64,000 nucleotides of DNA from Citricoccus sp. K5 (GTDB lineage: Bacteria > Actinomycetota > Actinomycetes > Actinomycetales > Micrococcaceae): NCBI RefSeq assembly GCF_902506195.1, contig NZ_LR732817.1, positions 1,068,909 through 1,132,908 of the forward strand, in the 5' to 3' direction. Positions 1 through 64,000 of this stretch are shown here, in pieces; the first letter of the stretch is position 1, and the number at the start of each line of letters is the position of its first letter. Below the pieces are notes generated by a model, which was given only the letters and a program-made list of their open reading frames with translations, was not told the origin of the DNA and did not search any database. The position numbers and the translations under genes are program-made.

Positions 1-56
1 TTCCGGGGGTGGGGGACCGGGGGGCCCCTGGGTCTGAAAACTTTCCCCGTCGTTTG

Positions 57-77
57 GAGCTAATGGATTATTAGCTC
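57..77. repeat. Perfect 8-bp inverted repeat left of the HNH gene
   Basis: GAGCTAAT and ATTAGCTC flank a 5-nt loop. It lies just downstream of the HNH stop in the leftward direction. There is no T-run on either side, so it is not a classical terminator. Its position between an HNH nuclease gene and the expected packaging genes would suit a cos or terminase-related site, but that is only a guess. Confidence 0.45.
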
Positions 78-82
78 GCCCC

Positions 83-394
83 TCACCATGCCCCTGCCGC
101 GTCGAGGGTGACTGTCTTGATCACTGGCCTCGTTCGCTTTGGCTTGCGTGTTCCGTCGCCGCGTGACTGATTGTCGAAGCGGCAGATGGTGCGCGTGTTG
201 TCCACGGTGTCCTGTCCGCCCATTGAGTGGGGGACGATGTGGTCAGGCTCGGGGCTGTTGGGTCTTCGGCTGTTCTCCCAGTCGAGCCAGCATCCGCAGA
301 TGGGGCAGTGGGTTACGCCGGCTTCGTAGTCAAGCTTCAGGCGCTCGGCTCGTACCTTCTTCCACGTCCCGGTCCCTGTCCTACTGGTGGCCAT
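83..394 (-). CDS. Phage HNH endonuclease
   Basis: A 103-residue protein with the HNH fold signature: a CPICG zinc knuckle, then PDHIVPHSMGG, then the Asn and Cys of the second half (ICRFDNQSRG). Free-standing HNH proteins of this size usually lie beside the terminase genes of cos-type phages and help DNA packaging or cos cleavage; that role is inferred from the family. The start at 394 is chosen because AGGAGG lies 7 nt upstream; an upstream in-frame ATG at 412 would overlap that ribosome site. It is the last gene of the visible leftward operon, so packaging genes are expected further left. Confidence 0.88.
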   Translation of the reverse strand: MATSRTGTGTWKKVRAERLKLDYEAGVTHCPICGCWLDWENSRRPNSPEPDHIVPHSMGGQDTVDNTRTICRFDNQSRGDGTRKPKRTRPVIKTVTLDAAGAW

Positions 395-451
395 GGTGGC
401 ACCTCCTGGCAAGGGGGTGGGGTATGCGTGGGGTGAGGGCGGTTAAAACAT

Positions 452-483
452 GGCACCCCCCTGCCTGATGGAGGGGGGGTGCC
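452..483 (-). terminator. Intrinsic terminator after the lipoprotein gene
   Basis: A 10-bp perfect stem (GGCACCCCCC / GGGGGGTGCC) with a 12-nt loop, followed in the leftward direction by ATGTTTT. It lies directly after the lipoprotein stop and before the HNH gene. Confidence 0.75.
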
Positions 484-498
484 TGCAAGTGAGGGGGG

Positions 499-1011
499 CT
501 ACTGGCAGGCGGGGAGTACTTCGAGTGACCGGGTGTAGTTGTTCTGGTCAATGCCGCTGGCGTCTCGCGTGACCACTGTGTCCAGGCCTGAAACCTCAGT
601 GCAGGACATGTTCACAACCCATGTGGCGATGTCAGCCTGCTCGGTCTCGGTGAGCATGTCTTGGAGGTGCACGCGGATAGCGCCTGCGCTCACGTCTTCG
701 ATCTCACTGATGAGGTAGCCAGGGCTGGTTGCTTCGAGGCTTTGGAATGAATCAACGCCGTTACCTTCGAGAATGGCGGCTTCTACTTCCTGGGCGCCAA
801 GTGCTGTCTCAGTGGGCGTGGTCTCGCTGGTCTCACTGGCCTCCGGGGACTCGGTTGCCTCAGCGGACTCGGTTGAGATTCGAGGGCTTTCGGTCTCAAT
901 CGTGATTGCACCTGATGGGGGGGACGGCTCTTCTGGCGTGGTTGATCCACAGCCAGTGAGTGCGAGTGCTGCCATGAGTGCGATGGGGGCGAGTGCGCGT
1001 GAGGACTTCAT
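499..1011 (-). CDS. Prophage-encoded secreted lipoprotein
   Basis: A 170-residue protein with a short basic N-terminus, a hydrophobic stretch and a lipobox LTGC with the acylated Cys at about residue 21. A Thr/Ser/Glu-rich flexible linker (about residues 23-75) follows, then a small folded domain with two Cys that could form a disulfide (NMSCTEV and the C-terminal LPACQ). I do not recognise the domain. A terminator directly follows the gene, so it may be expressed separately from the replication genes. Lipoproteins of temperate phages often change the lysogen surface or exclude related phages; that role is inferred, not shown. Confidence 0.8.
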   Translation of the reverse strand: MKSSRALAPIALMAALALTGCGSTTPEEPSPPSGAITIETESPRISTESAEATESPEASETSETTPTETALGAQEVEAAILEGNGVDSFQSLEATSPGYLISEIEDVSAGAIRVHLQDMLTETEQADIATWVVNMSCTEVSGLDTVVTRDASGIDQNNYTRSLEVLPACQ

Positions 1012-1040
1012 GAAAGAATTCTATCCGCTAGACGGACGTG

Positions 1041-1211
1041 TTAGGCCATGACTTCCTGCATCTCAAACGTCTCGAACTGCGCACCCTTGCCTTCAAGCGT
1101 CACGGTCCATGCGTCGAGGTGGTGCTGGCATCCGTAGATGACTTTCTCACTGGGCATGAGGATGATGCCGCCGACTGCACGTTCGGCTTGGCTTGCGTCG
1201 CACCGTTCCAT
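1041..1211 (-). CDS. Small phage protein, unknown function
   Basis: A 56-residue protein. The start at 1211 is chosen because GGGG-rich ribosome-site-like bases precede it and because a longer reading would run into the neighbouring gene. No known domain is recognised. A 16-bp sequence 15 bp upstream is repeated exactly upstream of the next gene to the right, so the two small genes may share a control element. Confidence 0.55.
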   Translation of the reverse strand: MERCDASQAERAVGGIILMPSEKVIYGCQHHLDAWTVTLEGKGAQFETFEMQEVMA

Positions 1212-1225
1212 CCCCAGCCCCTTAC

Positions 1226-1241
1226 GTTCGCCCCCGTGTCC
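1226..1241 (-). repeat. 16-bp direct repeat, copy 1
   Basis: GTTCGCCCCCGTGTCC on the + strand (GGACACGGGGGCGAAC leftward), identical to 1525-1540. It lies just upstream of the 56-residue gene. Confidence 0.6.
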
Positions 1242-1254
1242 AGACCCTTTGTGG

Positions 1255-1479
1255 CTACTCCGTGCGACTGAGGGTGCCAATCAGGGTGGGCCTTGCATTG
1301 TCCGCCTTCAGTAGCTCGACGGCCGTGTCGATCTGGGCCATCCGCTCGTCTGCCAGGCGGATTGCCTGCTCCGAGCATTCCACGCGGTGCTCTGCGTGCT
1401 CCTTGTCCCTCAGCGCATCTTCCCGGTCGCGCTCAATGAGCCTGCGGTCGCGCTCAAGCAGTTCCATTACCTTGTCCAT
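1255..1479 (-). CDS. Small coiled-coil phage protein
   Basis: A 74-residue, strongly charged protein (MDKVMELLERDRRLIERDRE...) that is almost certainly a continuous helix or coiled coil. The start at 1479 has AAGGAG 8 nt upstream. The frame is open further upstream to 1635 but that extension has no ribosome site. Function unknown. Confidence 0.65.
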   Translation of the reverse strand: MDKVMELLERDRRLIERDREDALRDKEHAEHRVECSEQAIRLADERMAQIDTAVELLKADNARPTLIGTLSRTE

Positions 1480-1524
1480 CGGGCCATCTCCTTGGGTTGT
1501 GGAAACTTCGGCGGCTACTTCCAA

Positions 1525-1540
1525 GTTCGCCCCCGTGTCC
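1525..1540 (-). repeat. 16-bp direct repeat, copy 2
   Basis: Identical to 1226-1241, here 45 bp upstream of the coiled-coil gene start. Confidence 0.6.
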
Positions 1541-1588
1541 TGGCTCGCACAACTAACTGGTGCGGCGGGGTTCACGAGGGAAGTATGC

Positions 1589-1627
1589 GGGCGGCCGGGA
1601 GTCACGCACTGACTCAACCGGCCGCCC
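1589..1627. repeat. Large two-part stem-loop
   Basis: An outer 10-bp stem (GGGCGGCCGG / CCGGCCGCCC) encloses an inner 6-bp stem (GAGTCA / TGACTC) with a CGCAC loop and a 2-nt bulge. There is no U-tract. It lies in the non-coding stretch between the terminator at 1663-1690 and the small coiled-coil gene. Confidence 0.55.
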
Positions 1628-1662
1628 TGATCCACACGAGGAGATGACGCGTGGACATGAAA

Positions 1663-1690
1663 GAACCCCCGGCCATTGGCTCAGGGGTTC
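1663..1690 (-). terminator. Intrinsic terminator after the zinc/HTH gene
   Basis: GAACCCC / GGGGTTC stem with a 14-nt loop, followed leftward by TTTC. The gap 1480-1763 holds this terminator, the stem-loop at 1589-1627 and one repeat copy; I see no gene in it. Confidence 0.7.
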
Positions 1691-1763
1691 GGATTGTGGT
1701 GTTGCTTCCCACTCACACTTCAAGCAACTTACTAGAAACTATACCTCATGTTTTCGATTCCGG

Positions 1764-2555
1764 TCATGCGGCTTTCCGTGGCCTCCCGATTGACTTACTC
1801 GCGGCGGCTTGGATGACCTGAGTGGCAGTGAATAGCCGGACGCCTTTGTCGTTCATCTGCTCACTGACAAGATGCCCTTCCGCCACCCAGCGTTCGGCAC
1901 TCTTCTGCGTGATGCGGATGGTCTTGGACTGATGAAGGGCCTTGACGATCACACTCAATGGCGCGAGTGCTGCACGGCCTTTGTCCTTCAGGTGTTCCAA
2001 CAGTGCCGCCGCTTCGTAGGTCTCGCCGCACTCATGGCATCGGGCAATGGAGTTGCTGCCAACGCGTCGGACGAGCCCAGGGCATTGACTCTGATCCTCG
2101 CGTGTCGTCCAGCATCGGCCCATGTTCATCACCTCGGGCGGCACGTCCACGGCGCGAATGACCTTGCGTAGTGAGCCGTCCAGTTCGTCCAGCAGGTCAC
2201 CGGCCCAGTCGTTGCCCCGGATGATGTGCAGGCTCATCTTCAAGTAGGGCACGGACTCGACATTGCGCAGGCTGTCGTTGTCGTCATGCTCCAACGTCAT
2301 GCGCGCCCATGAGACACACAACTCCTGAAGCTCGGTCACGGCCTCCATGGCGGTCAGGTTCACGGGCGGCTTGGCCGGGTTGCCTCCACCGCCGCTACTG
2401 GTCCCGGTGGCGTCGAGCCGGGCCACGGTGTCACGTGCGGTCGCGAGGGCGTCGGGGATCTGGTCGAGGGTGGCGGTGAGTTGCGCCGCGCAGGTGGCGC
2501 ACAGGTGGATTCCTTCTGCGGTGGGTGCTGTGCATCTGGTGCATTCAAGGCTCAT
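1764..2555 (-). CDS. Phage protein with zinc knuckle and C-terminal helix-turn-helix
   Basis: A 263-residue protein. The N-terminus has a four-Cys zinc knuckle (CTRC...CATC, residues 5-22), a second pair (CHEC) lies near residue 172, and the C-terminal 60 residues look like a helix-turn-helix (ITQKSAERWVAEGHLVSEQM). Such proteins are common and uncharacterised in actinobacterial phages; DNA binding is inferred. The start overlaps the stop of the upstream gene as ATGA, so translation is coupled. A terminator follows at 1663-1690. Confidence 0.75.
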   Translation of the reverse strand: MSLECTRCTAPTAEGIHLCATCAAQLTATLDQIPDALATARDTVARLDATGTSSGGGGNPAKPPVNLTAMEAVTELQELCVSWARMTLEHDDNDSLRNVESVPYLKMSLHIIRGNDWAGDLLDELDGSLRKVIRAVDVPPEVMNMGRCWTTREDQSQCPGLVRRVGSNSIARCHECGETYEAAALLEHLKDKGRAALAPLSVIVKALHQSKTIRITQKSAERWVAEGHLVSEQMNDKGVRLFTATQVIQAAASKSIGRPRKAA

Positions 2556-2938
2556 GCGGCTTCCCCTTCGAGTCGTTGCTTTAGTTCACGGACGGTCTCG
2601 GTTGCGACGCGCCATTTGCCTTCGTGATTGAGTCGGGCGTCGAGCTTCCCGTCTTCGATGAGTTGGCCCAGGAACTCGGGTGTCACGTTCAGTTCCTCCG
2701 CTGCCATGCGGACCGAGATGTCCACTCCGACCATGGATCTTCCGCCGCCGTGGAGTTCCCGGTGTGCGGCTCGGTCTTTGACGCCCTGCCAACCACCGAT
2801 ATGGAAGTAGCCCCCGCAGTCTCCGCACTTGAATACGGCGGTGTCCCAGTGCTTCCGGTCGCGGTATCGCTTGGCCTCACCGCGTGTGCTGAACATGCGC
2901 TTACCTGTGGTCGGGCAGTTGCCCCGGCGCTCGGTCAT
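2552..2938 (-). CDS. Phage protein with zinc-binding and excisionase-like HTH halves
   Basis: A 128-residue protein. The first half has a CGDCGGYFHIGGW knuckle (about residues 39-51); the second half (VRMAAEELNVTPEFLGQLIEDGKL...) resembles an excisionase/MerR-type winged helix. The start at 2938 overlaps the preceding stop as ATGA, which rules out the upstream in-frame start at 2977. It is coupled in turn to the next gene by ATGA at 2552-2555. A regulatory or DNA-binding role is inferred. Confidence 0.7.
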   Translation of the reverse strand: MTERRGNCPTTGKRMFSTRGEAKRYRDRKHWDTAVFKCGDCGGYFHIGGWQGVKDRAAHRELHGGGRSMVGVDISVRMAAEELNVTPEFLGQLIEDGKLDARLNHEGKWRVATETVRELKQRLEGEAA

Positions 2939-3264
2939 GACTTTGCATCCCATGCATCCCGGAACGACGAGTGCCACACGAGGGCTTCGCCAATCTCGTC
3001 GTCGTCAAGGTCGAGATCTTCGAGATCCTCAAGGGCGTCATCGATTGCGTCCTGGACGATCCGGTCAACCGCGTTCTGGATTCGCCCTTCTCGGGAAGGG
3101 TTGAGGACTGAGATGCTATGGCCCTTGGATCTACCCTCGGCCTTGGCTTGCTCGAAGGTTTCGGACATGTGCTTCCGGCCGTCGGCCTGGCTGTCAATGA
3201 CGGCCCCACAGTCGTTGCACTTCCCGTACGGCTGGCCGGGGGTCGGTTCGAATTGGTCAGTCAT
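2935..3264 (-). CDS. Acidic phage protein with CxxC motif, unknown function
   Basis: A 109-residue protein with a short zinc-like motif (KCNDCG) near residue 16 and a very acidic segment (LEDLEDLDLDDDE) near residues 78-90. The start at 3264 is set by GAGGAG 7 nt upstream; an earlier in-frame codon at 3285 lies inside the leader. It begins a coupled three-gene run (3264 to 1764) just after a stem-loop at 3291-3320. Function unknown. Confidence 0.68.
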   Translation of the reverse strand: MTDQFEPTPGQPYGKCNDCGAVIDSQADGRKHMSETFEQAKAEGRSKGHSISVLNPSREGRIQNAVDRIVQDAIDDALEDLEDLDLDDDEIGEALVWHSSFRDAWDAKS

Positions 3265-3290
3265 GGTCAATCTCCTCTTGGGCATAGCAA

Positions 3291-3320
3291 GAGGCCCCTA
3301 GATCGCAATCTAAGAGCCTC
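3291..3320 (-). terminator. Stem-loop upstream of the acidic protein gene
   Basis: GAGGC / GCCTC outer stem, a symmetric 3x3 internal loop, and a TAGAT / ATCTA inner stem with a CGCA loop. Only a TT follows in the leftward direction, so termination is less sure than for the other hairpins of this operon. Confidence 0.45.
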
Positions 3321-3394
3321 GGGATTATTGGTGTTCTACGTGTTCGTTCTGGGCGTGCGGATCGCTCCTAGGCCCGGTTCTGTGTCTCTGGCGC

Positions 3395-3520
3395 CTACTT
3401 CCCGCCCTTCGCCCTCACAACTTCCACCACGTCCCCTTTCCGGAGCATGGCGGCGTGGATGAGCGCGCCCCCGCGCCAGACGACGAGCCGGTCATGCTTG
3501 CGGGCGGTGGTGGTGGGCAT
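3395..3520 (-). CDS. 41-residue basic phage protein
   Basis: Reads MPTTTARKHDRLVVWRGGAL onward to a TAG at 3395. Its start overlaps the stop of the 22-residue gene as TAATG. It is Lys/Arg-rich with a hydrophobic middle. The overlap chain 3585-3588-3520 on both sides is the main support. Function unknown. Confidence 0.6.
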   Translation of the reverse strand: MPTTTARKHDRLVVWRGGALIHAAMLRKGDVVEVVRAKGGK

Positions 3521-3588
3521 TAGTCGTCATCCTCGTCGTCCAGTGCGGCCTCGGTCAGGTTCTCTTGGGCCTGGTCGATGGTGGTCAC
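3520..3588 (-). CDS. 22-residue acidic phage microprotein
   Basis: A GTG start at 3588 overlaps the upstream stop as GTGA and the TAA stop overlaps the next ATG as TAATG. The product ends in a run of acidic residues (LDDEDDD). Support comes only from the two precise overlaps and the open frame. Confidence 0.5.
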   Translation of the reverse strand: MTTIDQAQENLTEAALDDEDDD

Positions 3589-4040
3589 TTCGAGGCCTCC
3601 AGAAGATTTCGGCGTGCGGCATTCACGGTGCGGACGATGGAAGCGCGATCAACCTTTGCGAGATCTTCGAAGTAGTTCCCAATCGGATGCTCGTTATGGA
3701 TCTTCTGCACATCTGCCTCGCTCAACTCGACCGGCTCGGCGGCCACCACGCGGGCGGGCGGGGTTGCCGGATCAAGATCGGGCCACTCGTTAGGGCGGGT
3801 TATTGCAATGACGCTCCCCATGGGCGAGAAGATGTGCAACTCCTGCCGGTGAAACACTCGGGCGGGGTAGCCCTCGTAGTCGCCGTCCTTCACGACATGC
3901 CACGTCCCCGGCTCGGGCTTCTCGGGGGCGCATGTTAGGTGCCCGTTCTTGACCAGCAGGCGGGCGGCCTCAGTGCTGTTGGCCACGCCGATGTTCTCTA
4001 GGATTTGCGAGTATTCCTTCTCGGTAATGCTCTTACTCAT
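3585..4040 (-). CDS. Phage protein, unknown function
   Basis: A 151-residue soluble protein. AGGAG with the recurrent leader AGGAGATTGAG lies immediately before the ATG at 4040, just after a terminator hairpin at 4061-4083. No family is recognised. It is followed by two coupled microgenes. Confidence 0.65.
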   Translation of the reverse strand: MSKSITEKEYSQILENIGVANSTEAARLLVKNGHLTCAPEKPEPGTWHVVKDGDYEGYPARVFHRQELHIFSPMGSVIAITRPNEWPDLDPATPPARVVAAEPVELSEADVQKIHNEHPIGNYFEDLAKVDRASIVRTVNAARRNLLEASK

Positions 4041-4060
4041 CTCAATCTCCTCATGAAAAT

Positions 4061-4083
4061 GGCCGCCCCGGAATGGGACGGCC
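4061..4083 (-). terminator. Intrinsic terminator after dnaB-like gene
   Basis: GGCCGTCCC / GGGGCGGCC stem (one G-T pair) with a short ATTCC loop, followed leftward by ATTTTCATG. It falls between the helicase stop and the ribosome site of the next gene. Confidence 0.72.
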
Positions 4084-4100
4084 TGCGGTGGGTGGGGGTG

Positions 4101-5357
4101 TCACTGGTCGCGGATCTCGCTGTAGTGGCCTGCGAAGTCGGCTTGCACGATGTCCGGGCGGCCGTGTCGGTTCTTGGCCACGATGATCTCCAACTCGCCG
4201 CGCTTGCCAGGGTCCACGGTGTCCCGGTGCAGGAGGATCACCACGTCTGAATCCTGCTCAATAGCTCCTGACTCACGGAGGTCATTGAGCATCGGTGGCC
4301 GCTTGTCGGTGGCGCTGGCTCGGTTGAGCTGGGAGAGCATGACCACGGGCACGTGCATATCCATGGCCAGTAGCTTCAACTGTCGGGACATGTCAGCCAC
4401 GAACTCGTGTCGTGCGCGCTTGTCCTGCGGTGCCTGTGCCATGAGCTGCAAGTAGTCCACAACGACGCCGGCCAGCGGTGCACGTCGGTGGACGTTGCGA
4501 GCGAACCTGCGAATCTCGGTGATGGTCACCTGGGCTGACTTGGACACGGCCAGCGGGTAGCGGTAACTGGCAGACCAGTCCGCAATCCGCTGGTAGTCCT
4601 CGGGGGTCAGGTTCTCCGGGTTCATGAGCCGGTCCATGGGCACGTGCCGCTGGTGGGCAAGGATGCGCTTGTTCACGTCGTCCTGGCTCATCTCCAGCGA
4701 GAGCATGGCCACTCCGCCCTGCTGAGCGAGGGAGAGGGCCAACTGCACACCCATCACCGACTTGCCCACACCAGGTCGCGCCCCGATGGTGTAGACCGCA
4801 CCTGGCCTTAGCCCGCCGATGACATCGTTCAGGCCCTCCCATGGCGTCGGCACGAATGATGTCCCGGAGTCGAAGCCATCAACCGTGTTCTGAATGGTCT
4901 CCCATACGAACTGCACCGGCTCGTGTCGGACGGTTCTACCTGAGCGATCGAGCTTCTGCCGTGCGTCCTCCACGATGGCGTCAATGTCGCCAGGCTGGTC
5001 GGCCATGGATGCGATTGCACGTCCGGCTTCTGCGAGCCTGCGTCTGGTGGCGTGCTCGGCGACGATCTGTGCGTAGTAGTTCGCCGACGAGCCGGACGGT
5101 GCCGCCTCCGACGCCATCGGGATTAGCGTCGGATCGGTTGGCCGTTCACTGTTTCGGAGTTCATGCGAGATGGTGACCGCATCGACGGGCTTGCCGTCTC
5201 GGGCCATGGTGGTGATGGTGCGCCATGCGAACTCTAGGGACGGGTCACGGAAGTCTCCCGGTTCGAAGTCCAGTTCATCGAGTCCTCGGCCACTCGCGTT
5301 GATGGCCGCGCCGAGTAGGGCTAGTTCTGCGTGCTCGATGCTCTCAGTGCTGCCCAT
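4101..5357 (-). CDS. Replicative DnaB-type DNA helicase (phage)
   Basis: A 418-residue hexameric helicase of the DnaB/RecA-core family. The N-terminal DnaB domain (about 1-115) is followed by an ATPase core with Walker A GARPGVGKS at 192-200 and a Walker B-like VVDYLQLM near 300. It unwinds DNA at the phage replication fork. The start overlaps the 3' end of the replication initiator gene by 37 bp, as expected for an initiator/helicase pair; AAGGGG precedes the ATG. A terminator follows. Confidence 0.95.
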   Translation of the reverse strand: MGSTESIEHAELALLGAAINASGRGLDELDFEPGDFRDPSLEFAWRTITTMARDGKPVDAVTISHELRNSERPTDPTLIPMASEAAPSGSSANYYAQIVAEHATRRRLAEAGRAIASMADQPGDIDAIVEDARQKLDRSGRTVRHEPVQFVWETIQNTVDGFDSGTSFVPTPWEGLNDVIGGLRPGAVYTIGARPGVGKSVMGVQLALSLAQQGGVAMLSLEMSQDDVNKRILAHQRHVPMDRLMNPENLTPEDYQRIADWSASYRYPLAVSKSAQVTITEIRRFARNVHRRAPLAGVVVDYLQLMAQAPQDKRARHEFVADMSRQLKLLAMDMHVPVVMLSQLNRASATDKRPPMLNDLRESGAIEQDSDVVILLHRDTVDPGKRGELEIIVAKNRHGRPDIVQADFAGHYSEIRDQ

Positions 5358-6067
5358 GGGTCAGCCCCTTCCTGATTGTCGGTGTAGTCGTCTTCCCATC
5401 GCTCGGCGTTGAGCCATGATCCTGGGAGTGCGATGTAGGTCTTCTCTTTGCCTTGGACGGATGCCTTGTAGGCGGTCAGGCCTCGGTGCAGAGTTTCGAT
5501 GTCGGTCTTCTTCAGGGCCGCCTTGAAAGCTTTTCTTGCTGCCCCCTTGGCTTCCTTGCGCGGGTAGCTCGAATACCAAGCGTCGAAGAGTGCGTCGCTA
5601 TCGTCTTTCGGCGCAGCCGGTGGACGAGTGTTCTTCCCATCCCTTCCCATCCCATCCCTTCCTAGGGGGAGTTCGGGTGAGTCTCGCTGTGGCTCAGTGA
5701 AACTCACCGGAGTTTCGATGGGGGCGAGGGAGTCTTGCTGAGCACAGGCGGGGCACCTTGTTTTCCAACGAGGGTCGATCTTCTGATGGTCCTCGAAGCG
5801 TCTGACTAGGAGGTATGTTCTTCCGTCACCATCGGATACGCGAACAACACGACCCTGCTCCATCACTTCCGCGAGCAGTTCGTCAATATCCACGTTGTCC
5901 ATCGGAAGGATCTGGAGCTTCAATTTCATTGCATCATCGGCCACATGACCGTGATCGCAGAGCGTGAAGTTCCACATTCCGATATAGAGCAGTCGAGCGA
6001 ATGGTGAAAGCTTCACCATGTTCCCGTCTGTCCAAAAGTCAGGTTTGATCGTTCGGATTCTCGCCAC
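5321..6067 (-). CDS. Phage replication initiation / helicase-loader-like protein
   Basis: A 248-residue protein starting ARIRTIKPDFWTDG, typical of actinophage replication organiser proteins with an N-terminal winged helix. A low-complexity middle (about 120-150) precedes a C-terminal domain (FDAWYSSYPRKEAKGAARKAFKAAL) of the DnaD/DnaT-like kind. It probably binds the phage origin and recruits the DnaB-type helicase encoded directly downstream; this is inferred from family and synteny. GTG start at 6067 with GAGAGG upstream. Confidence 0.8.
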   Translation of the reverse strand: MARIRTIKPDFWTDGNMVKLSPFARLLYIGMWNFTLCDHGHVADDAMKLKLQILPMDNVDIDELLAEVMEQGRVVRVSDGDGRTYLLVRRFEDHQKIDPRWKTRCPACAQQDSLAPIETPVSFTEPQRDSPELPLGRDGMGRDGKNTRPPAAPKDDSDALFDAWYSSYPRKEAKGAARKAFKAALKKTDIETLHRGLTAYKASVQGKEKTYIALPGSWLNAERWEDDYTDNQEGADPWAALRASSTQN

Positions 6068-6245
6068 TGTCGTCCTCTCTCAACATTGCTTTCACGTCCT
6101 CCACTGGCACGCCGTACAGTCCCGCGATGCCTTCCACGCTCGACCCGCACCTGACTGCTGCGTGGGCGTAGTAGGCGCGCCGATCCCGGTACCCCTCCGT
6201 GTCAGATGCGGCGAGCGTGAGGAACTGGGTGGCCAGGTCACTCAC
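6039..6245 (-). CDS. Small phage protein, possible HTH
   Basis: A 68-residue protein. The start is taken as GTG at 6245, overlapping the previous stop as GTGA; the longer open frame to 6320 runs through the neighbouring gene. The segment VRCGSSVEGIAGLYGVPVEDVKAML looks like a helix-turn-helix. Its 3' end overlaps the replication gene by 29 bp. Confidence 0.6.
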   Translation of the reverse strand: MSDLATQFLTLAASDTEGYRDRRAYYAHAAVRCGSSVEGIAGLYGVPVEDVKAMLREDDSGENPNDQT

Positions 6246-6553
6246 GGCGTCCCTCCGTCCGCAATGGCCTCTGCCACGCACTTCAGCCGCGTTCTGGCCT
6301 TGTCTGCGGCTCTCCTCCATGCGTGCGGCTTCTCGCCGGGGAACGTGTCGCAGGACCGGATATCGGCGTCTACAACGTCACGGGCCGCGTCGAGGAGCTT
6401 GTGCATGGAACCGGATGTCGGCGGCTTGGCAACCAGTGGCGCGATGAAAGCGGCAAGGTCCAGCGCGGTTGAGTCCTCGGAGGCGCCGGAATAGGTTTCC
6501 GCCCAATTGAGGGCGGCTGCGGCGAGTTGGTCTGAATCGATTTTCGTCAGCAT
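6242..6553 (-). CDS. Phage protein, unknown function
   Basis: A 103-residue, mostly helical protein. GGAGAA precedes the ATG at 6553, which lies 20 bp after a terminator hairpin. It is coupled to the next gene by a GTGA overlap. No recognised domain. Confidence 0.62.
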   Translation of the reverse strand: MLTKIDSDQLAAAALNWAETYSGASEDSTALDLAAFIAPLVAKPPTSGSMHKLLDAARDVVDADIRSCDTFPGEKPHAWRRAADKARTRLKCVAEAIADGGTP

Positions 6554-6572
6554 GTGCGTTCTCCAATAACAA

Positions 6573-6596
6573 GGGCCGCCCCGTGTGGAGCGGCCC
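6573..6596 (-). terminator. Intrinsic terminator after the RusA gene
   Basis: A GGGCCGC / GCGGCCC stem followed leftward by TTGTTATT. The ribosome site of the next gene starts inside the U-rich tail. Confidence 0.78.
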
Positions 6597-6644
6597 GGAT
6601 GTGGGTTTCAATGTGTGGTGCAGATACTCAATGTTTCGAAGTGA

Positions 6645-7043
6645 TCAGTCGCAGTCAGGCCCATCAGGTAGCGGCGTGATGGTGAGGACGATGCAGGCTT
6701 GGTCGCGCTTCTCGCCGGCTCTCATGTCGGGTCCGGTCAGATGTGCGTTGTCGTCGTCGGGGAGTAGTCCATAGTCGGTTACGAGCCCGTCGATGACCGC
6801 CTTGATGGTCGGGTACAGGTTGGCCACGTCGTAGCTGCGTCCGGTGGTCTTGTGGACGGTCGCGGTGATGTGGGCGCGGGTCATGAGGGGGAGTATCTGC
6901 GCGTGCGCGAGTGCTCTTGTCCGCTCCCGCCAGTTGCGCGTGAGTGCCGCTTTCGGTGCCCAGTGCATCCGGTCATTCGCGTTGATCCACTGAGCCTTGT
7001 TCCCGGCGTCACAAGGCGCGGGAATTGTTAATGTGAGCGTCAT
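6645..7043 (-). CDS. RusA-family Holliday junction resolvase
   Basis: A 132-residue protein. The segment DVANLYPTIKAVIDGLVTDYGLLPDDDNAHL carries the acidic pattern of RusA active sites (D-N-xx-K-xx-x-D...DDD). RusA-type nucleases resolve branched recombination or replication intermediates, here before packaging. The ATG at 7043 overlaps the dUTPase stop as ATGA. A terminator follows. Confidence 0.82.
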   Translation of the reverse strand: MTLTLTIPAPCDAGNKAQWINANDRMHWAPKAALTRNWRERTRALAHAQILPLMTRAHITATVHKTTGRSYDVANLYPTIKAVIDGLVTDYGLLPDDDNAHLTGPDMRAGEKRDQACIVLTITPLPDGPDCD

Positions 7044-7462
7044 TTCCCCGTGCTCCCCATCGCGCCGTGCCCACGCTCAGTTCCCGGCAGCTCGGCCACT
7101 TCGACAACTCCGGGCGTGGCAATCGGCAGGATGACCAGTTGCGCGATCCGGTCACCTGCCTTTGCCGTCCATCCGTTGCGCGAGTGGTTCATGAGGATCA
7201 CCTGGACCTCGCCGCGATAGTCGGCGTCGATCACTCCACCAGCGGGCACTACACCGTCACGTGCGGCCAGTCCTGAGCGCCCCTGGATCTGCCCGTAGTA
7301 GCCGGCTGGGATGGCCACTGCAATGCCAGTGGGGACGATTGCGCGGCCAGATGCGTACAGGTGCACGTCATTCAGCGCGTACAGGTCCAGGCCTGCATCG
7401 GTGGGGTGTGCGCGGGTGGGGAGTGTTGCGGCCGGGTCGGTGCGCTTTACTTTGAGGTTCAA
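7040..7462 (-). CDS. dut: dUTP diphosphatase (dUTPase)
   Basis: A 140-residue trimeric-type dUTPase with the five family motifs visible: DAGLDLYA, GRSGLAARDG, GVIDADYRGEV, GDRIAQLVI and the C-terminal arm ERGHGAMGSTG. It hydrolyses dUTP to dUMP and keeps uracil out of phage DNA. The start is taken as TTG at 7462 with AAGGAG 6 nt upstream; this gives the usual family length, whereas the longer frame to 7588 overlaps a separate small gene. That TTG ribosome site overlaps the stop of the upstream microgene. Confidence 0.93.
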   Translation of the reverse strand: MNLKVKRTDPAATLPTRAHPTDAGLDLYALNDVHLYASGRAIVPTGIAVAIPAGYYGQIQGRSGLAARDGVVPAGGVIDADYRGEVQVILMNHSRNGWTAKAGDRIAQLVILPIATPGVVEVAELPGTERGHGAMGSTGK

Positions 7463-7472
7463 TGCGTTCTCC

Positions 7473-7607
7473 TTATGCGGCTGTGGATAACTCTGTGGAT
7501 TCGATGCGGTGCAGTATGGGGCAGCACGCACACTTGCCGGCAAACATCCATGACCCGCACCCGTGGCATCTGGTGATCTGCCGGTCAAGGCGTGCGAGCT
7601 TGGTCAT
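7473..7607 (-). CDS. 44-residue zinc-knuckle microprotein
   Basis: Starts MTKLARLDRQITRCHGCGSW and carries CHGC...CACC, a four-Cys metal-binding pattern. The ATG at 7607 overlaps the WhiB stop as ATGA, with AAGGAGG 4 nt upstream, and its stop sits in the ribosome site of the dUTPase gene. This embedded position makes the longer upstream dUTPase frame unlikely. Confidence 0.68.
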   Translation of the reverse strand: MTKLARLDRQITRCHGCGSWMFAGKCACCPILHRIESTELSTAA

Positions 7608-7885
7608 GCGGCCTCCTTCAGTCGCGCCATGGCCAGTCTCAATACCGCCTCGTCTGCACGCTCCTGGGGTGACATGCCGCCCCAGACCCCGAACCTGTCA
7701 GCCCGCCGTGCGTCTCCCTCGAAGTCCAGTGCGGCTTCCAGGCAGGCATCGATAACAGGGCAGGTCTGGCAGAGAGCGCGGGCGATTGGCGCGGTACCAC
7801 CTGGCGCCGGGAACCATTGCTCGGGGTCCTGCCTGCACGGGGTGAGCACTGCGGCGTCAGTGGTGTCATCCATGAGGTAGGTCAT
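7604..7885 (-). CDS. WhiB-family transcriptional regulator (phage)
   Basis: A 92-residue protein with the WhiB cysteine set C17, C39, C42, C48 and the GVWGGMSPQER motif. WhiB proteins bind an iron-sulfur cluster and act on the primary sigma factor; phage versions can repress host WhiB targets (WhiB of phage TM4 is the known case). The start at 7885 is fixed by an ATGA overlap with the previous gene. Confidence 0.9.
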   Translation of the reverse strand: MTYLMDDTTDAAVLTPCRQDPEQWFPAPGGTAPIARALCQTCPVIDACLEAALDFEGDARRADRFGVWGGMSPQERADEAVLRLAMARLKEAA

Positions 7886-8067
7886 CTCAGCCACGCCTTG
7901 GCGAACTCGATGCGCGCCGACTCCTCGCGCTCTTCCTTGATGCGGGTAGCTTCCTCGCGGAGGTGGTGTCTGCACGCTCGGCCGTGGCTGCATACCCCAA
8001 ACGGGTTACGGCAGCAGGCACCGTTGCAGTCAGCCGCGTGATAGGCGGCGGCTTGCTTGTTGCTCAT
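7882..8067 (-). CDS. Small Cys/His-rich phage protein
   Basis: A 61-residue protein. The first half contains DCNGACCRNPFGVCSHG and RACRHH, a likely zinc or Fe-S binding site; the second half is a charged helix. It is coupled on both sides by ATGA overlaps (8064-8067 and 7882-7885), so it is made together with DUF3310 and WhiB proteins. AAGGAG lies before the ATG. Confidence 0.7.
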   Translation of the reverse strand: MSNKQAAAYHAADCNGACCRNPFGVCSHGRACRHHLREEATRIKEEREESARIEFAKAWLR

Positions 8068-8426
8068 GACATCTCCTTGTCAAGGTGCTCGGGGTGCTCG
8101 GATAGGTCACGGATGAGCACGGACGCCTTGTAGAGGTCGCCGCGTGCAATGCATCCGAGGACGTAGCGGCGGCGCGTCATGGGCGCAGCCCCGTCCGCAA
8201 TGAGTGGCACATCGCGAATGGGCCCCTGGCCGTTCAGCCCGGCGTCCGTGATGTACCAGAGCGCCTTCCTCAGGTCCTCGGCGGCGTCACCCTTGGACCC
8301 GGCCCGCCATACGTACTTGAATGCGTTACCGAGCGTGAATGACATCTGGCGGGTGTACTCGATGCACTCACCCTTGATGCCGGGAACGCCTGCATAGTGT
8401 GGCGGGTGGTTGATGAGGTCGGTCAT
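8064..8426 (-). CDS. DUF3310 phage protein
   Basis: A 120-residue protein. The N-terminal part (INHPPHYAGVPGIKGECIEY...FKYVWRAGSKGDAAEDLRKALWYI) matches the DUF3310 nucleotide-metabolism-associated family found widely in phages. Its biochemical role is not established. The start at 8426 is set by an ATGA overlap with the redoxin gene. Confidence 0.82.
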   Translation of the reverse strand: MTDLINHPPHYAGVPGIKGECIEYTRQMSFTLGNAFKYVWRAGSKGDAAEDLRKALWYITDAGLNGQGPIRDVPLIADGAAPMTRRRYVLGCIARGDLYKASVLIRDLSEHPEHLDKEMS

Positions 8427-8698
8427 GCCGCCTTCTCCTCTGGCCGGCAGTACTCCTCGATCAGGTTCGGGCGGTATCCGGACCATGACGATTGCGATCC
8501 GTCGCCGTGCTGGACGATGACGACGGGCATCTCCTGGTATCCCTCGGCGCGGAGTGCTTCGAGATCCTGCATGGATTCAACGGTGGGCAGGTCCACGGCT
8601 CTCATGGCATACGTGGCACCGAGTGAGTCGAGCTTGCGTTTGCTGGCCCAGCACATGCGGCAGTTGTCCTTGGTGTAAAGCGTGATGGTCTTGCTCAT
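8423..8698 (-). CDS. NrdH-like glutaredoxin
   Basis: A 91-residue thioredoxin-fold protein with redox motif CRMC at residues 13-16 and the MPVVIV cis-Pro segment. NrdH redoxins supply electrons to ribonucleotide reductase; a phage copy would raise dNTP supply. No reductase gene is seen in this window. GGAGCAG precedes the ATG, and a strong terminator lies just upstream. Confidence 0.86.
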   Translation of the reverse strand: MSKTITLYTKDNCRMCWASKRKLDSLGATYAMRAVDLPTVESMQDLEALRAEGYQEMPVVIVQHGDGSQSSWSGYRPNLIEEYCRPEEKAA

Positions 8699-8718
8699 TA
8701 CTGCTCCTGGGATACAAA

Positions 8719-8751
8719 GCGGCGGCCGTCCGTGAATGGGACGACCGCCGC
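8719..8751 (-). terminator. Intrinsic terminator before the redoxin gene
   Basis: A 13-nt near-perfect stem (GCGGCGGCCGTCC against GGACGaCCGCCGC) with a 7-nt loop, followed leftward by TTTGTATC. Confidence 0.78.
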
Positions 8752-8764
8752 GAGGGTGGGTACG

Positions 8765-8791
8765 AAAAAGCCCCCACCAATTGGCGAGGGC
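8765..8791 (-). terminator. Intrinsic terminator after the 86-residue gene
   Basis: GCCC / GGGC outer stem plus a CCAATTGG inner palindrome, followed leftward by five T residues. Together with 8719-8751 it forms a tandem terminator pair. Confidence 0.82.
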
Positions 8792-8813
8792 TTCGTTATA
8801 TTTTGGTTGCCGG

Positions 8814-9074
8814 TTATGGGGTGTCAGGAATCCATTCCGCAGTGATCTTCTCTACCAGCATGTCAAACGCCCTACCGCGTTGAAGTTCGACTAACTCCTT
8901 TGGGTGCAGCTTCACGGAGAGCACCCGTCGTGGCGTGCTGGTCGAGTTGATTGCCTGGAAAACAATCGCGTCGGGTTGCCGCTCGATCGCTACCTTGTCA
9001 ATATCAAGGCCCGCATCACGGAGGCCTTCTAGAATGTTCAGCAGATCGGCGTCAGATAGCTCGTACGTTTTCAT
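8814..9074 (-). CDS. Phage protein, unknown function
   Basis: An 86-residue, helix-rich acidic protein (starts MKTYELSDADLLNILEGLRD). It lies directly downstream of the SSB gene and ends at a tandem terminator. No known family seen. Confidence 0.65.
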   Translation of the reverse strand: MKTYELSDADLLNILEGLRDAGLDIDKVAIERQPDAIVFQAINSTSTPRRVLSVKLHPKELVELQRGRAFDMLVEKITAEWIPDTP

Positions 9075-9087
9075 AGTTCACATCCTC

Positions 9088-9588
9088 TCAGAACGGCGGC
9101 TGTCCATCGTTACCCGGCGTCTCCCAGTTCCCAGCCGCATTCCCACTACCGCCCCACACGTCACCCTGCCCACTGTTGCCAGCGGGTGCGGTGTTGAAGC
9201 CGGAGTTGGAGTTGGTGCCGTTGCTCCGGTTGGACTTGGTGACCTTGGCCGTGGCGTACTTCAGGGAGGGGCCGATTTCGTGCACGTCAAGTTCGGTGCT
9301 CGTACGCTTCTGCCCGTCCTTCTCGTAGGCGCGCATCTTCAACGCACCCTGAGCAATGACCCGCGTACCCTTCGTTAGCGATTCCGCGACTTGCTCAGCG
9401 GCCTCACGCCAGATGGAGGCGCGCAGGAACAATGTCTCGCCGTCCTTCCATTCATTCGACTGCTTGTCGAACGTGCGCGGGGTGGACGCAATGGTGAAGT
9501 TCGCGACTGCCGCCCCGGATGGGGTGAACCTAAGTTCCGGATCGCTCGTCAGGTTGCCTACTACGGTGATAATCGTTTCGCCTGCCAT
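9088..9588 (-). CDS. ssb: Single-stranded DNA-binding protein (phage)
   Basis: A 166-residue SSB: an OB fold in residues 1-110 ([23 protein letters not shown]...), a Gly/Asn/Ser-rich linker and the acidic tip DGQPPF, which in bacterial SSBs recruits partner proteins. It coats single-stranded DNA during phage replication and recombination. AAGGAG precedes the ATG. It differs from the chromosomal SSB paralogue at 53550, which lacks this tip. Confidence 0.95.
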
Positions 9589-9591
9589 GTG

Positions 9592-9765
9592 TCAGTTCTC
9601 CTTGATTTCGAGCGTGACGGTGTACGTGGCGATCACTTCGCCGGAGTCGGCATACTCCTCGACGTAGATGGATTCGCCATCTTCTTCGAGCCGGTATGCG
9701 AAGTCTTCAGCGAAGTCATTCGACACGGATAGGTCTTCGAATAGCCGTGCAGCAGTGAGTGCCAT
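9592..9765 (-). CDS. 57-residue acidic phage protein
   Basis: Open frame starting MALTAARLFEDLSVSNDFAE and ending LEIKEN. GAGGAG lies upstream of the ATG at 9765, and its own end (AAGGAGAACTGA) supplies the ribosome site of the SSB gene. It sits 2 bp from the preceding stop. Function unknown. Confidence 0.65.
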   Translation of the reverse strand: MALTAARLFEDLSVSNDFAEDFAYRLEEDGESIYVEEYADSGEVIATYTVTLEIKEN

Positions 9766-9767
9766 GT

Positions 9768-9881
9768 TCAGTTCTCCTCGTTGTCGTTGTCGTCGGTTAC
9801 ACAGTCGTGGGTGGCTGGCCTGGATGCCACGTACTCGATGGGCTCCAGGCAGTCAGGACAGGGGGCTTCAAATCGGGGCAT
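9768..9881 (-). CDS. 37-residue zinc-ribbon-like microprotein
   Basis: Starts MPRFEAPCPDCLEPIEYVAS, with one CxxC and a later His-x-Cys, and ends in Asp/Asn/Glu. The ATG at 9881 overlaps the preceding stop as TAATG, which decides against the longer frame to 9986. Confidence 0.55.
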   Translation of the reverse strand: MPRFEAPCPDCLEPIEYVASRPATHDCVTDDNDNEEN

Positions 9882-10132
9882 TACTCGGCCTGCCTCTCGT
9901 TGGAGTGCGGGGCGTCTACTCGATAGGGGTTCTTCTTGTAGTCGAGCGGTGCAGTTGTGTATCCATGCCACGCGCCCTCGTCCCAACCCTCAGCCTTCGC
10001 AGCTAGATCCCGGTCGGCCAGCCATAGATCGAAGGCAGCTTGGCGCTCGTCATATTCAGCCTCCCGCGAGTATCCCCCTAGATATGAGTAGTCCATGCGG
10101 ACCTGCTCCGTCGTCGGCACGTACTCACTCAC
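9881..10132 (-). CDS. Phage protein, unknown function
   Basis: An 83-residue acidic, Tyr/Trp-rich protein. The GTG start at 10132 overlaps the preceding stop as GTGA. The motif TTEQVRMDYSYLGGYSREAEYDERQAAFD is of a kind common in small actinophage genes. Function unknown. Confidence 0.6.
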   Translation of the reverse strand: MSEYVPTTEQVRMDYSYLGGYSREAEYDERQAAFDLWLADRDLAAKAEGWDEGAWHGYTTAPLDYKKNPYRVDAPHSNERQAE

Positions 10133-10668
10133 GCGTCCGCCCCCGATTCCTTCAGCGCGTTGACCTTCTCGGTGATAGCGGGCTTGTGAGCATCCGGAGC
10201 GACGGACCACAACGCACGCAGACCCTTCATGTCAGCGGCCGCGATCTCGGCGGGCCAGTCGCGAGGTGGTGGCGCGTCGGGCAGTATGTCCACCTTGAAC
10301 GTCTTGCGCTTTCCACGGGACACCATGAGAGGCAGAGATAGTGGCTTTTCCAAGTGACTCAGCGCTTCCACCTCGATGCCACCTACTACATCCTTCCCGA
10401 ATCGGATGTCAGGGTTGCGGACGAGCTTCAAGCGCCGGCCAACATACTGGGAGGCATCTGACCCCCATGCCGCCACGATGAGTCTCCTCATGGTCTTGGA
10501 CGGCCTGTAGGCGCGGTCCGGGTACTCGGTGCTGTGGATGTTCACGGGCTGCTCGGAAGTCCCTTGGGAGACCTTGGAGACCGTGATGGTGATGCTGTGC
10601 CCAATGAGGTCATCAGCGTTGAGTTGCGTACTGTCCGGGGTGAGCGTCCCCGAGATGTCCATGCTCAT
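10129..10668 (-). CDS. Conserved phage protein near the recombination genes
   Basis: A 179-residue protein with a mostly beta N-terminal region (LTPDSTQLNADDLIGHSITITVSKV...) and SKTMRRLIVAAWG near residue 60. Proteins like this usually accompany YqaJ exonucleases in actinophages, as here (the exonuclease is two genes upstream). A part in recombination or DNA binding is inferred only from context. Coupled to the HNH/AP2 gene by ATGA. Confidence 0.65.
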   Translation of the reverse strand: MSMDISGTLTPDSTQLNADDLIGHSITITVSKVSQGTSEQPVNIHSTEYPDRAYRPSKTMRRLIVAAWGSDASQYVGRRLKLVRNPDIRFGKDVVGGIEVEALSHLEKPLSLPLMVSRGKRKTFKVDILPDAPPPRDWPAEIAAADMKGLRALWSVAPDAHKPAITEKVNALKESGADA

Positions 10669-11261
10669 GATGCTTTCCTTTCCCTGTCCATCAGCGAGTA
10701 CGGCATGTGCTCGCGGCGTAGCTCTATTGCGGCCTGCTCGGCCTCGCGGATGTCGTCAAACGGGCCACGCCGATGCATCTCCCGGTTCAGCATGATTGAT
10801 GCCATCCATCCGCTGCGGGCCTCGACCCAATAGACGCCGCGAATCCCGGACTTGCTGTTCCGGTTTGCGGACGCTCGGTTTTGGCCGTTGAGTGCATGAT
10901 CTGCAAACCTGACATGATCAGGGTTGACGCATGCGCGGTTGTGGCACATATGGTCCAACTGCTCGCCGTCTGGGATATCACCCTTTGCCCACTTGTAGGA
11001 CACTCGGTGCGCCAAGCGGGCAGCGCTATCAATCCGGAACACCCCGTAGCCGTTGTACTTCGCGCCGGTCCATATCCAGCACTTGCCAGATTTGTCCACC
11101 TTGGACCAGAACCGCTCCGCATCGGTGGCGTGCACGTTCCTGATTGGCGCATCCATGTCCTTCCCCTTCTTGAACCGCTGGTAATGGGCGCCGCAATATC
11201 CGAACGCCCGCCACTTCGGTCTGTCACATCCGGGGTGCTTGCATTTGACCTCCTCCGTCAT
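10665..11261 (-). CDS. HNH endonuclease with AP2-like DNA-binding domain
   Basis: A 198-residue protein. An N-terminal zinc finger (CKHPGCDRP...GYCGAH) is followed by an HNH core (GEQLDHMCHNRACVNPDHV, about residues 98-117) and a C-terminal AP2-type domain (SGIRGVYWVEARSGWMASI, about 138-155). This architecture is typical of free-standing homing endonucleases, so the gene may be a selfish insertion between the conserved phage protein and the exonuclease. Yet both borders are exact ATGA overlaps, showing it is fully adapted to the operon. Confidence 0.85.
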   Translation of the reverse strand: MTEEVKCKHPGCDRPKWRAFGYCGAHYQRFKKGKDMDAPIRNVHATDAERFWSKVDKSGKCWIWTGAKYNGYGVFRIDSAARLAHRVSYKWAKGDIPDGEQLDHMCHNRACVNPDHVRFADHALNGQNRASANRNSKSGIRGVYWVEARSGWMASIMLNREMHRRGPFDDIREAEQAAIELRREHMPYSLMDRERKAS

Positions 11262-11941
11262 ATCCGGATCTCCTCTTCCTCGAATACGTCGATGCGTTCG
11301 GTCTGCGGTCTGCCCTTGATTCGGAGTTGGTACGTCTCCATTAGCGCGGCGGCGTCACTCTCGAAGCCCTTGACGGCGTTCACGATTGCTTCCCGCCACT
11401 GCTCGTCCGGGTGCACGCGCTTCACAAAGAACGGCATCCCGGAGTTGTAGCTGATGAAGTCCACCCACTCGCGGCCAGAGACGAGCATCTCGGTCTGGCA
11501 TTGAGCCATGTAGTGGATCGGCACCATGTCAGTGAGTAGCGTGTTCAGGTGCGTCTTCTGGCGTGGACTCTTGATCTCAATCAGGCCGTCGTCGCCAACG
11601 AGACCATCGGGGCTGTATCCGATCTTGAATCCCCAGTCATCACGGACCATGAATCCAACCTCGGAAGTGGCCGCATAGTGCTGTTCGTAGATCTCGCGGG
11701 CGTACGGTTCCGAGAGTGTCCCTCGCTGCATGTCCCGGTTCGGGAAGATCTCTTCAACGTGCCCCGTGATGCGCTCGGCCACCAGCGTGGAGACCAGGCC
11801 GCGTGCAGTGTCGTTCTGCGCGGTCTTCAGCGTCTTCGTGGTGATGAGTTGGCCGACCGTGCTGGCAGTGACGATCCCAGCGCGGGCCTGCAGCCACTCC
11901 TCGCTTCCCTGCTCCAGGTCTTCATAGACGGTCAGCGCCAT
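11258..11941 (-). CDS. YqaJ-family phage recombination exonuclease
   Basis: A 227-residue PD-(D/E)XK nuclease: GSEEWLQARAGIVTAST, then the catalytic core GYSPDGLVGDDGLIEIKSP (the Asp and the E-x-K) and the later QCQTEMLVSG. It resects DNA ends for phage recombination, usually with a single-strand annealing partner; none is obvious beside it except the unknown protein at 10129. The start at 11941 is decided by TGATG overlap with a 43-residue gene; the frame open to 12109 is unrelated. Confidence 0.9.
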   Translation of the reverse strand: MALTVYEDLEQGSEEWLQARAGIVTASTVGQLITTKTLKTAQNDTARGLVSTLVAERITGHVEEIFPNRDMQRGTLSEPYAREIYEQHYAATSEVGFMVRDDWGFKIGYSPDGLVGDDGLIEIKSPRQKTHLNTLLTDMVPIHYMAQCQTEMLVSGREWVDFISYNSGMPFFVKRVHPDEQWREAIVNAVKGFESDAAALMETYQLRIKGRPQTERIDVFEEEEIRI

Positions 11942-12072
11942 CAGCTCAGCCCCGCCTCTCCCCAGATTGCGAACGGGATGGTGGACGCGAAGATGAGCGC
12001 GAGGAGGATGAGGAAGGCCCCTACGGTGCGGAGGTCGTCGCGAAAGTGGCGTCTCGGCAATGGGGTGTTCAC
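11941..12072 (-). CDS. 43-residue single-pass membrane microprotein
   Basis: A basic N-terminus (MNTPLPRRHFRDDLR) precedes a hydrophobic span of about 20 residues (GAFLILLALIFASTIPFAIW). The GTG start has AAGGAGG 7 nt upstream and overlaps the preceding stop as GTGA; its stop overlaps the exonuclease start as TGATG. Confidence 0.65.
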   Translation of the reverse strand: MNTPLPRRHFRDDLRTVGAFLILLALIFASTIPFAIWGEAGLS

Positions 12073-12149
12073 TTGGTGGCCTCCTTGTAATGAGGAGTGC
12101 CGGCTCCATAGGGGCACAGGATCGGGCAGTTCTTGTCGCAGTAGCTCAT
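12069..12149 (-). CDS. 26-residue Cys-rich microprotein
   Basis: Reads MSYCDKNCPILCPYGAGTPH onward with three Cys in the first 12 residues. AAGGAGATTGAG precedes the ATG, and the stop overlaps the next GTG as GTGA. It lies directly after a terminator hairpin. Confidence 0.55.
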   Translation of the reverse strand: MSYCDKNCPILCPYGAGTPHYKEATK

Positions 12150-12172
12150 CTCAATCTCCTTTGCATGACAAA

Positions 12173-12194
12173 GCCCCCGCCGTTTAGCAGGGGC
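12173..12194 (-). terminator. Intrinsic terminator before the 26-residue gene
   Basis: GCCCC / GGGGC stem with a GC / GC extension, followed leftward by TTTGTCAT. Confidence 0.68.
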
Positions 12195-12219
12195 CAGTAG
12201 GTTCGGTACTTCGGTTGGG

Positions 12220-12336
12220 CTATCCAGATCGGCCCTTCACTGCGGCGTACGTTCTGCCAATGAGGTACGCACACACGCCGATGAATGCGCACTCCACAGC
12301 CACGACGGCCGCACACAGGCGCTGAATCAGGCTCAT
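12220..12336 (-). CDS. 38-residue single-pass membrane microprotein
   Basis: Starts MSLIQRLCAAVVAVECAFIG and continues as a hydrophobic helix ending in a basic tail (RTYAAVKGRSG). GAGGAGATAGAG lies just before the ATG at 12336. It stands between two terminator hairpins, so it is its own transcription unit or is reached by read-through. Confidence 0.6.
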   Translation of the reverse strand: MSLIQRLCAAVVAVECAFIGVCAYLIGRTYAAVKGRSG

Positions 12337-12360
12337 CTCTATCTCCTCGTGCATTGCAAA

Positions 12361-12384
12361 GGCCCCCACCGCTTGGTGAGGGCC
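12361..12384 (-). terminator. Intrinsic terminator before the 38-residue gene
   Basis: GGCCC / GGGCC outer and CACC / GGTG inner stem, followed leftward by TTTGC. Between 12385 and 12469 I see no convincing gene. Confidence 0.7.
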
Positions 12385-12469
12385 TGACTGTTATTCGATG
12401 CCGCCGAGTATGTGCATGGCGGTCCGGATGAGTGCGCGGCGTTGAGTGGTCGCGTCACTCGTTGGTGGT

Positions 12470-12853
12470 TCAGCGTCTTTCGGATTGGGTGGGCTGGTCG
12501 GTGCCGAGCGCGTCGGCGATGGTGCGGCGGAACACCTCGGGGCCACTGACGCCAGGGGCCCGAGCCTCCCAGTCATCACACAGGTCCAGCACGGCGGTGA
12601 TCGCGGCGGCCATATCGTCCACGTCGGTGCGGGCGTGCGCGATGAACTCGCCATCCTCGCTCCGGATCACGCCCCGGCCGGTGCCCCCGTAACAGTAGGA
12701 CCCGCAGGACACTTCGCACGAGACGATTTCCTCGTACCCTCCGGGTGGTAACTGCTCTACGGTGTCCCCTGCGAACTCCCATGGCCCCTCAGTAGCCGCC
12801 TCTGCTCGGGCCTTGATCGCCGCGAGCCGGGCGCGGGGATCGGTGGTGGTCAT
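12470..12853 (-). CDS. Phage protein, unknown function
   Basis: A 127-residue protein of a type frequent in actinophages (ARLAAIKARAEAATEGPWEFAG ... EDGEFIAHARTDVDDMAAAITAVLDLCD). It has no assigned role. The start at 12853 is fixed by an ATGA overlap. Confidence 0.66.
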   Translation of the reverse strand: MTTTDPRARLAAIKARAEAATEGPWEFAGDTVEQLPPGGYEEIVSCEVSCGSYCYGGTGRGVIRSEDGEFIAHARTDVDDMAAAITAVLDLCDDWEARAPGVSGPEVFRRTIADALGTDQPTQSERR

Positions 12854-13113
12854 TCGGTGGCTCCTTCGATCTGGTCGGCGCGGCTTAGACAGCGGGCGCA
12901 TGGGAAGTCGTCGGTCTGGTCGTGGTGCTCCCACGACGTATCCCTTTCGCATAGGAGAGCGGCAGTTGCGCCACGCTTCTCAGCGGCGCGGTTATGGGCG
13001 GCGAGCCAGCGGTCAAACTCGGCGTCACTCATCTCGGGGAGCCCGCCGCCGGTGTATGCGCTGTTTCGGTATGCCTTGCGGATGGTCGCCATCTCAGGCG
13101 TGTACTCGGTCAT
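12850..13113 (-). CDS. Phage protein, unknown function
   Basis: An 87-residue protein with a CxxC near the C-terminus (FPCARCLSRADQ). Coupled on both sides by ATGA overlaps. Confidence 0.62.
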   Translation of the reverse strand: MTEYTPEMATIRKAYRNSAYTGGGLPEMSDAEFDRWLAAHNRAAEKRGATAALLCERDTSWEHHDQTDDFPCARCLSRADQIEGATE

Positions 13114-13340
13114 TTCCCAAATCCAATCTGGCCATCGAAGGCGTCTTGTAGTTCAACCTGCGCACGGGGCGAGGTGTAGTAACTGGCGTCGTGGTCGGCA
13201 GGACAGGTGCCATCTCGCACGCCGTCCAAGCAGTCCAAGTTATGACTCGGCGGACCATCCCAGTTGAGACAGTCACGGATGACGACGGCCACGAAACAGG
13301 CGGCGCCGATGATGACGGCGATCCAGAACAGGGCGATCAT
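13110..13340 (-). CDS. Small membrane protein (phage)
   Basis: A 76-residue protein starting MIALFWIAVIIGAACFVAVV, one transmembrane helix, then a Cys-containing hydrophilic tail. The ATG at 13340 overlaps the previous stop as ATGA. Confidence 0.62.
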   Translation of the reverse strand: MIALFWIAVIIGAACFVAVVIRDCLNWDGPPSHNLDCLDGVRDGTCPADHDASYYTSPRAQVELQDAFDGQIGFGK

Positions 13341-13753
13341 GCCCCAGCCCCCCGGCATGCCAGGACGGCCACGTCGTAATCCATGCCCGCTTCAGCCGCA
13401 CGGGGGATGAGTCCGAACGCACCGGCCGCAACATCAATGACGGTCAGGGATGCGTCCAGGAGGCCGTCTGCGTGGTCCAGTGCGGTGATGCACGCATCCG
13501 GGGTGACCGGGACTTCCACTTCCTCGGTGACGGTCTCGGTGACAACCTTCTCGACCTCGACCGGACGATCCACCATGACCGTCTCCGGTTCGGGCTGTAG
13601 GGCGGTTGCGAGTCCGCCGCCGGTGCCGATGCCGACGACGAGGCCACCGACAGCGAGGGCGGCAGGAAGGACGAGTCGGCGCTTCTTATTCGCGGGTGCG
13701 TGTCCGGGATAAATGGGGTTCATGTTTTCGCGAAACTCGGGGGTGCTGCTCAT
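13337..13753 (-). CDS. Single-pass membrane protein (phage)
   Basis: A 138-residue protein. A basic patch (NKKRRLVL, about residues 23-30) precedes a membrane helix, then an acidic Val/Glu-rich stalk and a small C-terminal region with two Cys. Topology suggests the larger part lies outside the cell. AAGGAG and an ATGA overlap fix the start. Function unknown. Confidence 0.62.
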   Translation of the reverse strand: MSSTPEFRENMNPIYPGHAPANKKRRLVLPAALAVGGLVVGIGTGGGLATALQPEPETVMVDRPVEVEKVVTETVTEEVEVPVTPDACITALDHADGLLDASLTVIDVAAGAFGLIPRAAEAGMDYDVAVLACRGAGA

Positions 13754-14049
13754 GGGGTTCTCTCCTTGGGGATTACTGTCCGCCACACGGGCAGGCGGGA
13801 CTTTTTGCGGGTAGGGCTAATGGAGTGGATCATTCGGCCGGCGTCCACGATCAGGCCACGACGGCTGGCAGTGTTCACGGCCGCACCCGGCCAATTCGAT
13901 CTGCACTCAGGCATGGCGGCACGGAGGTCATCGGCGGTCCACTCAGACGTTTGACGCGCCATCCAGATCAGCGCAATGTCACGCCAATCCGTCCACTCGT
14001 GTTCGAGGGCCATGGGCGGGGATGGGTACCAGGCTGGCTGAGCGGTCAT
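13750..14049 (-). CDS. Phage protein with possible winged-helix fold
   Basis: A 99-residue protein (IALIWMARQTSEWTADDLRAAM ... ASRRGLIVDAGRM) that resembles small winged-helix proteins of mobile elements. Coupled to both neighbours by ATGA. Confidence 0.58.
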   Translation of the reverse strand: MTAQPAWYPSPPMALEHEWTDWRDIALIWMARQTSEWTADDLRAAMPECRSNWPGAAVNTASRRGLIVDAGRMIHSISPTRKKSRLPVWRTVIPKERTP

Positions 14050-14207
14050 TGGGCTCGCCTCCCAGCTTCACGGCGAGCAGTGGAGGCCTCTTGCCATTCC
14101 CTCTCTGCTTCGGCAATAACATCCGCTGGTGCGCCCTCTGCTCGAAGGATCTTCACTCTCCGGGACGCGTTGACGAGCCGGTTGTGCGTATTGACGATGT
14201 CGCTCAC
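14046..14207 (-). CDS. Small helical phage protein
   Basis: A 53-residue Ala/Arg/Glu-rich helical protein. A GTGA overlap at 14204-14207 fixes the start. Confidence 0.55.
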   Translation of the reverse strand: MSDIVNTHNRLVNASRRVKILRAEGAPADVIAEAEREWQEASTARREAGRRAQ

Positions 14208-14917
14208 GCCTCTACGACCTTTCCTGGCTTCCACCCGGTGATGATCTCGGGATTCATGCAGACCAACTGGTCGCTACCCTCGGGCAGGTACTCGTAGATC
14301 AGCTCGCCGTGACCGTTTTGACGGGCATGCGCGTGGCCCTTCTGGGGGATCGTCTGGTCGGCCAGCTCGAAGACCACCAAGACCGGATGCACCTTCGGGT
14401 CAGGGGTAATCACCGGGCGGTCCAGGAGGTAGATGGCCTGAACATCCTTCTCTGGGATGTCCATGCCCACCCGGAAGATCTCCATGAATGGCTCAGCCTT
14501 TGTCTTCTTCACTGCGGGGTAGGTGACTTCGACGCCGCTCTTCAAGACGACGCGCACCTTGTCCCCGTCCCGCATATCGGACCAGGTAATCTCGGTGCCC
14601 CGCGGCTGCTCCTCAAGCGCAATCGTGTATGCCGACTGGGCCAGTTCCACTATTCGGGTTTTTCCCAGAGTCGGCATCTGGTCCCACCAAGTGCCCTTGT
14701 CTAGACCGCCGTCGTCGTTGAAGCTGTCGTAGATGAGGCCAACTTGCCGCTCGGTCAGCGGGTGTTCTTCTCTCATTGCTTTCTCCAATAGGTGTTGTAT
14801 GGCTGACTCGGTGGCCTCTAGCGCATTGAGGTTCAACTTGTCTCGATCACGCTTCAGGCTCTTATTGACGTTCTTCTCGAACTCCCTGAACGACGCCCTG
14901 CGCGAACTGGGGAACAT
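14204..14917 (-). CDS. Phage protein, unknown function
   Basis: A 237-residue protein: a charged helical N-terminal region (1-47) and a beta-rich C-terminal region. Two starts have good ribosome sites: 14917 (AAGGAGG, preferred) and 14776 (GGAG). Initiation at both would give two products. No family recognised. Confidence 0.63.
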   Translation of the reverse strand: MFPSSRRASFREFEKNVNKSLKRDRDKLNLNALEATESAIQHLLEKAMREEHPLTERQVGLIYDSFNDDGGLDKGTWWDQMPTLGKTRIVELAQSAYTIALEEQPRGTEITWSDMRDGDKVRVVLKSGVEVTYPAVKKTKAEPFMEIFRVGMDIPEKDVQAIYLLDRPVITPDPKVHPVLVVFELADQTIPQKGHAHARQNGHGELIYEYLPEGSDQLVCMNPEIITGWKPGKVVEA

Positions 14918-14929
14918 GGATCCTCCTTT

Positions 14930-15148
14930 TCACTTCTTGCCGGGATGGGCTATCGCGACGGTCATCACGACGATGGGCACCCCGCACGCGGCGATCGTGC
15001 CGACCCACACGGGCAGGCCGAGTACGTCAGCACCAAACAGTGCGAGGCAAACCCAGCCGACGACGGCTGCTGTAATAGCCAGTGCGATACCGACGATGGC
15101 CAGGGCGTCCCGGTAGTGCTGGGGAATCAGGTGGCGGCCACTACTCAC
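14930..15148 (-). CDS. Two-helix membrane protein (phage)
   Basis: A 72-residue protein with two hydrophobic spans (about 16-38 and 48-66) and a basic tail. The GTG start overlaps the previous stop as GTGA. Confidence 0.62.
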   Translation of the reverse strand: MSSGRHLIPQHYRDALAIVGIALAITAAVVGWVCLALFGADVLGLPVWVGTIAACGVPIVVMTVAIAHPGKK

Positions 15149-15381
15149 GCCGCCACCTGCTCTCGTTCGATGTTGCGGATTGCGTCCCGGGCCGTGGTGT
15201 CCGTGATGATGCCGAGGATGCGGAGCGCTTCGTACCAGCCGAGATCCCGGCGCTGGGCGGCTCGCTGCATCTTGCCGGCGATGTAGTGGGCGTATGAGTG
15301 GAGCATGGTCGGGTCCGAGTCGGTGAGCTTCGCGGTGATCTCGTGCCGCTTCATGTTTCGGATGCTGGTGTTTTCGGGCAT
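15145..15381 (-). CDS. Phage protein, unknown function
   Basis: A 78-residue basic protein with AAGGAT before the ATG at 15381. The 91 bp to the upstream gene hold no obvious gene. Confidence 0.6.
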   Translation of the reverse strand: MPENTSIRNMKRHEITAKLTDSDPTMLHSYAHYIAGKMQRAAQRRDLGWYEALRILGIITDTTARDAIRNIEREQVAA

Positions 15382-15472
15382 GACGAATCCTTGGGTGTCT
15401 GCGCTCGGCACATGGGCCAGAGACGGTTTTAGGGTGCGGCCGGCTAGGGCCAGTGGTGCGGGGAGTGGGGCG

Positions 15473-15706
15473 TTAGGCGGCGCGGCGTTCGAGCGCCTCC
15501 CGGATCCGGTCGGACCGGCGGCGGCGGGACGTGCCCACTGCGACCTGATGCCGAATGATGTCCTGCTGTTCGGGGGAGAACCGGATCAGTCGCCCGATGC
15601 GGTCAGCCGGCCATTCGCCGGATGCAACTTTTGCACGCACGGTCTTATCGCTGATCCGATACTGGGCGGACATGTCAGCTACGGCGAACCAGCTTTCGGC
15701 ACTCAT
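15473..15706 (-). CDS. Excisionase/MerR-like DNA-binding protein
   Basis: A 77-residue protein whose core (AVADMSAQYRISDKTVRAKVASGEWPADRIGRLIRFSPEQ) is a helix-turn-helix of the excisionase type. It is the second gene of the leftward operon and is coupled to the Cro-like gene by ATGA. A role as recombination directionality factor is plausible because of its position near attR, but not shown. Confidence 0.78.
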   Translation of the reverse strand: MSAESWFAVADMSAQYRISDKTVRAKVASGEWPADRIGRLIRFSPEQQDIIRHQVAVGTSRRRRSDRIREALERRAA

Positions 15707-16068
15707 GCTGCTACCCGCTGACGGGTCATGCGTGCATCGTTCTTCACGAGGAGCGCAGCAACGCGCTCGTCATCGAACTTGTCGAACAATTCGCGTGGAC
15801 GACGGTCGAGCCAATGGGCAATGTGCGCGCCGAGGTCTTCTGAGATGTTCTTCAGCTTCCCGGTCTCGATGGCGCTAATGGCTGCCTGACTGCACTTGGC
15901 GAGGGTTGCTAGCTGTCGCTGATTCAAACCCTTCTCCTGCCGCAGTTCCTTGATGAGTTGTGCATCTTTTACCTGCACGTACACCTCCTGGCGGATGCGT
16001 TGCTTGGGGCGGGACCATCTTCGGCGGGGTGCCTGTACGGCCGATCCGCTGTACGTGTAACTCATCAT
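15703..16068 (-). CDS. Cro-like XRE-family regulator
   Basis: A 121-residue protein with a Cro/CI helix-turn-helix (LIKELRQEKGLNQRQLATLAKCSQAAISAIETGKLK). As first gene of the leftward operon, divergent from the putative repressor, it fits a Cro-type early regulator. Two starts are possible: ATG 16068 (AAAGGAAGG, preferred) and GTG 15978 with AGGAGG 5 nt upstream, which would remove the basic N-terminal arm. Confidence 0.82.
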   Translation of the reverse strand: MMSYTYSGSAVQAPRRRWSRPKQRIRQEVYVQVKDAQLIKELRQEKGLNQRQLATLAKCSQAAISAIETGKLKNISEDLGAHIAHWLDRRPRELFDKFDDERVAALLVKNDARMTRQRVAA

Positions 16069-16114
16069 GCCTTCCTTTCGTCGCTGTGACAAGTAAAGCA
16101 TGCATGATTCTTTG

Positions 16115-16210
16115 CTAGTGGTCAAGCCCGCATCTCGTATCGCCTTGTGAATGCCGGGTTGTAGGGTTCCTAGTTGTATTGCTGATACGGACACCCGCTG
16201 TGACCACTAG
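16115..16210. promoter_or_regulatory. Divergent immunity region with paired operator-like sites
   Basis: CTAGTGGTCA at 16115-16124 and its exact inverse TGACCACTAG at 16201-16210 lie in the region between the Cro-like and repressor genes. Read leftward, the first copy contains a -35-like TTGACC (16123-16118) followed after 17 nt by CATGCT, so a bound repressor would cover the early promoter. The second copy lies 24 bp before the repressor start, suited to autoregulation. Confidence 0.65.
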
Positions 16211-16234
16211 AAACACATCTCCGAGAGTGAAGCC

Positions 16235-16774
16235 ATGAGCACGAGCCACCCGAAGACATTGCGTGACATCGCACTGATCGCCAAAGACAAGCACGATGGT
16301 GCAAGCGGTTATGAGATGCAGCGCATTGCTGAGCGGGACGGCTACCGGATCACCTTCACGACTTTCAACAAGATCGTTGCTGGCACTTATGTGTCCCGAG
16401 CGACCCGCAAGACGTTGGAAGCGCTGGCGCATCTATCGGGCATCCCGATTGATCACGTCTACGAGGTGGCCGGCCAGCGGCATGTGACTGATCGGTTCGC
16501 CGATCAACTACCGCCCGATGTCGATCTACTGACTGAAGACCAGCGCAACGCTGTCATCACAGTGACTCGTGCCTTCTTGAAAGCTAATCGCGAACTCGAA
16601 GGACTCCGAAGTGAACCCGAACAGCAAGACACGCAACTTCATTCCGACCGACACCTCCACGCGGTGGAGGATGCTGACGGCCAAGATGTTGGCGAAGAAC
16701 AGAAGATAGAGCGGGCCGCGCATACTAATTACGATCCGGAGATTGGCCCGGAAGACACGCCGAACGAGGTCTAA
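16235..16774 (+). CDS. Probable phage immunity repressor
   Basis: A 179-residue protein. The N-terminal half (EMQRIAERDGYRITFTTFNKIVAGTYVSRATRKTLEALAHLSGIP) is a helix-turn-helix of the actinophage repressor type; the C-terminal part is acidic and probably disordered. It is transcribed away from the early operon and followed 22 bp later by an ImmA/IrrE protease, as in other lysogeny modules. It would silence the leftward operon through the sites at 16115-16210. Confidence 0.8.
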   Translation: MSTSHPKTLRDIALIAKDKHDGASGYEMQRIAERDGYRITFTTFNKIVAGTYVSRATRKTLEALAHLSGIPIDHVYEVAGQRHVTDRFADQLPPDVDLLTEDQRNAVITVTRAFLKANRELEGLRSEPEQQDTQLHSDRHLHAVEDADGQDVGEEQKIERAAHTNYDPEIGPEDTPNEV

Positions 16775-16796
16775 CGTGTCCTAGTCCATTCCTACA

Positions 16797-17174
16797 GTGA
16801 TGGGCATGGATTTGGACGCAGTTGCCGAACATCTCGGCGTAGAGGTGACATACGGTTGCCCGGAGGTGGGGCACTGGGGTGACTACGACGCCCTGGCCCA
16901 CCGCATTACGTTGCTCCCTCGGCTCGGGGCGGCGCAGCACCGATCAACCTACAGTCATGAACTCGGACACTCTCTATACCGGCACGAAAGGTCTACGGCA
17001 CGTGCTGAGCGTGAGGCCAGCCATGCAGCACACTGGCTCACCATTCCACTCTGCGGCTTCCTGAGAGCCGTTCAGGAGAATGACAGCATGCAGGCAGTCG
17101 CCCATGATCTCGGAGTCATGCCGGCCGATGTGAAGGCCTATGCGCGGCGCTTCGAGGTGCTTCATGGTTGTTGA
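16797..17174 (+). CDS. ImmA/IrrE-family metallopeptidase
   Basis: A 125-residue protein with zinc motif HELGH at residues 54-58 and a downstream Glu in AEREASHAAHW. ImmA-type proteases cleave phage or ICE repressors to trigger induction, here presumably the product of the gene upstream. The start is GTG 16797 or ATG 16800/16806; no clear ribosome site is present, so coupling to the repressor is likely. Its 3' end overlaps the DUF3263 gene by 11 bp. Confidence 0.85.
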   Translation: MMGMDLDAVAEHLGVEVTYGCPEVGHWGDYDALAHRITLLPRLGAAQHRSTYSHELGHSLYRHERSTARAEREASHAAHWLTIPLCGFLRAVQENDSMQAVAHDLGVMPADVKAYARRFEVLHGC

Positions 17175-17388
17175 TTTGGACCGGGCGGTGATCGACTTTG
17201 CCGGCCGCACGTACCGCCACAGGGGAGCACAGATGGACGCTGTGAAGTCCGAGTTGGGCATGAGCTATACGACGTACCTACTGCACCTCTCCCGACTCAT
17301 TGGAGAGCGTGACGCTTGGGAGTACGCGCCCGCTCTCATGGGGCGACTTTCCAGGCGGCTAACGACTCGTCACAGAGCCACCCTGTAG
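17164..17388 (+). CDS. DUF3263-family protein
   Basis: A 74-residue protein (AVIDFAGRTYRHRGAQMDAVKSELGMSYTTYLLHLSRLI) matching the DUF3263 family of small actinobacterial helix-turn-helix-like proteins. GAGGTG lies 5 nt before the ATG at 17164, preferred over 17140. It ends the immunity operon at a strong terminator. Confidence 0.75.
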   Translation: MVVDLDRAVIDFAGRTYRHRGAQMDAVKSELGMSYTTYLLHLSRLIGERDAWEYAPALMGRLSRRLTTRHRATL

Positions 17389-17398
17389 ACACAGAAAC

Positions 17399-17434
17399 GC
17401 CCCGGCCCATCCGTGATGGATGAACCGGGGCTTT
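17399..17434 (+). terminator. Intrinsic terminator of the immunity operon
   Basis: GCCCCGG / CCGGGGC with an inner CATCC / GGATG stem, followed by TTTGTGCTTT. Confidence 0.85.
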
Positions 17435-17451
17435 GTGCTTTCGGCCTGTTC

Positions 17452-17482
17452 CCCTTGGGAACAACTACCGGGTTCCCAAGGG
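17452..17482. repeat. Perfect 11-bp inverted repeat near attR
   Basis: CCCTTGGGAAC and GTTCCCAAGGG flank a 9-nt spacer. There is no T-run. It lies between the last phage terminator and the tRNA remnant, so it may bind the integrase or excision factor. The stretch 17389-17788 holds no gene: it contains this repeat, two terminators, the tRNA remnant and an imperfect 16-bp direct repeat (17629-17644 and 17652-17667). Confidence 0.5.
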
Positions 17483-17598
17483 TCATTCCGGGACATTCAG
17501 GGCACTGCGCAGGCTGACCGAAATTGAGCCTCCATGCCCCATTTAGCCCCGGAATCTCGCGGAAGTTAGTACCGGGCAAGCCACCTATAGGAAGATGA

Positions 17599-17620
17599 TT
17601 CGAGTCCCTCTGGGCCCACC
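17599..17620 (+). other. tRNA 3'-end remnant, probable attR core
   Basis: TTCGAGT (T-loop), CCCTC (T-stem 3' half), TGGGCCC (acceptor 3' half), A and CC form the 3' end of a tRNA. The bases just upstream (GATGA) cannot pair with CCCTC as a T-stem should, so the tRNA body is missing. This is what remains at the distal end when a phage integrates into a tRNA gene. The intact tRNA should start with GGGCCCA and lie at attL, left of the window. Confidence 0.72.
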
Positions 17621-17674
17621 GTTGTGATGAGTCGAGACATGGGTTTCACCTGAGTCGCGTCATGGGTGACAGTT

Positions 17675-17709
17675 GAACGGGAGTCCTGCCATCGGCCGGG
17701 CTCCCGTTC
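17675..17709 (+). terminator. Terminator-like hairpin downstream of attR
   Basis: GAACGGGAG / CTCCCGTTC stem followed by TTCGCTTC. It probably ended the original tRNA transcript before integration. Confidence 0.6.
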
Positions 17710-17788
17710 TTCGCTTCTCCAATGGACAGCCATGACGCATGACCGATGGCACTGGTCCCGGCTCGGGGCCGTCGACTGTGCTGGGTGA

Positions 17789-18304
17789 GACCAGGCCTAC
17801 TCTCCGGTGCGGCACCCGGTCAGCGCACTCGCCCTGGAACCCCGCGGTTGGATCCAGACCCCCAACTTCGTTCTCTGTGGGGCTGCGGTCGCCGTGGGAG
17901 GCGTGGGGATGGCCGTCTCTGGCGTTTCCCCGGTCCTGGGAATCGTGCTGGCCATCGTGGGGGTGGGCCTGCTCCTTTCCGGGGCCTTCCGGATGGACCC
18001 GGTCCGGAGCTATCCGCCAGGCACCCCGGAAGGCGACCCTCCGGCCACGAGCATCTGGCACCGACTCCACGATGCCGTCGGGATGATCCTGTTCCTCGCC
18101 CTCCCGGCGGCGGCCGTCCTCGCCCTGATTGCGTTGCCGGAGCTGGGCTGGAAGATCGTCTCCGGCGTCGTGGCCCTCTGGCTGATCCGCACCGTCGTGG
18201 CTTTCGGGGTCGCCTGGAAGAACGATTCACCACGGACAGGTCTCGTCCAACGGTCGTTCCTTGTCCCGGGGTTGCTCTGGACGGGCGTCGTGATCGGTCT
18301 GTAG
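17789..18304 (+). pseudogene. N-terminally truncated DUF998 membrane protein
   Basis: The frame encodes a DUF998-like membrane protein from its conserved GWIQTPNFVL segment through DPVRSYPPGTPEG and HRLHDAVG to four or five membrane helices. Family members normally begin with one more helix. Here similarity seems to reach upstream of the first possible start (GTG 17807) to an in-frame TGA at 17786, so the first helix is missing. It sits 170 bp from attR. It might still be expressed from GTG 17807 (165 residues), but a decayed gene is more likely. Confidence 0.55.
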
Positions 18305-18326
18305 GCCGACGGCGTTCAGGTCTGCG

Positions 18327-19523
18327 TCACCCGCGGTGGAATCCGTTCGGCCTTTTCGGCCGAAGCCTCCACAACGAGGTGACTTCCCGCGAACGGGCGG
18401 CGTGGAGAGGATCTGAGCGGTCGGCGGCTCGCTGATGGCGGGGTGTCGTGTCGAGCCGGTCGATCACCTCAAGCCCCGCCTGGTCGATGGCGTCCAGCAG
18501 CATCTGCCGACTGCGTAGTCCGAGGACTTCGGCCAGGTCCGAGAGGATCAACCAGGCCTCGCCGTCATCCGTGAGGTGGTGCGGTAGTCCGCCCAGAAAC
18601 TGCAGCAGCATGGTGCTGCCGGGGTCGTATACGGCCGCGTCGAGCGTGGTCGCCGCGCTGCCCGGCAACCACGGGGGGTTGCAGACGATGAGTGGTGCCC
18701 GACCTTCCGGGAACATGCTGGACAGCTGAGCTTCGGCGGATTCCTGGAGGCCGAGCCGCGTGAAGTTCTCGTTCGCGCAGTCCACCGCACGCTGGTGGAT
18801 ATCGGTCCCCACCACCTTCTTCACGCCACGGTGCACGAGCACGGCGGCCAGTAGTCCCGTGCCGGTGCCCACATCGAACGCGAGCTCCGGGTTGCCCAGC
18901 GGTGCCTGGGCCACCAGGTCGACATATTCGTGGCGGGTGGGCAGGAACGTGCCGTAGTGAGGATGGATCCTCCCGTTCACGGCGGGGATGTCGATGCCGG
19001 TCAGGTACCACTGGTAGGCGCTCAGCACGCCGGTCAGCTCCTGCAGACTTACCACTGCGGACCCCTCGCCGAAGCCGAGTTGGTTCGCGTAGGCGAATTC
19101 GACCGCGGGGCCGACCTGAGGGGCACGGGGCAGGGGCACCTGGGCCGCCCCTCCCGGTGTGTCGAATGTGAGCGGCACCAGAATCAGGGACATCATCCGC
19201 GAGCGCTGGGCGCGGGCTTGGCGCAGACGATAGAAGGCGTCCGCATCGCCGAGGACCGGCCGTGGTGCCGCCTCGCCTTTTTTGCCCTTGGCCAGGCGTC
19301 GATCGATGGCGCTGAGGATCTGCTTCGCGTTGTGGAAGTCGCCCAGCCACAGCATGGCGGTTCCCTGGGCCGCGTACTTCACGGCCTGGACGGTGGTGAG
19401 CCGGTCATCGACGACCACCAGCTTCTTCGGGGCCGGCCGGCCGTTGGCAGACCACCACGTGGCGGATTCGGTCACCCCGGCCTGTTCCCAGGTCAGCAAG
19501 GGAGCGTCAGCAGTCGGTTCCAT
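18327..19523 (-). CDS. Class I SAM-dependent methyltransferase
   Basis: A 398-residue protein with an N-terminal domain of about 200 residues and a Rossmann methyltransferase core: motif I FDVGTGTGLLAAVL and motif IV NPPW. The NPPW/Y motif marks enzymes that methylate nitrogen of bases or Gln side chains, such as RlmG- or PrmC-like enzymes, so an rRNA or protein target is likely. Its ATG shares one base with the SDR stop (TGATG), so the two form one transcription unit. It converges on the DUF998 remnant. Confidence 0.82.
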   Translation of the reverse strand: MEPTADAPLLTWEQAGVTESATWWSANGRPAPKKLVVVDDRLTTVQAVKYAAQGTAMLWLGDFHNAKQILSAIDRRLAKGKKGEAAPRPVLGDADAFYRLRQARAQRSRMMSLILVPLTFDTPGGAAQVPLPRAPQVGPAVEFAYANQLGFGEGSAVVSLQELTGVLSAYQWYLTGIDIPAVNGRIHPHYGTFLPTRHEYVDLVAQAPLGNPELAFDVGTGTGLLAAVLVHRGVKKVVGTDIHQRAVDCANENFTRLGLQESAEAQLSSMFPEGRAPLIVCNPPWLPGSAATTLDAAVYDPGSTMLLQFLGGLPHHLTDDGEAWLILSDLAEVLGLRSRQMLLDAIDQAGLEVIDRLDTTPRHQRAADRSDPLHAARSREVTSLWRLRPKRPNGFHRG

Positions 19524-20455
19524 CAGGCGTCGGCCGCCGAGAGGTCGGTGCCGGTCTCCCGTACCCCGAGTGCCCAGACCGCCTCTGCCGCTGCGTCGTC
19601 GCCGGCCAGTGCGGAGGTCTGCTGGGGTTCAGGCCTGCCCCGCCACTGGCGAAAGCCGTCTGGACCGAAATAGGTCAGCGGCGGCAGACCGGTCATGGCG
19701 GCCTCGAGCACCGGCAGTGCCCCGTCAGCTGCAGACTGGCCGATCAGGCGGCAGACGCCCGTGACGGCGCGGTCGAGAACCGGCACGCCGGTGGCATTCT
19801 GGATATTGGTGACAGCCCAGCCCGGGTGGGCGAGCTGGACGTCCACGGTGCCCGGCTGGGCAGTCAAGCGGTGCTGCAGCGCGCGAGCCCAGAGCATGTC
19901 GCACAGTTTCGACTGGGCGTAGGCAGCCGCGATGCTCCAGCGGCGGTGCCGGAAGTGCGGGTCGGCGGCATCGACCTGCCCGCTCTGGTGTGCTCCGGAG
20001 CCGACGATGACCACCCGCCCACGGAGGTGCCCGGCAATCAGGTTGGTCAAGGCGAAGGGCCCCAGGAAGTTAGTGCCCAGAATCATCTCGAATCCGTCGG
20101 TGGTCTCGCGGCGACGCGGGGTGACCGCGCCGGCGTTGTTGACCAGGACGTCAATGGGCTCGTCCAGGCTGGCCGCGAAAGCGTGGACGGAGGCCAGGTC
20201 GGCCAGATCCAGGTGGCCCACCACCACCTCGGCTCCGAGCCGACGCAGTTCTCCCGCCACGGCCTGTCCCCGCCCTGCGTCCCGGACCGGAAGCAGCAGC
20301 CGCGCCCCCGCACGGGCGGCCTCGCGGGCCGCCTCCAGACCGATCCCGTTCGTCGCTCCTGTCACCAGCCACGTTCGGTCGGACTGGTCAGGCAGTTTCC
20401 AGGGGGTCGGGGCGGACGGCGAAGTGGAGGAGGGTGTGGAGCGGGAGTTGGCCAT
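19523..20455 (-). CDS. Short-chain dehydrogenase/reductase
   Basis: A 310-residue SDR with cofactor motif TGATNGIG (32-39), NNAG, a catalytic Ser (GSGAHQSG) and YAQSK. Its layout matches retinol-dehydrogenase-like SDRs, but the substrate is unknown. The ATG at 20455 has TACCGT exactly 6 nt upstream and no Shine-Dalgarno, predicting a leaderless mRNA. It is transcribed divergently from panD and leads the methyltransferase. Confidence 0.88.
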   Translation of the reverse strand: MANSRSTPSSTSPSAPTPWKLPDQSDRTWLVTGATNGIGLEAAREAARAGARLLLPVRDAGRGQAVAGELRRLGAEVVVGHLDLADLASVHAFAASLDEPIDVLVNNAGAVTPRRRETTDGFEMILGTNFLGPFALTNLIAGHLRGRVVIVGSGAHQSGQVDAADPHFRHRRWSIAAAYAQSKLCDMLWARALQHRLTAQPGTVDVQLAHPGWAVTNIQNATGVPVLDRAVTGVCRLIGQSAADGALPVLEAAMTGLPPLTYFGPDGFRQWRGRPEPQQTSALAGDDAAAEAVWALGVRETGTDLSAADA

Positions 20456-20632
20456 AGTCACACGGTACCGGCGGCCCGCAGCGTCGCCCGGGGGTGCTTG
20501 GGGGCCCGGGACCCTGGCTGCGAGGGTGACGAGCAGGTTAGTATGGGGGGTTGCTTCCGGAATATGGGAAGCCCCCTGACCGTTGAAGAATGCACTACGG
20601 GAAGTCCAGTCATCTGAAGGGATGCACGCCAC

Positions 20633-21055
20633 ATGGCCATGACCCGCACCATGTTCAAGTCCAAGATCCACCGTGCCACCGTGACCCACGCCGACCTGCA
20701 CTACGTCGGCTCCGTGACCGTGGACCAGGACCTGCTCGATGCCGCGGACATCCTCCCAGGCGAACTCGTGGCCATCGTGGACGTGACCAACGGAGCACGG
20801 CTGGAGACTTACACCATCGCCGGTGAACGCGGATCCGGGGTACTCGGTATCAACGGCGCCGCGGCGCACCTGGTGGACGTGGGGGACACCGTCATCCTCA
20901 TCACCTATGCGCAGATGGAAGCCGCCGAGGCCCGGTCCTTCGTGCCGACCGTCGTCCACGTGGACACGGACAACCGGATCGTGGACCTCGGGACCGACCC
21001 GTCCGAGGCCCTGGCCGAGGACCTGCAGCGTCCGCCCTATGCCGTGGCACTCTGA
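20633..21055 (+). CDS. panD: Aspartate 1-decarboxylase precursor
   Basis: A 140-residue pyruvoyl enzyme that makes beta-alanine for pantothenate. The self-processing site is G26-S27 in HYVGSVTVD. Conserved [12 protein letters not shown] and NGAAAH segments are present. Alternative start at 20639 (MTRTMF), closer to family starts. A strong hairpin follows. Confidence 0.96.
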
Positions 21056-21079
21056 CACCCTGACCCCAGACGTACTGAT

Positions 21080-21114
21080 GGCCGGCCGCAGCACGCGGCC
21101 GGCCGTCGTCGTTT
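21080..21114 (+). terminator. Terminator after panD
   Basis: A 10-bp perfect stem (GGCCGGCCGC / GCGGCCGGCC) followed by GTCGTCGTTTT. Its arm GGCCGGCC-GTCGTCGT recurs in other terminators here (23795-23840, 35963-36013). Confidence 0.8.
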
Positions 21115-21227
21115 TCGGGACTGTTCACGGCCTGTTCACCCGGGGGCCGGCACAGGAGGTCGTGGTCCGTCACGCGTCCGTCCGATGATGGAGAATGAAA
21201 TCCCAGCCCGGTGTAGAAGGAGACCAC

Positions 21228-22139
21228 ATGCTGTTGAACCCTGATGCCCCGCGGGAGAACCTGCGCGAGTTCATCGACAAGTTGCGCAACGGCGGATACA
21301 CCGTCTCCGACGGCCACACCCCGGATCCGGACCTGATCGATCCCCAGGGCCGGGCCGTGGAGACCTGGCAGGAGGACTACCCCTACGAGTCACGGCTGTC
21401 CCGTGAGGAGTACGAGCTCGAGAAGTACAAGCTGCAGATCGAACTGCTGAAGCTGCAGTACTGGGGCGAGGACACGGACCAGCGGCACATCATCGTCTTC
21501 GAGGGCCGGGACGCCGCCGGCAAGGGCGGCACCATCAAGCGGTTCACCGAGCATCTGAACCCGCGCACCGCTCGCGTGGTGGCGCTGAACAAGCCCTCGG
21601 ACCGGGAACAGGGCCAGTGGTACTTCCAGCGGTACATCAACTACTTCCCGACCGAGGGCGAGATCGTGCTCTTCGACCGCTCCTGGTACAACCGTGCCGG
21701 GGTGGAGCGGGTCATGGGGTTCAGTTCGGATGAGCAGTACACCACCTTCATGAACCAGGTGCCGCTGTTCGAGAAGATGCTCGTGGATGACGGGATCCAC
21801 CTCACCAAATTCTGGTTCTCCGTGACGCAGTCCGAACAGCGCACGCGCTTCGCCATCCGGCAGATCGATCCGGTGCGCCAGTGGAAGCTCTCCCCGATGG
21901 ACCTGGAGTCACTGGACCGTTGGGAGGACTACACGGCCGCCAAGGAGGCCATGTTCCTCCATACGGACACCGACCACGCGCCGTGGACCACCATCCGCTC
22001 CAATGACAAGAAGCGGGCCCGGCTCAACGCCATGCGGTACTTCCTGACCCAGTTCGAGTACGACGGCAAGGACCACGAGGTCATCGGCATCCCGGACCCG
22101 CTGATCGTCCGCCGTGGACGCGACGCCGTCGGGGACTGA
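21228..22139 (+). CDS. ppk2: Polyphosphate kinase 2
   Basis: A 303-residue single-domain PPK2: Walker A GRDAAGKGG near residue 90, then FDRSWYNRAGVERVMGF (lid and Walker B region). It transfers phosphate between polyphosphate and nucleotides. The start at 21228 has GAAGGAGA upstream; the frame open from 21195 lacks a site. Confidence 0.95.
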   Translation: MLLNPDAPRENLREFIDKLRNGGYTVSDGHTPDPDLIDPQGRAVETWQEDYPYESRLSREEYELEKYKLQIELLKLQYWGEDTDQRHIIVFEGRDAAGKGGTIKRFTEHLNPRTARVVALNKPSDREQGQWYFQRYINYFPTEGEIVLFDRSWYNRAGVERVMGFSSDEQYTTFMNQVPLFEKMLVDDGIHLTKFWFSVTQSEQRTRFAIRQIDPVRQWKLSPMDLESLDRWEDYTAAKEAMFLHTDTDHAPWTTIRSNDKKRARLNAMRYFLTQFEYDGKDHEVIGIPDPLIVRRGRDAVGD

Positions 22140-22290
22140 TCCTGAGCCAGCCGACCCCGCACTGGGCGCACCCCGGATCGGCGAGGGGTGGGGCCTGCAA
22201 CCGCGTAGGCTGGAGCACGGCCGCACCCCTTCACGGGCGGCGGCCCATCCCCTGTTGGTAGCAGCACCGAGCGTGCTGGGAAGGAATGGC

Positions 22291-23769
22291 ATGAAGGCTG
22301 ACATCGGCGTCACGGGACTAGCGGTCATGGGGGCCAACCTGGCCCGGAACTTCGCGCGGAACGGCTACACCGTGGCCTTGCACAACCGCAGCCGGGCCCG
22401 GACCGATGCGCTCGTGGCCGAGCACGGCAGCGAGGGCACCTTTATCCCCACCGAGACCTTGAGCGAACTGGTCGAGAACCTGGCGGTGCCGCGCCGCGTG
22501 CTGATCATGGTCAAGGCCGGCCAGCCGGTGGATGACGTGATCGACCAGCTGGTGCCGATGCTGGCCCCCGGGGACATCGTCATCGACGCCGGCAACTCCC
22601 ACTACGAGGACACCCGCCGTCGCGAGGCCGCCCTGGCCGCCAAGGACCTGCACTTCGTCGGCATCGGCGTGTCCGGCGGCGAGGAGGGTGCGCTCAACGG
22701 TCCGGCGATCATGCCCGGAGGGCCGAAGGAGTCCTACGAGGCACTCGGCCCCCTGCTGGAGGATATCTCCGCACACTACGAGGGCGATCCGTGCTGCGCC
22801 TGGATCGGCACCGACGGCGCCGGTCACTTCGTCAAGATGGTCCACAATGGCATCGAGTACGCGGACATGCAGGTCATCGGCGAGGCCTATGACCTCTTGC
22901 GCTCGGTGGGCGGGATCGAGCCGGCCGACCAGGCCGGCATCTTCCGCTCGTGGAACTCCACCGACCTGGCGTCCTACCTGATCGAGATCACGGCCGAGGT
23001 CCTCGGACACGTGGATGCGGAGACCGGCAAGCCTCTCGTGGACGTGATCGTGGACCAGGCCGGCCAGAAGGGCACCGGTCGCTGGACCGCCATCTCCGGG
23101 CTGGACCTCGGCTCGCCCATCGGGGCGATCGCCGAGTCCGTCTTCGCCCGTTCACTGTCCAGCCAGCCCGAGATCCGTGCCACCGCCCAGCGGTTGCTGG
23201 CCGCGGGCACCGACCCGGTCACCGCCCCGCAGGACGCGGACCGTGAGGCTTTCGTGGAGGACGTGCGCCTGGCGCTGTACGCCTCCAAGCTCGTGTCCTA
23301 CGCCCAGGGCCTCGACATGCTCACGGCCGCCGCCGCCGAGTACGGCTGGTCGCTGGACCTGGGCACCATCGCCTCGCTCTGGCGGGACGGCTGCATCATC
23401 CGCGCCGACCTGCTCGACGTCATCATGACGGCGTTCGGCGGACGGGACACCACCCGCCACCCGGAGCCCGGCACCACCGCCGAGGGCCAGCCGTCCAACC
23501 TGCTGTTCGCCCCGGAGTTCCGGGATGCCATCGCCGCGGCACTGCCGGCCTGGCGCCGCGTGGTCGCCACCGCCGTGGCCGCCGGTGTGCCCGTGCCGGT
23601 GTTCTCCTCGGCCCTGTCCTACTACGACGGACTGCGCCGGGACCGCCTGCCCGCAGCCCTGACCCAGGGTCTGCGCGACTATTTCGGCGCGCACACCTAC
23701 GGCCGCATCGACCGTGAGGGCACCTTCCACACCCTGTGGTCGGGTGACCGCAGCGAGGTCCAGGCCTGA
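22291..23769 (+). CDS. gnd: 6-phosphogluconate dehydrogenase, decarboxylating
   Basis: A 492-residue long-form enzyme of the oxidative pentose phosphate pathway: N-terminal GLAVMGANLARNFARNGYTV (NADP site), catalytic GVSGGEEGALNGPAIMPGG and the HFVKMVHNGIEYADMQ signature. It makes ribulose 5-phosphate, CO2 and NADPH. AAGGAA precedes the ATG at 22291. A TAGGCT at 22206-22211 may be its -10 box. Confidence 0.97.
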   Translation: MKADIGVTGLAVMGANLARNFARNGYTVALHNRSRARTDALVAEHGSEGTFIPTETLSELVENLAVPRRVLIMVKAGQPVDDVIDQLVPMLAPGDIVIDAGNSHYEDTRRREAALAAKDLHFVGIGVSGGEEGALNGPAIMPGGPKESYEALGPLLEDISAHYEGDPCCAWIGTDGAGHFVKMVHNGIEYADMQVIGEAYDLLRSVGGIEPADQAGIFRSWNSTDLASYLIEITAEVLGHVDAETGKPLVDVIVDQAGQKGTGRWTAISGLDLGSPIGAIAESVFARSLSSQPEIRATAQRLLAAGTDPVTAPQDADREAFVEDVRLALYASKLVSYAQGLDMLTAAAAEYGWSLDLGTIASLWRDGCIIRADLLDVIMTAFGGRDTTRHPEPGTTAEGQPSNLLFAPEFRDAIAAALPAWRRVVATAVAAGVPVPVFSSALSYYDGLRRDRLPAALTQGLRDYFGAHTYGRIDREGTFHTLWSGDRSEVQA

Positions 23770-23794
23770 GGCTCAGCCCTCCATCGACCGGAGA

Positions 23795-23840
23795 ACGACG
23801 ACGGCCGGCACCTTCAGCGGAAGGTGCCGGCCGTCGTCGT
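23795..23840. terminator. Perfect 20-bp hairpin between convergent gnd and cysE
   Basis: ACGACGACGGCCGGCACCTT and its exact inverse flank CAGCGG. It serves convergent genes in both directions, without a long T-tract. Confidence 0.82.
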
Positions 23841-23875
23841 ACCGGGCTGGGGGTTTGTTCTCGGTTCCGCGCCGG

Positions 23876-24460
23876 TCAGATCCACATGGCGGGGTCCACG
23901 TACTCCGCCGGGTCCACGGCCGGCTGCTGCTCCCTGGGGGAACGGTGCCGGAACGTCGCGGGGATACCGGTGGCGATCGAGTCAGCGGGGGTGTCCTTGA
24001 CCACCACCGCGTTCGCGCCGACCGAGGAGCCCTCACCGATCTCCACCGGCCCCAGGATCTTCGCCCCGGCCCCCACCACCACGCCGTCATGCAGGGTGGG
24101 GTGGCGCTTGACCTGTTCCAGGGAGCGCCCACCGAGGGTGACCCCGTGGTAGAGCATCACGTCGTCCCCGATCTCCGCGGTCTCACCGATGACCACGCCC
24201 ATGCCGTGGTCGATGAAGAACCGGCGGCCGATCGTCGCCCCGGGGTGGATCTCGATGCCCGTCAGGGTCCGGGTGGCCTGGGAGAGCACCCGCGCCGGCG
24301 TCTTGAGCTTCTCGTGCTGCCACATCCGGTGCGTCAGGCGATGGGCCCAGATCGCGTGCAGGCCCGAGTAGACCACGGCGACCTCCAGGTCTCCTCGCGC
24401 AGCTGGGTCATGGGACCGGGCATTGGCGATGTCTTCCTTCAGTCGGGACAGGAAACCCAC
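23876..24460 (-). CDS. cysE: Serine O-acetyltransferase
   Basis: A 194-residue left-handed beta-helix acetyltransferase: [30 protein letters not shown] and later hexapeptide repeats to about residue 165. It makes O-acetylserine, the substrate of the CysK enzyme encoded 71 bp upstream in the same direction. GTG start. The length matches short actinobacterial CysE forms. Confidence 0.96.
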
Positions 24461-24531
24461 TGGTGGCCTTTCGATCGGTTGGCGCCGCGATGGAACCGGG
24501 ATGCCGGGGAGGGGACGGGCGGAGCGGCTGG

Positions 24532-25467
24532 TCAGCCGCGGATGTCCTCGTAGAGGACGGTGGAGATGTACCGCTCCCCGAAGTCGCAGACCACGGCGAC
24601 GATCAGCTTGTCACGGTTCTCTTCCTTCGCGGCCTGCTCGAGGGCGGCGGCCACGATGGCGCCGGAGGAGATGCCTCCGAGGATGCCCTCCTGGGTGCCC
24701 AGGGCGCGGGCGGTCGACACAGACTCTTCCAGGGTGGCGGCATAGACGTCGGTGTAGATCTCAGTGTCCAGGATCTCCGGGATGAAATTGGCGCCAATGC
24801 CCTGGATCTTGTGCGGGCCGGGCTTGCCACCGGAGAGGATGGGGGAGTCGGACGGCTCCACCGCCACCATCTTGACCTCCGGCTTCTGCTCTCGAAGGTA
24901 GCGTCCGGCGCCGGTGATGGTCCCGCCGGTGCCGATGCCCGAGACGAAGATGTCAACCTGGCCGTCCGTGGCATCCCAGATCTCGGGGCCGGTGGTCGAG
25001 TAATGGGCCTGGATGTTCGCCTCATTGGCGAACTGCTGGGCCCAGACGGCGTTGTCTGACTCGGCGACGATCTGCTGAGCCTTGTCCAGGGCGCCCCGCA
25101 TGCCGTCGGCACCCGGAGTCAGCACGATCTCGGCACCATAGGCTCGCAGCATCACTCGGCGCTCGTTCGACATGGTCTCCGGCATCGTCAGGATGACCTT
25201 GTAGCCGCGGGCCGCGCCCACCATGGCGAGGGCGATGCCGGTGTTGCCGGACGTCCCCTCCACGATGGTGCCGCCGGGGCGGAGCTGGCCGGAGGCCTCG
25301 GCTGCATCCACGATGGAGCGGCCGATGCGGTCCTTGACTGAGTTCGCCGGGCTGTAGAACTCGACCTTGACGGCGACCTTGCCGGGAAGACCCTCCGTCA
25401 GCTGGTTGAGCATGACCAGCGGGGTGTTGCCGATGGCTTCGGTGATGTTGTTCAGGATGTTGGCCAA
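24532..25467 (-). CDS. cysK: Cysteine synthase A
   Basis: A 311-residue PLP enzyme. The PLP lysine is K45 in [16 protein letters not shown] and [10 protein letters not shown] phosphate-binding loops are present. It converts O-acetylserine and sulfide to cysteine. TTG start at 25467 with GGAAGGA upstream, which gives the family N-terminus [15 protein letters not shown]; the longer frame to 25503 lacks support. Confidence 0.97.
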
Positions 25468-25539
25468 GACGGTGTTCCTTCCAGAAACGGTGAACGTGGG
25501 CAAGCCGGGAGACGGCGGGAATACAGTGCTGACTTCAGC

Positions 25540-26190
25540 CTATGACAGGCCGACGCTCTCCGAGGGTTCCACGAGCCATTCCGAGTAACGCTGGCGCACC
25601 TTGGCCAGCTTCGGGGTGATGATCACGTGGCAGTAGCCGACGTCCGGGCGGTTGGAATAGAAGTCCTGGTGGAAGTCCTCGGCCGGGTACCACGTGCCGA
25701 GCGGCTCGATGGTGGTGACGATGGGGTCTGGCCAATTCTCCTGATTGCGCCGGATGGCCGAGCGGTACAGCTCCTCGTCCGCAGCGTCAGCCGGGAACAG
25801 GGCAGAACGGTACTGGGTGCCGACATCGTGGCCCTGGCGGTTGAGGGTCGTCGGGTCGTGCCCGGTGAAGAAGAGGTCCAGGATCAGGTCCGCACCGACG
25901 ACGGACTCGTCGAACCCGACGCGGACGGCCTCGGCGTGGCCCGTGCGTCCCGAGCAGACGGACTCGTAGGTGGGGTTCGGCCAGTCGCTGCCGGTGTACC
26001 CGGACTCCACGGAGGTCACTCCGCGGATCCGCCGGTAGACGGCGTCCAGGCACCAGAAGCATCCGCCGGCCATGGTCAGCACGCGGTGGGACGGGCGCCG
26101 GCCGTCGGAGGCCGTGGCTGCGCCGGCGTCGGTGGCGTCGGTGGCGTCAGTGGTATCTGTGGCTTCAGGGGCGTTGTCGAGATCACTCAC
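25540..26190 (-). CDS. msrA: Peptide-methionine (S)-S-oxide reductase
   Basis: A 216-residue MsrA with catalytic GCFWC at 43-47. The N-terminus has a short Thr-Asp-Ala repeat (about 11-22) from tandem codons and is probably disordered. It repairs oxidised methionine. It may be co-transcribed with cysK-cysE, 72 bp downstream. GTG start with AGGGGAA upstream. Confidence 0.95.
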   Translation of the reverse strand: MSDLDNAPEATDTTDATDATDAGAATASDGRRPSHRVLTMAGGCFWCLDAVYRRIRGVTSVESGYTGSDWPNPTYESVCSGRTGHAEAVRVGFDESVVGADLILDLFFTGHDPTTLNRQGHDVGTQYRSALFPADAADEELYRSAIRRNQENWPDPIVTTIEPLGTWYPAEDFHQDFYSNRPDVGYCHVIITPKLAKVRQRYSEWLVEPSESVGLS

Positions 26191-26247
26191 ATTCCCCTAC
26201 AGCACCACGCTGGCCGCGTTCATTCCCGGGTCAGGCAGAATGGCACC

Positions 26248-27138
26248 ATGAGCGCCGAGACCCACGCCACGGATGCGAACACCCCGAACACCGCCACGCC
26301 GACCCTTGCCCAGGTGCTGGAGTGCTTCGAGGAGCTGTGGCCGGCCTCCCTGGCCGAGCCCTGGGACGCCACCGGGCTGGTGGCCGGCCGCCCCGAGCGG
26401 CCAGTGGAACGGATCCACTTTGCCGTGGACCCCGTCCAGGACGTGGTGGAAGAGGCCGTGGGAGCCGGCGCCCAGTTGCTCGTCACCCACCACCCCCTGC
26501 TGTTGCGCGGCGCGACCTCGGTGGCCGCCACCGGCTTCAAGGGACGGGCCGTCCACACCCTGATCGAGGGCGGCTGCGCACTGCTCACGGCCCACACGAA
26601 TGCGGACTCCGCCGTCGGCGGGGTCTCGGACGTCATCGCGGACATCCTCGGACTGGAATCGGTCGTGCCGCTGGCCCCGACTCCCGGTGGGCTGCCCGAG
26701 GAGGGCCTCGGCCGGGTGGGGCGCCTGCCCCAGGCGCTGACGCTCTCCGAGTTCGCGGCCCGCGTCTTCGGGGCCATGCCCGCCGTCGCCGGAGGGGTCC
26801 GCGTGGCCGGTGACCGGGACGGCATCATCCAGACCGTCGCCGTCTGCGGTGGGGCCGGGGACAGCCTGTTCGACCAGGTCCGCGCCGCCCAGGCGGACGT
26901 CTACGTCACCGCGGACCTCCGCCACCATCCCGCCTCTGAGCTGCGGGAGGCCGCCCGGCTGACCGGTGGCCGCCCCTACCTCGTGGAGGTCTCCCACTTC
27001 GGCAGCGAATGGCTGTGGCTGCCCGCGGCCGCCGAGGCACTGGACACCCTGCTCACCGATCGCGGCTTCGACGTGGAGATCGCCGTGAGCTCGTACAACT
27101 CCGACCCCTGGGACTTCGTCCTGACGCCCGGGCCGTGA
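26248..27138 (+). CDS. NIF3-family metal-binding protein
   Basis: A 296-residue protein with family features THHPLLLRG, AHTNADSAVGGVSD and the C-terminal LVEVSHFGSEW. NIF3 proteins bind two metal ions; the annotation GTP cyclohydrolase type 2 homologue is not proven for most. It heads the conserved actinobacterial locus NIF3-DUF164-RNase HI (compare Rv2230c-Rv2228c). CAGAAT lies 6 nt before the ATG, a possible leaderless start. Confidence 0.9.
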   Translation: MSAETHATDANTPNTATPTLAQVLECFEELWPASLAEPWDATGLVAGRPERPVERIHFAVDPVQDVVEEAVGAGAQLLVTHHPLLLRGATSVAATGFKGRAVHTLIEGGCALLTAHTNADSAVGGVSDVIADILGLESVVPLAPTPGGLPEEGLGRVGRLPQALTLSEFAARVFGAMPAVAGGVRVAGDRDGIIQTVAVCGGAGDSLFDQVRAAQADVYVTADLRHHPASELREAARLTGGRPYLVEVSHFGSEWLWLPAAAEALDTLLTDRGFDVEIAVSSYNSDPWDFVLTPGP

Positions 27139-27162
27139 CCACCGAACCGTAAGGACACCACC

Positions 27163-27909
27163 ATGAGCAACGCCCCCACCGTCCCCCTCGCCGACCAGGT
27201 GCGCCTGCTGGAACTCCAGCAGCTGGACACGGCCCTGGACCGGGCCCGGCACCGCATGCAGCAACTGCGCCAGGACCCTGACTACACCCGGCTCCAGCAG
27301 GAGCTGACCGACCATCAACGGGCCGCCGAGCAGTCCGCCACCGCCCTGGCCGAGGCCCGGGAGGCGGTCCGGACGGCGGAGGCCACGGTGGCGGGTGTGC
27401 AGGAACGCCGGGACCGCAACCAGAAGCGCCTCGATGCCGGGCAGGGGTCCGCCAAGGACCTGGAGAACATGATGCACGAGCTGCAGACACTCAAGGCCCT
27501 GCAGGACGAGCACGAGGGCACCGAACTGGAGGCCATGGAGGCCGCCGAGCAGGCCGCGGCGGCCGACGCCGAGGCCCAGCGCCGCCTCGCCGCTGCCCAG
27601 GAGGCAGCGCAGGAACGCGGTGCCGCGCTCAAGGAGGAGGCGGCCGGCGTCGCGGCCGAGGGCAACGAGCTCACCGGCCAGCGCAAGGCCCTCGCCGCCA
27701 CCCTGCCCACCGAGCTGGTGGCCCGCTATGACAAGATCCGGGAACGCAACGGCGGAATCGGCGCGGCCCGGCTCGTCGGCAATCGGTCTGAAGCTTCCGG
27801 CATGCCGCTGAGTCCCGCTGACCTGGCCCAGATCGAGCAGACTCCCGTGGAGACGCTGGCCTACTGCCCCGACTCGGGGGCCATCCTGGTCCGCGCCGAA
27901 CAGGCCTAG
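27163..27909 (+). CDS. DUF164/CT398-like coiled-coil protein with degenerate zinc ribbon
   Basis: A 248-residue protein: a long antiparallel coiled coil (about 10-185) and a C-terminal zinc-ribbon region. Family members carry two CxxC pairs there; this one reads RSEASG and CPDSG, so three of the four cysteines are replaced and zinc binding is unlikely. It sits between NIF3 and RNase HI as in mycobacteria (Rv2229c). AAGGA precedes the ATG. Confidence 0.85.
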   Translation: MSNAPTVPLADQVRLLELQQLDTALDRARHRMQQLRQDPDYTRLQQELTDHQRAAEQSATALAEAREAVRTAEATVAGVQERRDRNQKRLDAGQGSAKDLENMMHELQTLKALQDEHEGTELEAMEAAEQAAAADAEAQRRLAAAQEAAQERGAALKEEAAGVAAEGNELTGQRKALAATLPTELVARYDKIRERNGGIGAARLVGNRSEASGMPLSPADLAQIEQTPVETLAYCPDSGAILVRAEQA

Positions 27910-27996
27910 ACTCGACCAGTTCCCGCGCCACACCAGCATCATCCGGCTTCATCCACCTCATCCATACCGTCCCTACCCTCCACAGGAGATGTCCGC

Positions 27997-28998
27997 GTGC
28001 CCCAGCAGTCCACCCCCTCCACCGGTCGCCTCCTGTATGTCGAGGCCGACGGCGGCTCCCGCGGCAATCCCGGTGTGGCCGGCTACGGAGCCCTGGTGCG
28101 TGATCCGGACACCGGGGCGGTCCTGGACATCGACGCCCAGCCGCTGGGCCGGGCCTCGAACAATGTGGCGGAGTACTCGGGGATGATCGCCGGACTGCGG
28201 ATGGCCCGGCAGATCGACCCGGACGCCGCCGTGCACGTGCGGCTCGACTCCAAACTGGTGGTGGAGCAGATGAGTGGCCGCTGGAAGATCAAGCATGCGG
28301 ACATGCAGAAACTGGCTGCCGAGGCCCGCGGCATCCTTCCCGCCGGCCAGGTCACCTATGAGTGGATCCCCCGGGCGAAGAACAAGGACGCCGACCTGCT
28401 CTCCAACGAGGCCATGGACGCTGGGGCCGCCGGCACCGAATGGGTCAAGGCGAAGTCGGGCATCAAGGTGACCGGGGGAGCGCCAGCCCCTGCCCCCGCC
28501 CGCTCACCTGCTTCCACCCACGACGTCGGCCCGCTCGCCCCTGGTGCGAGGGTTCCGGAACCCGCCGCGGCTGCCGCCTCGGCCGGCGTCGTGCCGCCAC
28601 GCCGCGTGGGTCGCCTGCACCACGTGGAGATCTGGGTGGAGGATCTCGAGGACGCACGGTCGAGCCTGGGGTGGTTGTTCCAGGAGCTTGGTTACGCCGT
28701 GAGCGGCGAATGGTCCGAGGGGACGAGCTACCAGGGAGCGGGGGAGTACCTGGTCCTGGAATCGGGCCCGCATGTCGGTGCCGGGGGCCATGACCGGCTT
28801 CGGCCGGGACTGAACCACGTGGCGTTCCACGCCGGCTCACGGGCGGACGTCGATGCCCTGACCGAGGCCGCCCGGAGCCGCGGCTTCACCCTGATGTTCG
28901 CGGACCGGCACCCCTTCGCCGGCGGCCGGAACCACTACGCGGCCTACCTGGAGGCGCCGAACGGCTTCGAGGTCGAGCTCGTGGCTGAGCCGGCCTAG
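27997..28998 (+). CDS. RNase HI fused to a VOC/glyoxalase-like domain
   Basis: A 333-residue bifunctional protein. Residues 11-145 are RNase HI with active-site acids D18, E59, D84 and D133 in the expected motifs. An Ala/Pro-rich linker (about 160-203) leads to a VOC domain (204-333: VGRLHHVEIWVEDLEDA ... LNHVAFHAG ... GFEVELV) with candidate metal His and Glu. In mycobacteria the equivalent gene fuses RNase HI to a CobC-type phosphatase, so the partner has been exchanged here. The RNase part removes RNA from hybrids; the VOC substrate is unknown. GTG start with AGGAG 8 nt upstream. Confidence 0.9.
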   Translation: MPQQSTPSTGRLLYVEADGGSRGNPGVAGYGALVRDPDTGAVLDIDAQPLGRASNNVAEYSGMIAGLRMARQIDPDAAVHVRLDSKLVVEQMSGRWKIKHADMQKLAAEARGILPAGQVTYEWIPRAKNKDADLLSNEAMDAGAAGTEWVKAKSGIKVTGGAPAPAPARSPASTHDVGPLAPGARVPEPAAAAASAGVVPPRRVGRLHHVEIWVEDLEDARSSLGWLFQELGYAVSGEWSEGTSYQGAGEYLVLESGPHVGAGGHDRLRPGLNHVAFHAGSRADVDALTEAARSRGFTLMFADRHPFAGGRNHYAAYLEAPNGFEVELVAEPA

Positions 28999-29257
28999 TG
29001 GTGAGGAGCAATCCGCGAGTTGCCCTCGCATCCAGCGTGCGCTCGTGAGGATCAGTATCGAGTAACCCTGGTTGGACGTGTCCTTTCGCACATTCCAGGA
29101 CGTCGATCAGTCGATCGTCCGCAGTCAGGGGCATACGCGCGGACGGAGTGATGGACATCGCGGGCCGAGAGTGGACCGCTGCGGAACACGGTGCCGCATA
29201 GTTTCCGGCGGAGGGGCGCCACGATGGTCCCCGCCATGTCATCACAGAGGGAACACC

Positions 29258-30700
29258 ATGCTCGTCACGCACCGCCGCCGGATCGCCGGCGTGATGGCCA
29301 TACTGGCCATCACCATCACCCTGACAGGCCCCGTCTCCGCCAGCACCGGCCCCGCCGCCGAAGCCGCGACCACCAAGGCCTGCGCCACTCCGGACTTCAC
29401 CGATGTCCCCCGCGGCGCGACCTTCTACGAACCCATCACCTGGCTGCGCTGTGAACAGATCAGCACCGGCTACGCCAACGGCTCCTACGCCCCGCATCAG
29501 CAGATCACCCGCGGGGAGACCGCCCAGCTGCTCTACCGGCTCTCCGGCGAGACCCACGGTGCCGGAATCCAGATCGACTTCACAGACGTTCCCACCTCCC
29601 GCTCCGCCTTCACCGCGGTCTCCTGGATGCAGGCCAAGGGGTACACGGCCGGCTACGCCAACGGAACCTTCGGGGTGGACCGGCCCATCACGCGCGGCGA
29701 GCTGGCCGCCTTCCTCTACCGTATGTCCGGTGATGAGGCCGCTGCCCCAGTCACGTCGCCTTTTCCGGACATGGGAACTCGGGACAACTTCTACACCCCG
29801 GCCACCTGGTTCCACGGCACCGGAATGGTCTCCGGATATGCCGACGGCACCTTCCGTCCCCACCGTGCCGTCACCCGCGGGGAATCCGCCAAGTTCCTCT
29901 ACGCCCTCGAGACCCGGGTGAACGGCGCCCCGCCCACCTACACCGTGCCGGTTCGCCAGTCCTCCGGACCCGTGAACGCCACCGGCGGCAAGGGCGGCAC
30001 CTACCGGGACGCCCAAGCTGTCACCTACAGCAACGGCGCGGTCAGCTCTCAGTACCACCTGTACGCCGGGCACCTGAACGGGGCCGGCCCGCACGGCATC
30101 TTGATCCACCTGCACGGCGACGGCGGCTTCGAGTACCGCGAACCGCAGTGGTCCACGGTCCCGGCCTACGAGAGGCTTGCCGAGCGGCACGGACTGATGC
30201 TCGTCGTCCCCAGCACCCCCGATCAGGGCACCAACACCTGGTGGCGGAAGGACAGCTCCGGGAAGTACGCAGCCGACCTGCTCGAAGACCTGGGCAAGAA
30301 GTACAACCTGGACCTGAACCAGGTGTACTGGACCGGCTACTCCGGAGGAGCCGACACCGTCGCCCGGCACATGGTCAACTCCCACTCCGCCGGGTGGACC
30401 GGTGGGGCGGCCGTGATGGTGGCCGGTGGCGGGATCTACGGACAGAAGGCACCGCTCCGTCCGATCTCCAGCGCACTGACGAAGAACTTCGAGATGCACT
30501 GGGTGGTCGGGGCAGACGACACGCCCTCCCGTGGCGGGGCCTCCGGAAACTTCGACGCCGTTCAGGCCGCCCGCCTCGGTTCTGCCTTCTACTCGGGCCA
30601 GGGCCTGGAAACGTCCCTGACCATCAGGCCAGGCATGGATCACTGGGAGATCGCACCCTCAGGGCCGGCCAAGCTCGCCGAGGTGCTTGCCTCCCGCTGA
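29258..30700 (+). CDS. Secreted SLH-domain protein with esterase domain
   Basis: A 480-residue exported protein: signal peptide (about 1-37), three S-layer-homology-type repeats (about 45-225: FTDVP...ITRGE; FTDVP...ITRGELAAFLYRMSG; FPDMG...VTRGESAKFLYALE) and an alpha/beta hydrolase domain (about 250-480) with nucleophile GYSGGAD and a C-terminal His in GMDHWEI. It is probably anchored to the cell wall and hydrolyses esters outside the cell. The start at 29258 has GAGGGA upstream; the frame open from 29072 would precede the signal peptide. The 258 bp before it hold no gene. Confidence 0.86.
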   Translation: MLVTHRRRIAGVMAILAITITLTGPVSASTGPAAEAATTKACATPDFTDVPRGATFYEPITWLRCEQISTGYANGSYAPHQQITRGETAQLLYRLSGETHGAGIQIDFTDVPTSRSAFTAVSWMQAKGYTAGYANGTFGVDRPITRGELAAFLYRMSGDEAAAPVTSPFPDMGTRDNFYTPATWFHGTGMVSGYADGTFRPHRAVTRGESAKFLYALETRVNGAPPTYTVPVRQSSGPVNATGGKGGTYRDAQAVTYSNGAVSSQYHLYAGHLNGAGPHGILIHLHGDGGFEYREPQWSTVPAYERLAERHGLMLVVPSTPDQGTNTWWRKDSSGKYAADLLEDLGKKYNLDLNQVYWTGYSGGADTVARHMVNSHSAGWTGGAAVMVAGGGIYGQKAPLRPISSALTKNFEMHWVVGADDTPSRGGASGNFDAVQAARLGSAFYSGQGLETSLTIRPGMDHWEIAPSGPAKLAEVLASR

Positions 30701-30775
30701 ACCGGGGCACCAGCCGCGTACCTGCAGAAGGACGGCTGGAGCTCGGGCTGATCGACCGATCCCACCTACGAGGAG

Positions 30776-31591
30776 TCAGGAGCCTCCGACGGTGGTGTGC
30801 TCGTCGGGGAGGGTGATCTGCAGGCTCGCGGGTCTTGGCCCGGTTCCCGGCACGAGGTCCACGGACCAGTCATGGGTGCCCTGGGCTGATCCCGCGGCCG
30901 CGATCACCTCGGCAGCGGACTCGGGTGACTTCACCACCCGAGGGCCGGCCAGCAGCAGCTCACGGGCCACCAGGCCACGTGTGTGCTTGGCGAAATGGGA
31001 GACGACCTTGCGCTCACCGTTCCGGATCTGGAAGACGTCCACGGTGACGGTGATGGCCGCCGGAGCCTTCCACTGCGCCGCGTATCCACCCGAGCGGCCG
31101 TCGATGATGACGCCGGTGTGCTCGGCATGGGCATCCAGCGGCGGGGTGAGGCGCGGCTTCCACCAGCTGGACATGCGGCCCAGGCCCGGGAGCGAACTGG
31201 TCACGGACAGGCGGTGGTTCGGGATGTGGTCACCCAGGGAGAGCACCCCGAACAGGCCGGAGAAGATCAGGACCTTCTCGCGGGCCCGCCGGCGGGCCGT
31301 CTCCGGGAGGGAGGCATAGTCGAGGGCGTCGTAGAGCACTCCGGTGAACACCTGGTGGGCCGGGGCAGCAGATGACTCCATGAGCACCACGTTGGCGTCG
31401 ATGTCCGCCCGCACGGTCTCGCCCACGCCCAGCACCTCGGCAGCATCCGGGGCGGAGGAGACTGCGGCGAGGATGCCCATGGCCGTGGTCCGCTCACCGG
31501 CCAGCGTGGGCAGGACGAGGGAGGCGAGGTCCAGGGGTGCACCGGAACGGGGAGCGGTCTTGCCCTCGGAGGGCGGCAACAGGATGAGCAC
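30776..31591 (-). CDS. yaaA: YaaA-family peroxide stress protein
   Basis: A 271-residue DUF328/YaaA protein beginning LILLPPSEGKT, with FSGLFGVLSLGDHIP and SHFAKHTRGLVAR motifs. In E. coli YaaA lowers free iron under peroxide stress. The GTG at 31591 has TAGGCT 6 nt upstream and no ribosome site, so a leaderless transcript is predicted. Confidence 0.92.
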   Translation of the reverse strand: MLILLPPSEGKTAPRSGAPLDLASLVLPTLAGERTTAMGILAAVSSAPDAAEVLGVGETVRADIDANVVLMESSAAPAHQVFTGVLYDALDYASLPETARRRAREKVLIFSGLFGVLSLGDHIPNHRLSVTSSLPGLGRMSSWWKPRLTPPLDAHAEHTGVIIDGRSGGYAAQWKAPAAITVTVDVFQIRNGERKVVSHFAKHTRGLVARELLLAGPRVVKSPESAAEVIAAAGSAQGTHDWSVDLVPGTGPRPASLQITLPDEHTTVGGS

Positions 31592-31702
31592 CGAAACAGC
31601 CTAGCGATCCCTGTCGGGGCCTGCGTACCACCCCCGCCCGTGCTCTCCGTGGGTCCGACCTGCTCCGCCCCGGGGTCGGACACGGCCAAGACCAGGCACC
31701 GG

Positions 31703-31708
31703 TAGACT
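31703..31708 (+). promoter_or_regulatory. -10 box of rnpB
   Basis: TAGACT, 8 nt before the predicted 5' end of RNase P RNA. The same hexamer precedes gap, def and mog. I see no clear -35 box. Confidence 0.55.
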
Positions 31709-31715
31709 GGTGCGC

Positions 31716-32113
31716 CGGGACAGGCTGGCGGACGGCCGCAGGGCGCCGGTTCTCGGTGCCGTGAGGAACGTCCGGGCTCCACAGGGCAGGATGGTGGGTA
31801 ACGCCCACTCGGGGTGACCCGCAGGACAGTGCCACAGAAAACAGACCGCCGGCCGGCCTGGTGCATGCATCAGGCGGGCAGGTCAGGGTGAAACGGTGGT
31901 GTAAGAGACCACCAGCGGTCCGGGTGACCGGATCGGCTCGGTAAACCCCATCCGGAGCAAGGCCGAACAGGATGTGCTCGAGGGCTGCCCGCCCGAGCAT
32001 CCGGGTTGGCCGCTTGAGCCCGCCGGCAACGGCGGGCCTAGATGGATGGCCGTCGCTGGGAAGCGGGTGACCGCTCCCGGTACAGAACCCGGCGTACAAG
32101 CCAGCCTGTCCCG
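31716..32113 (+). ncRNA. rnpB: RNase P RNA
   Basis: Bacterial type A RNase P RNA. The P1 helix pairs GGGACAGGCTGG (31717-31728) with CCAGCCTGTCCC (32101-32112). Conserved core elements are GAGGAACGTCCGGGCTCC, ACAGAAAACAGACCG, GGTAAGAGACCACC-like P-helix bases and CGGTAAACCCC. It processes tRNA 5' ends. A perfect palindromic terminator follows. Confidence 0.96.
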
Positions 32114-32115
32114 TC

Positions 32116-32161
32116 AGACGCGAAGAACCCCCGCCGTGCACGGCGGGGGTTCTTCGCGTCT
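32116..32161. terminator. 46-bp perfect palindrome after rnpB
   Basis: The whole stretch is self-complementary, ending in CCGTGCACGG at the centre. It lies between rnpB and the convergent BCCT gene and can terminate both. Confidence 0.85.
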
Positions 32162-32166
32162 ACAGG

Positions 32167-34026
32167 CTACTGCCCCTTCTCAGGAGCCTCCGGGGCGCCC
32201 GGGGAGTCGGGCCGTTCCGGACGTGCCGCATCCTGACGGTCAGGGACACCGTCACCATCGGCGTCCCGGGGCGAGGCCGCTTGGAGGGCGATCGACTTGG
32301 TCACCAGGCCGAATCCGCCATCATGGTTGGCCTCGACGGCTTCCGTGACGGAGTCCTCCAGCACGATCCGGGCGATCTTGTTCTGCAGCATCAGCGGATC
32401 CCGGCTGAGGTCCTTCCAGATGGCAACGCACAGCAGCAGCATCACGATGACGAACGGCAGCGCCGAGACGATGGTGATGTTCTTGATGCCGTTCAGGGCC
32501 TCGGCCGGCTCGTCGCCGCCGGCCAGCAGCATGGCCGCTGCGGCGGCACCCACGGCGACACCCCAGAAGATGACGGACTTCTTGGACGGATCCGAGGTGC
32601 CGCGTTCGCTGAGGGTGCCCATCACGATGGACGCGGAGTCCGCACCGGTCACGAAGAAGATGGCGATGAGGATGACGGTCACAGCGAACACCACGATCGT
32701 GAGCACCTGCGGCAACGGCAGGGCGCCGAGCATGTCGAACAGGATCAGATCGAAGTTGATGTCCGGTGCGCCGTCCACGATCTGGGACAGCTGGGCGCTC
32801 GTGTCGCCGGCCTGCTCGGCTCGCTCCTGGATGCCGATGGCGCCGCCGCCGAAGATGGCGAACCAGACCAGGGAGACGGTGGACGGTACGAGCAGCACGC
32901 CCACGACGAACTGGCGGATGGTCCGGCCCCGGGAGATGCGGGCGATGAACATGCCGACGAACGGTGCCCAGGACACCCACCAGGCCCAGTAGAAGATGGT
33001 CCACGTGCCCAACCAGTCCTGCAGGGACTGGTCGCCGCTGCCGGTGCGGGACGCCATCTCCGGCAGGTCCCCGATGTAGGCACCGATGGCATCGGGGATG
33101 ACGTTGAGGATGAACAGCGTGGGCCCGCCGACGAAGACCAGCAGGGCCAGGAGCAGGGCCATGACCATGTTGATGTTGGACAGCCACTGGATGCCGCGGG
33201 CGATGCCGGAGACTGCGGAGGCGACGAACGCGAGGGTCAGGATGCCGATGACGACCACCAGCAGGCCGGTGGTGGCCTGCTCGACGATGCCGGAAGCCTG
33301 CAGGCCGCCGCCGATCTGCATGGCGCCGAGTCCCAGGGAACAGGCGGAGCCGAACAGGGTGGCGAGGATGGCCAGGATGTTGATGACCTTGCCGCCCCAG
33401 CCGTTCACGGCCTTCTCACCGAACAGCGAGGTGAACATGGAGGAGAACAGCTGTGTGCGTCCCAGGCGGAAGGTGCCGTAGGCGATGCCGAGGCCGACCA
33501 CGGCGTACATGGCCCACGGGTACAGGGTCCAGTGGAACAGGGTGGTGCCCATGGCCACGCTCGCGGCCTCCGTGGTCTGACCCTCAACGGTGCCCGGCGG
33601 GGGTGCCATGTAGAAGAACAGTGGTTCGCCCACGCCGTAGAAGACGAGGCCGATGCCCATGCCGGTGGCGAACATCATGGAGATCCAGGAGGCCGTCTTG
33701 AACTCCGGCTTCTCGTCGTCCCGGCCCAGGTTGATGCGGCCGAAACGGCTGAACGCCACGACGATCACGAAGATCGTGAACACGGTGGCGGCGATGACGA
33801 ATAGCCAGCCGAAGTTCGTGATGGTCCAGTCCAGCGCGTCGGCGGAGAAGTTGCCGAGCGAATCGGATCCGATGAATCCCCAGAGGACCATGGCCAGGGC
33901 CACGGCGGCAGCGATGCCGAAGACCCAGTAGTCCACTCCCTTGACGCGGGCGGTCCGACGGGGCTTTCGTTGGCGTTCCCTCAGCTCGCTGACCAGATCA
34001 GCTGTTGATTGCGTCTCATGACTCAT
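32167..34026 (-). CDS. BCCT-family betaine/choline/carnitine transporter
   Basis: A 619-residue, about 12-helix transporter with family motifs FATGMGIGLVFYGVGEP and the Trp-rich HWTLYPWAMYAVVGL. It takes up compatible solutes, usually with sodium. The C-terminal tail is charged and ends with a Ca-binding-like DADGDGVPD and a Pro/Glu-rich end, which may sense osmotic state as in BetP. Start at 34026 (GGAG 7 nt upstream) is preferred to GTG 34044. Confidence 0.93.
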   Translation of the reverse strand: MSHETQSTADLVSELRERQRKPRRTARVKGVDYWVFGIAAAVALAMVLWGFIGSDSLGNFSADALDWTITNFGWLFVIAATVFTIFVIVVAFSRFGRINLGRDDEKPEFKTASWISMMFATGMGIGLVFYGVGEPLFFYMAPPPGTVEGQTTEAASVAMGTTLFHWTLYPWAMYAVVGLGIAYGTFRLGRTQLFSSMFTSLFGEKAVNGWGGKVINILAILATLFGSACSLGLGAMQIGGGLQASGIVEQATTGLLVVVIGILTLAFVASAVSGIARGIQWLSNINMVMALLLALLVFVGGPTLFILNVIPDAIGAYIGDLPEMASRTGSGDQSLQDWLGTWTIFYWAWWVSWAPFVGMFIARISRGRTIRQFVVGVLLVPSTVSLVWFAIFGGGAIGIQERAEQAGDTSAQLSQIVDGAPDINFDLILFDMLGALPLPQVLTIVVFAVTVILIAIFFVTGADSASIVMGTLSERGTSDPSKKSVIFWGVAVGAAAAAMLLAGGDEPAEALNGIKNITIVSALPFVIVMLLLCVAIWKDLSRDPLMLQNKIARIVLEDSVTEAVEANHDGGFGLVTKSIALQAASPRDADGDGVPDRQDAARPERPDSPGAPEAPEKGQ

Positions 34027-34349
34027 GATGCCGCTCCGGGACACGGTGGTCCCGGACCTCCTCTCTAGCTCGTCCGCACGCGATTCGGGAACCGCCGGGG
34101 CGGGTCTCGGGGCGCGTCGGCCGAATGGTGCGATTCACTGCACCCTAACCCCTGGCCTGATCTGGGGGTGAGAGTGGGGTTCCCGACACGGGGAAGATTC
34201 TCGGCGTGCCGATCCCCACCCTGACGCGTCGGACGGGATGCTCGGGTGCGAGGAGGCGGCGGGGTCGTGCCGGGGCCGGTGTGGCGCATCCCACAGGTTC
34301 CGAGGGTCGACCACCGCTTCGCCTTGCGCCGGCGCGCGCCGGAATTCAC

Positions 34350-34355
34350 TAGACT
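34350..34355 (+). promoter_or_regulatory. Probable -10 box of the GAPDH gene
   Basis: TAGACT in the 465-bp gap between the BCCT start and the GAPDH start, giving a leader of about 130 nt. I see no gene or clear riboswitch in the gap. Confidence 0.45.
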
Positions 34356-34491
34356 GGCACCGCCGTGTGCCATCTGGTTGCGGTATTGGCTGGGACGGGC
34401 CATGACCGTCCGCTCACCGGGCGCCCATCGGTGCCCGTCAGCGACAGCGCCGTCGCCGCCTGGAGGCAGGCGCACAAGGGAAGGACCTACC

Positions 34492-35946
34492 GTGGCAGAA
34501 GAGACCAACGGAACCGCGCAGGACCAGCGCGCCGCCTGGAACAACCGGGAGGAGCTGGCTGAGAGGATGGTTCCGCTGATCGGCTCGTTGTACCGGGAGA
34601 ACAACGTGATCACGAGCATCTACGGCCGCCAGCTCGTCCACAAGGGCGTCATCGACATCATCAAGGCCCACCGCTACGCCCGTCAGATCGACGACGTCGT
34701 GCTGCCGGTGGAGGACACCTACCCCATGGTCGAGGCCCTGGCGGAGATGAACCTCGGCGCCGCGTCCATCGACCTGGGCAAGCTGGCCGCGAAGTTCCGG
34801 ACCGCCGGCGGCGATCTGCAGCACTTCCTGGAGGCGGAGCTGGCCGAGGTGGCCGGGCAGGGTGGCGAGGGCGTCAAGGCCCCCAAGGACGTGGTGCTCT
34901 ACGGCTTCGGGCGTATCGGCCGCCTGCTGGCCCGCATCATCCTCTCCCACGAGGGCGGCGGCTCGTCCCTGCGCCTGCGGGCCATCGTGGTCCGCAAGAA
35001 CTCGGAGGACGACCTCGTCAAGCGCGCCTCGCTGTTGCGCCGCGACTCCATCCACGGTCCCTTCGAGGGCACCATCACCGTGGACGAGGAGAACAACACG
35101 ATCACCGCCAACGGGACGGTCATCCAGGTCATCTACTCGAACGATCCGGCCACCGTGGACTACACGTCCTACGGCATCCATGACGCGATCGTGGTGGACA
35201 ACACCGGCCGCTGGCGTGACGAGGACGGGCTCGGCCAGCACCTGAAGGCCACCGGCGCCTCCAAGGTCCTGCTGACCGCCCCGGGCAAGGGAGACATCAA
35301 GAACATCGTCTTCGGCGTCAACACCGATGACATCACCGCCGAGGACACCATCCTCTCGGCCGCATCCTGCACCACCAACGGCATCACGCCGGTGCTGAAG
35401 GTCCTCCACGACGAGTACGGCATCGACTACGGCCACGTCGAGACCGTGCATGCCTACACCAACGATCAGAACCTCACGGACAACTTCCACAAGGGTTCCC
35501 GTCGCGGACGCGCCGCCGGCCTGAACATGGTCATCACCGAGACCGGTGCCGCCAAGGCCGTCGCCAAGGCCCTGCCTGCGCTCAAGGGCAAGCTCTCCGG
35601 CAACGCCATCCGCGTCCCCACCCCGGACGTCTCGATGGCCATCCTGAACCTGGCGCTCCAGAAGGAGACCACGGTGGAGGAGCTCAACCAGCGGCTCCGT
35701 GAGGAGTCGTTGACCGGCGAGCTGCGCAATCAGATCGACTACATCAACTCCCCGGAGATCGTCTCGTCCGACTTCGTCGGCTCCAACCGCGCCGGCATCG
35801 TGGACGGCCTGGCCACCATCGTCAACGGTGGCAAGAACGCGGTGCTCTACGTCTGGTATGACAACGAGTTCGGCTACTCCTGCCAGGTGGTCCGCGTCAT
35901 CGAGGAGATGGCCGGGGACGCCGTGCCCTCCTTCCCGAAGGCCTGA
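34492..35946 (+). CDS. gap: Glyceraldehyde-3-phosphate dehydrogenase, N-extended form
   Basis: A 484-residue GAPDH. The first 130 residues are an extra helical domain; the NAD fold starts at VVLYGFGRIGRLLARII and the catalytic Cys is about C293 in AASCTTNG. This long type occurs in several Actinobacteria beside a standard GAPDH, and its preferred direction is not certain from sequence. GTG start with GGAAGG upstream; the frame open from 34246 reads through non-coding DNA. Confidence 0.93.
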   Translation: MAEETNGTAQDQRAAWNNREELAERMVPLIGSLYRENNVITSIYGRQLVHKGVIDIIKAHRYARQIDDVVLPVEDTYPMVEALAEMNLGAASIDLGKLAAKFRTAGGDLQHFLEAELAEVAGQGGEGVKAPKDVVLYGFGRIGRLLARIILSHEGGGSSLRLRAIVVRKNSEDDLVKRASLLRRDSIHGPFEGTITVDEENNTITANGTVIQVIYSNDPATVDYTSYGIHDAIVVDNTGRWRDEDGLGQHLKATGASKVLLTAPGKGDIKNIVFGVNTDDITAEDTILSAASCTTNGITPVLKVLHDEYGIDYGHVETVHAYTNDQNLTDNFHKGSRRGRAAGLNMVITETGAAKAVAKALPALKGKLSGNAIRVPTPDVSMAILNLALQKETTVEELNQRLREESLTGELRNQIDYINSPEIVSSDFVGSNRAGIVDGLATIVNGGKNAVLYVWYDNEFGYSCQVVRVIEEMAGDAVPSFPKA

Positions 35947-35962
35947 CCTGATCTGACCTGAC

Positions 35963-36013
35963 CACGACGGCGGCCGGTCACATTCCGCACGGAGGTGACC
36001 GGCCGCCGTCGTG
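35963..36013. terminator. Perfect 19-bp hairpin between convergent genes
   Basis: CACGACGGCGGCCGGTCAC and its inverse with a 13-nt loop, between GAPDH and the CPBP gene. It shares arms with the panD and gnd terminators. Confidence 0.82.
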
Positions 36014-36042
36014 CTGTCCGGGGAGCGGAGTCCTCCCACGGT

Positions 36043-36867
36043 TCAGTAGACGAAGATGCGCAACACGTCCGGGTGGTGGGCGTGCACGATCGCCAGGAAC
36101 ACGATGACATCGAACAGCAGGTGCACCACCACCACGTAGGTCAGGTTGCGGGTGCGGTTGAAGATCCATCCCTGCAGCAGTGCGAAGGGGATGGTCAGCA
36201 GTGGTCCCCAGGATCGGTAGCCGAGCTCCCAGAGGAAGGATACGAAGATCACGGACTGCAGCACATTGGCCGTCCACAGTCCGAAGTGGCGGCGCAGCAA
36301 GGCGAAGCACGTGCAGATGAAGAACAGCTCGTCCCACAGACCCACGAAGTTCACCCCGATGAGGAACCGCGCCAGTTCGGAGGGGCCCTCCACGGCCGGC
36401 CAGTTCCGGTAGGTGCCGGAGTGGATGAAGTAGGCGGGCAGGATCGCCCAGCCCAGGACCGGCACGGCGACCACATAGGACCACTGCACGCGGGTCCACC
36501 TCTTGCCGGTGCGCCATGGATAGACGATGGCACGGCGTCTCAGCCACAGCCGGTCCAGCGCCAGCGGGACGGCCACGGCGGCGGCGAGCACCGCGCCCAG
36601 GAGGAAGAACCGGTCCCAGCGCAGGTCGGCTTCCACGGACGTGGTGCTGACGACGGCGATGCCCGCGCCGACCAGCGTCAGGTCCCGGCCGAGTTCCCTG
36701 TCCGTCCGCCAGGCCAGTAGGACGCTGAGCACCAGTAGTGCATGCCCCCAGCCGGGCAGCAGCAGGGCGAAGAGCACGAACGCGGACGCCGAGACCCCCG
36801 CGGCCGCGGCGAGTGACCCTGGGGAGATTCGGGTGCGATCGACGGACGAGACGGCATTGGGCGGCAT
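36043..36867 (-). CDS. CPBP-family intramembrane protease-like protein
   Basis: A 274-residue membrane protein with seven or eight helices. The motif LWDELFFICTCFALLRRHFG resembles the CPBP EExxxR site but has DE in place of EE, and HLLFDVIVF supplies the later His. Related proteins process prenylated substrates or bacteriocin systems; the target here is unknown. GATACT lies 6 nt before the ATG at 36867, a possible leaderless start. Confidence 0.75.
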   Translation of the reverse strand: MPPNAVSSVDRTRISPGSLAAAAGVSASAFVLFALLLPGWGHALLVLSVLLAWRTDRELGRDLTLVGAGIAVVSTTSVEADLRWDRFFLLGAVLAAAVAVPLALDRLWLRRRAIVYPWRTGKRWTRVQWSYVVAVPVLGWAILPAYFIHSGTYRNWPAVEGPSELARFLIGVNFVGLWDELFFICTCFALLRRHFGLWTANVLQSVIFVSFLWELGYRSWGPLLTIPFALLQGWIFNRTRNLTYVVVVHLLFDVIVFLAIVHAHHPDVLRIFVY

Positions 36868-36896
36868 GGGCCCAGTATCCCAGCGTCGCGAGTCAG

Positions 36897-37496
36897 CTAC
36901 TGATCGTCCTCCGGGACGTTGTCGTGCCCGAACGGGTCGGGGTCCACGCCGGGCAGCCAGGTGTGGCCCGGCACCGTCCAGCCCTCGCGGCGCAGCGACT
37001 TCTTCCACCGCCGGGTCCACTTGCCATTGAGACGGTTGATGTAGAGGTATCCGTCGAGGTGGTCGTACTCGTGCTGCATGACGCGGGCGAACCAGCCGGT
37101 GCCCTCGAAGTCGATGTCGTTGCCGTCCACGTCGAGGCCGGTCAGGCGCACGTGGTCGGAGCGCTTGAGCGGGAAGCTGTAGCCGGGCACGGACAGGCAG
37201 CCCTCGGACTCCTCGTCCGGGTCCGGATCCTCCTGGGACGTCTTGCCGATCCGGGTCAGCACGGGGTTGATCACGTGCCCGCGTGCCGGGGCGTCTCCGG
37301 AGTCCTCGAAGGCCCACGTGAAGATCCGCAGTCCCACGCCCACCTGCGGTGCCGCCAACCCGACGCCGTGGGCGGCATCCTGGGTCTCGAACATGTCCGC
37401 CACGAGCGCCCGGATCTCGTCGTCGAGCTGCGTCACCTCGGCTGCCCGGCGGTGGAGGACGGGCTCGCCGTGGATGGTGATCGGGCGGATGGTCAT
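36897..37496 (-). CDS. def: Peptide deformylase
   Basis: A 199-residue metalloenzyme that removes the formyl group from nascent proteins. Motifs: GVGLAAPQVG (44-53), EGCLSVPG with metal ligand C100, and QHEYDHLDG with H142 and H146. GGAG precedes the ATG, and a TAGACT -10 lies 42 bp upstream. Confidence 0.97.
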   Translation of the reverse strand: MTIRPITIHGEPVLHRRAAEVTQLDDEIRALVADMFETQDAAHGVGLAAPQVGVGLRIFTWAFEDSGDAPARGHVINPVLTRIGKTSQEDPDPDEESEGCLSVPGYSFPLKRSDHVRLTGLDVDGNDIDFEGTGWFARVMQHEYDHLDGYLYINRLNGKWTRRWKKSLRREGWTVPGHTWLPGVDPDPFGHDNVPEDDQ

Positions 37497-37537
37497 GGCG
37501 GGGGATGCTCCTTCAGGTGCCGTGCGGGACAGCAGAG

Positions 37538-37543
37538 AGTCTA
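37538..37543 (-). promoter_or_regulatory. Probable -10 box of def
   Basis: TAGACT on the minus strand, predicting a leader of roughly 35 nt. Confidence 0.5.
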
Positions 37544-37566
37544 GTCTCCGCGGCGGCCGGTGCAGG

Positions 37567-38790
37567 CTACGGCACCAGGTAGGCGCAGGCCGCCACCACG
37601 TGCGCCCGGGTAGCGATCTCCAGCGTGGGGTCCAGGGCCGGGGCGAAGAACGGCGAGTGGTTGGCCGGGATGTCCGAGGACACCGTGCCGGCCTCCATGG
37701 CGGCTCGGAACGTCTCCGGGGCCACGGAACCCACGAACCAGTAGGCGTAGGGGATGCCGAAGGCGTCGGGGATGCGGCTGAAGTCCTCGGAGGCGGTGGC
37801 GGGCACGGCCTCGAAGACCTGGCCCGGAGCGAAATGGTCGGTGAAAGCCTCGGTCACCGTCCGGTGCGCGCCGGCATCATTGCTGGTCAGCGGGAACTGG
37901 TCGTAGTACTCGAACTCCGGCTCACGGGGTGCGCCGGCGGCGGCACACTCGCCACGGACGATCCGTTCGATCGAGGAGATGACCTTCGCGCGCAGCGCGG
38001 GATCATAGGTTCGAAGGTTCAGCAGCAGTTCGGCGCGGTCGGGGATGATGTTGGACTTCGTGCCGGCATTGGAGGCGCCCACCGTGACCACGGCGAACCG
38101 GCCGGGCTCGGTCTCCCGGGACACGATCGTCTGCAGTCGCAGCACGATCGAGGCGGCGAGCACCACCGGGTCCACGGCGGTGTGTGGCATCGACCCGTGG
38201 GCTCCGCGCCCGTGCACGGTGATCTTCAACGAGTCGCCGGCGGACAGTATGGGGCCGGGCGCGGTTCCGATGGTGCCCGCCTCGGCGGGCATGACGTGCT
38301 GGGCCAACGCGACGTCGGGCCGGGGCACCCGGGCCGCGAGGCCGTCGTCGAGCATGGCCTGAGCGCCGGCCGAGTTCTCCTCCGCCGGCTGGAACAGGGC
38401 GATGTACGTCCCGGACCACGCCTGACGATGCTCGGACAGCAGCCGGGTTGCGCCCAGCAGGGCGACGAGGTGCATATCGTGGCCGCAGGCGTGCATCACG
38501 CCGTCCACCGTGGAGGAGTAGTCCAGACCAGTGTCCTCGGTGACCGGGAGAGCATCGATGTCCGCGCGGGCCAGGACCGTGGGCCCAGGGCCGTTCTCGA
38601 GGACGGTCACGACGCCGGTGCCCCCGATGCGCAGGGACTCCAGTCCCAGCCCGCCCAGCTCGGCCTCGATGCGCTCCGCAGTCCGGTGCTCCTGCAGGCT
38701 CAGCTCGGGGACCTGGTGGAAGAGCCGGTAGAGATCACGTTGCCAGTCCAGCTGGCGATCAATGGTGTCCAGGAAGGGGATGGTCTTCAG
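37567..38790 (-). CDS. M20D-family amidohydrolase with predicted CTG start
   Basis: A 407-residue metallo-amidohydrolase of the hippurate/IAA-amino-acid hydrolase type: DLYRLFHQVPELSLQEHRTA at the N-terminus, DALPVTEDTG, HACGHDMH (metal site), QPAEENSAGA and a late SEDFS. The first canonical start (GTG 38610) would remove the conserved N-terminal 60 residues. The only sensible upstream start is CTG 38790, which overlaps the ABM stop as CTGA, exactly like the ATGA couplings elsewhere. A sequence error or degenerate start is the alternative. Confidence 0.85.
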   Translation of the reverse strand: MKTIPFLDTIDRQLDWQRDLYRLFHQVPELSLQEHRTAERIEAELGGLGLESLRIGGTGVVTVLENGPGPTVLARADIDALPVTEDTGLDYSSTVDGVMHACGHDMHLVALLGATRLLSEHRQAWSGTYIALFQPAEENSAGAQAMLDDGLAARVPRPDVALAQHVMPAEAGTIGTAPGPILSAGDSLKITVHGRGAHGSMPHTAVDPVVLAASIVLRLQTIVSRETEPGRFAVVTVGASNAGTKSNIIPDRAELLLNLRTYDPALRAKVISSIERIVRGECAAAGAPREPEFEYYDQFPLTSNDAGAHRTVTEAFTDHFAPGQVFEAVPATASEDFSRIPDAFGIPYAYWFVGSVAPETFRAAMEAGTVSSDIPANHSPFFAPALDPTLEIATRAHVVAACAYLVP

Positions 38791-39113
38791 AGGTCCACGA
38801 CCTCGAACTCGAGCAGTTCGGCGCCGGTGGCCACGGGTTTGCGCTGTTCGCCGTCCGGCCCGCCAGCAGATCCGTCAGCAGGTCCGCCATGGGCTGCCGC
38901 GGCCCGGTGGTCCCGCCAGTCCTGGAAATCGGCCTCGGTGGCCCACTGGGTGACCACGAAGTAGCGGTCGTCACCGGCGGTGGGGCGCAGCAGTTGGAAG
39001 CCCTCGAACCCGGGGGAGCTGTCCACCGCGTGCTTGCGGGCGGCGAAGCGGGACTCGAGTTCGGAGCCGGATCCCTCGGGGACGCTGATGGCATTGATCT
39101 TCACGACAGACAT
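38787..39113 (-). CDS. Antibiotic biosynthesis monooxygenase-domain protein
   Basis: A 108-residue ABM-fold protein (VVKINAISVPEG...ARKHAVDSSPGFEGFQLLRP...YFVVTQWATEADFQDW) close to the HmoA/IsdG-like group that can degrade haem; the function is inferred. A Gly/Ala insertion lies near residues 73-90. AAAGG precedes the ATG. Confidence 0.85.
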   Translation of the reverse strand: MSVVKINAISVPEGSGSELESRFAARKHAVDSSPGFEGFQLLRPTAGDDRYFVVTQWATEADFQDWRDHRAAAAHGGPADGSAGGPDGEQRKPVATGAELLEFEVVDL

Positions 39114-39195
39114 GGAAGGGCCCTTTCGATGGCGGCGGTCACGGCCATCCTAAGGGCACGGTTGCACGGCAGCGGTCGGTGGGAGGAAATGACAG

Positions 39196-39225
39196 AGGCC
39201 CGGACTTCCGTAGAAGTCCGGGCCT
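39196..39225. terminator. Hairpin after tRNA-His
   Basis: A 13-bp perfect stem, AGGCCCGGACTTC / GAAGTCCGGGCCT, with a CGTA loop just downstream of the leftward tRNA gene. Confidence 0.8.
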
Positions 39226-39230
39226 AAATC

Positions 39231-39307
39231 TGGGGTGAGTAACGGGGCTTGAACCCGCGACCTTCTGGACCACAACCAGACGCTCTACCAGCTGAGCTAT
39301 ACCCACC
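39231..39307 (-). tRNA. tRNA-His (GTG)
   Basis: Cloverleaf on the minus strand: acceptor GTGGGTA / TACTCAC, D-arm GCTC...GAGC, anticodon stem CTGG...CCAG with anticodon GTG, T-arm GCGGGTTCAAGCCCCG, C73 and encoded CCA. The extra 5' G (39307) can pair with C73, the tRNA-His hallmark. Confidence 0.97.
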
Positions 39308-39403
39308 ATGCTGGTCCGCTGAACGGACCTTGACAGCGCGTTCCATCATACATGGATTTCGCGGTGGGTCCGAATCGGCCCCGGCGACCGGCCCGGCCTC
39401 GGC

Positions 39404-40024
39404 TCAGGCCTCCGGAGCGGCCGCGGTCTGCAGGCCGGCGGCGATCCGCTGTGCTGCCTTCGAGTCCGGGCCGGGAGCCGGCACCATGACGGCCTCACGG
39501 TAGTACCGCAGCTCGTTGATGGAATCGACGATGTCCCCGAGCGCGCGGTGCCCGCCGGTCTTGGCCGGCGCCTGGAAGTAGGCCTTCTGATACCAGCGTC
39601 GGGCCAGCTCCTTCAGGGTGGACACGTCCACGATCCGGTAGTGCAGGTGGTCCGTGATGGCCGGCAGGTCCCGGGTGAGGAACAGCTTGTCCTGACCCAC
39701 CGAGTTCCCGGCCAATACCGCCTTGCCCGGCTGCGGGCAGTGCTGGGTGATGTATGCCATACAGGCCTCGGACGCCTCGGCGAGGGAGACGCCGTCGTCC
39801 AGCCGGTTCAGCAGCCCCGAGGTGGTGTGCATGTCCCGGACGAAGGGGACCATCTGGTCCAGTGCCTCACGCGGGGGTTTGATGACCACCTCCACACCCT
39901 CGCCCAGGACGTTGAGCTCGGAGTCCGTCACCAGGACGGCGATCTCCACCAGTGCGTCCTTGACGGGGTCCAGCCCGGTCATCTCACAATCGATCCATAC
40001 GAGGTTCTCTGCAGTAGCTGCCAC
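39404..40024 (-). CDS. orn: Oligoribonuclease
   Basis: A 206-residue DEDDh 3'-5' exonuclease that finishes RNA decay by cleaving di- to penta-ribonucleotides. Motifs: WIDCEMTGLD (D12, E14), GNSVGQDKLFL and HRALGDIVDSI. GTG 40024 has TACTGT 7 nt upstream, so a leaderless transcript is likely; an earlier GTG at 40033 lies inside that spacing. It lies beside tRNA-His. Confidence 0.95.
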   Translation of the reverse strand: MAATAENLVWIDCEMTGLDPVKDALVEIAVLVTDSELNVLGEGVEVVIKPPREALDQMVPFVRDMHTTSGLLNRLDDGVSLAEASEACMAYITQHCPQPGKAVLAGNSVGQDKLFLTRDLPAITDHLHYRIVDVSTLKELARRWYQKAYFQAPAKTGGHRALGDIVDSINELRYYREAVMVPAPGPDSKAAQRIAAGLQTAAAPEA

Positions 40025-40109
40025 GCCTCCCACAGTAGCCTGATGCCCAGTGGTACTTTGTGGAAGGCCCGGAGACGGCCCGCCAAGCCACGGAAGGAAC
40101 CCGCCTGCG

Positions 40110-41735
40110 ATGAATGTGTCCGGCACCCGGACGGAACGTTCTTCCGCTTCCTGGACGGCCTCGGTGTGGATCCCGGCCGTCCTCGGCTTCGTCGGCTCCG
40201 TGGCCGTGATGGCCGGGTCCCTGTCCGTCGGCTGGCTGGCGTCTGTGTCACCGATCAACCGCTGGGGCTGGCTGATCCCGTGGCGCACCACTGAATCCGG
40301 GGTCATCACCGGAACCGTGGTGCTCACCCTTGGCTGCTGGCTCATGTTCTGGGGCTGGCTCCGCCTGGGCCAGGTCCTACGGCCCTTCGGTGCCGGCACA
40401 TTGCGGATCGTCACGCTCACGACGACGGCCTGGATCCTGCCGCTGTTGGTCTGTCTGCCGATCTTCTCCCGGGACATCTTCGCCTACATCGGCCAGGGCC
40501 GGCTGATGATCGCTGGCCGCGACCCCTACGAGGACGGCATCTCCACGCTCTCCAACTGGTTCCAGCTGGGCGCGGACACCACGTGGGCGCAGACCGAGAC
40601 CCCCTACGGGCCGGTGTTCCTGTGGATCGAGCAGCTCGTCATGGCCGTGGCCGGACCGGACGACCCGGACCTGGCCATCTTCCTGTTCCGCCTCGTCGCC
40701 GTGGCCGGCGTGGTGCTCCTCATGGTCTACGTTCCCAAGCTGGCCGCCCTGCTCGGCACGAATGCGGCCCGGGCGCAGTGGATCACGGTGGCGAACCCGC
40801 TGTTCCTCATCAGCTTCGTGGCCTCCGGTCACAATGATGCTCTGATGGTCGGCCTGGCGGTCGCCGGCGTCTGGTACGCGGCGACCAACCGGGGGCTGCT
40901 CGGTGTCCTGCTGGTCACCGCCTCGCTCGGCATCAAGCCGATCACCATGGTGCTGCTGCCCTTCATCGGCCTGCTCTGGGCCGGCCGGGGCGCCAGCTGG
41001 GCCCGTCGCTTCGGCTACTGGTTCCTGACGGCCGGCATCGCCGGAGCGATCATGGTGGTGGTCGGGTTGTTCAACGAGTTCGGCTTCGGGTGGCTGACGG
41101 TCATGCTCGGCACCGGCACCGGCTCCGTGCCCTGGTCGCCAGTCGGGATCCTGGCCGAGGGCACCAAGGTCATCCTCGGCTCGCTCGGATTCGAGGACGA
41201 TTGGGTGCTCGACGCCTTCAAGACCGCCGGCCGGCTGCTGTCCATCCTCATCGTCGTCTGGCTCATGTTCCGCGGTCGGCACGAACACCTCATGCAACGG
41301 CTGACGTGGGCCTTCACCGCACTGGTGGTGCTGACGCCGATCATCCAGCCCTGGTACCTGCTGTGGCTCCTCCCGTTCTTCGCCGTCCTGGGGATCCGCA
41401 GTGACTGGCAGCTGAAATGGGTCGTGTTCACGGTGGCCTTCTTCGTGGCCTTCGGCGCCGCCGACCAGCTGTTCGTGTGGCAGTTCCTCGGCATCGGTGA
41501 GCAGCTGGCCCACCTGGCCACGTTCCTGTCCTGGGCCTGCATGCTGTGGATCCTGCTGTTGGACCCCTGGACCAGTTCCATCCTGAAGGAGGAATGGCAC
41601 GTGCGGGCCGCACTGCGCCGGACGGTGGACCGGATGAGGGGCCGCGACTCCGCCGACGCCTCCACCGGAATTCCTGACCGGGCGGCGGCCCGGACGGAGG
41701 ACGAACGGGCAGACCAGGGGACGACCCCCTCGTGA
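40110..41735 (+). CDS. Polyprenol-phosphate-mannose-dependent mannosyltransferase-like membrane protein
   Basis: A 541-residue membrane protein with about 12-13 helices of the MptA/MptB (GT-C) type. The first loop carries the acidic motif FSRDIFAYIGQGRLMIAGRDPYEDG, where GT-C enzymes bind sugar-phosphate lipids; a conserved NPLFLISFVASGHNDALM follows. It is the first of three coupled genes and probably builds the alpha-1,6-mannan of lipomannan-like glycolipids. Confidence 0.85.
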   Translation: MNVSGTRTERSSASWTASVWIPAVLGFVGSVAVMAGSLSVGWLASVSPINRWGWLIPWRTTESGVITGTVVLTLGCWLMFWGWLRLGQVLRPFGAGTLRIVTLTTTAWILPLLVCLPIFSRDIFAYIGQGRLMIAGRDPYEDGISTLSNWFQLGADTTWAQTETPYGPVFLWIEQLVMAVAGPDDPDLAIFLFRLVAVAGVVLLMVYVPKLAALLGTNAARAQWITVANPLFLISFVASGHNDALMVGLAVAGVWYAATNRGLLGVLLVTASLGIKPITMVLLPFIGLLWAGRGASWARRFGYWFLTAGIAGAIMVVVGLFNEFGFGWLTVMLGTGTGSVPWSPVGILAEGTKVILGSLGFEDDWVLDAFKTAGRLLSILIVVWLMFRGRHEHLMQRLTWAFTALVVLTPIIQPWYLLWLLPFFAVLGIRSDWQLKWVVFTVAFFVAFGAADQLFVWQFLGIGEQLAHLATFLSWACMLWILLLDPWTSSILKEEWHVRAALRRTVDRMRGRDSADASTGIPDRAAARTEDERADQGTTPS

Positions 41736-43363
41736 CCGTCTCCGAACCCACGGGCGCCCCCTCCGGAGCCCTGGCCGGACTGCGACGCCGGCTCGGCGCC
41801 TTCCCCTTGACCCACCGTCTGGTGGGCGGCACGGACGAGGAGACCGCCCCGAGCCTGTGGCAAGGCCTCATCGGATCGCTCCTGATCATGATCGGTTCCT
41901 GGGGTGTCGGCTGGCTCGCCATGACGCCGACCTCGGTCTTCGCCCGGACCACCGTGCTCAACCCGCTCCGCGTGGAACCGGTGGGCGTGGTGGTCTGCGC
42001 CATCCTCCTGGTCCTGGGGTCCCTCCTGCTGGTGCGGGCGTGGCTGAGGCTGGGCCAACGCCTCGAGGGCCGCTGGGCCACGGCAGGGCCGGTGGTGACC
42101 CGGGCGACCTGGCTGTGGGCCGCCCCGCTCATGGTGGCCTTCCCCGTGTTCTCGCGGGACGTCTACTCCTACCTCAGCCAGGGGCGGCTCCTGCATGCCG
42201 GACTGAACCCCTACGAGGACTGGATCTCCGAGCTGCCCGGCTGGTTCATGCAGGGTTCGGACTCCATCTGGGCCGAATCACCCTCGCCCTATGGCCCCTT
42301 GTTCCTGCTGATCTCCCGGGCCGTCTGGTTCCTGACCGGTGGGAGCCCCGAGCCGGCCCTGCTGCTGTTCCGCCTGGTCTCGGTGGCCGGGCTGGCGCTG
42401 TGCCTCTGGGCGGTGCCGCGACTGGCCCGGCGGTTCGGTACCGATCCCGGGTGGTCGGTGTGGATCTCCGTGGCCAATCCGCTGTTCGCGCTCTACATGA
42501 TCGCCGCCATCCACAATGACTCGCTGATGGTGGGCCTCTTGCTGGCCGGATTCGTGCTCTTGACCCCGGGGGCATCGCGCGGCCGCAGCCTCGCAGGGCT
42601 CGTGCTCGTGTCCCTCTCGATCGCCATCAAGCCGTTGACGGTCCTCGCGCTGCCCTTCGCGGGCCTGTTGCTGCTCCGGGGTGCTCCGGGGTCTCCGCGC
42701 TGGGGGTCACGGGTGAAGGTCTGGACGTGGTGCCTGCTGGTGGCAGGGGCGGTGCTGACGGGCATGGGGGCCCTCACCGGTCTTTGGTTCGGGTGGATCC
42801 CGGCCATGCTGACCTCGGGCGATGCCGCCTTCCCCTATGCGCCCTTCGGGATCCTCGGTCTGGGGGTCGGCTGGGCCGTTGATGCTGTGGCCGGCACGGA
42901 GATCCGCCCGGTGGCCGATCTCGTCTACACGCTGGGCAAGGTGGCGGCGATCGGCTTCACCGCTTGGCTGGCCCTCACGCGCCGGCCCGTCCACCCCGTG
43001 CTGGCCACCGGCCTGGCCCTGCTGGCCGCCGTCCTCCTCGCCCCGATCATCCAGCCCTGGTACCTGCTGTGGGTGCTGCCGATGTTCGCCGTCGTCCGGC
43101 GCTGGCACGGGTGGCCCGTGTGGACGCTGTACCTGTTGGTCATGGTGCTCGTGGTGGTCGGCGTGGTGGACCAGCTGTCCGTGGCGCAGTGGATCTCCCT
43201 GTTCTGGGTGCGGATCACCGCTGCGGCCGTCGGACTCGCCTATATGGTGTTCATTGTCTTTCTCGATCCCAAGACGTCCACCCTGTTCCCCTTCACCGCA
43301 CGGTGGAGGTCGCGAGGACGTCCGGACGCCACCACTCACCAGACCAATCAGGAGACCTTGTGA
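41732..43363 (+). CDS. Second mannosyltransferase-like membrane protein (paralogue)
   Basis: A 543-residue paralogue of the preceding protein: FSRDVYSYLSQGRLLHAGLNPYEDW, SPYGPLFLLISRA and NPLFALYMIAAIHNDSLM align with it. The GTG start overlaps the first gene's stop as GTGA. The two may add successive mannoses, as MptB and MptA do in Corynebacterium; the order cannot be assigned here. Confidence 0.85.
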   Translation: MTVSEPTGAPSGALAGLRRRLGAFPLTHRLVGGTDEETAPSLWQGLIGSLLIMIGSWGVGWLAMTPTSVFARTTVLNPLRVEPVGVVVCAILLVLGSLLLVRAWLRLGQRLEGRWATAGPVVTRATWLWAAPLMVAFPVFSRDVYSYLSQGRLLHAGLNPYEDWISELPGWFMQGSDSIWAESPSPYGPLFLLISRAVWFLTGGSPEPALLLFRLVSVAGLALCLWAVPRLARRFGTDPGWSVWISVANPLFALYMIAAIHNDSLMVGLLLAGFVLLTPGASRGRSLAGLVLVSLSIAIKPLTVLALPFAGLLLLRGAPGSPRWGSRVKVWTWCLLVAGAVLTGMGALTGLWFGWIPAMLTSGDAAFPYAPFGILGLGVGWAVDAVAGTEIRPVADLVYTLGKVAAIGFTAWLALTRRPVHPVLATGLALLAAVLLAPIIQPWYLLWVLPMFAVVRRWHGWPVWTLYLLVMVLVVVGVVDQLSVAQWISLFWVRITAAAVGLAYMVFIVFLDPKTSTLFPFTARWRSRGRPDATTHQTNQETL

Positions 43364-44802
43364 ACCAGACCGGACCAGCGAAGGCCGCACCCAGGGCGGG
43401 CTCTCGCGCAGGCTCCCGTGCCGGCGGCCCGGATCGTCGGCTGCTGCTGGTGCTCGTGGGAGCAACCCTGCTGGCGGCCGTGGTGGCGGTGCTGTCCAAG
43501 CAGTGGTGCCGTCTCAACGGCTGGGAGGCCCCGGGGGTGCACATCCACATGTGCTATTCGGATTTCGGACAGCTCTTCCCCACGCGTGGCCTGGCCGAGG
43601 GGTACTTCCCGTTCTTCACGCCGTTGCCCGAGGACCAGTGGATGGAATACCCGGCGCTGCTGGCCGTCGTCGCCGGGGTGACCTCGTGGTTCGTGCCCCA
43701 GGACGGGACGCTCCTGGAACGGACGGTCACCTACTTCGACATCAATGCGGTCGGTGCCCTGCTCTGCTGGCTGATCGTCGTGGTGGCGACCGCCTACACC
43801 GCACGCGGCCGGTCCAAGGACGCGCTCATGGTGGCGGTGGCGCCGGGCATCATCCTGACCTCCTTCCTGAACTGGGACCTGTGGGCCGTCATGCTGGCCG
43901 CCCTCGGCCTGCTGCTCTGGTCCCGCAGCCATCCCGTCCTCGCCGGTGTGGCACTCGGCCTCGGAGCGGCCATGAAGCTGTATCCGCTGTTCTTCTTCGG
44001 CGCGATCCTGGTCCTGTGCTGGCGTGCCGGGAGACTGGGTGTCTTCTTCAAGTCCCTGGCCGCCGGTGCGGTGGCCTGGCTGGCCGTCAACGTGCCCTTC
44101 ATGTTGACCGCCTTCGACCAGTGGAGCCGGTTCTACACCTTCTCGGGGGACCGTGAGGTGTCCTTCTCCTCGATGTGGCTGGCCTTCACGTGGACCGGCT
44201 GGTCCGGCGAGACCTTCTCCCTGGTCTCCAACGGGTTGTTCGCCCTGTCCTGTCTGGGGATCGCCTACCTGGGGCTCTCGTCCTGGCACCGGCCCCGGAT
44301 GGCCCAGCTGTGCCTGCTGATCGTTGCTGCCTTCATCCTGCTGGGGAAGGTGTACTCACCACAGTTCGTGATGTGGCTGATCCCGCTGGTCGTGCTGGCC
44401 CGCCCGAACTGGCGGCAGTTCTGGATCTGGCAGGCGGTGGAGGTCTACCACTGGGGCGGCGTGTGGATGGAGTCCGCCCGCATCACCTCGGAGGGCGCCT
44501 TCGGTGGGGGAGCGCTGTGGATTCCGCTCTGGTACGGGTCCGGGATCGTGCTGCACATGGCCGCTGTGATCTGGATCTGCGTCTCCGTCATCCGGGACAT
44601 CCTCGACCCCGACCGTGACCCGGTCCGCCGCTCCGCGGCGGCTGGTGCGTCGTGGGACGCTGCCACCACGGCCGACTCAGCCCTGGAGGCCTCACCTTCA
44701 GCTGTCCGTCCGCTCCACGACCCCTCAGCGGGTGTCCTGACGGACGAGCCGGATCGATTCCTGTTGCCTCCAGCGGGCCGTGGCCGTGTCCTGACCGGCT
44801 GA
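43360..44802 (+). CDS. GT87-like membrane glycosyltransferase
   Basis: A 480-residue membrane protein of the GT87/DUF2029 (PimE-like) kind, about ten helices, with YSDFGQLFPTRGLAEGYFPF and later NWDLWAVMLAALGLL and AAMKLYPLFFFGAILVL. Coupled by GTGA to the previous gene with GGAG 5 nt upstream. The C-terminal 60 residues are disordered. It probably adds mannose to a lipid-linked glycan together with the two upstream products. Confidence 0.83.
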   Translation: MNQTGPAKAAPRAGSRAGSRAGGPDRRLLLVLVGATLLAAVVAVLSKQWCRLNGWEAPGVHIHMCYSDFGQLFPTRGLAEGYFPFFTPLPEDQWMEYPALLAVVAGVTSWFVPQDGTLLERTVTYFDINAVGALLCWLIVVVATAYTARGRSKDALMVAVAPGIILTSFLNWDLWAVMLAALGLLLWSRSHPVLAGVALGLGAAMKLYPLFFFGAILVLCWRAGRLGVFFKSLAAGAVAWLAVNVPFMLTAFDQWSRFYTFSGDREVSFSSMWLAFTWTGWSGETFSLVSNGLFALSCLGIAYLGLSSWHRPRMAQLCLLIVAAFILLGKVYSPQFVMWLIPLVVLARPNWRQFWIWQAVEVYHWGGVWMESARITSEGAFGGGALWIPLWYGSGIVLHMAAVIWICVSVIRDILDPDRDPVRRSAAAGASWDAATTADSALEASPSAVRPLHDPSAGVLTDEPDRFLLPPAGRGRVLTG

Positions 44803-44842
44803 CCCCATGCCGCCCGGCCAGGGCGGGCTCGCCGTCCTCGCT

Positions 44843-46156
44843 CTATTCGACCGGTCCCTCCGCCATCCTGCGGGCGCGCAGCACGAGTTCCAGTTCGAAC
44901 CGGACCGCCGGTCGATCCAGCTCGCCGCCGAACAACTCCCGCAACTGGGCCACTCGGTACCCCACTGTCTGCGGGTGGATGCCCAGTTCATGGGCCACGG
45001 GATTGCGCTGGCCCCAGTGCACCAGCCAGGACAGCAGGGTCTCCTCCAGGGTCGCGCGCTTCGTGTCGCTGAGCCCATCCAAGGGTGCCAGTCGCCGCGC
45101 GGCCAGGTCCGCCATCACCTGGGTCTCCGCTCCGAGGACGATCTGTGCCAGGTGGTCTGAGGCGAAGACCGGGTCTCCGTCCCCCGCGGACTCGGTCTGC
45201 AGCTGTGGCAATTGAGCGGCGACGAGCCGTGCCACGCGGTGGGAGTGCGCCACCCCGTCCCACTCCACGGAGGGACCGAGAACGGCGGAGGTGCCGGCGA
45301 AGACCTCCCGCAACCGGGGGCGCAGGCGATCGGACTGTGGCGCGGCCACGATCGCCGTGGCCTCGGACTCGCGCTCCACCACGATCCCCGAGGTGCCCAG
45401 CCGGGTGCGGACCCCGGACGCCGCGGCCAGGGGCAACACCACCGCCGCCATACGCTGGGGCAGGTGCCAGTCGGCTCCCGAGGCCAGCCGCCGGACCTCA
45501 TGGACCTCCGTCCCGCCGCCCACCAGCGCCGCCACGAGGTCGGCACGCCGCAGCTCGAGGGCGCCCGCGTGGGCCGATTGCTCCACCGCGTAGGCCTGGA
45601 CACTCACTGCGGACAGCTCGTCGATGTACGCCAGGATCGTCTCCCCGAGGTCCACCACCACATCCATTGCCATGCCCTGCTCGGCACACGCCTCGGACAG
45701 GCCGCGGAACGTGATCCGGGCGCTGGTGCGGTAGGCCGCCAGCAGGGCGTCCATGCTGCGACCCTGGCGGTACTCACCCGCTCCGAGAGCCGCCACCAGT
45801 TCGCGCGACTCCTCGTTCAGGGCAGGATTGGCCGTCCCCGGCAGGGACAGCAGCTGCTCCAGGGCACCCTGCACACCGAGGAAGAGCACCTCGCTGAACC
45901 GCTCGGTCCTGGTGATCTGATAGGCGGGGATCTGATTCGGCACCGTCTGGATGATCTGCTCGACGACGGCGGGAACGGCGGGTGCCAACAGTTCCGCCAG
46001 CTCCGGGGGCAGCGTCAGCCACGGCGGTCGGGAGGCGTCCCGGGCATCGGCGATCCCTCGGGAGCGCTGCGCCTCAGGGGTTTCCCGCACCTGTGGTGGC
46101 GGGGGACCGCCGGCTAGCGGATGCGACGGCAGACTATCCTCGGACGATAAGTTCAT
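44843..46156 (-). CDS. PucR/CdaR-type transcriptional regulator
   Basis: A 437-residue regulator with a long sensory region and a C-terminal PucR helix-turn-helix (LEETLLSWLVHWGQRNPVAHELGIHPQTVGYRVAQLRELFG). It is divergent, 59 bp apart, from the ferredoxin-reductase and desaturase pair and so may control membrane lipid desaturation. TACGAT lies 7 nt before the ATG: leaderless start predicted. Confidence 0.87.
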   Translation of the reverse strand: MNLSSEDSLPSHPLAGGPPPPQVRETPEAQRSRGIADARDASRPPWLTLPPELAELLAPAVPAVVEQIIQTVPNQIPAYQITRTERFSEVLFLGVQGALEQLLSLPGTANPALNEESRELVAALGAGEYRQGRSMDALLAAYRTSARITFRGLSEACAEQGMAMDVVVDLGETILAYIDELSAVSVQAYAVEQSAHAGALELRRADLVAALVGGGTEVHEVRRLASGADWHLPQRMAAVVLPLAAASGVRTRLGTSGIVVERESEATAIVAAPQSDRLRPRLREVFAGTSAVLGPSVEWDGVAHSHRVARLVAAQLPQLQTESAGDGDPVFASDHLAQIVLGAETQVMADLAARRLAPLDGLSDTKRATLEETLLSWLVHWGQRNPVAHELGIHPQTVGYRVAQLRELFGGELDRPAVRFELELVLRARRMAEGPVE

Positions 46157-46215
46157 GGCGGTAATCGTATCCGTTCGGTGCAGAAGTTAGTTGACGGGGC
46201 GCATATGGTGGACAT

Positions 46216-47286
46216 ATGGCTCGTCGTCCCCTTGTATCCGTCATCTCGCTCTTCTCTTCCGTCTTGGCGACGCCCCGTTCGCCTCGCGATTTCCTGGCGC
46301 TGTTGGACCCGGTGCACTCGTCTCGGCAACTCCGCGGCATCGTCACCCACGTCTCCCGTCCGGTTCCCGGTACGGCCACCATCTCGTTCCGCACCGGCCC
46401 CGGCTGGAAGTCCCATGAGGCCGGCCAATGGGCCCGTATTGGCGTGGACGTCAATGGGGTGCGCCAGTGGCGCTCCTACTCCCTCTCCGCCGCCGCGGGG
46501 GAGGATCCGGAGATCACCGTCACGGATATCGGTAAGGTCTCCGGTGCCCTGGTTCGCAACACCGAACCCGGAGATGTCCTGTTCCTGGACCGTCCGGAAG
46601 GTGACTTCACCCTTCCCGAGCACCCTCGGTCCCTGTTGATGCTCACCGCCGGCTCCGGTATCACCCCCGTGATGTCCATGGTCCGTACCCTGGTGCCGCG
46701 TCGCCCCGACGCGGACGTCGTCCTCATCCACTCCACCCGCACGTCCGACTCCTCCCCGTTCCGCGAGGAACTGGACGAGCTGGCCCAGCAGTTCCCCGGA
46801 CTGCGGGTCCACCACCACGCCACGGCGGACGAGGGCCGCCTCGATCTGACCGGCCCCAATGCCGTGGACGCCCTCTGCCCCGACTGGCGTGACCGTGCGG
46901 CCTACGCCTGCGGACCCACGGGCTTCCTCGACGACGCCGAGGATCTCTGGGAGCGGGAGGCCGGTTTCGGCGCGGCCGGGCTCAAGATCGAGCGCTTCCA
47001 GGCTGACCTGGCCGGCGGCGTCGCCGGCGCGGGCGGCTTGGCAGTCTTCGAGAACTCTGACCTCGAGGCGGAGGCTGCAGGGGACATCCCCTTGCTGGAG
47101 GTCGCCGAGGACGCCGGCGTGGCAGCCCCCAGCGGGTGCCGCATGGGAATCTGCCATGCCTGCCTGATCCCGCTGCGCTCCGGTCAGGTCACCGACTTGC
47201 GCACCGGTGAGGTGCACGGAGATCCCGGTGAACTCATCCAGACCTGCGTCAGTGCGGCCGCCGGCCCCGTCAGCCTTGCTTTGTAG
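46216..47286 (+). CDS. Ferredoxin reductase partner of the desaturase
   Basis: A 356-residue electron-transfer flavoprotein: FAD domain (RSYSLSAA), NAD domain (GSGITPVMSM, YACGPTGFLDDAE) and a C-terminal 2Fe-2S ferredoxin with CRMGICHAC and a distant Cys (QTCVS). It resembles Rv3230c, which passes electrons to the DesA3 desaturase in M. tuberculosis. TATGGT lies 6 nt before the ATG, predicting a leaderless mRNA; the desaturase gene follows 77 bp later. Confidence 0.92.
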   Translation: MARRPLVSVISLFSSVLATPRSPRDFLALLDPVHSSRQLRGIVTHVSRPVPGTATISFRTGPGWKSHEAGQWARIGVDVNGVRQWRSYSLSAAAGEDPEITVTDIGKVSGALVRNTEPGDVLFLDRPEGDFTLPEHPRSLLMLTAGSGITPVMSMVRTLVPRRPDADVVLIHSTRTSDSSPFREELDELAQQFPGLRVHHHATADEGRLDLTGPNAVDALCPDWRDRAAYACGPTGFLDDAEDLWEREAGFGAAGLKIERFQADLAGGVAGAGGLAVFENSDLEAEAAGDIPLLEVAEDAGVAAPSGCRMGICHACLIPLRSGQVTDLRTGEVHGDPGELIQTCVSAAAGPVSLAL

Positions 47287-47363
47287 CGGATGCCAGGGTC
47301 TGACGATCCTCAATCCCGCCACGCACAATCCCAGACCATCCGACGCCCACCTCTAGGAGCCTC

Positions 47364-48623
47364 GTGTTCAAGACCAACACCCATACCAAGACCATCAGCG
47401 AACCGGACACGGTCAGCTGGGCCCCGGGCCGGGGCAAAGGCCCCGACGGTCCGCCGCAGCCGCGTCCCGAGACGCCGGGCCGGCGTCGTGCCCCGGGAAG
47501 CGGTGCTCCGCGGCCGGGCTCCCTGGCGGCCACCGGCAGTCCCACCGTGCGCCCACCGGCAGCCGCTCACCTGTCCGACGAGCAGGTAGCCGATCTCGGC
47601 CGTGAGCTCGACGCCGTCCGGGACGCGGTCCTGGCGGAGCGCGGGGACACGGACGCCGCCTACATCCGCAAGGTCATCCGCTGGCAGCGGGCTCTGGAGT
47701 TCGGTGGGCGGACCTGCCTGCTGGGCGCCAACAACAAGCTGGCCTGGGTGGCGGGAACCTCCATGCTGACGGTGGCGAAGATCATCGAGAACATGGAGAT
47801 CGGGCACAACGTCCTGCACGGTCAGTGGGACTGGATGCGTGACCCGGACATCCACTCGACCACGTGGGAGTGGGACTTCGTCACCCCGTCCAAGTCCTGG
47901 CAGAACACCCACAATGACATGCACCACCGGTGGACGAACGTGATCGGCAAGGACCGGGACGTCGGCTACAACGTGCTCCGTGTGGACCGGGACCAGCCCT
48001 GGGAGCCGAAGCACATCCTCAACCCGGTCATCAATGCAGGCCTGGCCCCCGTCTTCGAATGGGGCATCGCGCTCTACGACCTGGAGCTCGACCGCGTCAA
48101 GACCGGCGAGAAGTCCAAGGCCGAGCTGATGCGGGACCTGAAGACCGTCGGGGCGAAGGCCGCCAAGCAGTTCGCCAAGGACTACGCGGCCACGCCGGTG
48201 GCCGCCCAGGTGCTGACCGGTTCCGGCCTCGCGGCCCTCTTGGCGACCGGCACCGCCAACGGACTGCGTAACATCTGGGCCCACGCCGTGATCTTCTGCG
48301 GCCACTTCCCGGAGGGTGCGGAGACGTTCACCGAGGAGATGGTCGAGGGGGAGACCCGGGGTGACTGGTACGTCCGCCAGATGATCGGCTCGGCCAACAT
48401 CTCCGGCTCCAAGGCCATGCATTTCATGACCGGCAACCTCTCCCACCAGGTGGAGCACCACCTGTTCCCGGACCTGCCGTCCAACCGCTACGCCGAGGTG
48501 GCCGTGCAGGTCCGCGAGATCTGCGAGCGCTACGGGCTGCCCTACAACATCGGACCCCTGCACAAGCAGGTCGGCTCCACCTGGGGCAAGATCTTCCGCC
48601 TGGCGCTGCCGAACAAGGCCTGA
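47364..48623 (+). CDS. Membrane fatty-acid (acyl-CoA/lipid) desaturase
   Basis: A 419-residue di-iron desaturase with three His boxes: HNVLHGQWD, HNDMHHRW and HQVEHHLFP. An unusual proline/glycine-rich N-terminus of about 70 residues precedes the enzyme. It introduces a double bond into acyl chains using electrons from the upstream reductase. GTG start with AGGAG. Confidence 0.93.
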   Translation: MFKTNTHTKTISEPDTVSWAPGRGKGPDGPPQPRPETPGRRRAPGSGAPRPGSLAATGSPTVRPPAAAHLSDEQVADLGRELDAVRDAVLAERGDTDAAYIRKVIRWQRALEFGGRTCLLGANNKLAWVAGTSMLTVAKIIENMEIGHNVLHGQWDWMRDPDIHSTTWEWDFVTPSKSWQNTHNDMHHRWTNVIGKDRDVGYNVLRVDRDQPWEPKHILNPVINAGLAPVFEWGIALYDLELDRVKTGEKSKAELMRDLKTVGAKAAKQFAKDYAATPVAAQVLTGSGLAALLATGTANGLRNIWAHAVIFCGHFPEGAETFTEEMVEGETRGDWYVRQMIGSANISGSKAMHFMTGNLSHQVEHHLFPDLPSNRYAEVAVQVREICERYGLPYNIGPLHKQVGSTWGKIFRLALPNKA

Positions 48624-48656
48624 CCCGCTGTCCCCACGGAGGGAGGCGGCCCGGAG

Positions 48657-50369
48657 TCAGGGGACGTAGGTGGCGCAGACCGGGTCCACCGGCCGGTCGC
48701 GGTGCAGCACCCAGATGCCGTGGTCGTCCTCCGTGACGGGCTCGTAGCCCAGCCGCTCCGCGCGGTCCAGGGCCTCGTCCGGGGTCAGCGGATCCCAGCC
48801 GCCGAGCTCCTCCACGGTGGTGTCGATGATCATCCACGTGGCCAGTTCGTCGCCCATGTCCCCGTGCAGGCCCACATAGGTCCGGTCCACCAGGTGCGGC
48901 ACGGCGTTGTCCGCGGCCTCGACGCAGACATCGTCAGGGATGGACTCCACGGCGCGGTCCAGCGCGTGGGCCCACTCGGTCATCTGCCAGTTCTGACCGG
49001 TCACCGTGCGGTGGAACGGGAAGACCTGCGGGAAGACCGCGGTGCCCAGCACGCCGCAGCCGAGCAGGACCGAGACGAACACGAGGGGCAGCCGCCCGGG
49101 CTGCTCGACGCCCGGGGCACCCGGGCTGGCGGTGGCGGCGGAACCGGTGCGCCGTCGTCGTGCTGGGTGTGAAGAATCAGCGGACGGCTGACGGCGTGCC
49201 TCACGCCAGGCGCCGATCCGGGCGAGGGCCTCGAGCGCGGCCAGCAGGAAGATCGGGGCCAGGATCGCGTCGTACTGGTAGACCGGGCTCCACACGTTGA
49301 GCCGGTCGTTGAACAGGCGGGAGAGCAGGATCGGTGCGCCGATCAGCGTGTATGGGGATAGGAACGGCAGCAGCCACAGCGCTACGAAGTGCAGCAGCCA
49401 CAACCCGATCTTCAGCGGGTGGTCGAACAGGACGGCGACGGCGTCGAAGGGCTGGGACAGGATGAATGCGATCGAGGACCCCATGTCCGGGCCCAGCGCC
49501 GTGAACTGCCAGTAGCCGAACTCGCCCTCGGGGGAGAAGCGCGGGATCACCACGGAGGTGGCGAAGACGTAGCCGGCCACCCCCAGGACGGCGGTCACCA
49601 CGGCGGGCAACCAGGCCCGCTTGATCGCCAGCACCATGGCGATGGCCAGCAGCGTGATACCCATGTCCTCGCGGACCGTCAGCAGGGACACCGCGAGGAG
49701 GGTGGCCAGCCAGTACCGGCGGCCGTCGATGGCCCAGATGATCCAGGCGGCGATCGGCACGCCGAAGGAGACCTCGTGGAAGTCCCAGTTCACCATCGCC
49801 TGGAAAGGCCACCACAGCAGCAGGGCGGCGGCGGCGACCAGCGCGGTGGCGTGGCGGAAGCGACGGCGGACGAAGAGATAGACCGGGATGGCGGTGGAGA
49901 CCAGCAGAGCGGTCATCGCGATGCCCAGCATGCGGGGGTCGTCCCAGATCCAGTACAGGGGGGCCACCAGCGCGATGACCGGGTGGAAGTGATCGCCGAG
50001 GATGTTGAAGTCCACGCCCTTGATGGGCACGATCGGCTCCCGGAACAGCGCGTACTGGCGCACGGCTTGGTCGAAGATCCCGAGGTCGTACCCCTTGGCC
50101 TCGAAATTCCGGAAGCGCAGGAACGAGTGGACCAGGTAGAGGACCGCGGCCACGGCCATGACGGCGCCCAGCTGCCACCATTGGCGGCCGGTGGTGCGCG
50201 GACCCACGGTCACCGCGCCGTCACGGCGGTCCGGTTGGCGGCCGATCACCCAGCGGGGCGTCCGCCGCGGGGTGCGGACCAGCGAGGGTGCCGGGGCGTC
50301 GGTGGGACCGGAGTCGTCAACGGCGGGATTCTGCTGCACGGGCCACCTGGGGGATCGGAATCGGGACAT
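48657..50369 (-). CDS. DUF2079 membrane protein
   Basis: A 570-residue multi-helix membrane protein with the DUF2079 signature FEAKGYDLGIFDQAVRQY and FNILGDHFHPVIALVAPLYWIWDDP. The family has a GT-C-like layout and is of unknown function. The C-terminal soluble part (about 460-570) is outside. TACGAT lies 7 nt before the ATG at 50369; an in-frame ATG at 50378 would fall within the promoter spacing. Confidence 0.85.
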   Translation of the reverse strand: MSRFRSPRWPVQQNPAVDDSGPTDAPAPSLVRTPRRTPRWVIGRQPDRRDGAVTVGPRTTGRQWWQLGAVMAVAAVLYLVHSFLRFRNFEAKGYDLGIFDQAVRQYALFREPIVPIKGVDFNILGDHFHPVIALVAPLYWIWDDPRMLGIAMTALLVSTAIPVYLFVRRRFRHATALVAAAALLLWWPFQAMVNWDFHEVSFGVPIAAWIIWAIDGRRYWLATLLAVSLLTVREDMGITLLAIAMVLAIKRAWLPAVVTAVLGVAGYVFATSVVIPRFSPEGEFGYWQFTALGPDMGSSIAFILSQPFDAVAVLFDHPLKIGLWLLHFVALWLLPFLSPYTLIGAPILLSRLFNDRLNVWSPVYQYDAILAPIFLLAALEALARIGAWREARRQPSADSSHPARRRRTGSAATASPGAPGVEQPGRLPLVFVSVLLGCGVLGTAVFPQVFPFHRTVTGQNWQMTEWAHALDRAVESIPDDVCVEAADNAVPHLVDRTYVGLHGDMGDELATWMIIDTTVEELGGWDPLTPDEALDRAERLGYEPVTEDDHGIWVLHRDRPVDPVCATYVP

Positions 50370-50457
50370 CCCCTCCATCGTAATGACCCCGGGTGGGCCG
50401 GCGGCGCCACTGTCCTCCGGCCGGCGCCGCGCGGCGCCGGCCGGAATCGTGCCGTGG

Positions 50458-52245
50458 CTACTCGACCAGCTTGCCGTCCTGGGAGACGTCCCGGATCAGT
50501 GCGGCGATCTCCTCCGGCACCGGCGGGATCTGCTCGCGCGTGATCCCGCCGGTGGGTGACCAGACGAGGTTGACCTGCAGTGCGGGATCAGTGTCCGGGA
50601 AGTCGCTGCGGTTGTGGCAGCCGCGCGTCTCGCGGCGCTCCCGGGCAGCCTCCAGCGTCGCCCGGGCGGCCAGGGCCGAGGCCTTGAGGTCGAAGGCGTG
50701 GGCCAGGTCCTGGTATCCGGCGATGTCCGGGTGGATGCCGACGTCCTGCAGGCGCGCCTCGATCGAGTCCAGCTCGGCCAGTCCCGCCGAGAGTCCTTCC
50801 TCACTGCGGACGACGCCGGCGTGCTCGGTCATCGTGTTGCGGATGGCCCGCTGCAGGGCACGGACGTTCTCCTGCCCGTCCGCGGCCAACAACTGCTCGA
50901 TCTCGGCGCGGGCCGCGGCCACGGCCTCGGGAGAGCGACGCTGCGCATCGAGACCGGCGGAATGCTCGACGGCGGCCTGGCCGACGATGCGTCCGAACAC
51001 CAGCAGCTCGATCAGGGAGTTCCCGCCCAGCCGGTTGGCACCGTGGAGTCCGGAGGAGGCCTCGCCGATGGCATAGAGGCCCTCGACGTCGGTGCTGTGG
51101 TCCTCGGGCCGGACCCAGACCCCGCCCATGGAGTAGTGCGCGGTCGGGGCGATCTCGATGGGATCGGTGGTGATGTCCAGCATCTGCAGTTCGAGCAGCG
51201 TCTGGTAGACGCGCGGCAGACGCGTCATGATCGTCTCCCGCGGGAGGTGGGAGACGTCCAGCCACACGCCCCCGTTCGCCGTGCCGCGGCCCTCCTGGAT
51301 CTCGGTGTAGGCGGCCAGGGCCACCCGGTCACGCGTGGAGAGTTCCATCCGTTCCGGATCGTAGGCGGCCATGAAGCGCTCTCCGCGGCCGTTGCGCAGG
51401 ATCCCGCCCTCGCCGCGGGCGGCCTCGGAGACCAGGGTGCCGGCCGCGTTCTCGGGCTCGATGATGCCGGAGGGGTGGAACTGCACGAGCTCGGGGTCGC
51501 GGAGCCGGGCCCCTGCCTCCACCGCCAGGCGGAACGAGTCCCCGGTGTTCTCGTCGCGGCGGGAGGAGGTGCGCCGCCAGATCCGGTTGTGTCCGCCGGC
51601 GGCGAGGATGACCGAGTCGGCGTGGATGAGGTAGCGCGTGCCGTCCTGGACGTCGAAGCCGTAGGCGCCGAAGACCACGTTGTCCCTGACCAGCAACCGG
51701 GTGATGTAGACGGTGTCCAGGATGGGGACCTCGAGCTGCTCCGCCCGGTTCACCAGGGTCCGCTGGATCTCCAGTCCCGTGTAGTCGCCGGCGAAGGCGG
51801 TGCGCCGGTAGGTGTGGGCGCCGAAGAAGCGCTGCGAGATGCGGCCGTCCTCCTCGCGGGCGAAGGCCATGCCGTAGCGGTCCAGGTCGGTGATGCCCTG
51901 CTCGGCGCCGCGGGCGACGATCTCCGCCGTGTGGGGGTTGGCGAGGTGGTAGCTCTCCTTGATGGTGTCCGCCGCGTGCTGCTGCCAGCTGTCCTCCGCG
52001 TCCATGGTGCCCAGGGCTGCGTTGATGCCGCCGGCAGCCAGGGAGGTGTGGGCGTCCTGCCGCGGGCGCTTCCCCACGGCCAGGACGTCCACGCCCCGTT
52101 CGGCCACCTCGATGGCGGCGCGCAGCCCCGAGCCGCCGGTGCCGATGACGAGGACGGTGGTGGAGATCTGGTGTTCGGCCACGGCGGTGGGGCGTCCGGT
52201 GGGACGTGCCGTAGGGGGCGCTGTGAGACGTGCTGTGGAAGTCAT
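50458..52245 (-). CDS. Fumarate-reductase/succinate-dehydrogenase-like flavoprotein
   Basis: A 595-residue FAD protein of the FrdA/SdhA/NadB superfamily: VLVIGTGGSGLRAAIE, HTSLAAGGINAALG, and HYSMGGVWV and HGANRLGGNSL substrate-site motifs. No iron-sulfur or membrane subunit is nearby, so it may be a stand-alone reductase or aspartate oxidase-like enzyme. TACGGT lies 6 nt before the ATG. It is divergent from a LysR regulator that probably controls it. Confidence 0.88.
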   Translation of the reverse strand: MTSTARLTAPPTARPTGRPTAVAEHQISTTVLVIGTGGSGLRAAIEVAERGVDVLAVGKRPRQDAHTSLAAGGINAALGTMDAEDSWQQHAADTIKESYHLANPHTAEIVARGAEQGITDLDRYGMAFAREEDGRISQRFFGAHTYRRTAFAGDYTGLEIQRTLVNRAEQLEVPILDTVYITRLLVRDNVVFGAYGFDVQDGTRYLIHADSVILAAGGHNRIWRRTSSRRDENTGDSFRLAVEAGARLRDPELVQFHPSGIIEPENAAGTLVSEAARGEGGILRNGRGERFMAAYDPERMELSTRDRVALAAYTEIQEGRGTANGGVWLDVSHLPRETIMTRLPRVYQTLLELQMLDITTDPIEIAPTAHYSMGGVWVRPEDHSTDVEGLYAIGEASSGLHGANRLGGNSLIELLVFGRIVGQAAVEHSAGLDAQRRSPEAVAAARAEIEQLLAADGQENVRALQRAIRNTMTEHAGVVRSEEGLSAGLAELDSIEARLQDVGIHPDIAGYQDLAHAFDLKASALAARATLEAARERRETRGCHNRSDFPDTDPALQVNLVWSPTGGITREQIPPVPEEIAALIRDVSQDGKLVE

Positions 52246-52269
52246 GGAACCACCGTAGAGACACCATCC

Positions 52270-52286
52270 TTCATTACTCCAATGAA
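52270..52286. promoter_or_regulatory. LysR-box-like inverted repeat
   Basis: TTCATT-ACTCC-AATGAA, a perfect 6-bp inverted repeat of the T-N11-A type, between the flavoprotein and LysR starts. It overlaps the region just upstream of both -10 boxes. Confidence 0.65.
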
Positions 52287-52316
52287 TAATAAGAGTGGAG
52301 ACGATACGCTTTTACT

Positions 52317-53261
52317 ATGACCATGAACCTGGAACAGCTGCGGGGCTTCGTGGAGGTGGCCCGGGTGGGGCACTTCACCCGTGCCGCCGAGGCCCTGCAC
52401 CTGACCCAGCCCTCGCTGAGCCGGCAGATCGCCACCCTGGAGCACGACCTGGGATCCGAGCTGTTCCACCGGGCACGGGGGCACATCACCCTGACGGCCG
52501 CCGGGGAGACCCTGATGCCCCTGGCACGCCGGATGCTGGCCGATGCGGAGACAGTGCGCCGGGAGATGGCGGAACTGGCCGGCCTGCAGCGCGGCCGGGT
52601 CCGCCTCGGAGCCACCCCGACGCTGTGCGTGAGCATCGTGGCCGATGCCCTGGCGGCCTTCCACGCAGCCCACCCGGGGATCGAGCTGCACCTGACGGAG
52701 CGGGGCTCGCGCGGGCTGATCGACGAGCTGTCCTCCGGGGCCCTTGACCTGGCCCTCGTCATCACCTCGGACGCCCATCCGGCGACCGCACCGAGCCTCA
52801 CCCGCAGCCGGCTCCTGACGGAGGAACTGGTGGTCGTGGGCGGCGGGGACGCACCCTTCGGAGCGCGCACCTCGGTCACGCTGGAGGACCTGGCCGGCAT
52901 GCCGCAGATCGTCTTCCCGTCCAGCTATGACCTCCGCGGCACCCTGGACGAGGCCTTCCGTGCCGCCGGGCTCATACCGACGGTGGTGCTGGAGGGCGCC
53001 GAGATGGATGCCGTGCTGCGATTCGTGGAACTGGGGATGGGGGTGGCGCTGGTGCCGGCCATGGTGTTGGGGGACCGCCCCGGCCTGCGCTCGGTCCGGC
53101 TGACAGAGCCCCGGCTCAGCCGGACCATCAGTCTCGCCCGGCGCCAGGACGTGCAGCCCACGCGCGCCGCGGCGGCCATGCACCGGATGATCCTGCGGAC
53201 TGCCGATGCGCTCGCCGCCGGGGATCGGGGCCTGGGCGGCCTGGTCTGCCGCGCCGGATGA
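52317..53261 (+). CDS. LysR-family transcriptional regulator
   Basis: A 314-residue LysR protein: N-terminal winged helix (LRGFVEVARVGHFTRAAEALHLTQPSLSRQIATLE) and a periplasmic-binding-type effector domain. It probably binds the inverted repeat at 52270-52286 and controls both itself and the divergent flavoprotein. TACGCT lies 6 nt before the ATG, predicting a leaderless mRNA. Confidence 0.93.
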   Translation: MTMNLEQLRGFVEVARVGHFTRAAEALHLTQPSLSRQIATLEHDLGSELFHRARGHITLTAAGETLMPLARRMLADAETVRREMAELAGLQRGRVRLGATPTLCVSIVADALAAFHAAHPGIELHLTERGSRGLIDELSSGALDLALVITSDAHPATAPSLTRSRLLTEELVVVGGGDAPFGARTSVTLEDLAGMPQIVFPSSYDLRGTLDEAFRAAGLIPTVVLEGAEMDAVLRFVELGMGVALVPAMVLGDRPGLRSVRLTEPRLSRTISLARRQDVQPTRAAAAMHRMILRTADALAAGDRGLGGLVCRAG

Positions 53262-53269
53262 CGGCGAAG

Positions 53270-53342
53270 TGCCCCAGGAGGGAGTCGAACCCCCGACCAA
53301 GAGATTAGAAGGCTCCTGCTCTATCCACTGAGCTACTGGGGC
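53270..53342 (-). tRNA. tRNA-Arg (TCT)
   Basis: Cloverleaf on the minus strand: acceptor GCCCCAG / CTGGGGC, D-arm GCTC...GAGC, anticodon loop CTTCTAA (anticodon TCT), T-arm GGGGGTTCGACTCCCTC. The 3' CCA is not encoded. The 207 bp to the right hold no gene. Confidence 0.95.
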
Positions 53343-53549
53343 TGGGCCCCGTCATTCTAGCGGGATGGCCCTCCTCCACAGGAAACCGTCCCCGGTGGGT
53401 TGTCCACGGATCAACGGTGCCACCCTGTCGCCGCAGTGCCGGTGCGGCTGTGCTGGAAGGGCAGGAAGTTCTCTTCCTGCCGCCGTCGGACACCCTGGCC
53501 GACGGCGGCCCCTCGCCGGCCGCGGGCCGGCTCACCGAAAGGCACCAGC

Positions 53550-54125
53550 ATGAGTCAGCACATCACCGTCCGCGGCTTCGTGGCCACCGATCCGACCATC
53601 CGCAACGCCCAGGCCGGGTTTCCCGTCGGCAACTTCCGGCTGGCCGCCACGGACCGGCGCTTCGACCGCGAGCAGAATGCGTGGGTGGACGGCAACACGA
53701 ACTGGTTCACCGTCAATCTCTTCCGCAGCCTCGCCCAGAACGCCTTCACGTCCCTGCAGAAGGGCCAGCCCGTGGTGGTCACCGGCCGGCTCAAGGTCCG
53801 TCCGTGGGAGACGGAGGAGCGTTCCGGGACCGCCGTGGAGATCGAGGCGGACACCATCGGTCATGACCTGTCCCTGGGTACGGCCACCTTCCAGCGCTCC
53901 TCCGGGCGGCCGGGCGAGGTGGCGGCCGGAGCGGCGGAGACCGGGACCGCGTCGGGCGAGTCGGCTGGGCCGGTCGGTTCAGACGGTCCCAGCGAGGAGG
54001 CCTTCGATCGGGAGACCGGCGAACTGCTGGGCCACGAGGGCGCCGGGGCCGGGGCCGCCGAAGGTGCTGAGGGCCCGGACGCTGGAGAGGACTCGGCGGA
54101 CTCGCACGCCCTGTCAGCGGCCTGA
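53550..54125 (+). CDS. Chromosomal SSB-family protein
   Basis: A 191-residue protein with an OB fold (TVRGFVATDPTIRNAQAGFPVGNFRLAATDRRFD...) and a long acidic tail that lacks the usual DDDIPF-type tip. It is therefore probably the accessory SSB (SsbB-like) found in many Actinobacteria rather than the replicative SSB. AAAGG precedes the ATG. Confidence 0.85.
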   Translation: MSQHITVRGFVATDPTIRNAQAGFPVGNFRLAATDRRFDREQNAWVDGNTNWFTVNLFRSLAQNAFTSLQKGQPVVVTGRLKVRPWETEERSGTAVEIEADTIGHDLSLGTATFQRSSGRPGEVAAGAAETGTASGESAGPVGSDGPSEEAFDRETGELLGHEGAGAGAAEGAEGPDAGEDSADSHALSAA

Positions 54126-54193
54126 GGGCCCCCGGTGGCCGCCGGACGCAACGGATGCGGGCATTCCGGCGGCCACCCACTAGCCTTGGGCCC

Positions 54194-55876
<1,683 letters not shown>

Positions 55877-55910
55877 CGGACCGACGGACTGACCACCTCA
55901 GGCGCCCGGT

Positions 55911-56954
55911 TCAGATGGTCGCGAGCCGGGCGTTCTGCAGTGTGTCCCCATAGTGCTTCCGCACGTCCATCTTGCGCTCCAGGTCGGCGATGACCGCGAC
56001 GGCGAAGTCCTCCCCGTAGAGACTCTGGCAGGAACCCAGCCCGCCCGGGGAGAACACGTTGATCTCCATGAGCTTGTCGCCCACGATGTCCAGGCCGACC
56101 AGGAACATCCCGTCGGACACCAGCTTGGGCCGGACGGCCTCGACGAGGTGCAGCATCTCGTCCGTGAGGTCAACCCGTTCGGCGTTTCCGCCGGCCGACA
56201 TGTTCGACCGGACATCGTTGGACGTGTTCCGGCGGCGGAATGCGGCGGTCTTCCCGTTGACCGTCAGGGGCCGGCCGTTCAGGAGGAAGAGACGCACATC
56301 GCCGTTCTCGGCCTCCGGCAGGTACTCCTGGGCCACGATGTAGCCGTCCCGGCCGATGGCCTCGATGATCTGGGAGAGGTTGGGCGACTCCCTGCGGTTC
56401 ACCAGGAACACCCCCGACCCGCCTGACCCCTGTAACGGCTTGAGCACCGCCTTGCCGCCCATGTCATCGATGAAGTCCGAGATCATGGATTCGTCCCGGG
56501 AGATCAGCGTGCGAGGACGTACTACCTCGGGGAAATGCTGGAAGTAGGCCTTGGACAGCGCGTTGGCCAAGGTGTGGGGGTCGTTGGCCACCAGCACCCC
56601 GGAGTCGGTGATCAGTTGGCCGAAGGCGACGGCGGCGGTGGGCGCCCAGGGCCGGTCCACGGCGTCGTCGGCCGGGTCATTGCGCAGTAGCACCACATCG
56701 AAGTCGTTCACGGCGACCTGCCGCTCCGTCGCCGGTCGCTGGATGTCCTGTAGGTAACGCTCCAGGGAGCGGTAATTCTTGTCCGCCCCCCCGCGGGCCA
56801 GCACGGACAGGGTGCCGTCGGGCTCATAGGCGAAGTCGCCCGTCCCGGTCAGCAGGACTTCATGGCCGGCCCGGGTGGCTGCCAGGGCCAGTCGGTTGGT
56901 CGTGTAGTGGGCCTTCTCCGTGGCGACGTCGTTGACAACGAATCCGATTTTCAT
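55911..56954 (-). CDS. Glutathione-synthetase-like ATP-grasp ligase
   Basis: A 347-residue ATP-grasp protein (MKIGFVVNDVATEKAHYTTN; KPLQGSGGSGVFLVNR; DVRLFLLNGRPL; MEINVFSPGG). It resembles GshB, which joins an amino acid to a carboxylate. No gshA is present and Actinobacteria normally use mycothiol, so a glutathione role is doubtful. It is the last gene of an operon with an amidohydrolase and a DUF1704 protein. GGAG precedes the ATG. Confidence 0.85.
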   Translation of the reverse strand: MKIGFVVNDVATEKAHYTTNRLALAATRAGHEVLLTGTGDFAYEPDGTLSVLARGGADKNYRSLERYLQDIQRPATERQVAVNDFDVVLLRNDPADDAVDRPWAPTAAVAFGQLITDSGVLVANDPHTLANALSKAYFQHFPEVVRPRTLISRDESMISDFIDDMGGKAVLKPLQGSGGSGVFLVNRRESPNLSQIIEAIGRDGYIVAQEYLPEAENGDVRLFLLNGRPLTVNGKTAAFRRRNTSNDVRSNMSAGGNAERVDLTDEMLHLVEAVRPKLVSDGMFLVGLDIVGDKLMEINVFSPGGLGSCQSLYGEDFAVAVIADLERKMDVRKHYGDTLQNARLATI

Positions 56955-57045
56955 ACGTGCTCCGATCGTTCGGGTGCCGGTGGGCGCGGTGCGGGGGTGG
57001 TGGCGGCCGGCGAGAAGTGATGAGCGCCGGGTCAGCGGAATGTGC

Positions 57046-58317
57046 TCAGGCGTTGACGAACGCCGTGGGGTCGTCCAATGCGGCAGCCCGGCCGAGTCTG
57101 GCCGTCGCGTCCTGGTCGTCCAGCCACCGAGGCTGGAGCAGCGCCGGCTCCAGGACCCCTCGCTCCTGGAGATCGTCGATGAGCGGCAGATCCTCCAGGG
57201 AGAACTTGCCCAACAGCAGCAGGTCGAGGCTGCCTCCCCGGCGCAGGTGCCCCAGGAGATCGAGCATGCCACGCAAGTAGATCGCGTCCTTGGTCAACCC
57301 CCCGGCGCGGTACGCACGCATGGTGGTGGTGAAGGCGGACGAGGCAGGGACACCGTCCGCCACGAGGGCCGAGTGCGCTTCGGCAAAGGTGGCCCCGGTG
57401 ACCATGCGGTGCACTGTCAGTACCCGGGAGGCCAGCTGCCGCAGCCGGAAGGCCGTGAGCCCGCCGCAGGCAACCTCCGCGAGCACGGCCAGGCCCTCCT
57501 GCGTCTCGTCATAGCGGGCCAGCCCGGTGCCGAGGATCTTGATGGGCTGGGCGGAGCCGTTGAAGTGGGTGACCAGGTGGGTCCCGACTTCATGCTGGAG
57601 CAACGCGTGGGCGCGGGCCTTTCGGACCTTGGATTCGGGTCCCAGGAGCAGTGAGTTCCCCGAGACCATCACCCCGGACACGTCGTCGCGGATCTCGGCG
57701 TGCATCTCGATGTCCGGGTCCTGCTGGCGGTAGTGGTCTATTTCCTCCCGGGCGAGGTCGAGGAATTCCTTCGCCCCGAGGCTACCGGCCGACGTCGATT
57801 CCGTGGCCGTGACCGTTTCAAGGATCAACTCGGCCGAGCGCCGCAGGTCCGGAAGGATGGCCCCGTAGAGTTCGATACTCAGCGGCATGAAGTCCTCGGT
57901 GTCACGGGCTGCCAGCATGTCGAGCTGCAGGGACATCTCCTTGTGCTTGTTGCGCAGCAGGGTGCCCAGCACCGTATCGTCCACCAAGTGGATCGGTACG
58001 TCCTCCAGCACCCGCTTGAGCACCTCGGGGTCGTCCACCACGTCGCGGTAGACGAACTCCGGCAACTCGCCGGTGGCGAGGAATTCGGTGCGTGCCTGCT
58101 CCACGTTCATCGGTGTGATGTCCAGCAGGAACCGAATGGAGCCGGACAGCAACGCCAACTCATGGTCGATCGCCCGGTCCCGGGTTGAGAGCCCGACGAC
58201 GGCCCGAGGGTCGTCGATTCGTGTGCCGTCCTTCCGCTTGACCCCGGTGCGCTGGCCTTCAGCCTGATTGCGCCCGGTCTTCTTGTCCTCGGAGCTGGTG
58301 GGCTTCTTGGCACTCAT
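57046..58317 (-). CDS. DUF1704 (QEGLA-motif) putative metallo-carboxypeptidase
   Basis: A 423-residue protein. Zinc motif HEVGTH near residue 240 and QEGLAV near 275 define DUF1704, called flavohaemoglobin expression-modulating QEGLA protein in bacteria. Its eukaryotic members (MATCAP) remove the C-terminal tyrosine of tubulin. The ATG overlaps the upstream amidohydrolase stop as ATGA. Its bacterial substrate is unknown; the ATP-grasp gene 91 bp downstream suggests linked ligation and cleavage of a small unit. Confidence 0.85.
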   Translation of the reverse strand: MSAKKPTSSEDKKTGRNQAEGQRTGVKRKDGTRIDDPRAVVGLSTRDRAIDHELALLSGSIRFLLDITPMNVEQARTEFLATGELPEFVYRDVVDDPEVLKRVLEDVPIHLVDDTVLGTLLRNKHKEMSLQLDMLAARDTEDFMPLSIELYGAILPDLRRSAELILETVTATESTSAGSLGAKEFLDLAREEIDHYRQQDPDIEMHAEIRDDVSGVMVSGNSLLLGPESKVRKARAHALLQHEVGTHLVTHFNGSAQPIKILGTGLARYDETQEGLAVLAEVACGGLTAFRLRQLASRVLTVHRMVTGATFAEAHSALVADGVPASSAFTTTMRAYRAGGLTKDAIYLRGMLDLLGHLRRGGSLDLLLLGKFSLEDLPLIDDLQERGVLEPALLQPRWLDDQDATARLGRAAALDDPTAFVNA

Positions 58318-59156
58318 GGTGTCGGCACCTCGACCTCCCTCAGCGCGGCGGTGACGGCCGGGACGGTGCGTGCCAAGGCGTCCGCCAGTTGCGCCAAGTG
58401 CTCCTCGTCGACGTCTCCGGTCCACTCGTCCATGAAGGTCTTCTTGAACTCCAGGGCCAGGACGCAGGCGGTGTCCGGGTACTGCCGGTGGGCCCAGCGG
58501 CCCTCGTTCTGGCCCCAGAACCGGACGTTCTCGCGAACATCAAGCCTGCGTCCCGTGGCCGGGATGACCTCGGTGGACATCGACTCGATGAAGGCGTCCA
58601 CCACCGGGTTCCAGGGTTCGCGGTCCAGGGATCCGGTCCCGACGTTCACGTCGGGGTTCCCCTCCTGGGGTGCCGGGCCGGCGTCGGGACCGTCCCGGCG
58701 GTGGTTGTAGCTGTGCAGGTCATAGACCACGAAGGGTCCCCGGGCGGCCATCGGGGCGATGCGGTGCGCCAGCTCCTCGTACCAGGCGTCGTGGACCCGC
58801 CGGCTCCGCTCGGCCACGTCGTCCGGCAATTGGCCGTCCCTCCAGACGTCGAGGCCCCAGGAGTCATCCGGGTCCAGGTACACGGCGGTGTCGCGTGCGC
58901 GGTTGAGATCGGCTTCGAACCGGGAACGGTGCATGACCATGCCCGAGTCCAGTCCCGAGCCGATCCGGTCCGTATGCGGGTCCTCCTCGCGGTAGCGGGT
59001 GGCCTCGTCCAGCACCATCAGGTCCCGGACCTCAGGGCGCAGGTCGTGGCCGGCGTGGACCGCCGTGAAGACGATCTGGCCGTCCCAGGGGCCGAGCACC
59101 GTCAGGAGATCGGGGTTCCCGGAACCGTTCGGGGTCGTCAGGGTGTCGTCGTCCAT
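58314..59156 (-). CDS. N-formylglutamate amidohydrolase-like protein
   Basis: A 280-residue protein of the FGase fold (FTAVHAGHDL, EEDPHTDRIG, VVYDLHSYNHRR, LALEFKKTFMDEW). No histidine-degradation genes are nearby, so the classical role in that pathway is unlikely. The ATG at 59156 has TACGTT 6 nt upstream, indicating a leaderless mRNA and the operon promoter. Coupled to DUF1704 by ATGA. Confidence 0.82.
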   Translation of the reverse strand: MDDDTLTTPNGSGNPDLLTVLGPWDGQIVFTAVHAGHDLRPEVRDLMVLDEATRYREEDPHTDRIGSGLDSGMVMHRSRFEADLNRARDTAVYLDPDDSWGLDVWRDGQLPDDVAERSRRVHDAWYEELAHRIAPMAARGPFVVYDLHSYNHRRDGPDAGPAPQEGNPDVNVGTGSLDREPWNPVVDAFIESMSTEVIPATGRRLDVRENVRFWGQNEGRWAHRQYPDTACVLALEFKKTFMDEWTGDVDEEHLAQLADALARTVPAVTAALREVEVPTP

Positions 59157-59234
59157 CCCTTCAACGTAGACCACCAGCCCTGGAGGTCGGCCAGTTTCCA
59201 CCGACTGCTTAGCCGGCCGCTGACCACCGGCCGG

Positions 59235-60215
59235 CTACCGACGTGGCCGGGAGGCGCCCTTCAGGAGCAGGCTCTGGACCGAGTTCTTCACCCGGTACTG
59301 CAGATCGCCGGGTACCCGGATCATCCCCTCCTGGGCCACCGAGGCCACCAGCCGGCCGTCACGCGAGTAGATCCGTCCGTTGCTGAGCCCGCGGGCCCCC
59401 TGCGCCGAGGGACTGGACTGGACGTACAGCAGCCACTCGTCCGCGCGGGCCGGCCGGTGCCACCACATGGCATGGTCCAGGGACGCGACCGAGATCCCGG
59501 GCCGAACCCAGGAGATGCCGTGCCGGCGCAGGATCGGCTCGAGCAGGGTGTAGTCCGAGGCATAGGCCAGGGCCGCCCGGTGCAGGTTCGCATTGCCCTC
59601 CATGGCGGAGAACGTCTTCATCCACACCATGTTGGTGGCCACCTCCCTCCGGTCCGGGGCGATCTCGATGGGTGGATCCACGTGCCGGATGTCGAAGGGC
59701 CGGGCCCAGGACCACTCCTGCGCGATCGGATGACGCATGCGGCCGAGCCGGTCCGAGGTGGACGGCAGGGACTCCGGATCGGGCACGCCCGTGGGCATGG
59801 GTGACTGGTGCTCCAGGCCGGACACGGGATCCTGGAAGGAGCTGATCAGGGACAGGATGGTCTTGCCCTCCTGCATCGCCTGGACGCGACGCGCGGAGAA
59901 GGACCGACCGTCACGCAGGGTCTCGACGGCGAAGGTGATGGGCAGCAGGGCGTTGCCGGGGCGGAGGAAGTACCCGTGCATCGAGTGGATGCCACGCTCC
60001 TCGTCCACGGTGGCGATGGCGGCCATCAGGGACTGGGCCATGACCTGCCCGCCGAACACACGGCCGCGAGCCTGCGGTGGAGTCTCACCGGTGAAGAGGA
60101 GATCGCCGGTGGCGGCGTCCTCGCCAGCCGGCGCCAGGTCCAGGACGCTGCGGAGCACATCGGTCGGATCCTCCGGGAAGTCGTTGCGCCCCTTGTGGAC
60201 CTTGCCAGTACCCAT
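59235..60215 (-). CDS. tesB: Acyl-CoA thioesterase II
   Basis: A 326-residue double-hotdog thioesterase: RGRVFGGQVMAQSLMAA, HSMHGYFLRPG and LDHAMWWHRP with the catalytic Asp region. It hydrolyses acyl-CoA to free fatty acid and CoA. GAAGGGG precedes the ATG at 60215. Confidence 0.93.
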   Translation of the reverse strand: MGTGKVHKGRNDFPEDPTDVLRSVLDLAPAGEDAATGDLLFTGETPPQARGRVFGGQVMAQSLMAAIATVDEERGIHSMHGYFLRPGNALLPITFAVETLRDGRSFSARRVQAMQEGKTILSLISSFQDPVSGLEHQSPMPTGVPDPESLPSTSDRLGRMRHPIAQEWSWARPFDIRHVDPPIEIAPDRREVATNMVWMKTFSAMEGNANLHRAALAYASDYTLLEPILRRHGISWVRPGISVASLDHAMWWHRPARADEWLLYVQSSPSAQGARGLSNGRIYSRDGRLVASVAQEGMIRVPGDLQYRVKNSVQSLLLKGASRPRR

Positions 60216-60394
60216 GAATGCCCCTTCGCTGTCTCCGAGCCGTCTGGCTGTTGTGGCCAGTCCGACGGCGTCGGTACCGGCCGGTAACCGTCCCGGAAGT
60301 CTACTCCGCCGGCGTGGAACCGCCGCGCTGACCTGCCCCGGGGGATCGTCCGGGTGATCTGTCTCCGGGGCCCGACGATGGGACAATGGATCCC

Positions 60395-61129
60395 ATGTCC
60401 TCCTCACCCGACGATCCGTTCCGTCCCGACTCCACGTCCACCCGAAGCCCGGCCGGCCCGGAACTGCATCTGGAGGACCTGGAGGCGGCCAAGGACCTCG
60501 AACGGTACGCCACACGGGCCAGGACCATGGCGGACACGGGCATGCGTCTCCAGGTGGCCGGCAACGTGCTCGCCTCCTGGGTCTCCGTGCTCCACCCCCG
60601 GGGACTGGGGGACCGCGTTCCGGTGGCCTTGGGCCTGCGGACAGTCCGGTTGGTGGAGGGCCGGCATGACGGGATCGATGCGGTCTATGCCCTGTCCTCC
60701 GTGCTGGAGCGCCTGGCCCGCATGGCCGCCACGGGATCCACGGCCTTCACGCTGCCTCCGGCGCCCGAGAGCGCCCCGTGGACGGCCGTGACCCCGCCCC
60801 GGGGCGGATGGACGCCGGTGGCCACCGTGGAGGATGGCGAACTCCAGCAGATCGCCCGGGACGGGATCCGAGAGCTGGCCGACGCACTGCCCCAGGACCC
60901 GGGGGCCTCCATGGTCGCCCAGGCTCGCGCCGCGGTCTGGGGGCGGCTGTTGGGAGGCTCATCGGCGGAGCCCGGTGACGGCTTCCTGCCGGCCGGAGCG
61001 GCCTTCGCGGCCCACGGTCTGGGCTTCCTCAGCCCGCAGGGTACGACGGCGGTCCACACCTCGGGTCCCTGGGTGCGCCTCTCGAACGCGGCCGGGTACG
61101 TGCTCTGCCGTCAGCCGATGCTGCTCTAG
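60395..61129 (+). CDS. Conserved protein, unknown function
   Basis: A 244-residue soluble protein, Ala/Gly-rich, with a helical middle ([31 protein letters not shown]). I recognise no family. GACAAT lies 7 nt before the ATG at 60395, so leaderless initiation there is likely; an ATG at 60386 overlaps that box. Its TAG stop and the stop of the convergent fusion gene share CTAG. Confidence 0.65.
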
Positions 61130-62211
61130 GCCGAGTTCACCATCGAGTGGGCCGCCCGCTCCAGGTAGTCCCAGAGGGTCTCCTCCAGCAACGGTGCCAA
61201 GTCGAGGGAATCCACGGCTGCCCGCATGTGCCGCAACCAGGTGTCCCGGGCCGCGAAGTCCACGGTATAGGGCGCGTGCCGCATCCGCAGCCGAGGATGG
61301 CCGCGTTGTTCGCTGTATGTCTTCGGCCCGCCCCAGTACTGCTCGAGGAACATCCGCAGCCGTTCCTCGGCCGGGCCGAGATCCTCTTCGGGGTACATGG
61401 CCCTGAACTCGGGGTCCGCCGCGACCTGCTCGTAGAACACCCTGGCCAGCTTCACGAAGGTCTCGTGCCCGCCGACCTGCTCGTAGAAGCTCGCGTTCTC
61501 CGGCTGGGCTTCCGCATCAACACGAGCGCCAGCTGCTCCACTTCCACCGGCAGCGGCGCCAGCACCTCCACCGGCGCTGGCAGCGGTGCCGGACGCGGGA
61601 GCCATCACCTGCGGCGGTCGCTGGCCGGTCGACGCGGTGGGCCGGTCCTGCAGGCCGGTCACCTGGCTGGGGGCCTTGCCCTGGCGCGGCTTCAGCACCG
61701 CGATGGGCGCGCCCAGGCGGCTGCCGAACTCCGGCAGGTTCTGGTTCTGATGGCGGCGCACCTGCTGAGGCTTGATGGTGACGGGGAAGCTGACGGATCG
61801 GGCGATGAAGCACTGCTCATGGGCCTTCGCGTGCAGCCCGTCCGCGGTGCCCCGCTGCTCCTCGTCGGCGAGCCAGATCTCCGGGACCAGGGTCGCGGAG
61901 GTGATCCGGCCGCCGTCGTGGTCATGGGTCAGCACACACTCGGCGCGCACGGAGGCGCCGGTCACGACCACCTCGGCCTGCGTGGCGGCCTGGAGGTAGG
62001 ACAGCAGGTGGCACTCGGCGAGGGCCGCGAGCAGGAGCTGTTCGGGGTTCCACCGGGAGTCGCTCCCGTGGAAGGCCCGCGCTGCGGAGCCGTTGAGTTC
62101 GCCGGGGCCTTCGGCGCGGACCACGAGCTCACGGCCGTAGTCCTTGTATCCGGAGGTGCCGGAGCCCCGGTTTCCGGTCCATTCGGCATGCAGGGAGAAG
62201 GAGTGTTCCAC
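61126..62211 (-). CDS. OsmC peroxidase-like domain fused to a group II truncated haemoglobin
   Basis: A 361-residue two-domain protein. Residues 1-175 are OsmC-like with the two conserved Cys (C67 in [12 protein letters not shown] and C134 in AHEQCFIA). A Gly/Ala/Pro linker (about 176-240) leads to a GlbO-type globin (241-361) with proximal His H312 (RLRMRHAPY) and Trp325 (G8). OsmC proteins reduce organic peroxides; trHbO binds O2 or NO. GTG start at 62211 with TACCGT 7 nt upstream (leaderless); earlier in-frame codons up to 62520 lie in the divergent promoter region. Confidence 0.9.
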
Positions 62212-62318
62212 GTCCTCTACGGTACCGCCCGCGGCGTCGCAGCCGTGCGTCGGCTCCGCCACGGTCCGCAGTGGTGGTGTCTGGGGTGACGCCGCTGGCC
62301 GGACCGCCCTCGTCAGCC

Positions 62319-62324
62319 TAGACT
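62319..62324 (+). promoter_or_regulatory. Probable -10 box of the molybdenum cofactor operon
   Basis: TAGACT, 22 nt before the mog start, matching the hexamer upstream of rnpB, gap and def. Confidence 0.55.
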
Positions 62325-62345
62325 CGAGAGACGCTGGGAGGTTTG

Positions 62346-62834
62346 ATGCCACACATCCACATCTTGACCGTCTCCGATCGGGCCCATGCGGGTCAGGCTC
62401 CGGATACGGCGGGGCCGCGCGCTCTCGAGCTGGCGGCCCAGTATCTGAGCGAGTGGACGGCAGACGGGGCCGTGGTGGCGGACGGGGTTGAATCCGTCCG
62501 GTCCGGTGTCCGGGCGGCACGGAGCGACGGAGCTGACGTGGTCATCACGCTGGGCGGGACCGGGGTGTCCCCGCGAGACCTGACGCCGGAGGCGATGGAC
62601 GGGCTCCTCGACACGGAGTTGCCCGGCATCGCCGAGATGCTGCGCCGTGAGGGTGCCGAACAGACCCCCACCGCGGCCCTGGGACGCGGACGCGCCGGGA
62701 TCATCGGCCGGACCCTCGTCGTGAACCTCCCCGGCTCCCTGCGTGCCACGGAGCAGGGCATTCCACTGCTCGCTCCGGTGCTGCCGCACCTGCTCGCCCA
62801 ACTTGGTGGAGGCGGCGACCATGCCCGCCACTGA
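62346..62834 (+). CDS. MogA/MoaB-family molybdopterin adenylyltransferase
   Basis: A 162-residue protein ([42 protein letters not shown]). It adenylylates molybdopterin before molybdenum insertion. GGGAGG lies 4 nt before the ATG. First gene of the Moco operon. Confidence 0.94.
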
Positions 62835-63327
62835 GGACGCAGCCACCGTGAGGCCCGTCTCGACGACGCTCTCCCCAGCACTCCGTTCGGTCGCACCGGT
62901 CCGCACCGGGGTGACCGAGGAACCCCTGGACCCGGTGGCCCTGGAGTCCTCGGTCGTGACCCCCGCCTGCGGAGCGGCCCTGACGTTCACCGGCATCGTC
63001 CGGAACCACGATCCGGAAGCCACCGGCACCGTGACCTCGCTGGACTATTCGGCGCATCCGGATGCGGGAGCCGTGCTGGCGGAGATCGTGACGCGTCACG
63101 TCCGCGGCCCCGGGGATCCGCGCGGGGAGGTTCGGGTCGCCGCGGCGCACCGGATCGGACACCTCGACGTCGGCGACCTCGCCCTGGTGGTCTCCGTGGC
63201 GTCAGCGCACCGGGCCGAGGCCTTCGAGGTGTGCCGGGCCGTGGTGGAGGACATCAAGGCCGAGGTCCCGATCTGGAAGAAGCAACAGACCGCGACCGGC
63301 GAGGCCCACTGGGTGGGACTGCCATGA
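62821..63327 (+). CDS. moaE: Molybdopterin synthase catalytic subunit
   Basis: A 168-residue MoaE with [12 protein letters not shown] and the catalytic Lys in [16 protein letters not shown]. It transfers sulfur from MoaD to precursor Z. It has an extra N-terminal tail of about 45 residues. The start overlaps the end of mog by 14 bp. Confidence 0.94.
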
Positions 63328-64000
63328 CCTCGGTGCCAATCACCCTGACCACCCGGACCGCGACCGGGCCGGGCGCACGCCCGGCCGGCGCCGCGGACAC
63401 TGCGCCGGCACCGGGCCCCGAGGCCAGGCGCCTGCTGCCCACCCCGGCCGAGCTGGCCGGCGTCGAGGCCCATGAGGGGAGCGATCGTTCGCTGACGGAC
63501 GGATTCGGGCGCGTGCACCGGGACCTGCGCGTCTCGCTGACGGACAAGTGCTCGCTGCGCTGCACCTATTGCATGCCCGAGGATGCCGGCCCGTTCATGC
63601 CGAAGGACCAGCTGCTCTCGGCCGCCGAGATTGAACGGTTGGTCCGGATCGCGGTGGACCACGGCATCACCGGGGTGCGGTTGACCGGCGGCGAACCGCT
63701 ACTGCGCCGTGACCTCGAGGACATCGTGGCCCGGCTCGCCGGAATCGAGCTCTCCGATGCTGCCGGGGGTGGGCGCCTGCCGGTGGCCATGACCACCAAC
63801 GGGATCACCCTGGACCGCCGACTGGCCGCCCTGCACGAGGCCGGGCTGTCCCGCGTGAACATCTCCATCGACACCCTCCAGCCGGAGAAGTTCCGCCAGC
63901 TGACGCGCCGTGACCGGCACGCCGACGTCCTGGCCGGGATCGCCGCCGCCCGGGATGCCGGGCTGCGGCCACTCAAGCTCAACGCTGTCGCCATGCGCGG
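63324..64000 (+). CDS. moaA: GTP 3',8-cyclase MoaA, cut by the window end
   Basis: At least 225 residues are visible. The radical-SAM motif CSLRCTYC follows an N-terminal extension of about 70 residues, then [15 protein letters not shown] and NISIDTL. It starts molybdopterin synthesis from GTP. The ATG overlaps the moaE stop as ATGA. The C-terminal cluster lies beyond the window. Confidence 0.95.

Follow-up and report, generated by a model that had tools for sequence, protein, structure and literature searches.

What do three neighboring genes, for an amidohydrolase, a DUF1704 protein, and an ATP-grasp ligase, do in Citricoccus sp. K5? We analyzed a stretch of 64,000 nucleotides (the window). 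A preliminary description of it had named three neighboring leftward genes from these families and had proposed that they add and remove an amino acid on a peptide or protein C-terminus. The window does contain three leftward open reading frames with exactly the ends that had been described, and Pfam matches bear out the families:

58314-59156, minus strand: FGase-type amidohydrolase P0001, 280 amino acids (PF05013, E = 1.2e-21)
57046-58317, minus strand: homologue of MATCAP/DUF1704 metallocarboxypeptidases P0002, 423 amino acids (PF08014, E = 3.5e-79)
55911-56954, minus strand: GshB-like ATP-grasp ligase P0003, subfamily PRK12458, 347 amino acids (GSH-S_ATP PF02955, E = 3.8e-49)
59163-59168, minus strand: TACGTT, the -10 element of a predicted leaderless promoter (from the sequence; it recurs in the genus)

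The stop of the FGase gene and the start of the DUF1704 gene overlap by 4 bp (an ATGA-type overlap), and a gap of 91 bp separates the DUF1704 gene from the ligase gene. Our preferred answer, for which belief and doubt are about evenly balanced, is that these genes encode a module of a ligase and two hydrolases that act on one shared small acidic peptide or N-acyl amino acid. A search of the open-access literature did not find a description of the trio.

The trio is conserved beyond close relatives of Citricoccus, which is the opposite of the outcome that the preliminary description had named as speaking against its proposal. We considered the 80 best-matching loci from a genome scan, all of which are from Actinomycetota (409 further loci are outside this count). 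The genes for the FGase, the DUF1704 protein, and the ligase are in the same order and on the same strand in 78 of these best 80 loci, including two (L091 and L095) where the FGase match is merely partial. In the two exceptions, the contig ends before the FGase (L085) or the genes are in pieces, with no ligase match alongside (L103). Between the DUF1704 and ligase matches lie 6-9 bp in 49 of the 78 loci and more than 30 bp in 20 of the 78. The pairwise distances of the three proteins are correlated (r = 0.80-0.86), which requires no more than common descent.

We also surveyed 198 Actinomycetota genomes, including that of Citricoccus itself. DUF1704 is present in 9 of these, and 4 match the ligase subfamily with more than 300 bits; in 2 of these 4 the score exceeds the curated cutoff. 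Each of the 4 genomes also has DUF1704, with the ligase gene adjoining the DUF1704 gene; the probability that the two sets of genomes overlap in this way by chance is 2e-6. DUF1704 is without partners in 5 of the 9 genomes, and one of these cases (L019) is at a contig end, where the partners could be cut off. FGase-family genes are absent at E ≤ 0.001 from two genomes (G046 and G032).

The same trio, in the same order, is also present in another phylum, on replicons of rhizobia (Pseudomonadota: Aminobacter, Shinella, Pararhizobium, and Sinorhizobium). Sinorhizobium meliloti 2011, a laboratory strain, carries its orthologues on pSymB (L113). In two Photobacterium loci (L120 and L121), the gene order differs, and the ligase adjoins a single FGase::DUF1704 fusion protein. 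A Vibrio (L114) has this fusion without an adjoining ligase, a Pseudoalteromonas (L115) has DUF1704 alone, and three Ensifer/Sinorhizobium loci have the ligase alone. Each gene is also found without the others, so the three enzymes need not always work together; this is what would be expected of three unrelated genes that are neighbors by chance or by hitch-hiking. That explanation is contradicted by the presence of the trio in two phyla, the altered order, the gene fusion, and the overlap or short spacing, and we give it hardly any credence. In a tree with a RimK-like outgroup, the Photobacterium ligase lies outside the group of true GshB and trio ligases (support 87/83; the outgroup was poor, with mostly short rows, and the Photobacterium branch stayed unsure). 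Because it stands apart from the other trio ligases, the pairing with the ligase may have arisen twice.

Several other ideas about these relatives were rejected. In the DUF1704 protein of rhizobia, the N-terminal part does not appear to be a decayed FGase (a profile comparison gave a probability of 1.8%). A motif for an alphaproteobacterial stress promoter (GGAAC-N14..18-GTT) is present in 1 of 7 rhizobial loci. As for carriage by phages, the sole matching phage record is marked "UNVERIFIED," and the genes around the match look, by eye, like bacterial chromosomal genes; viral contigs, searched with patterns from P0002 alone, contained no relative. Of two sets of Sinorhizobium locus tags, which are perhaps the wrong ones, the first led to literature passages on other genes and the second to nothing.

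What might each enzyme do? The DUF1704 protein had been likened to MATCAP, and both the catalytic residues and the fold of an AlphaFold model agree with this. P0002 passes PF08014 (266.8 bits vs. a cutoff of 27) and contains the motifs HEVGTH (242-247), QEGLA (273-277), and TKDAIYLRG (342-350). It has a profile match to human MATCAP (8.9e-13) in which HEVGTH and QEGLA align with the human HEIGTH and EEGLA, so both HExxxH and the third ligand, a glutamate, are in place. The five best PDB matches of its model are all human MATCAP (Foldseek E = 1.8e-8 to 3.3e-8, TMt 0.62-0.71), with 21-22% identity in the structural match. The fold and the HExxxH, (E/Q)EGLA, and (T/S)KDxxYL motifs are thus shared with MATCAP / TMCP1-2 (KIAA0895L, KIAA0895). 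H242, E243, H247, E274, R334, R337, K343, D344, and Y347 are kept in 80 of 80 DUF1704 proteins, with conservation that is unbiased only for R334 to Y347, because HEVGT and ETQEG doubled as search patterns. In the alignment with human MATCAP, E243 takes the place of E281, which is catalytic according to PMC10499314. Glu243 would be the general base, and the metal would be held by His242, His247, and probably Glu274. On the TIGR02421 (QEGLA) model, P0002 scores 298.6 bits, below the curated cutoff of 338.65; the members from L108, L111, L114, and L115 pass, and the member from L020 falls short (322.7). Unlike the animal enzymes, the bacterial homologue shares its operon with genes for a ligase and an amidohydrolase, and some forms have an additional N-terminal part or are fused to the FGase. 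Bacterial homologues of MATCAP, which now go by an uninformative name, gain two frequent partners and with them a route to the substrate.

P0001 passes PF05013 (78.3 bits vs. a cutoff of 28.9). Its AlphaFold model is nearest to the FGases 2q7s and 2odf; the matches are N-formylglutamate amidohydrolases, and then M14 carboxypeptidases and poly-gamma-glutamate hydrolase. Along with the fold, it shares H34, E57, D146, and H148 with HutG-type N-formylglutamate amidohydrolases (2q7s, 2odf). H34, E57, and H148 are candidate zinc-site residues and, with D146, are kept in a comparison to nine other FGases. In contrast to HutG and its relatives, the FGases of the trio have conserved motifs of their own, such as HSYN and EFKK. 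P0001 also fails the HutG equivalog TIGR02017 (22.8 vs. 278.75 bits), and it is the only PF05013 gene that we found in the Citricoccus genome. On these two grounds we consider histidine degradation a poor fit, in agreement with the preliminary description.

The ligase had been likened to tubulin tyrosine ligase (TTL), and here we disagree. By sequence, P0003 resembles GshB: it has the N-terminal and ATP-grasp domains of GshB, it aligns with E. coli GshB (1gsa, 1.1e-30) over residues 2-310 of 347, and it aligns more weakly with RimK-type ligases. A profile search against structures found only GshB/RimK-type chains (6 distinct sequences) and no TTL chain at E ≤ 1e-5. We checked 19 GshB-type positions, and at 17 of them no residue varies among the ligases (79 of 79). 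P0003 differs from GshB in a 5-residue insertion before a conserved RSN/RGN stretch, in having SPGGLGS where GshB has SPTCIRE, and in belonging to a separate subfamily (PRK12458, NF009110; 439.9 bits vs. a cutoff of 408).

Could the ligase nevertheless be a glutathione synthase, with the other two enzymes recycling gamma-glutamyl peptides? NCBI's name for PRK12458 is "glutathione synthetase," and a passage in PMC3462692 counts this cluster as GshB. The Photobacterium ligase passes the GshB model PRK05246 (284.6 vs. 272). The absence of gshA had been noted, and this is correct for the window but not for the genome, which encodes a homologue of the GCS2 glutamate--cysteine ligase (NF010042, 513 bits vs. 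a cutoff of 427). However, P0003 fails the glutathione synthase equivalog TIGR01380 (186 vs. 299.05 bits), on which three true GshBs score 389-465, and it is below the cutoff of PRK05246 (203 vs. 272). In Sinorhizobium sp. C101, the trio and a GshB that passes TIGR01380 are encoded on different replicons. GCS2 homologues are present in 119 of 120 sampled genomes of the family, with or without the trio, while DUF1704 is present in just 6, and the Citricoccus genome encodes MshC of mycothiol synthesis (above the cutoff). The earlier view that glutathione synthesis is a poor fit thus stands: given the family scores and the distribution of the genes, glutathione is unlikely to be the product of the trio, and we consider the recycling scheme quite improbable. 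Genes that are labelled "glutathione synthetase" via PRK12458 may make something else, which would affect the annotation of glutathione metabolism in mycothiol-using bacteria and in rhizobia.

We also asked if other genes recur beside the trio. Among ORFs of at least 30 amino acids within 4 kb, the best cluster is present at 22 of the 80 Actinomycetota loci (larger clusters come from the antisense strand or other reading frames of the trio's own genes and were discounted). Among these ORFs we found no conserved precursor peptide gene of the kind expected beside the ligase in a graspetide or other RiPP cluster, and no candidate for a fourth gene. Within the same 4 kb, there is no recurrent gene for transport or for additional catabolic steps at these 80 loci.

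Since the ligase adjoins a carboxypeptidase, the proposed cycle of addition and removal is plausible; the part that the sequence does not support is a TTL-like ligase. Because the ligase is GshB-like, with weaker similarity to RimK, we prefer a small peptide, which appears to fit the alignment over residues 2-310 better than a tyrosine-ending protein tail does; the matches of the FGase model also favor a small peptide. Could the module instead edit the C-termini of proteins reversibly, in a bacterial parallel to the tyrosination or glutamylation of tubulin? In such a cycle, an amino acid attached by the ligase at the end of a protein or peptide signal would be taken off again by the MATCAP-type enzyme, which in some species is fused to a second trimming enzyme. 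RimK-type ligases, which are remote relatives of P0003, modify a protein tail. The homology to MATCAP and the conserved catalytic residues also favor protein editing, and a passage in PMC10499314 reports that TMCP enzymes trim several residues at the C-terminus and make chains of glutamate shorter. But the similarity of the ligase to GshB rather than TTL, a partner (the FGase) from a family that acts on small molecules, and the lack of a recurrent target gene within 4 kb at the 80 loci all argue against it. We consider protein editing improbable, and likewise the cycle in the form described above. If the cycle does act on the ends of proteins, the editing of tubulin in animals would be linked to a bacterial system, a prokaryotic counterpart, and perhaps a source, of the tubulin-trimming branch.

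The likeliest substrate of the module that we prefer is not glutathione but another small acidic peptide or an N-acyl-glutamyl compound. Like GshB and RimK, the ATP-grasp enzyme would use ATP to activate a carboxylate, which it would then join to an amine (probably an amino acid). The residue on the C-terminal side would be taken off by the MATCAP-type enzyme, and the FGase-type enzyme would cleave an amide on the opposite side (N-acyl or gamma-glutamyl). Together they would make and unmake, or trim and rebuild, the compound, and they might do so when the cell meets salt or stress. (We infer that the substrate is common to the three enzymes and small, as well as the directions of the reactions and the physiology.) The NAGGN trio and RimABK are also small operons in which an ATP-grasp ligase adjoins a peptidase, but in both of these the peptidase is from another family, and neither is known to include an FGase.

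Alternatively, the two hydrolases might strip a peptide from outside the cell or from turnover (an N-acyl peptide, for instance), and the ligase, rather than reversing them, might use the core to rebuild a product of the cell's own. Two of the three enzymes are hydrolases and it is these two that fuse, in Vibrio without an adjoining ligase, which favors salvage. Salvage does not explain why no transporter or catabolic gene recurs nearby (the best cluster, again, is at 22 of 80 loci), and we view it as possible but not probable. For the preferred module, the physiology may be tied to salt: a passage in PMC10308900 reports that, in Photobacterium damselae, "GshB" (RS17020) and "QEGLA" (RS17025) are up 38.4-fold and 27.5-fold, respectively, at 1% vs. 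3% NaCl. As this is induction at low salt, it does not suit a role for the module in making an osmolyte.

Finally, the putative -10 element (59168-59163) is 6 nt before the ATG of the FGase gene at 59156. TAC[G/C/T]TT is found at the same spacing in 4 of the 5 named loci that we took as belonging to the same genus (L028, L030, L031, and L032), and in the fifth (L029), TAGCGT lies at 7 nt instead. Outside these five, TANNNT precedes a candidate start by 4-9 nt in only 2 of the 74 loci that we examined, so the predicted leaderless promoter is a genus-level feature.

The window has three neighboring leftward genes, which lie where the preliminary description had placed them:

58314-59156, minus strand: P0001, FGase-type amidohydrolase (family match)
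57046-58317, minus strand: P0002, MATCAP/DUF1704 protein (family match)
55911-56954, minus strand: P0003, GshB-like ATP-grasp ligase (family match)
59168-59163, minus strand: TACGTT, predicted leaderless -10 element, 6 nt ahead of the first ATG (from sequence only)

The FGase and DUF1704 genes overlap by 4 bp, and a gap of 91 bp separates DUF1704 from the ligase. TAC[G/C/T]TT is present at equal spacing in 4 of the 5 named loci that we took to be from the window's genus, and the fifth has TAGCGT at 7 nt. Outside the genus, 2 of 74 loci have TANNNT 4-9 nt ahead of a candidate start.

A scan of one genome per species (84,980 species) found 489 relatives. We examined the best 80 of the 489, which are from Actinomycetota throughout and are hence weighted to close relatives; the nearest named relative of P0002 is from Citricoccus zhacaiensis (96% identity). 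In 78 of these 80 loci, the genes for the FGase, DUF1704, and the ligase are in that order on a single strand. As for the exceptions, L085 reaches the end of its contig before the FGase, and L103 has fragmented genes and no ligase match. The FGase match is only partial in L091 and L095, and L054 and L068 have an additional FGase match upstream. In 49 of the 78 loci, 6-9 bp separate the DUF1704 match from the ligase match, and in 20 the distance is above 30 bp; these figures are counted between match ends rather than from stop to start. No further gene recurred within 4 kb of the trio in more than 22 of these best 80 loci. Once L085, L091, L095, and L103 are excluded, the pairwise distances of the three proteins are correlated (r = 0.80, 0.86, and 0.80; n = 76), which shared ancestry is enough to explain.

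Among 198 sampled genomes of Actinomycetota, 9 encode DUF1704, counting the window's own. Within the family, DUF1704 is found in 6 of 120 genomes, every one from the window's genus (6 of 7 sampled, again with its own counted), and all 6 have the complete trio. Of the 9 genomes with DUF1704 in the phylum sample, the window's own and G183 have the trio, and G046 and G032 have a DUF1704-ligase pair; we searched these two genomes for an FGase-family gene and found none. In 5 of the 9 genomes, neither partner adjoins DUF1704, but in one of these (L019) the gene is at a contig end. FGases of any kind (PF05013) are present in 17 of the 198 genomes. The ligase subfamily has matches at E ≤ 0.001 in 31 genomes, mostly weak, with scores above 300 bits in 4 genomes and over the cut-off in 2. 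Those 4 genomes are the 4 in which a ligase adjoins DUF1704 (P = 2e-6 for this overlap by chance); the ligases of the G046 and G032 pairs score 331-350 bits, under the cut-off of the subfamily model (PRK12458). In G046, a GNAT acetyltransferase gene (L018:1321-1884) is directly upstream, at the place expected for the FGase.

Plasmids extend the linkage to a second phylum. DUF1704 has a match in 127 plasmid records, and we examined the neighborhoods in 14 records: 10 from DUF1704 matches, 2 obtained with the Vibrio fusion protein as query, and 2 (L125 and L129) from a ligase search, which biases the sample toward ligase presence. In 9 of the 14, the trio is present as separate genes. These are from Aminobacter (L108), Shinella (L111 and L129), Pararhizobium (L117), S. 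meliloti (L112 and L113), Sinorhizobium C101 (L125), S. medicae (L110, with the FGase reading frame 1.8 kb away), and "Roseateles" XES5 (L116, a record flagged UNVERIFIED_ORG in which the trio has the same neighbors as in Shinella). In two Photobacterium records (L120 and L121), the ligase comes first, followed by a single protein with FGase and DUF1704 domains (665 or 662 amino acids in the longest reading); in L120, this reading shares 23 bp with the ligase gene. Vibrio L114 encodes an FGase-DUF1704 fusion with no adjoining ligase, whose FGase domain shares 29% identity with P0001 across 247 amino acids. Pseudoalteromonas L115 has DUF1704 alone, and a Phyllobacterium zundukense plasmid (L109) has a decayed trio, with pieces of all three genes and the FGase and ligase in several fragments. 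The survey of DUF1704 neighborhoods that the preliminary description proposed finds linkage with ATP-grasp and FGase genes in two phyla. The only match to P0002 in the phage collection (L164, a Pseudomonas phage Y1 record marked "UNVERIFIED") sits among what appear to be genes of a bacterial chromosome, so it is probably not phage-borne.

The conserved order in two phyla, the gene overlap, the changed order in Photobacterium, and the fusion of the two hydrolases make it likely that the three genes act in a shared pathway.

P0003 passes PRK12458 (439.9 bits, cut-off 408) and falls below the GshB cut-offs (186 of 299 bits for TIGR01380 and 203 of 272 for PRK05246). GshBs from E. coli, Sinorhizobium, and Paracoccus show the opposite pattern, with 465, 416, and 389 bits on TIGR01380 and 222, 224, and 195 bits on PRK12458. 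In Sinorhizobium sp. C101, GshB is on pC101a and the trio is on pC101b. The Photobacterium ligase passes both PRK12458 (480) and PRK05246 (285 of 272) and fails TIGR01380. It is on the GshB side of a midpoint-rooted tree, but it is outside a group of GshB and the other trio ligases in a tree with a RimK-like outgroup (support 87/83; the outgroup rows are short), so a single origin of all the ligase pairings does not follow. Three Ensifer/Sinorhizobium replicons (L127, L128, and L130) have PRK12458-type ligases without adjoining hydrolases, and these cluster with the rhizobial trio ligases.

The preliminary description discounted glutathione synthesis because gshA was absent. This holds within the window, but elsewhere the genome encodes a GCS2 glutamate-cysteine ligase homolog (NF010042, 513 bits, cut-off 427). 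GCS2 is found in 119 of the 120 family genomes, far more than have DUF1704, and also in the control Corynebacterium glutamicum, which makes mycothiol; the window's genome has MshC as well (561 bits, cut-off 485). Thus, the presence of the trio is uncoupled from glutathione.

A profile of 29 relatives of P0002 matches human MATCAP (E = 8.9e-13), and HEVGTH, QEGLA, and TKDAIYLRG of P0002 align with HEIGTH, EEGLA, and SKDQVYLDG. The five top PDB matches of its AlphaFold model (mean pLDDT 89.3) are human MATCAP, followed more weakly by a DUF885 protein, M32-type carboxypeptidases, and ACE. According to PMC10499314, MATCAP/TMCP enzymes depend on metal and E281, accept various residues at the C-terminus, and trim chains of glutamate. 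Given this kinship and activity, it is reasonable to predict that P0002 is a carboxypeptidase. DUF1704 proteins from rhizobia and G183 (L108, L111, L112, L116, L117, and L020) are extended at the N-terminus by about 240 amino acids, with a conserved GxRLHIDRxLPFL motif in this part. This part had no Pfam match in the three proteins scanned (L108, L111, and L020) and has no detectable kinship to FGase.

The model of P0001 (pLDDT 91.6) comes closest to 2q7s and 2odf, both N-formylglutamate amidohydrolases; carboxypeptidases (for example 4b6z) and 3a9l, a poly-gamma-glutamate hydrolase, rank next. P0001 shares H34, E57, D146, and H148 with nine FGases of other genomes (a tenth locus, L160, was unmatched), other conserved positions differ, and it is far below the cut-off of the HutG model (TIGR02017). 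Both Photobacterium fusions, which adjoin a ligase, retain His148. In the Vibrio fusion, which has no adjoining ligase, tyrosine replaces it, a single case.

Judging by the ligase family, the FGase family, and the lack of a further recurrent gene, the candidate substrate is a small acidic peptide or an N-acyl-glutamyl compound. The hydrolases would either reverse the ligase reaction or prepare the ligase's substrate. A less likely alternative is that the trio acts on a protein C-terminus, as the tubulin carboxypeptidases related to P0002 do. At E ≤ 1e-5, the ligase profile matched only GshB and RimK-type chains among solved structures, and tubulin tyrosine ligase was absent.

No title or abstract among the papers listed in our search, which was confined to the open-access literature, gives an account of the trio. 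We take COG3930 to be DUF1704. Two papers mention such a pair of genes: VV2_1203 (COG3930) and VV2_1204 (glutathione synthetase) are among clade-specific genes of V. vulnificus (PMC3091676), and P. damselae "GshB" RS17020 and "QEGLA" RS17025 are 38.4- and 27.5-fold higher at 1% than at 3% NaCl (PMC10308900). The tag numbers suggest that RS17020 and RS17025 are neighbors. This one transcriptome, with a response at low salt, hints at stress or salt control of the trio.

Elsewhere in the window, a single open frame of 464 amino acids (61126-62520, minus strand) combines an OsmC domain (PF02566) with a truncated globin (PF01152). One match spans both domains in 9 of 10 genus loci (6 distinct genomes, with 4 duplicated), and L025 matches in the OsmC part only. 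At the left end, genes for a DnaB-type helicase and SSB amid many short leftward frames (4101-9588, minus strand) point to a prophage or another kind of mobile element.
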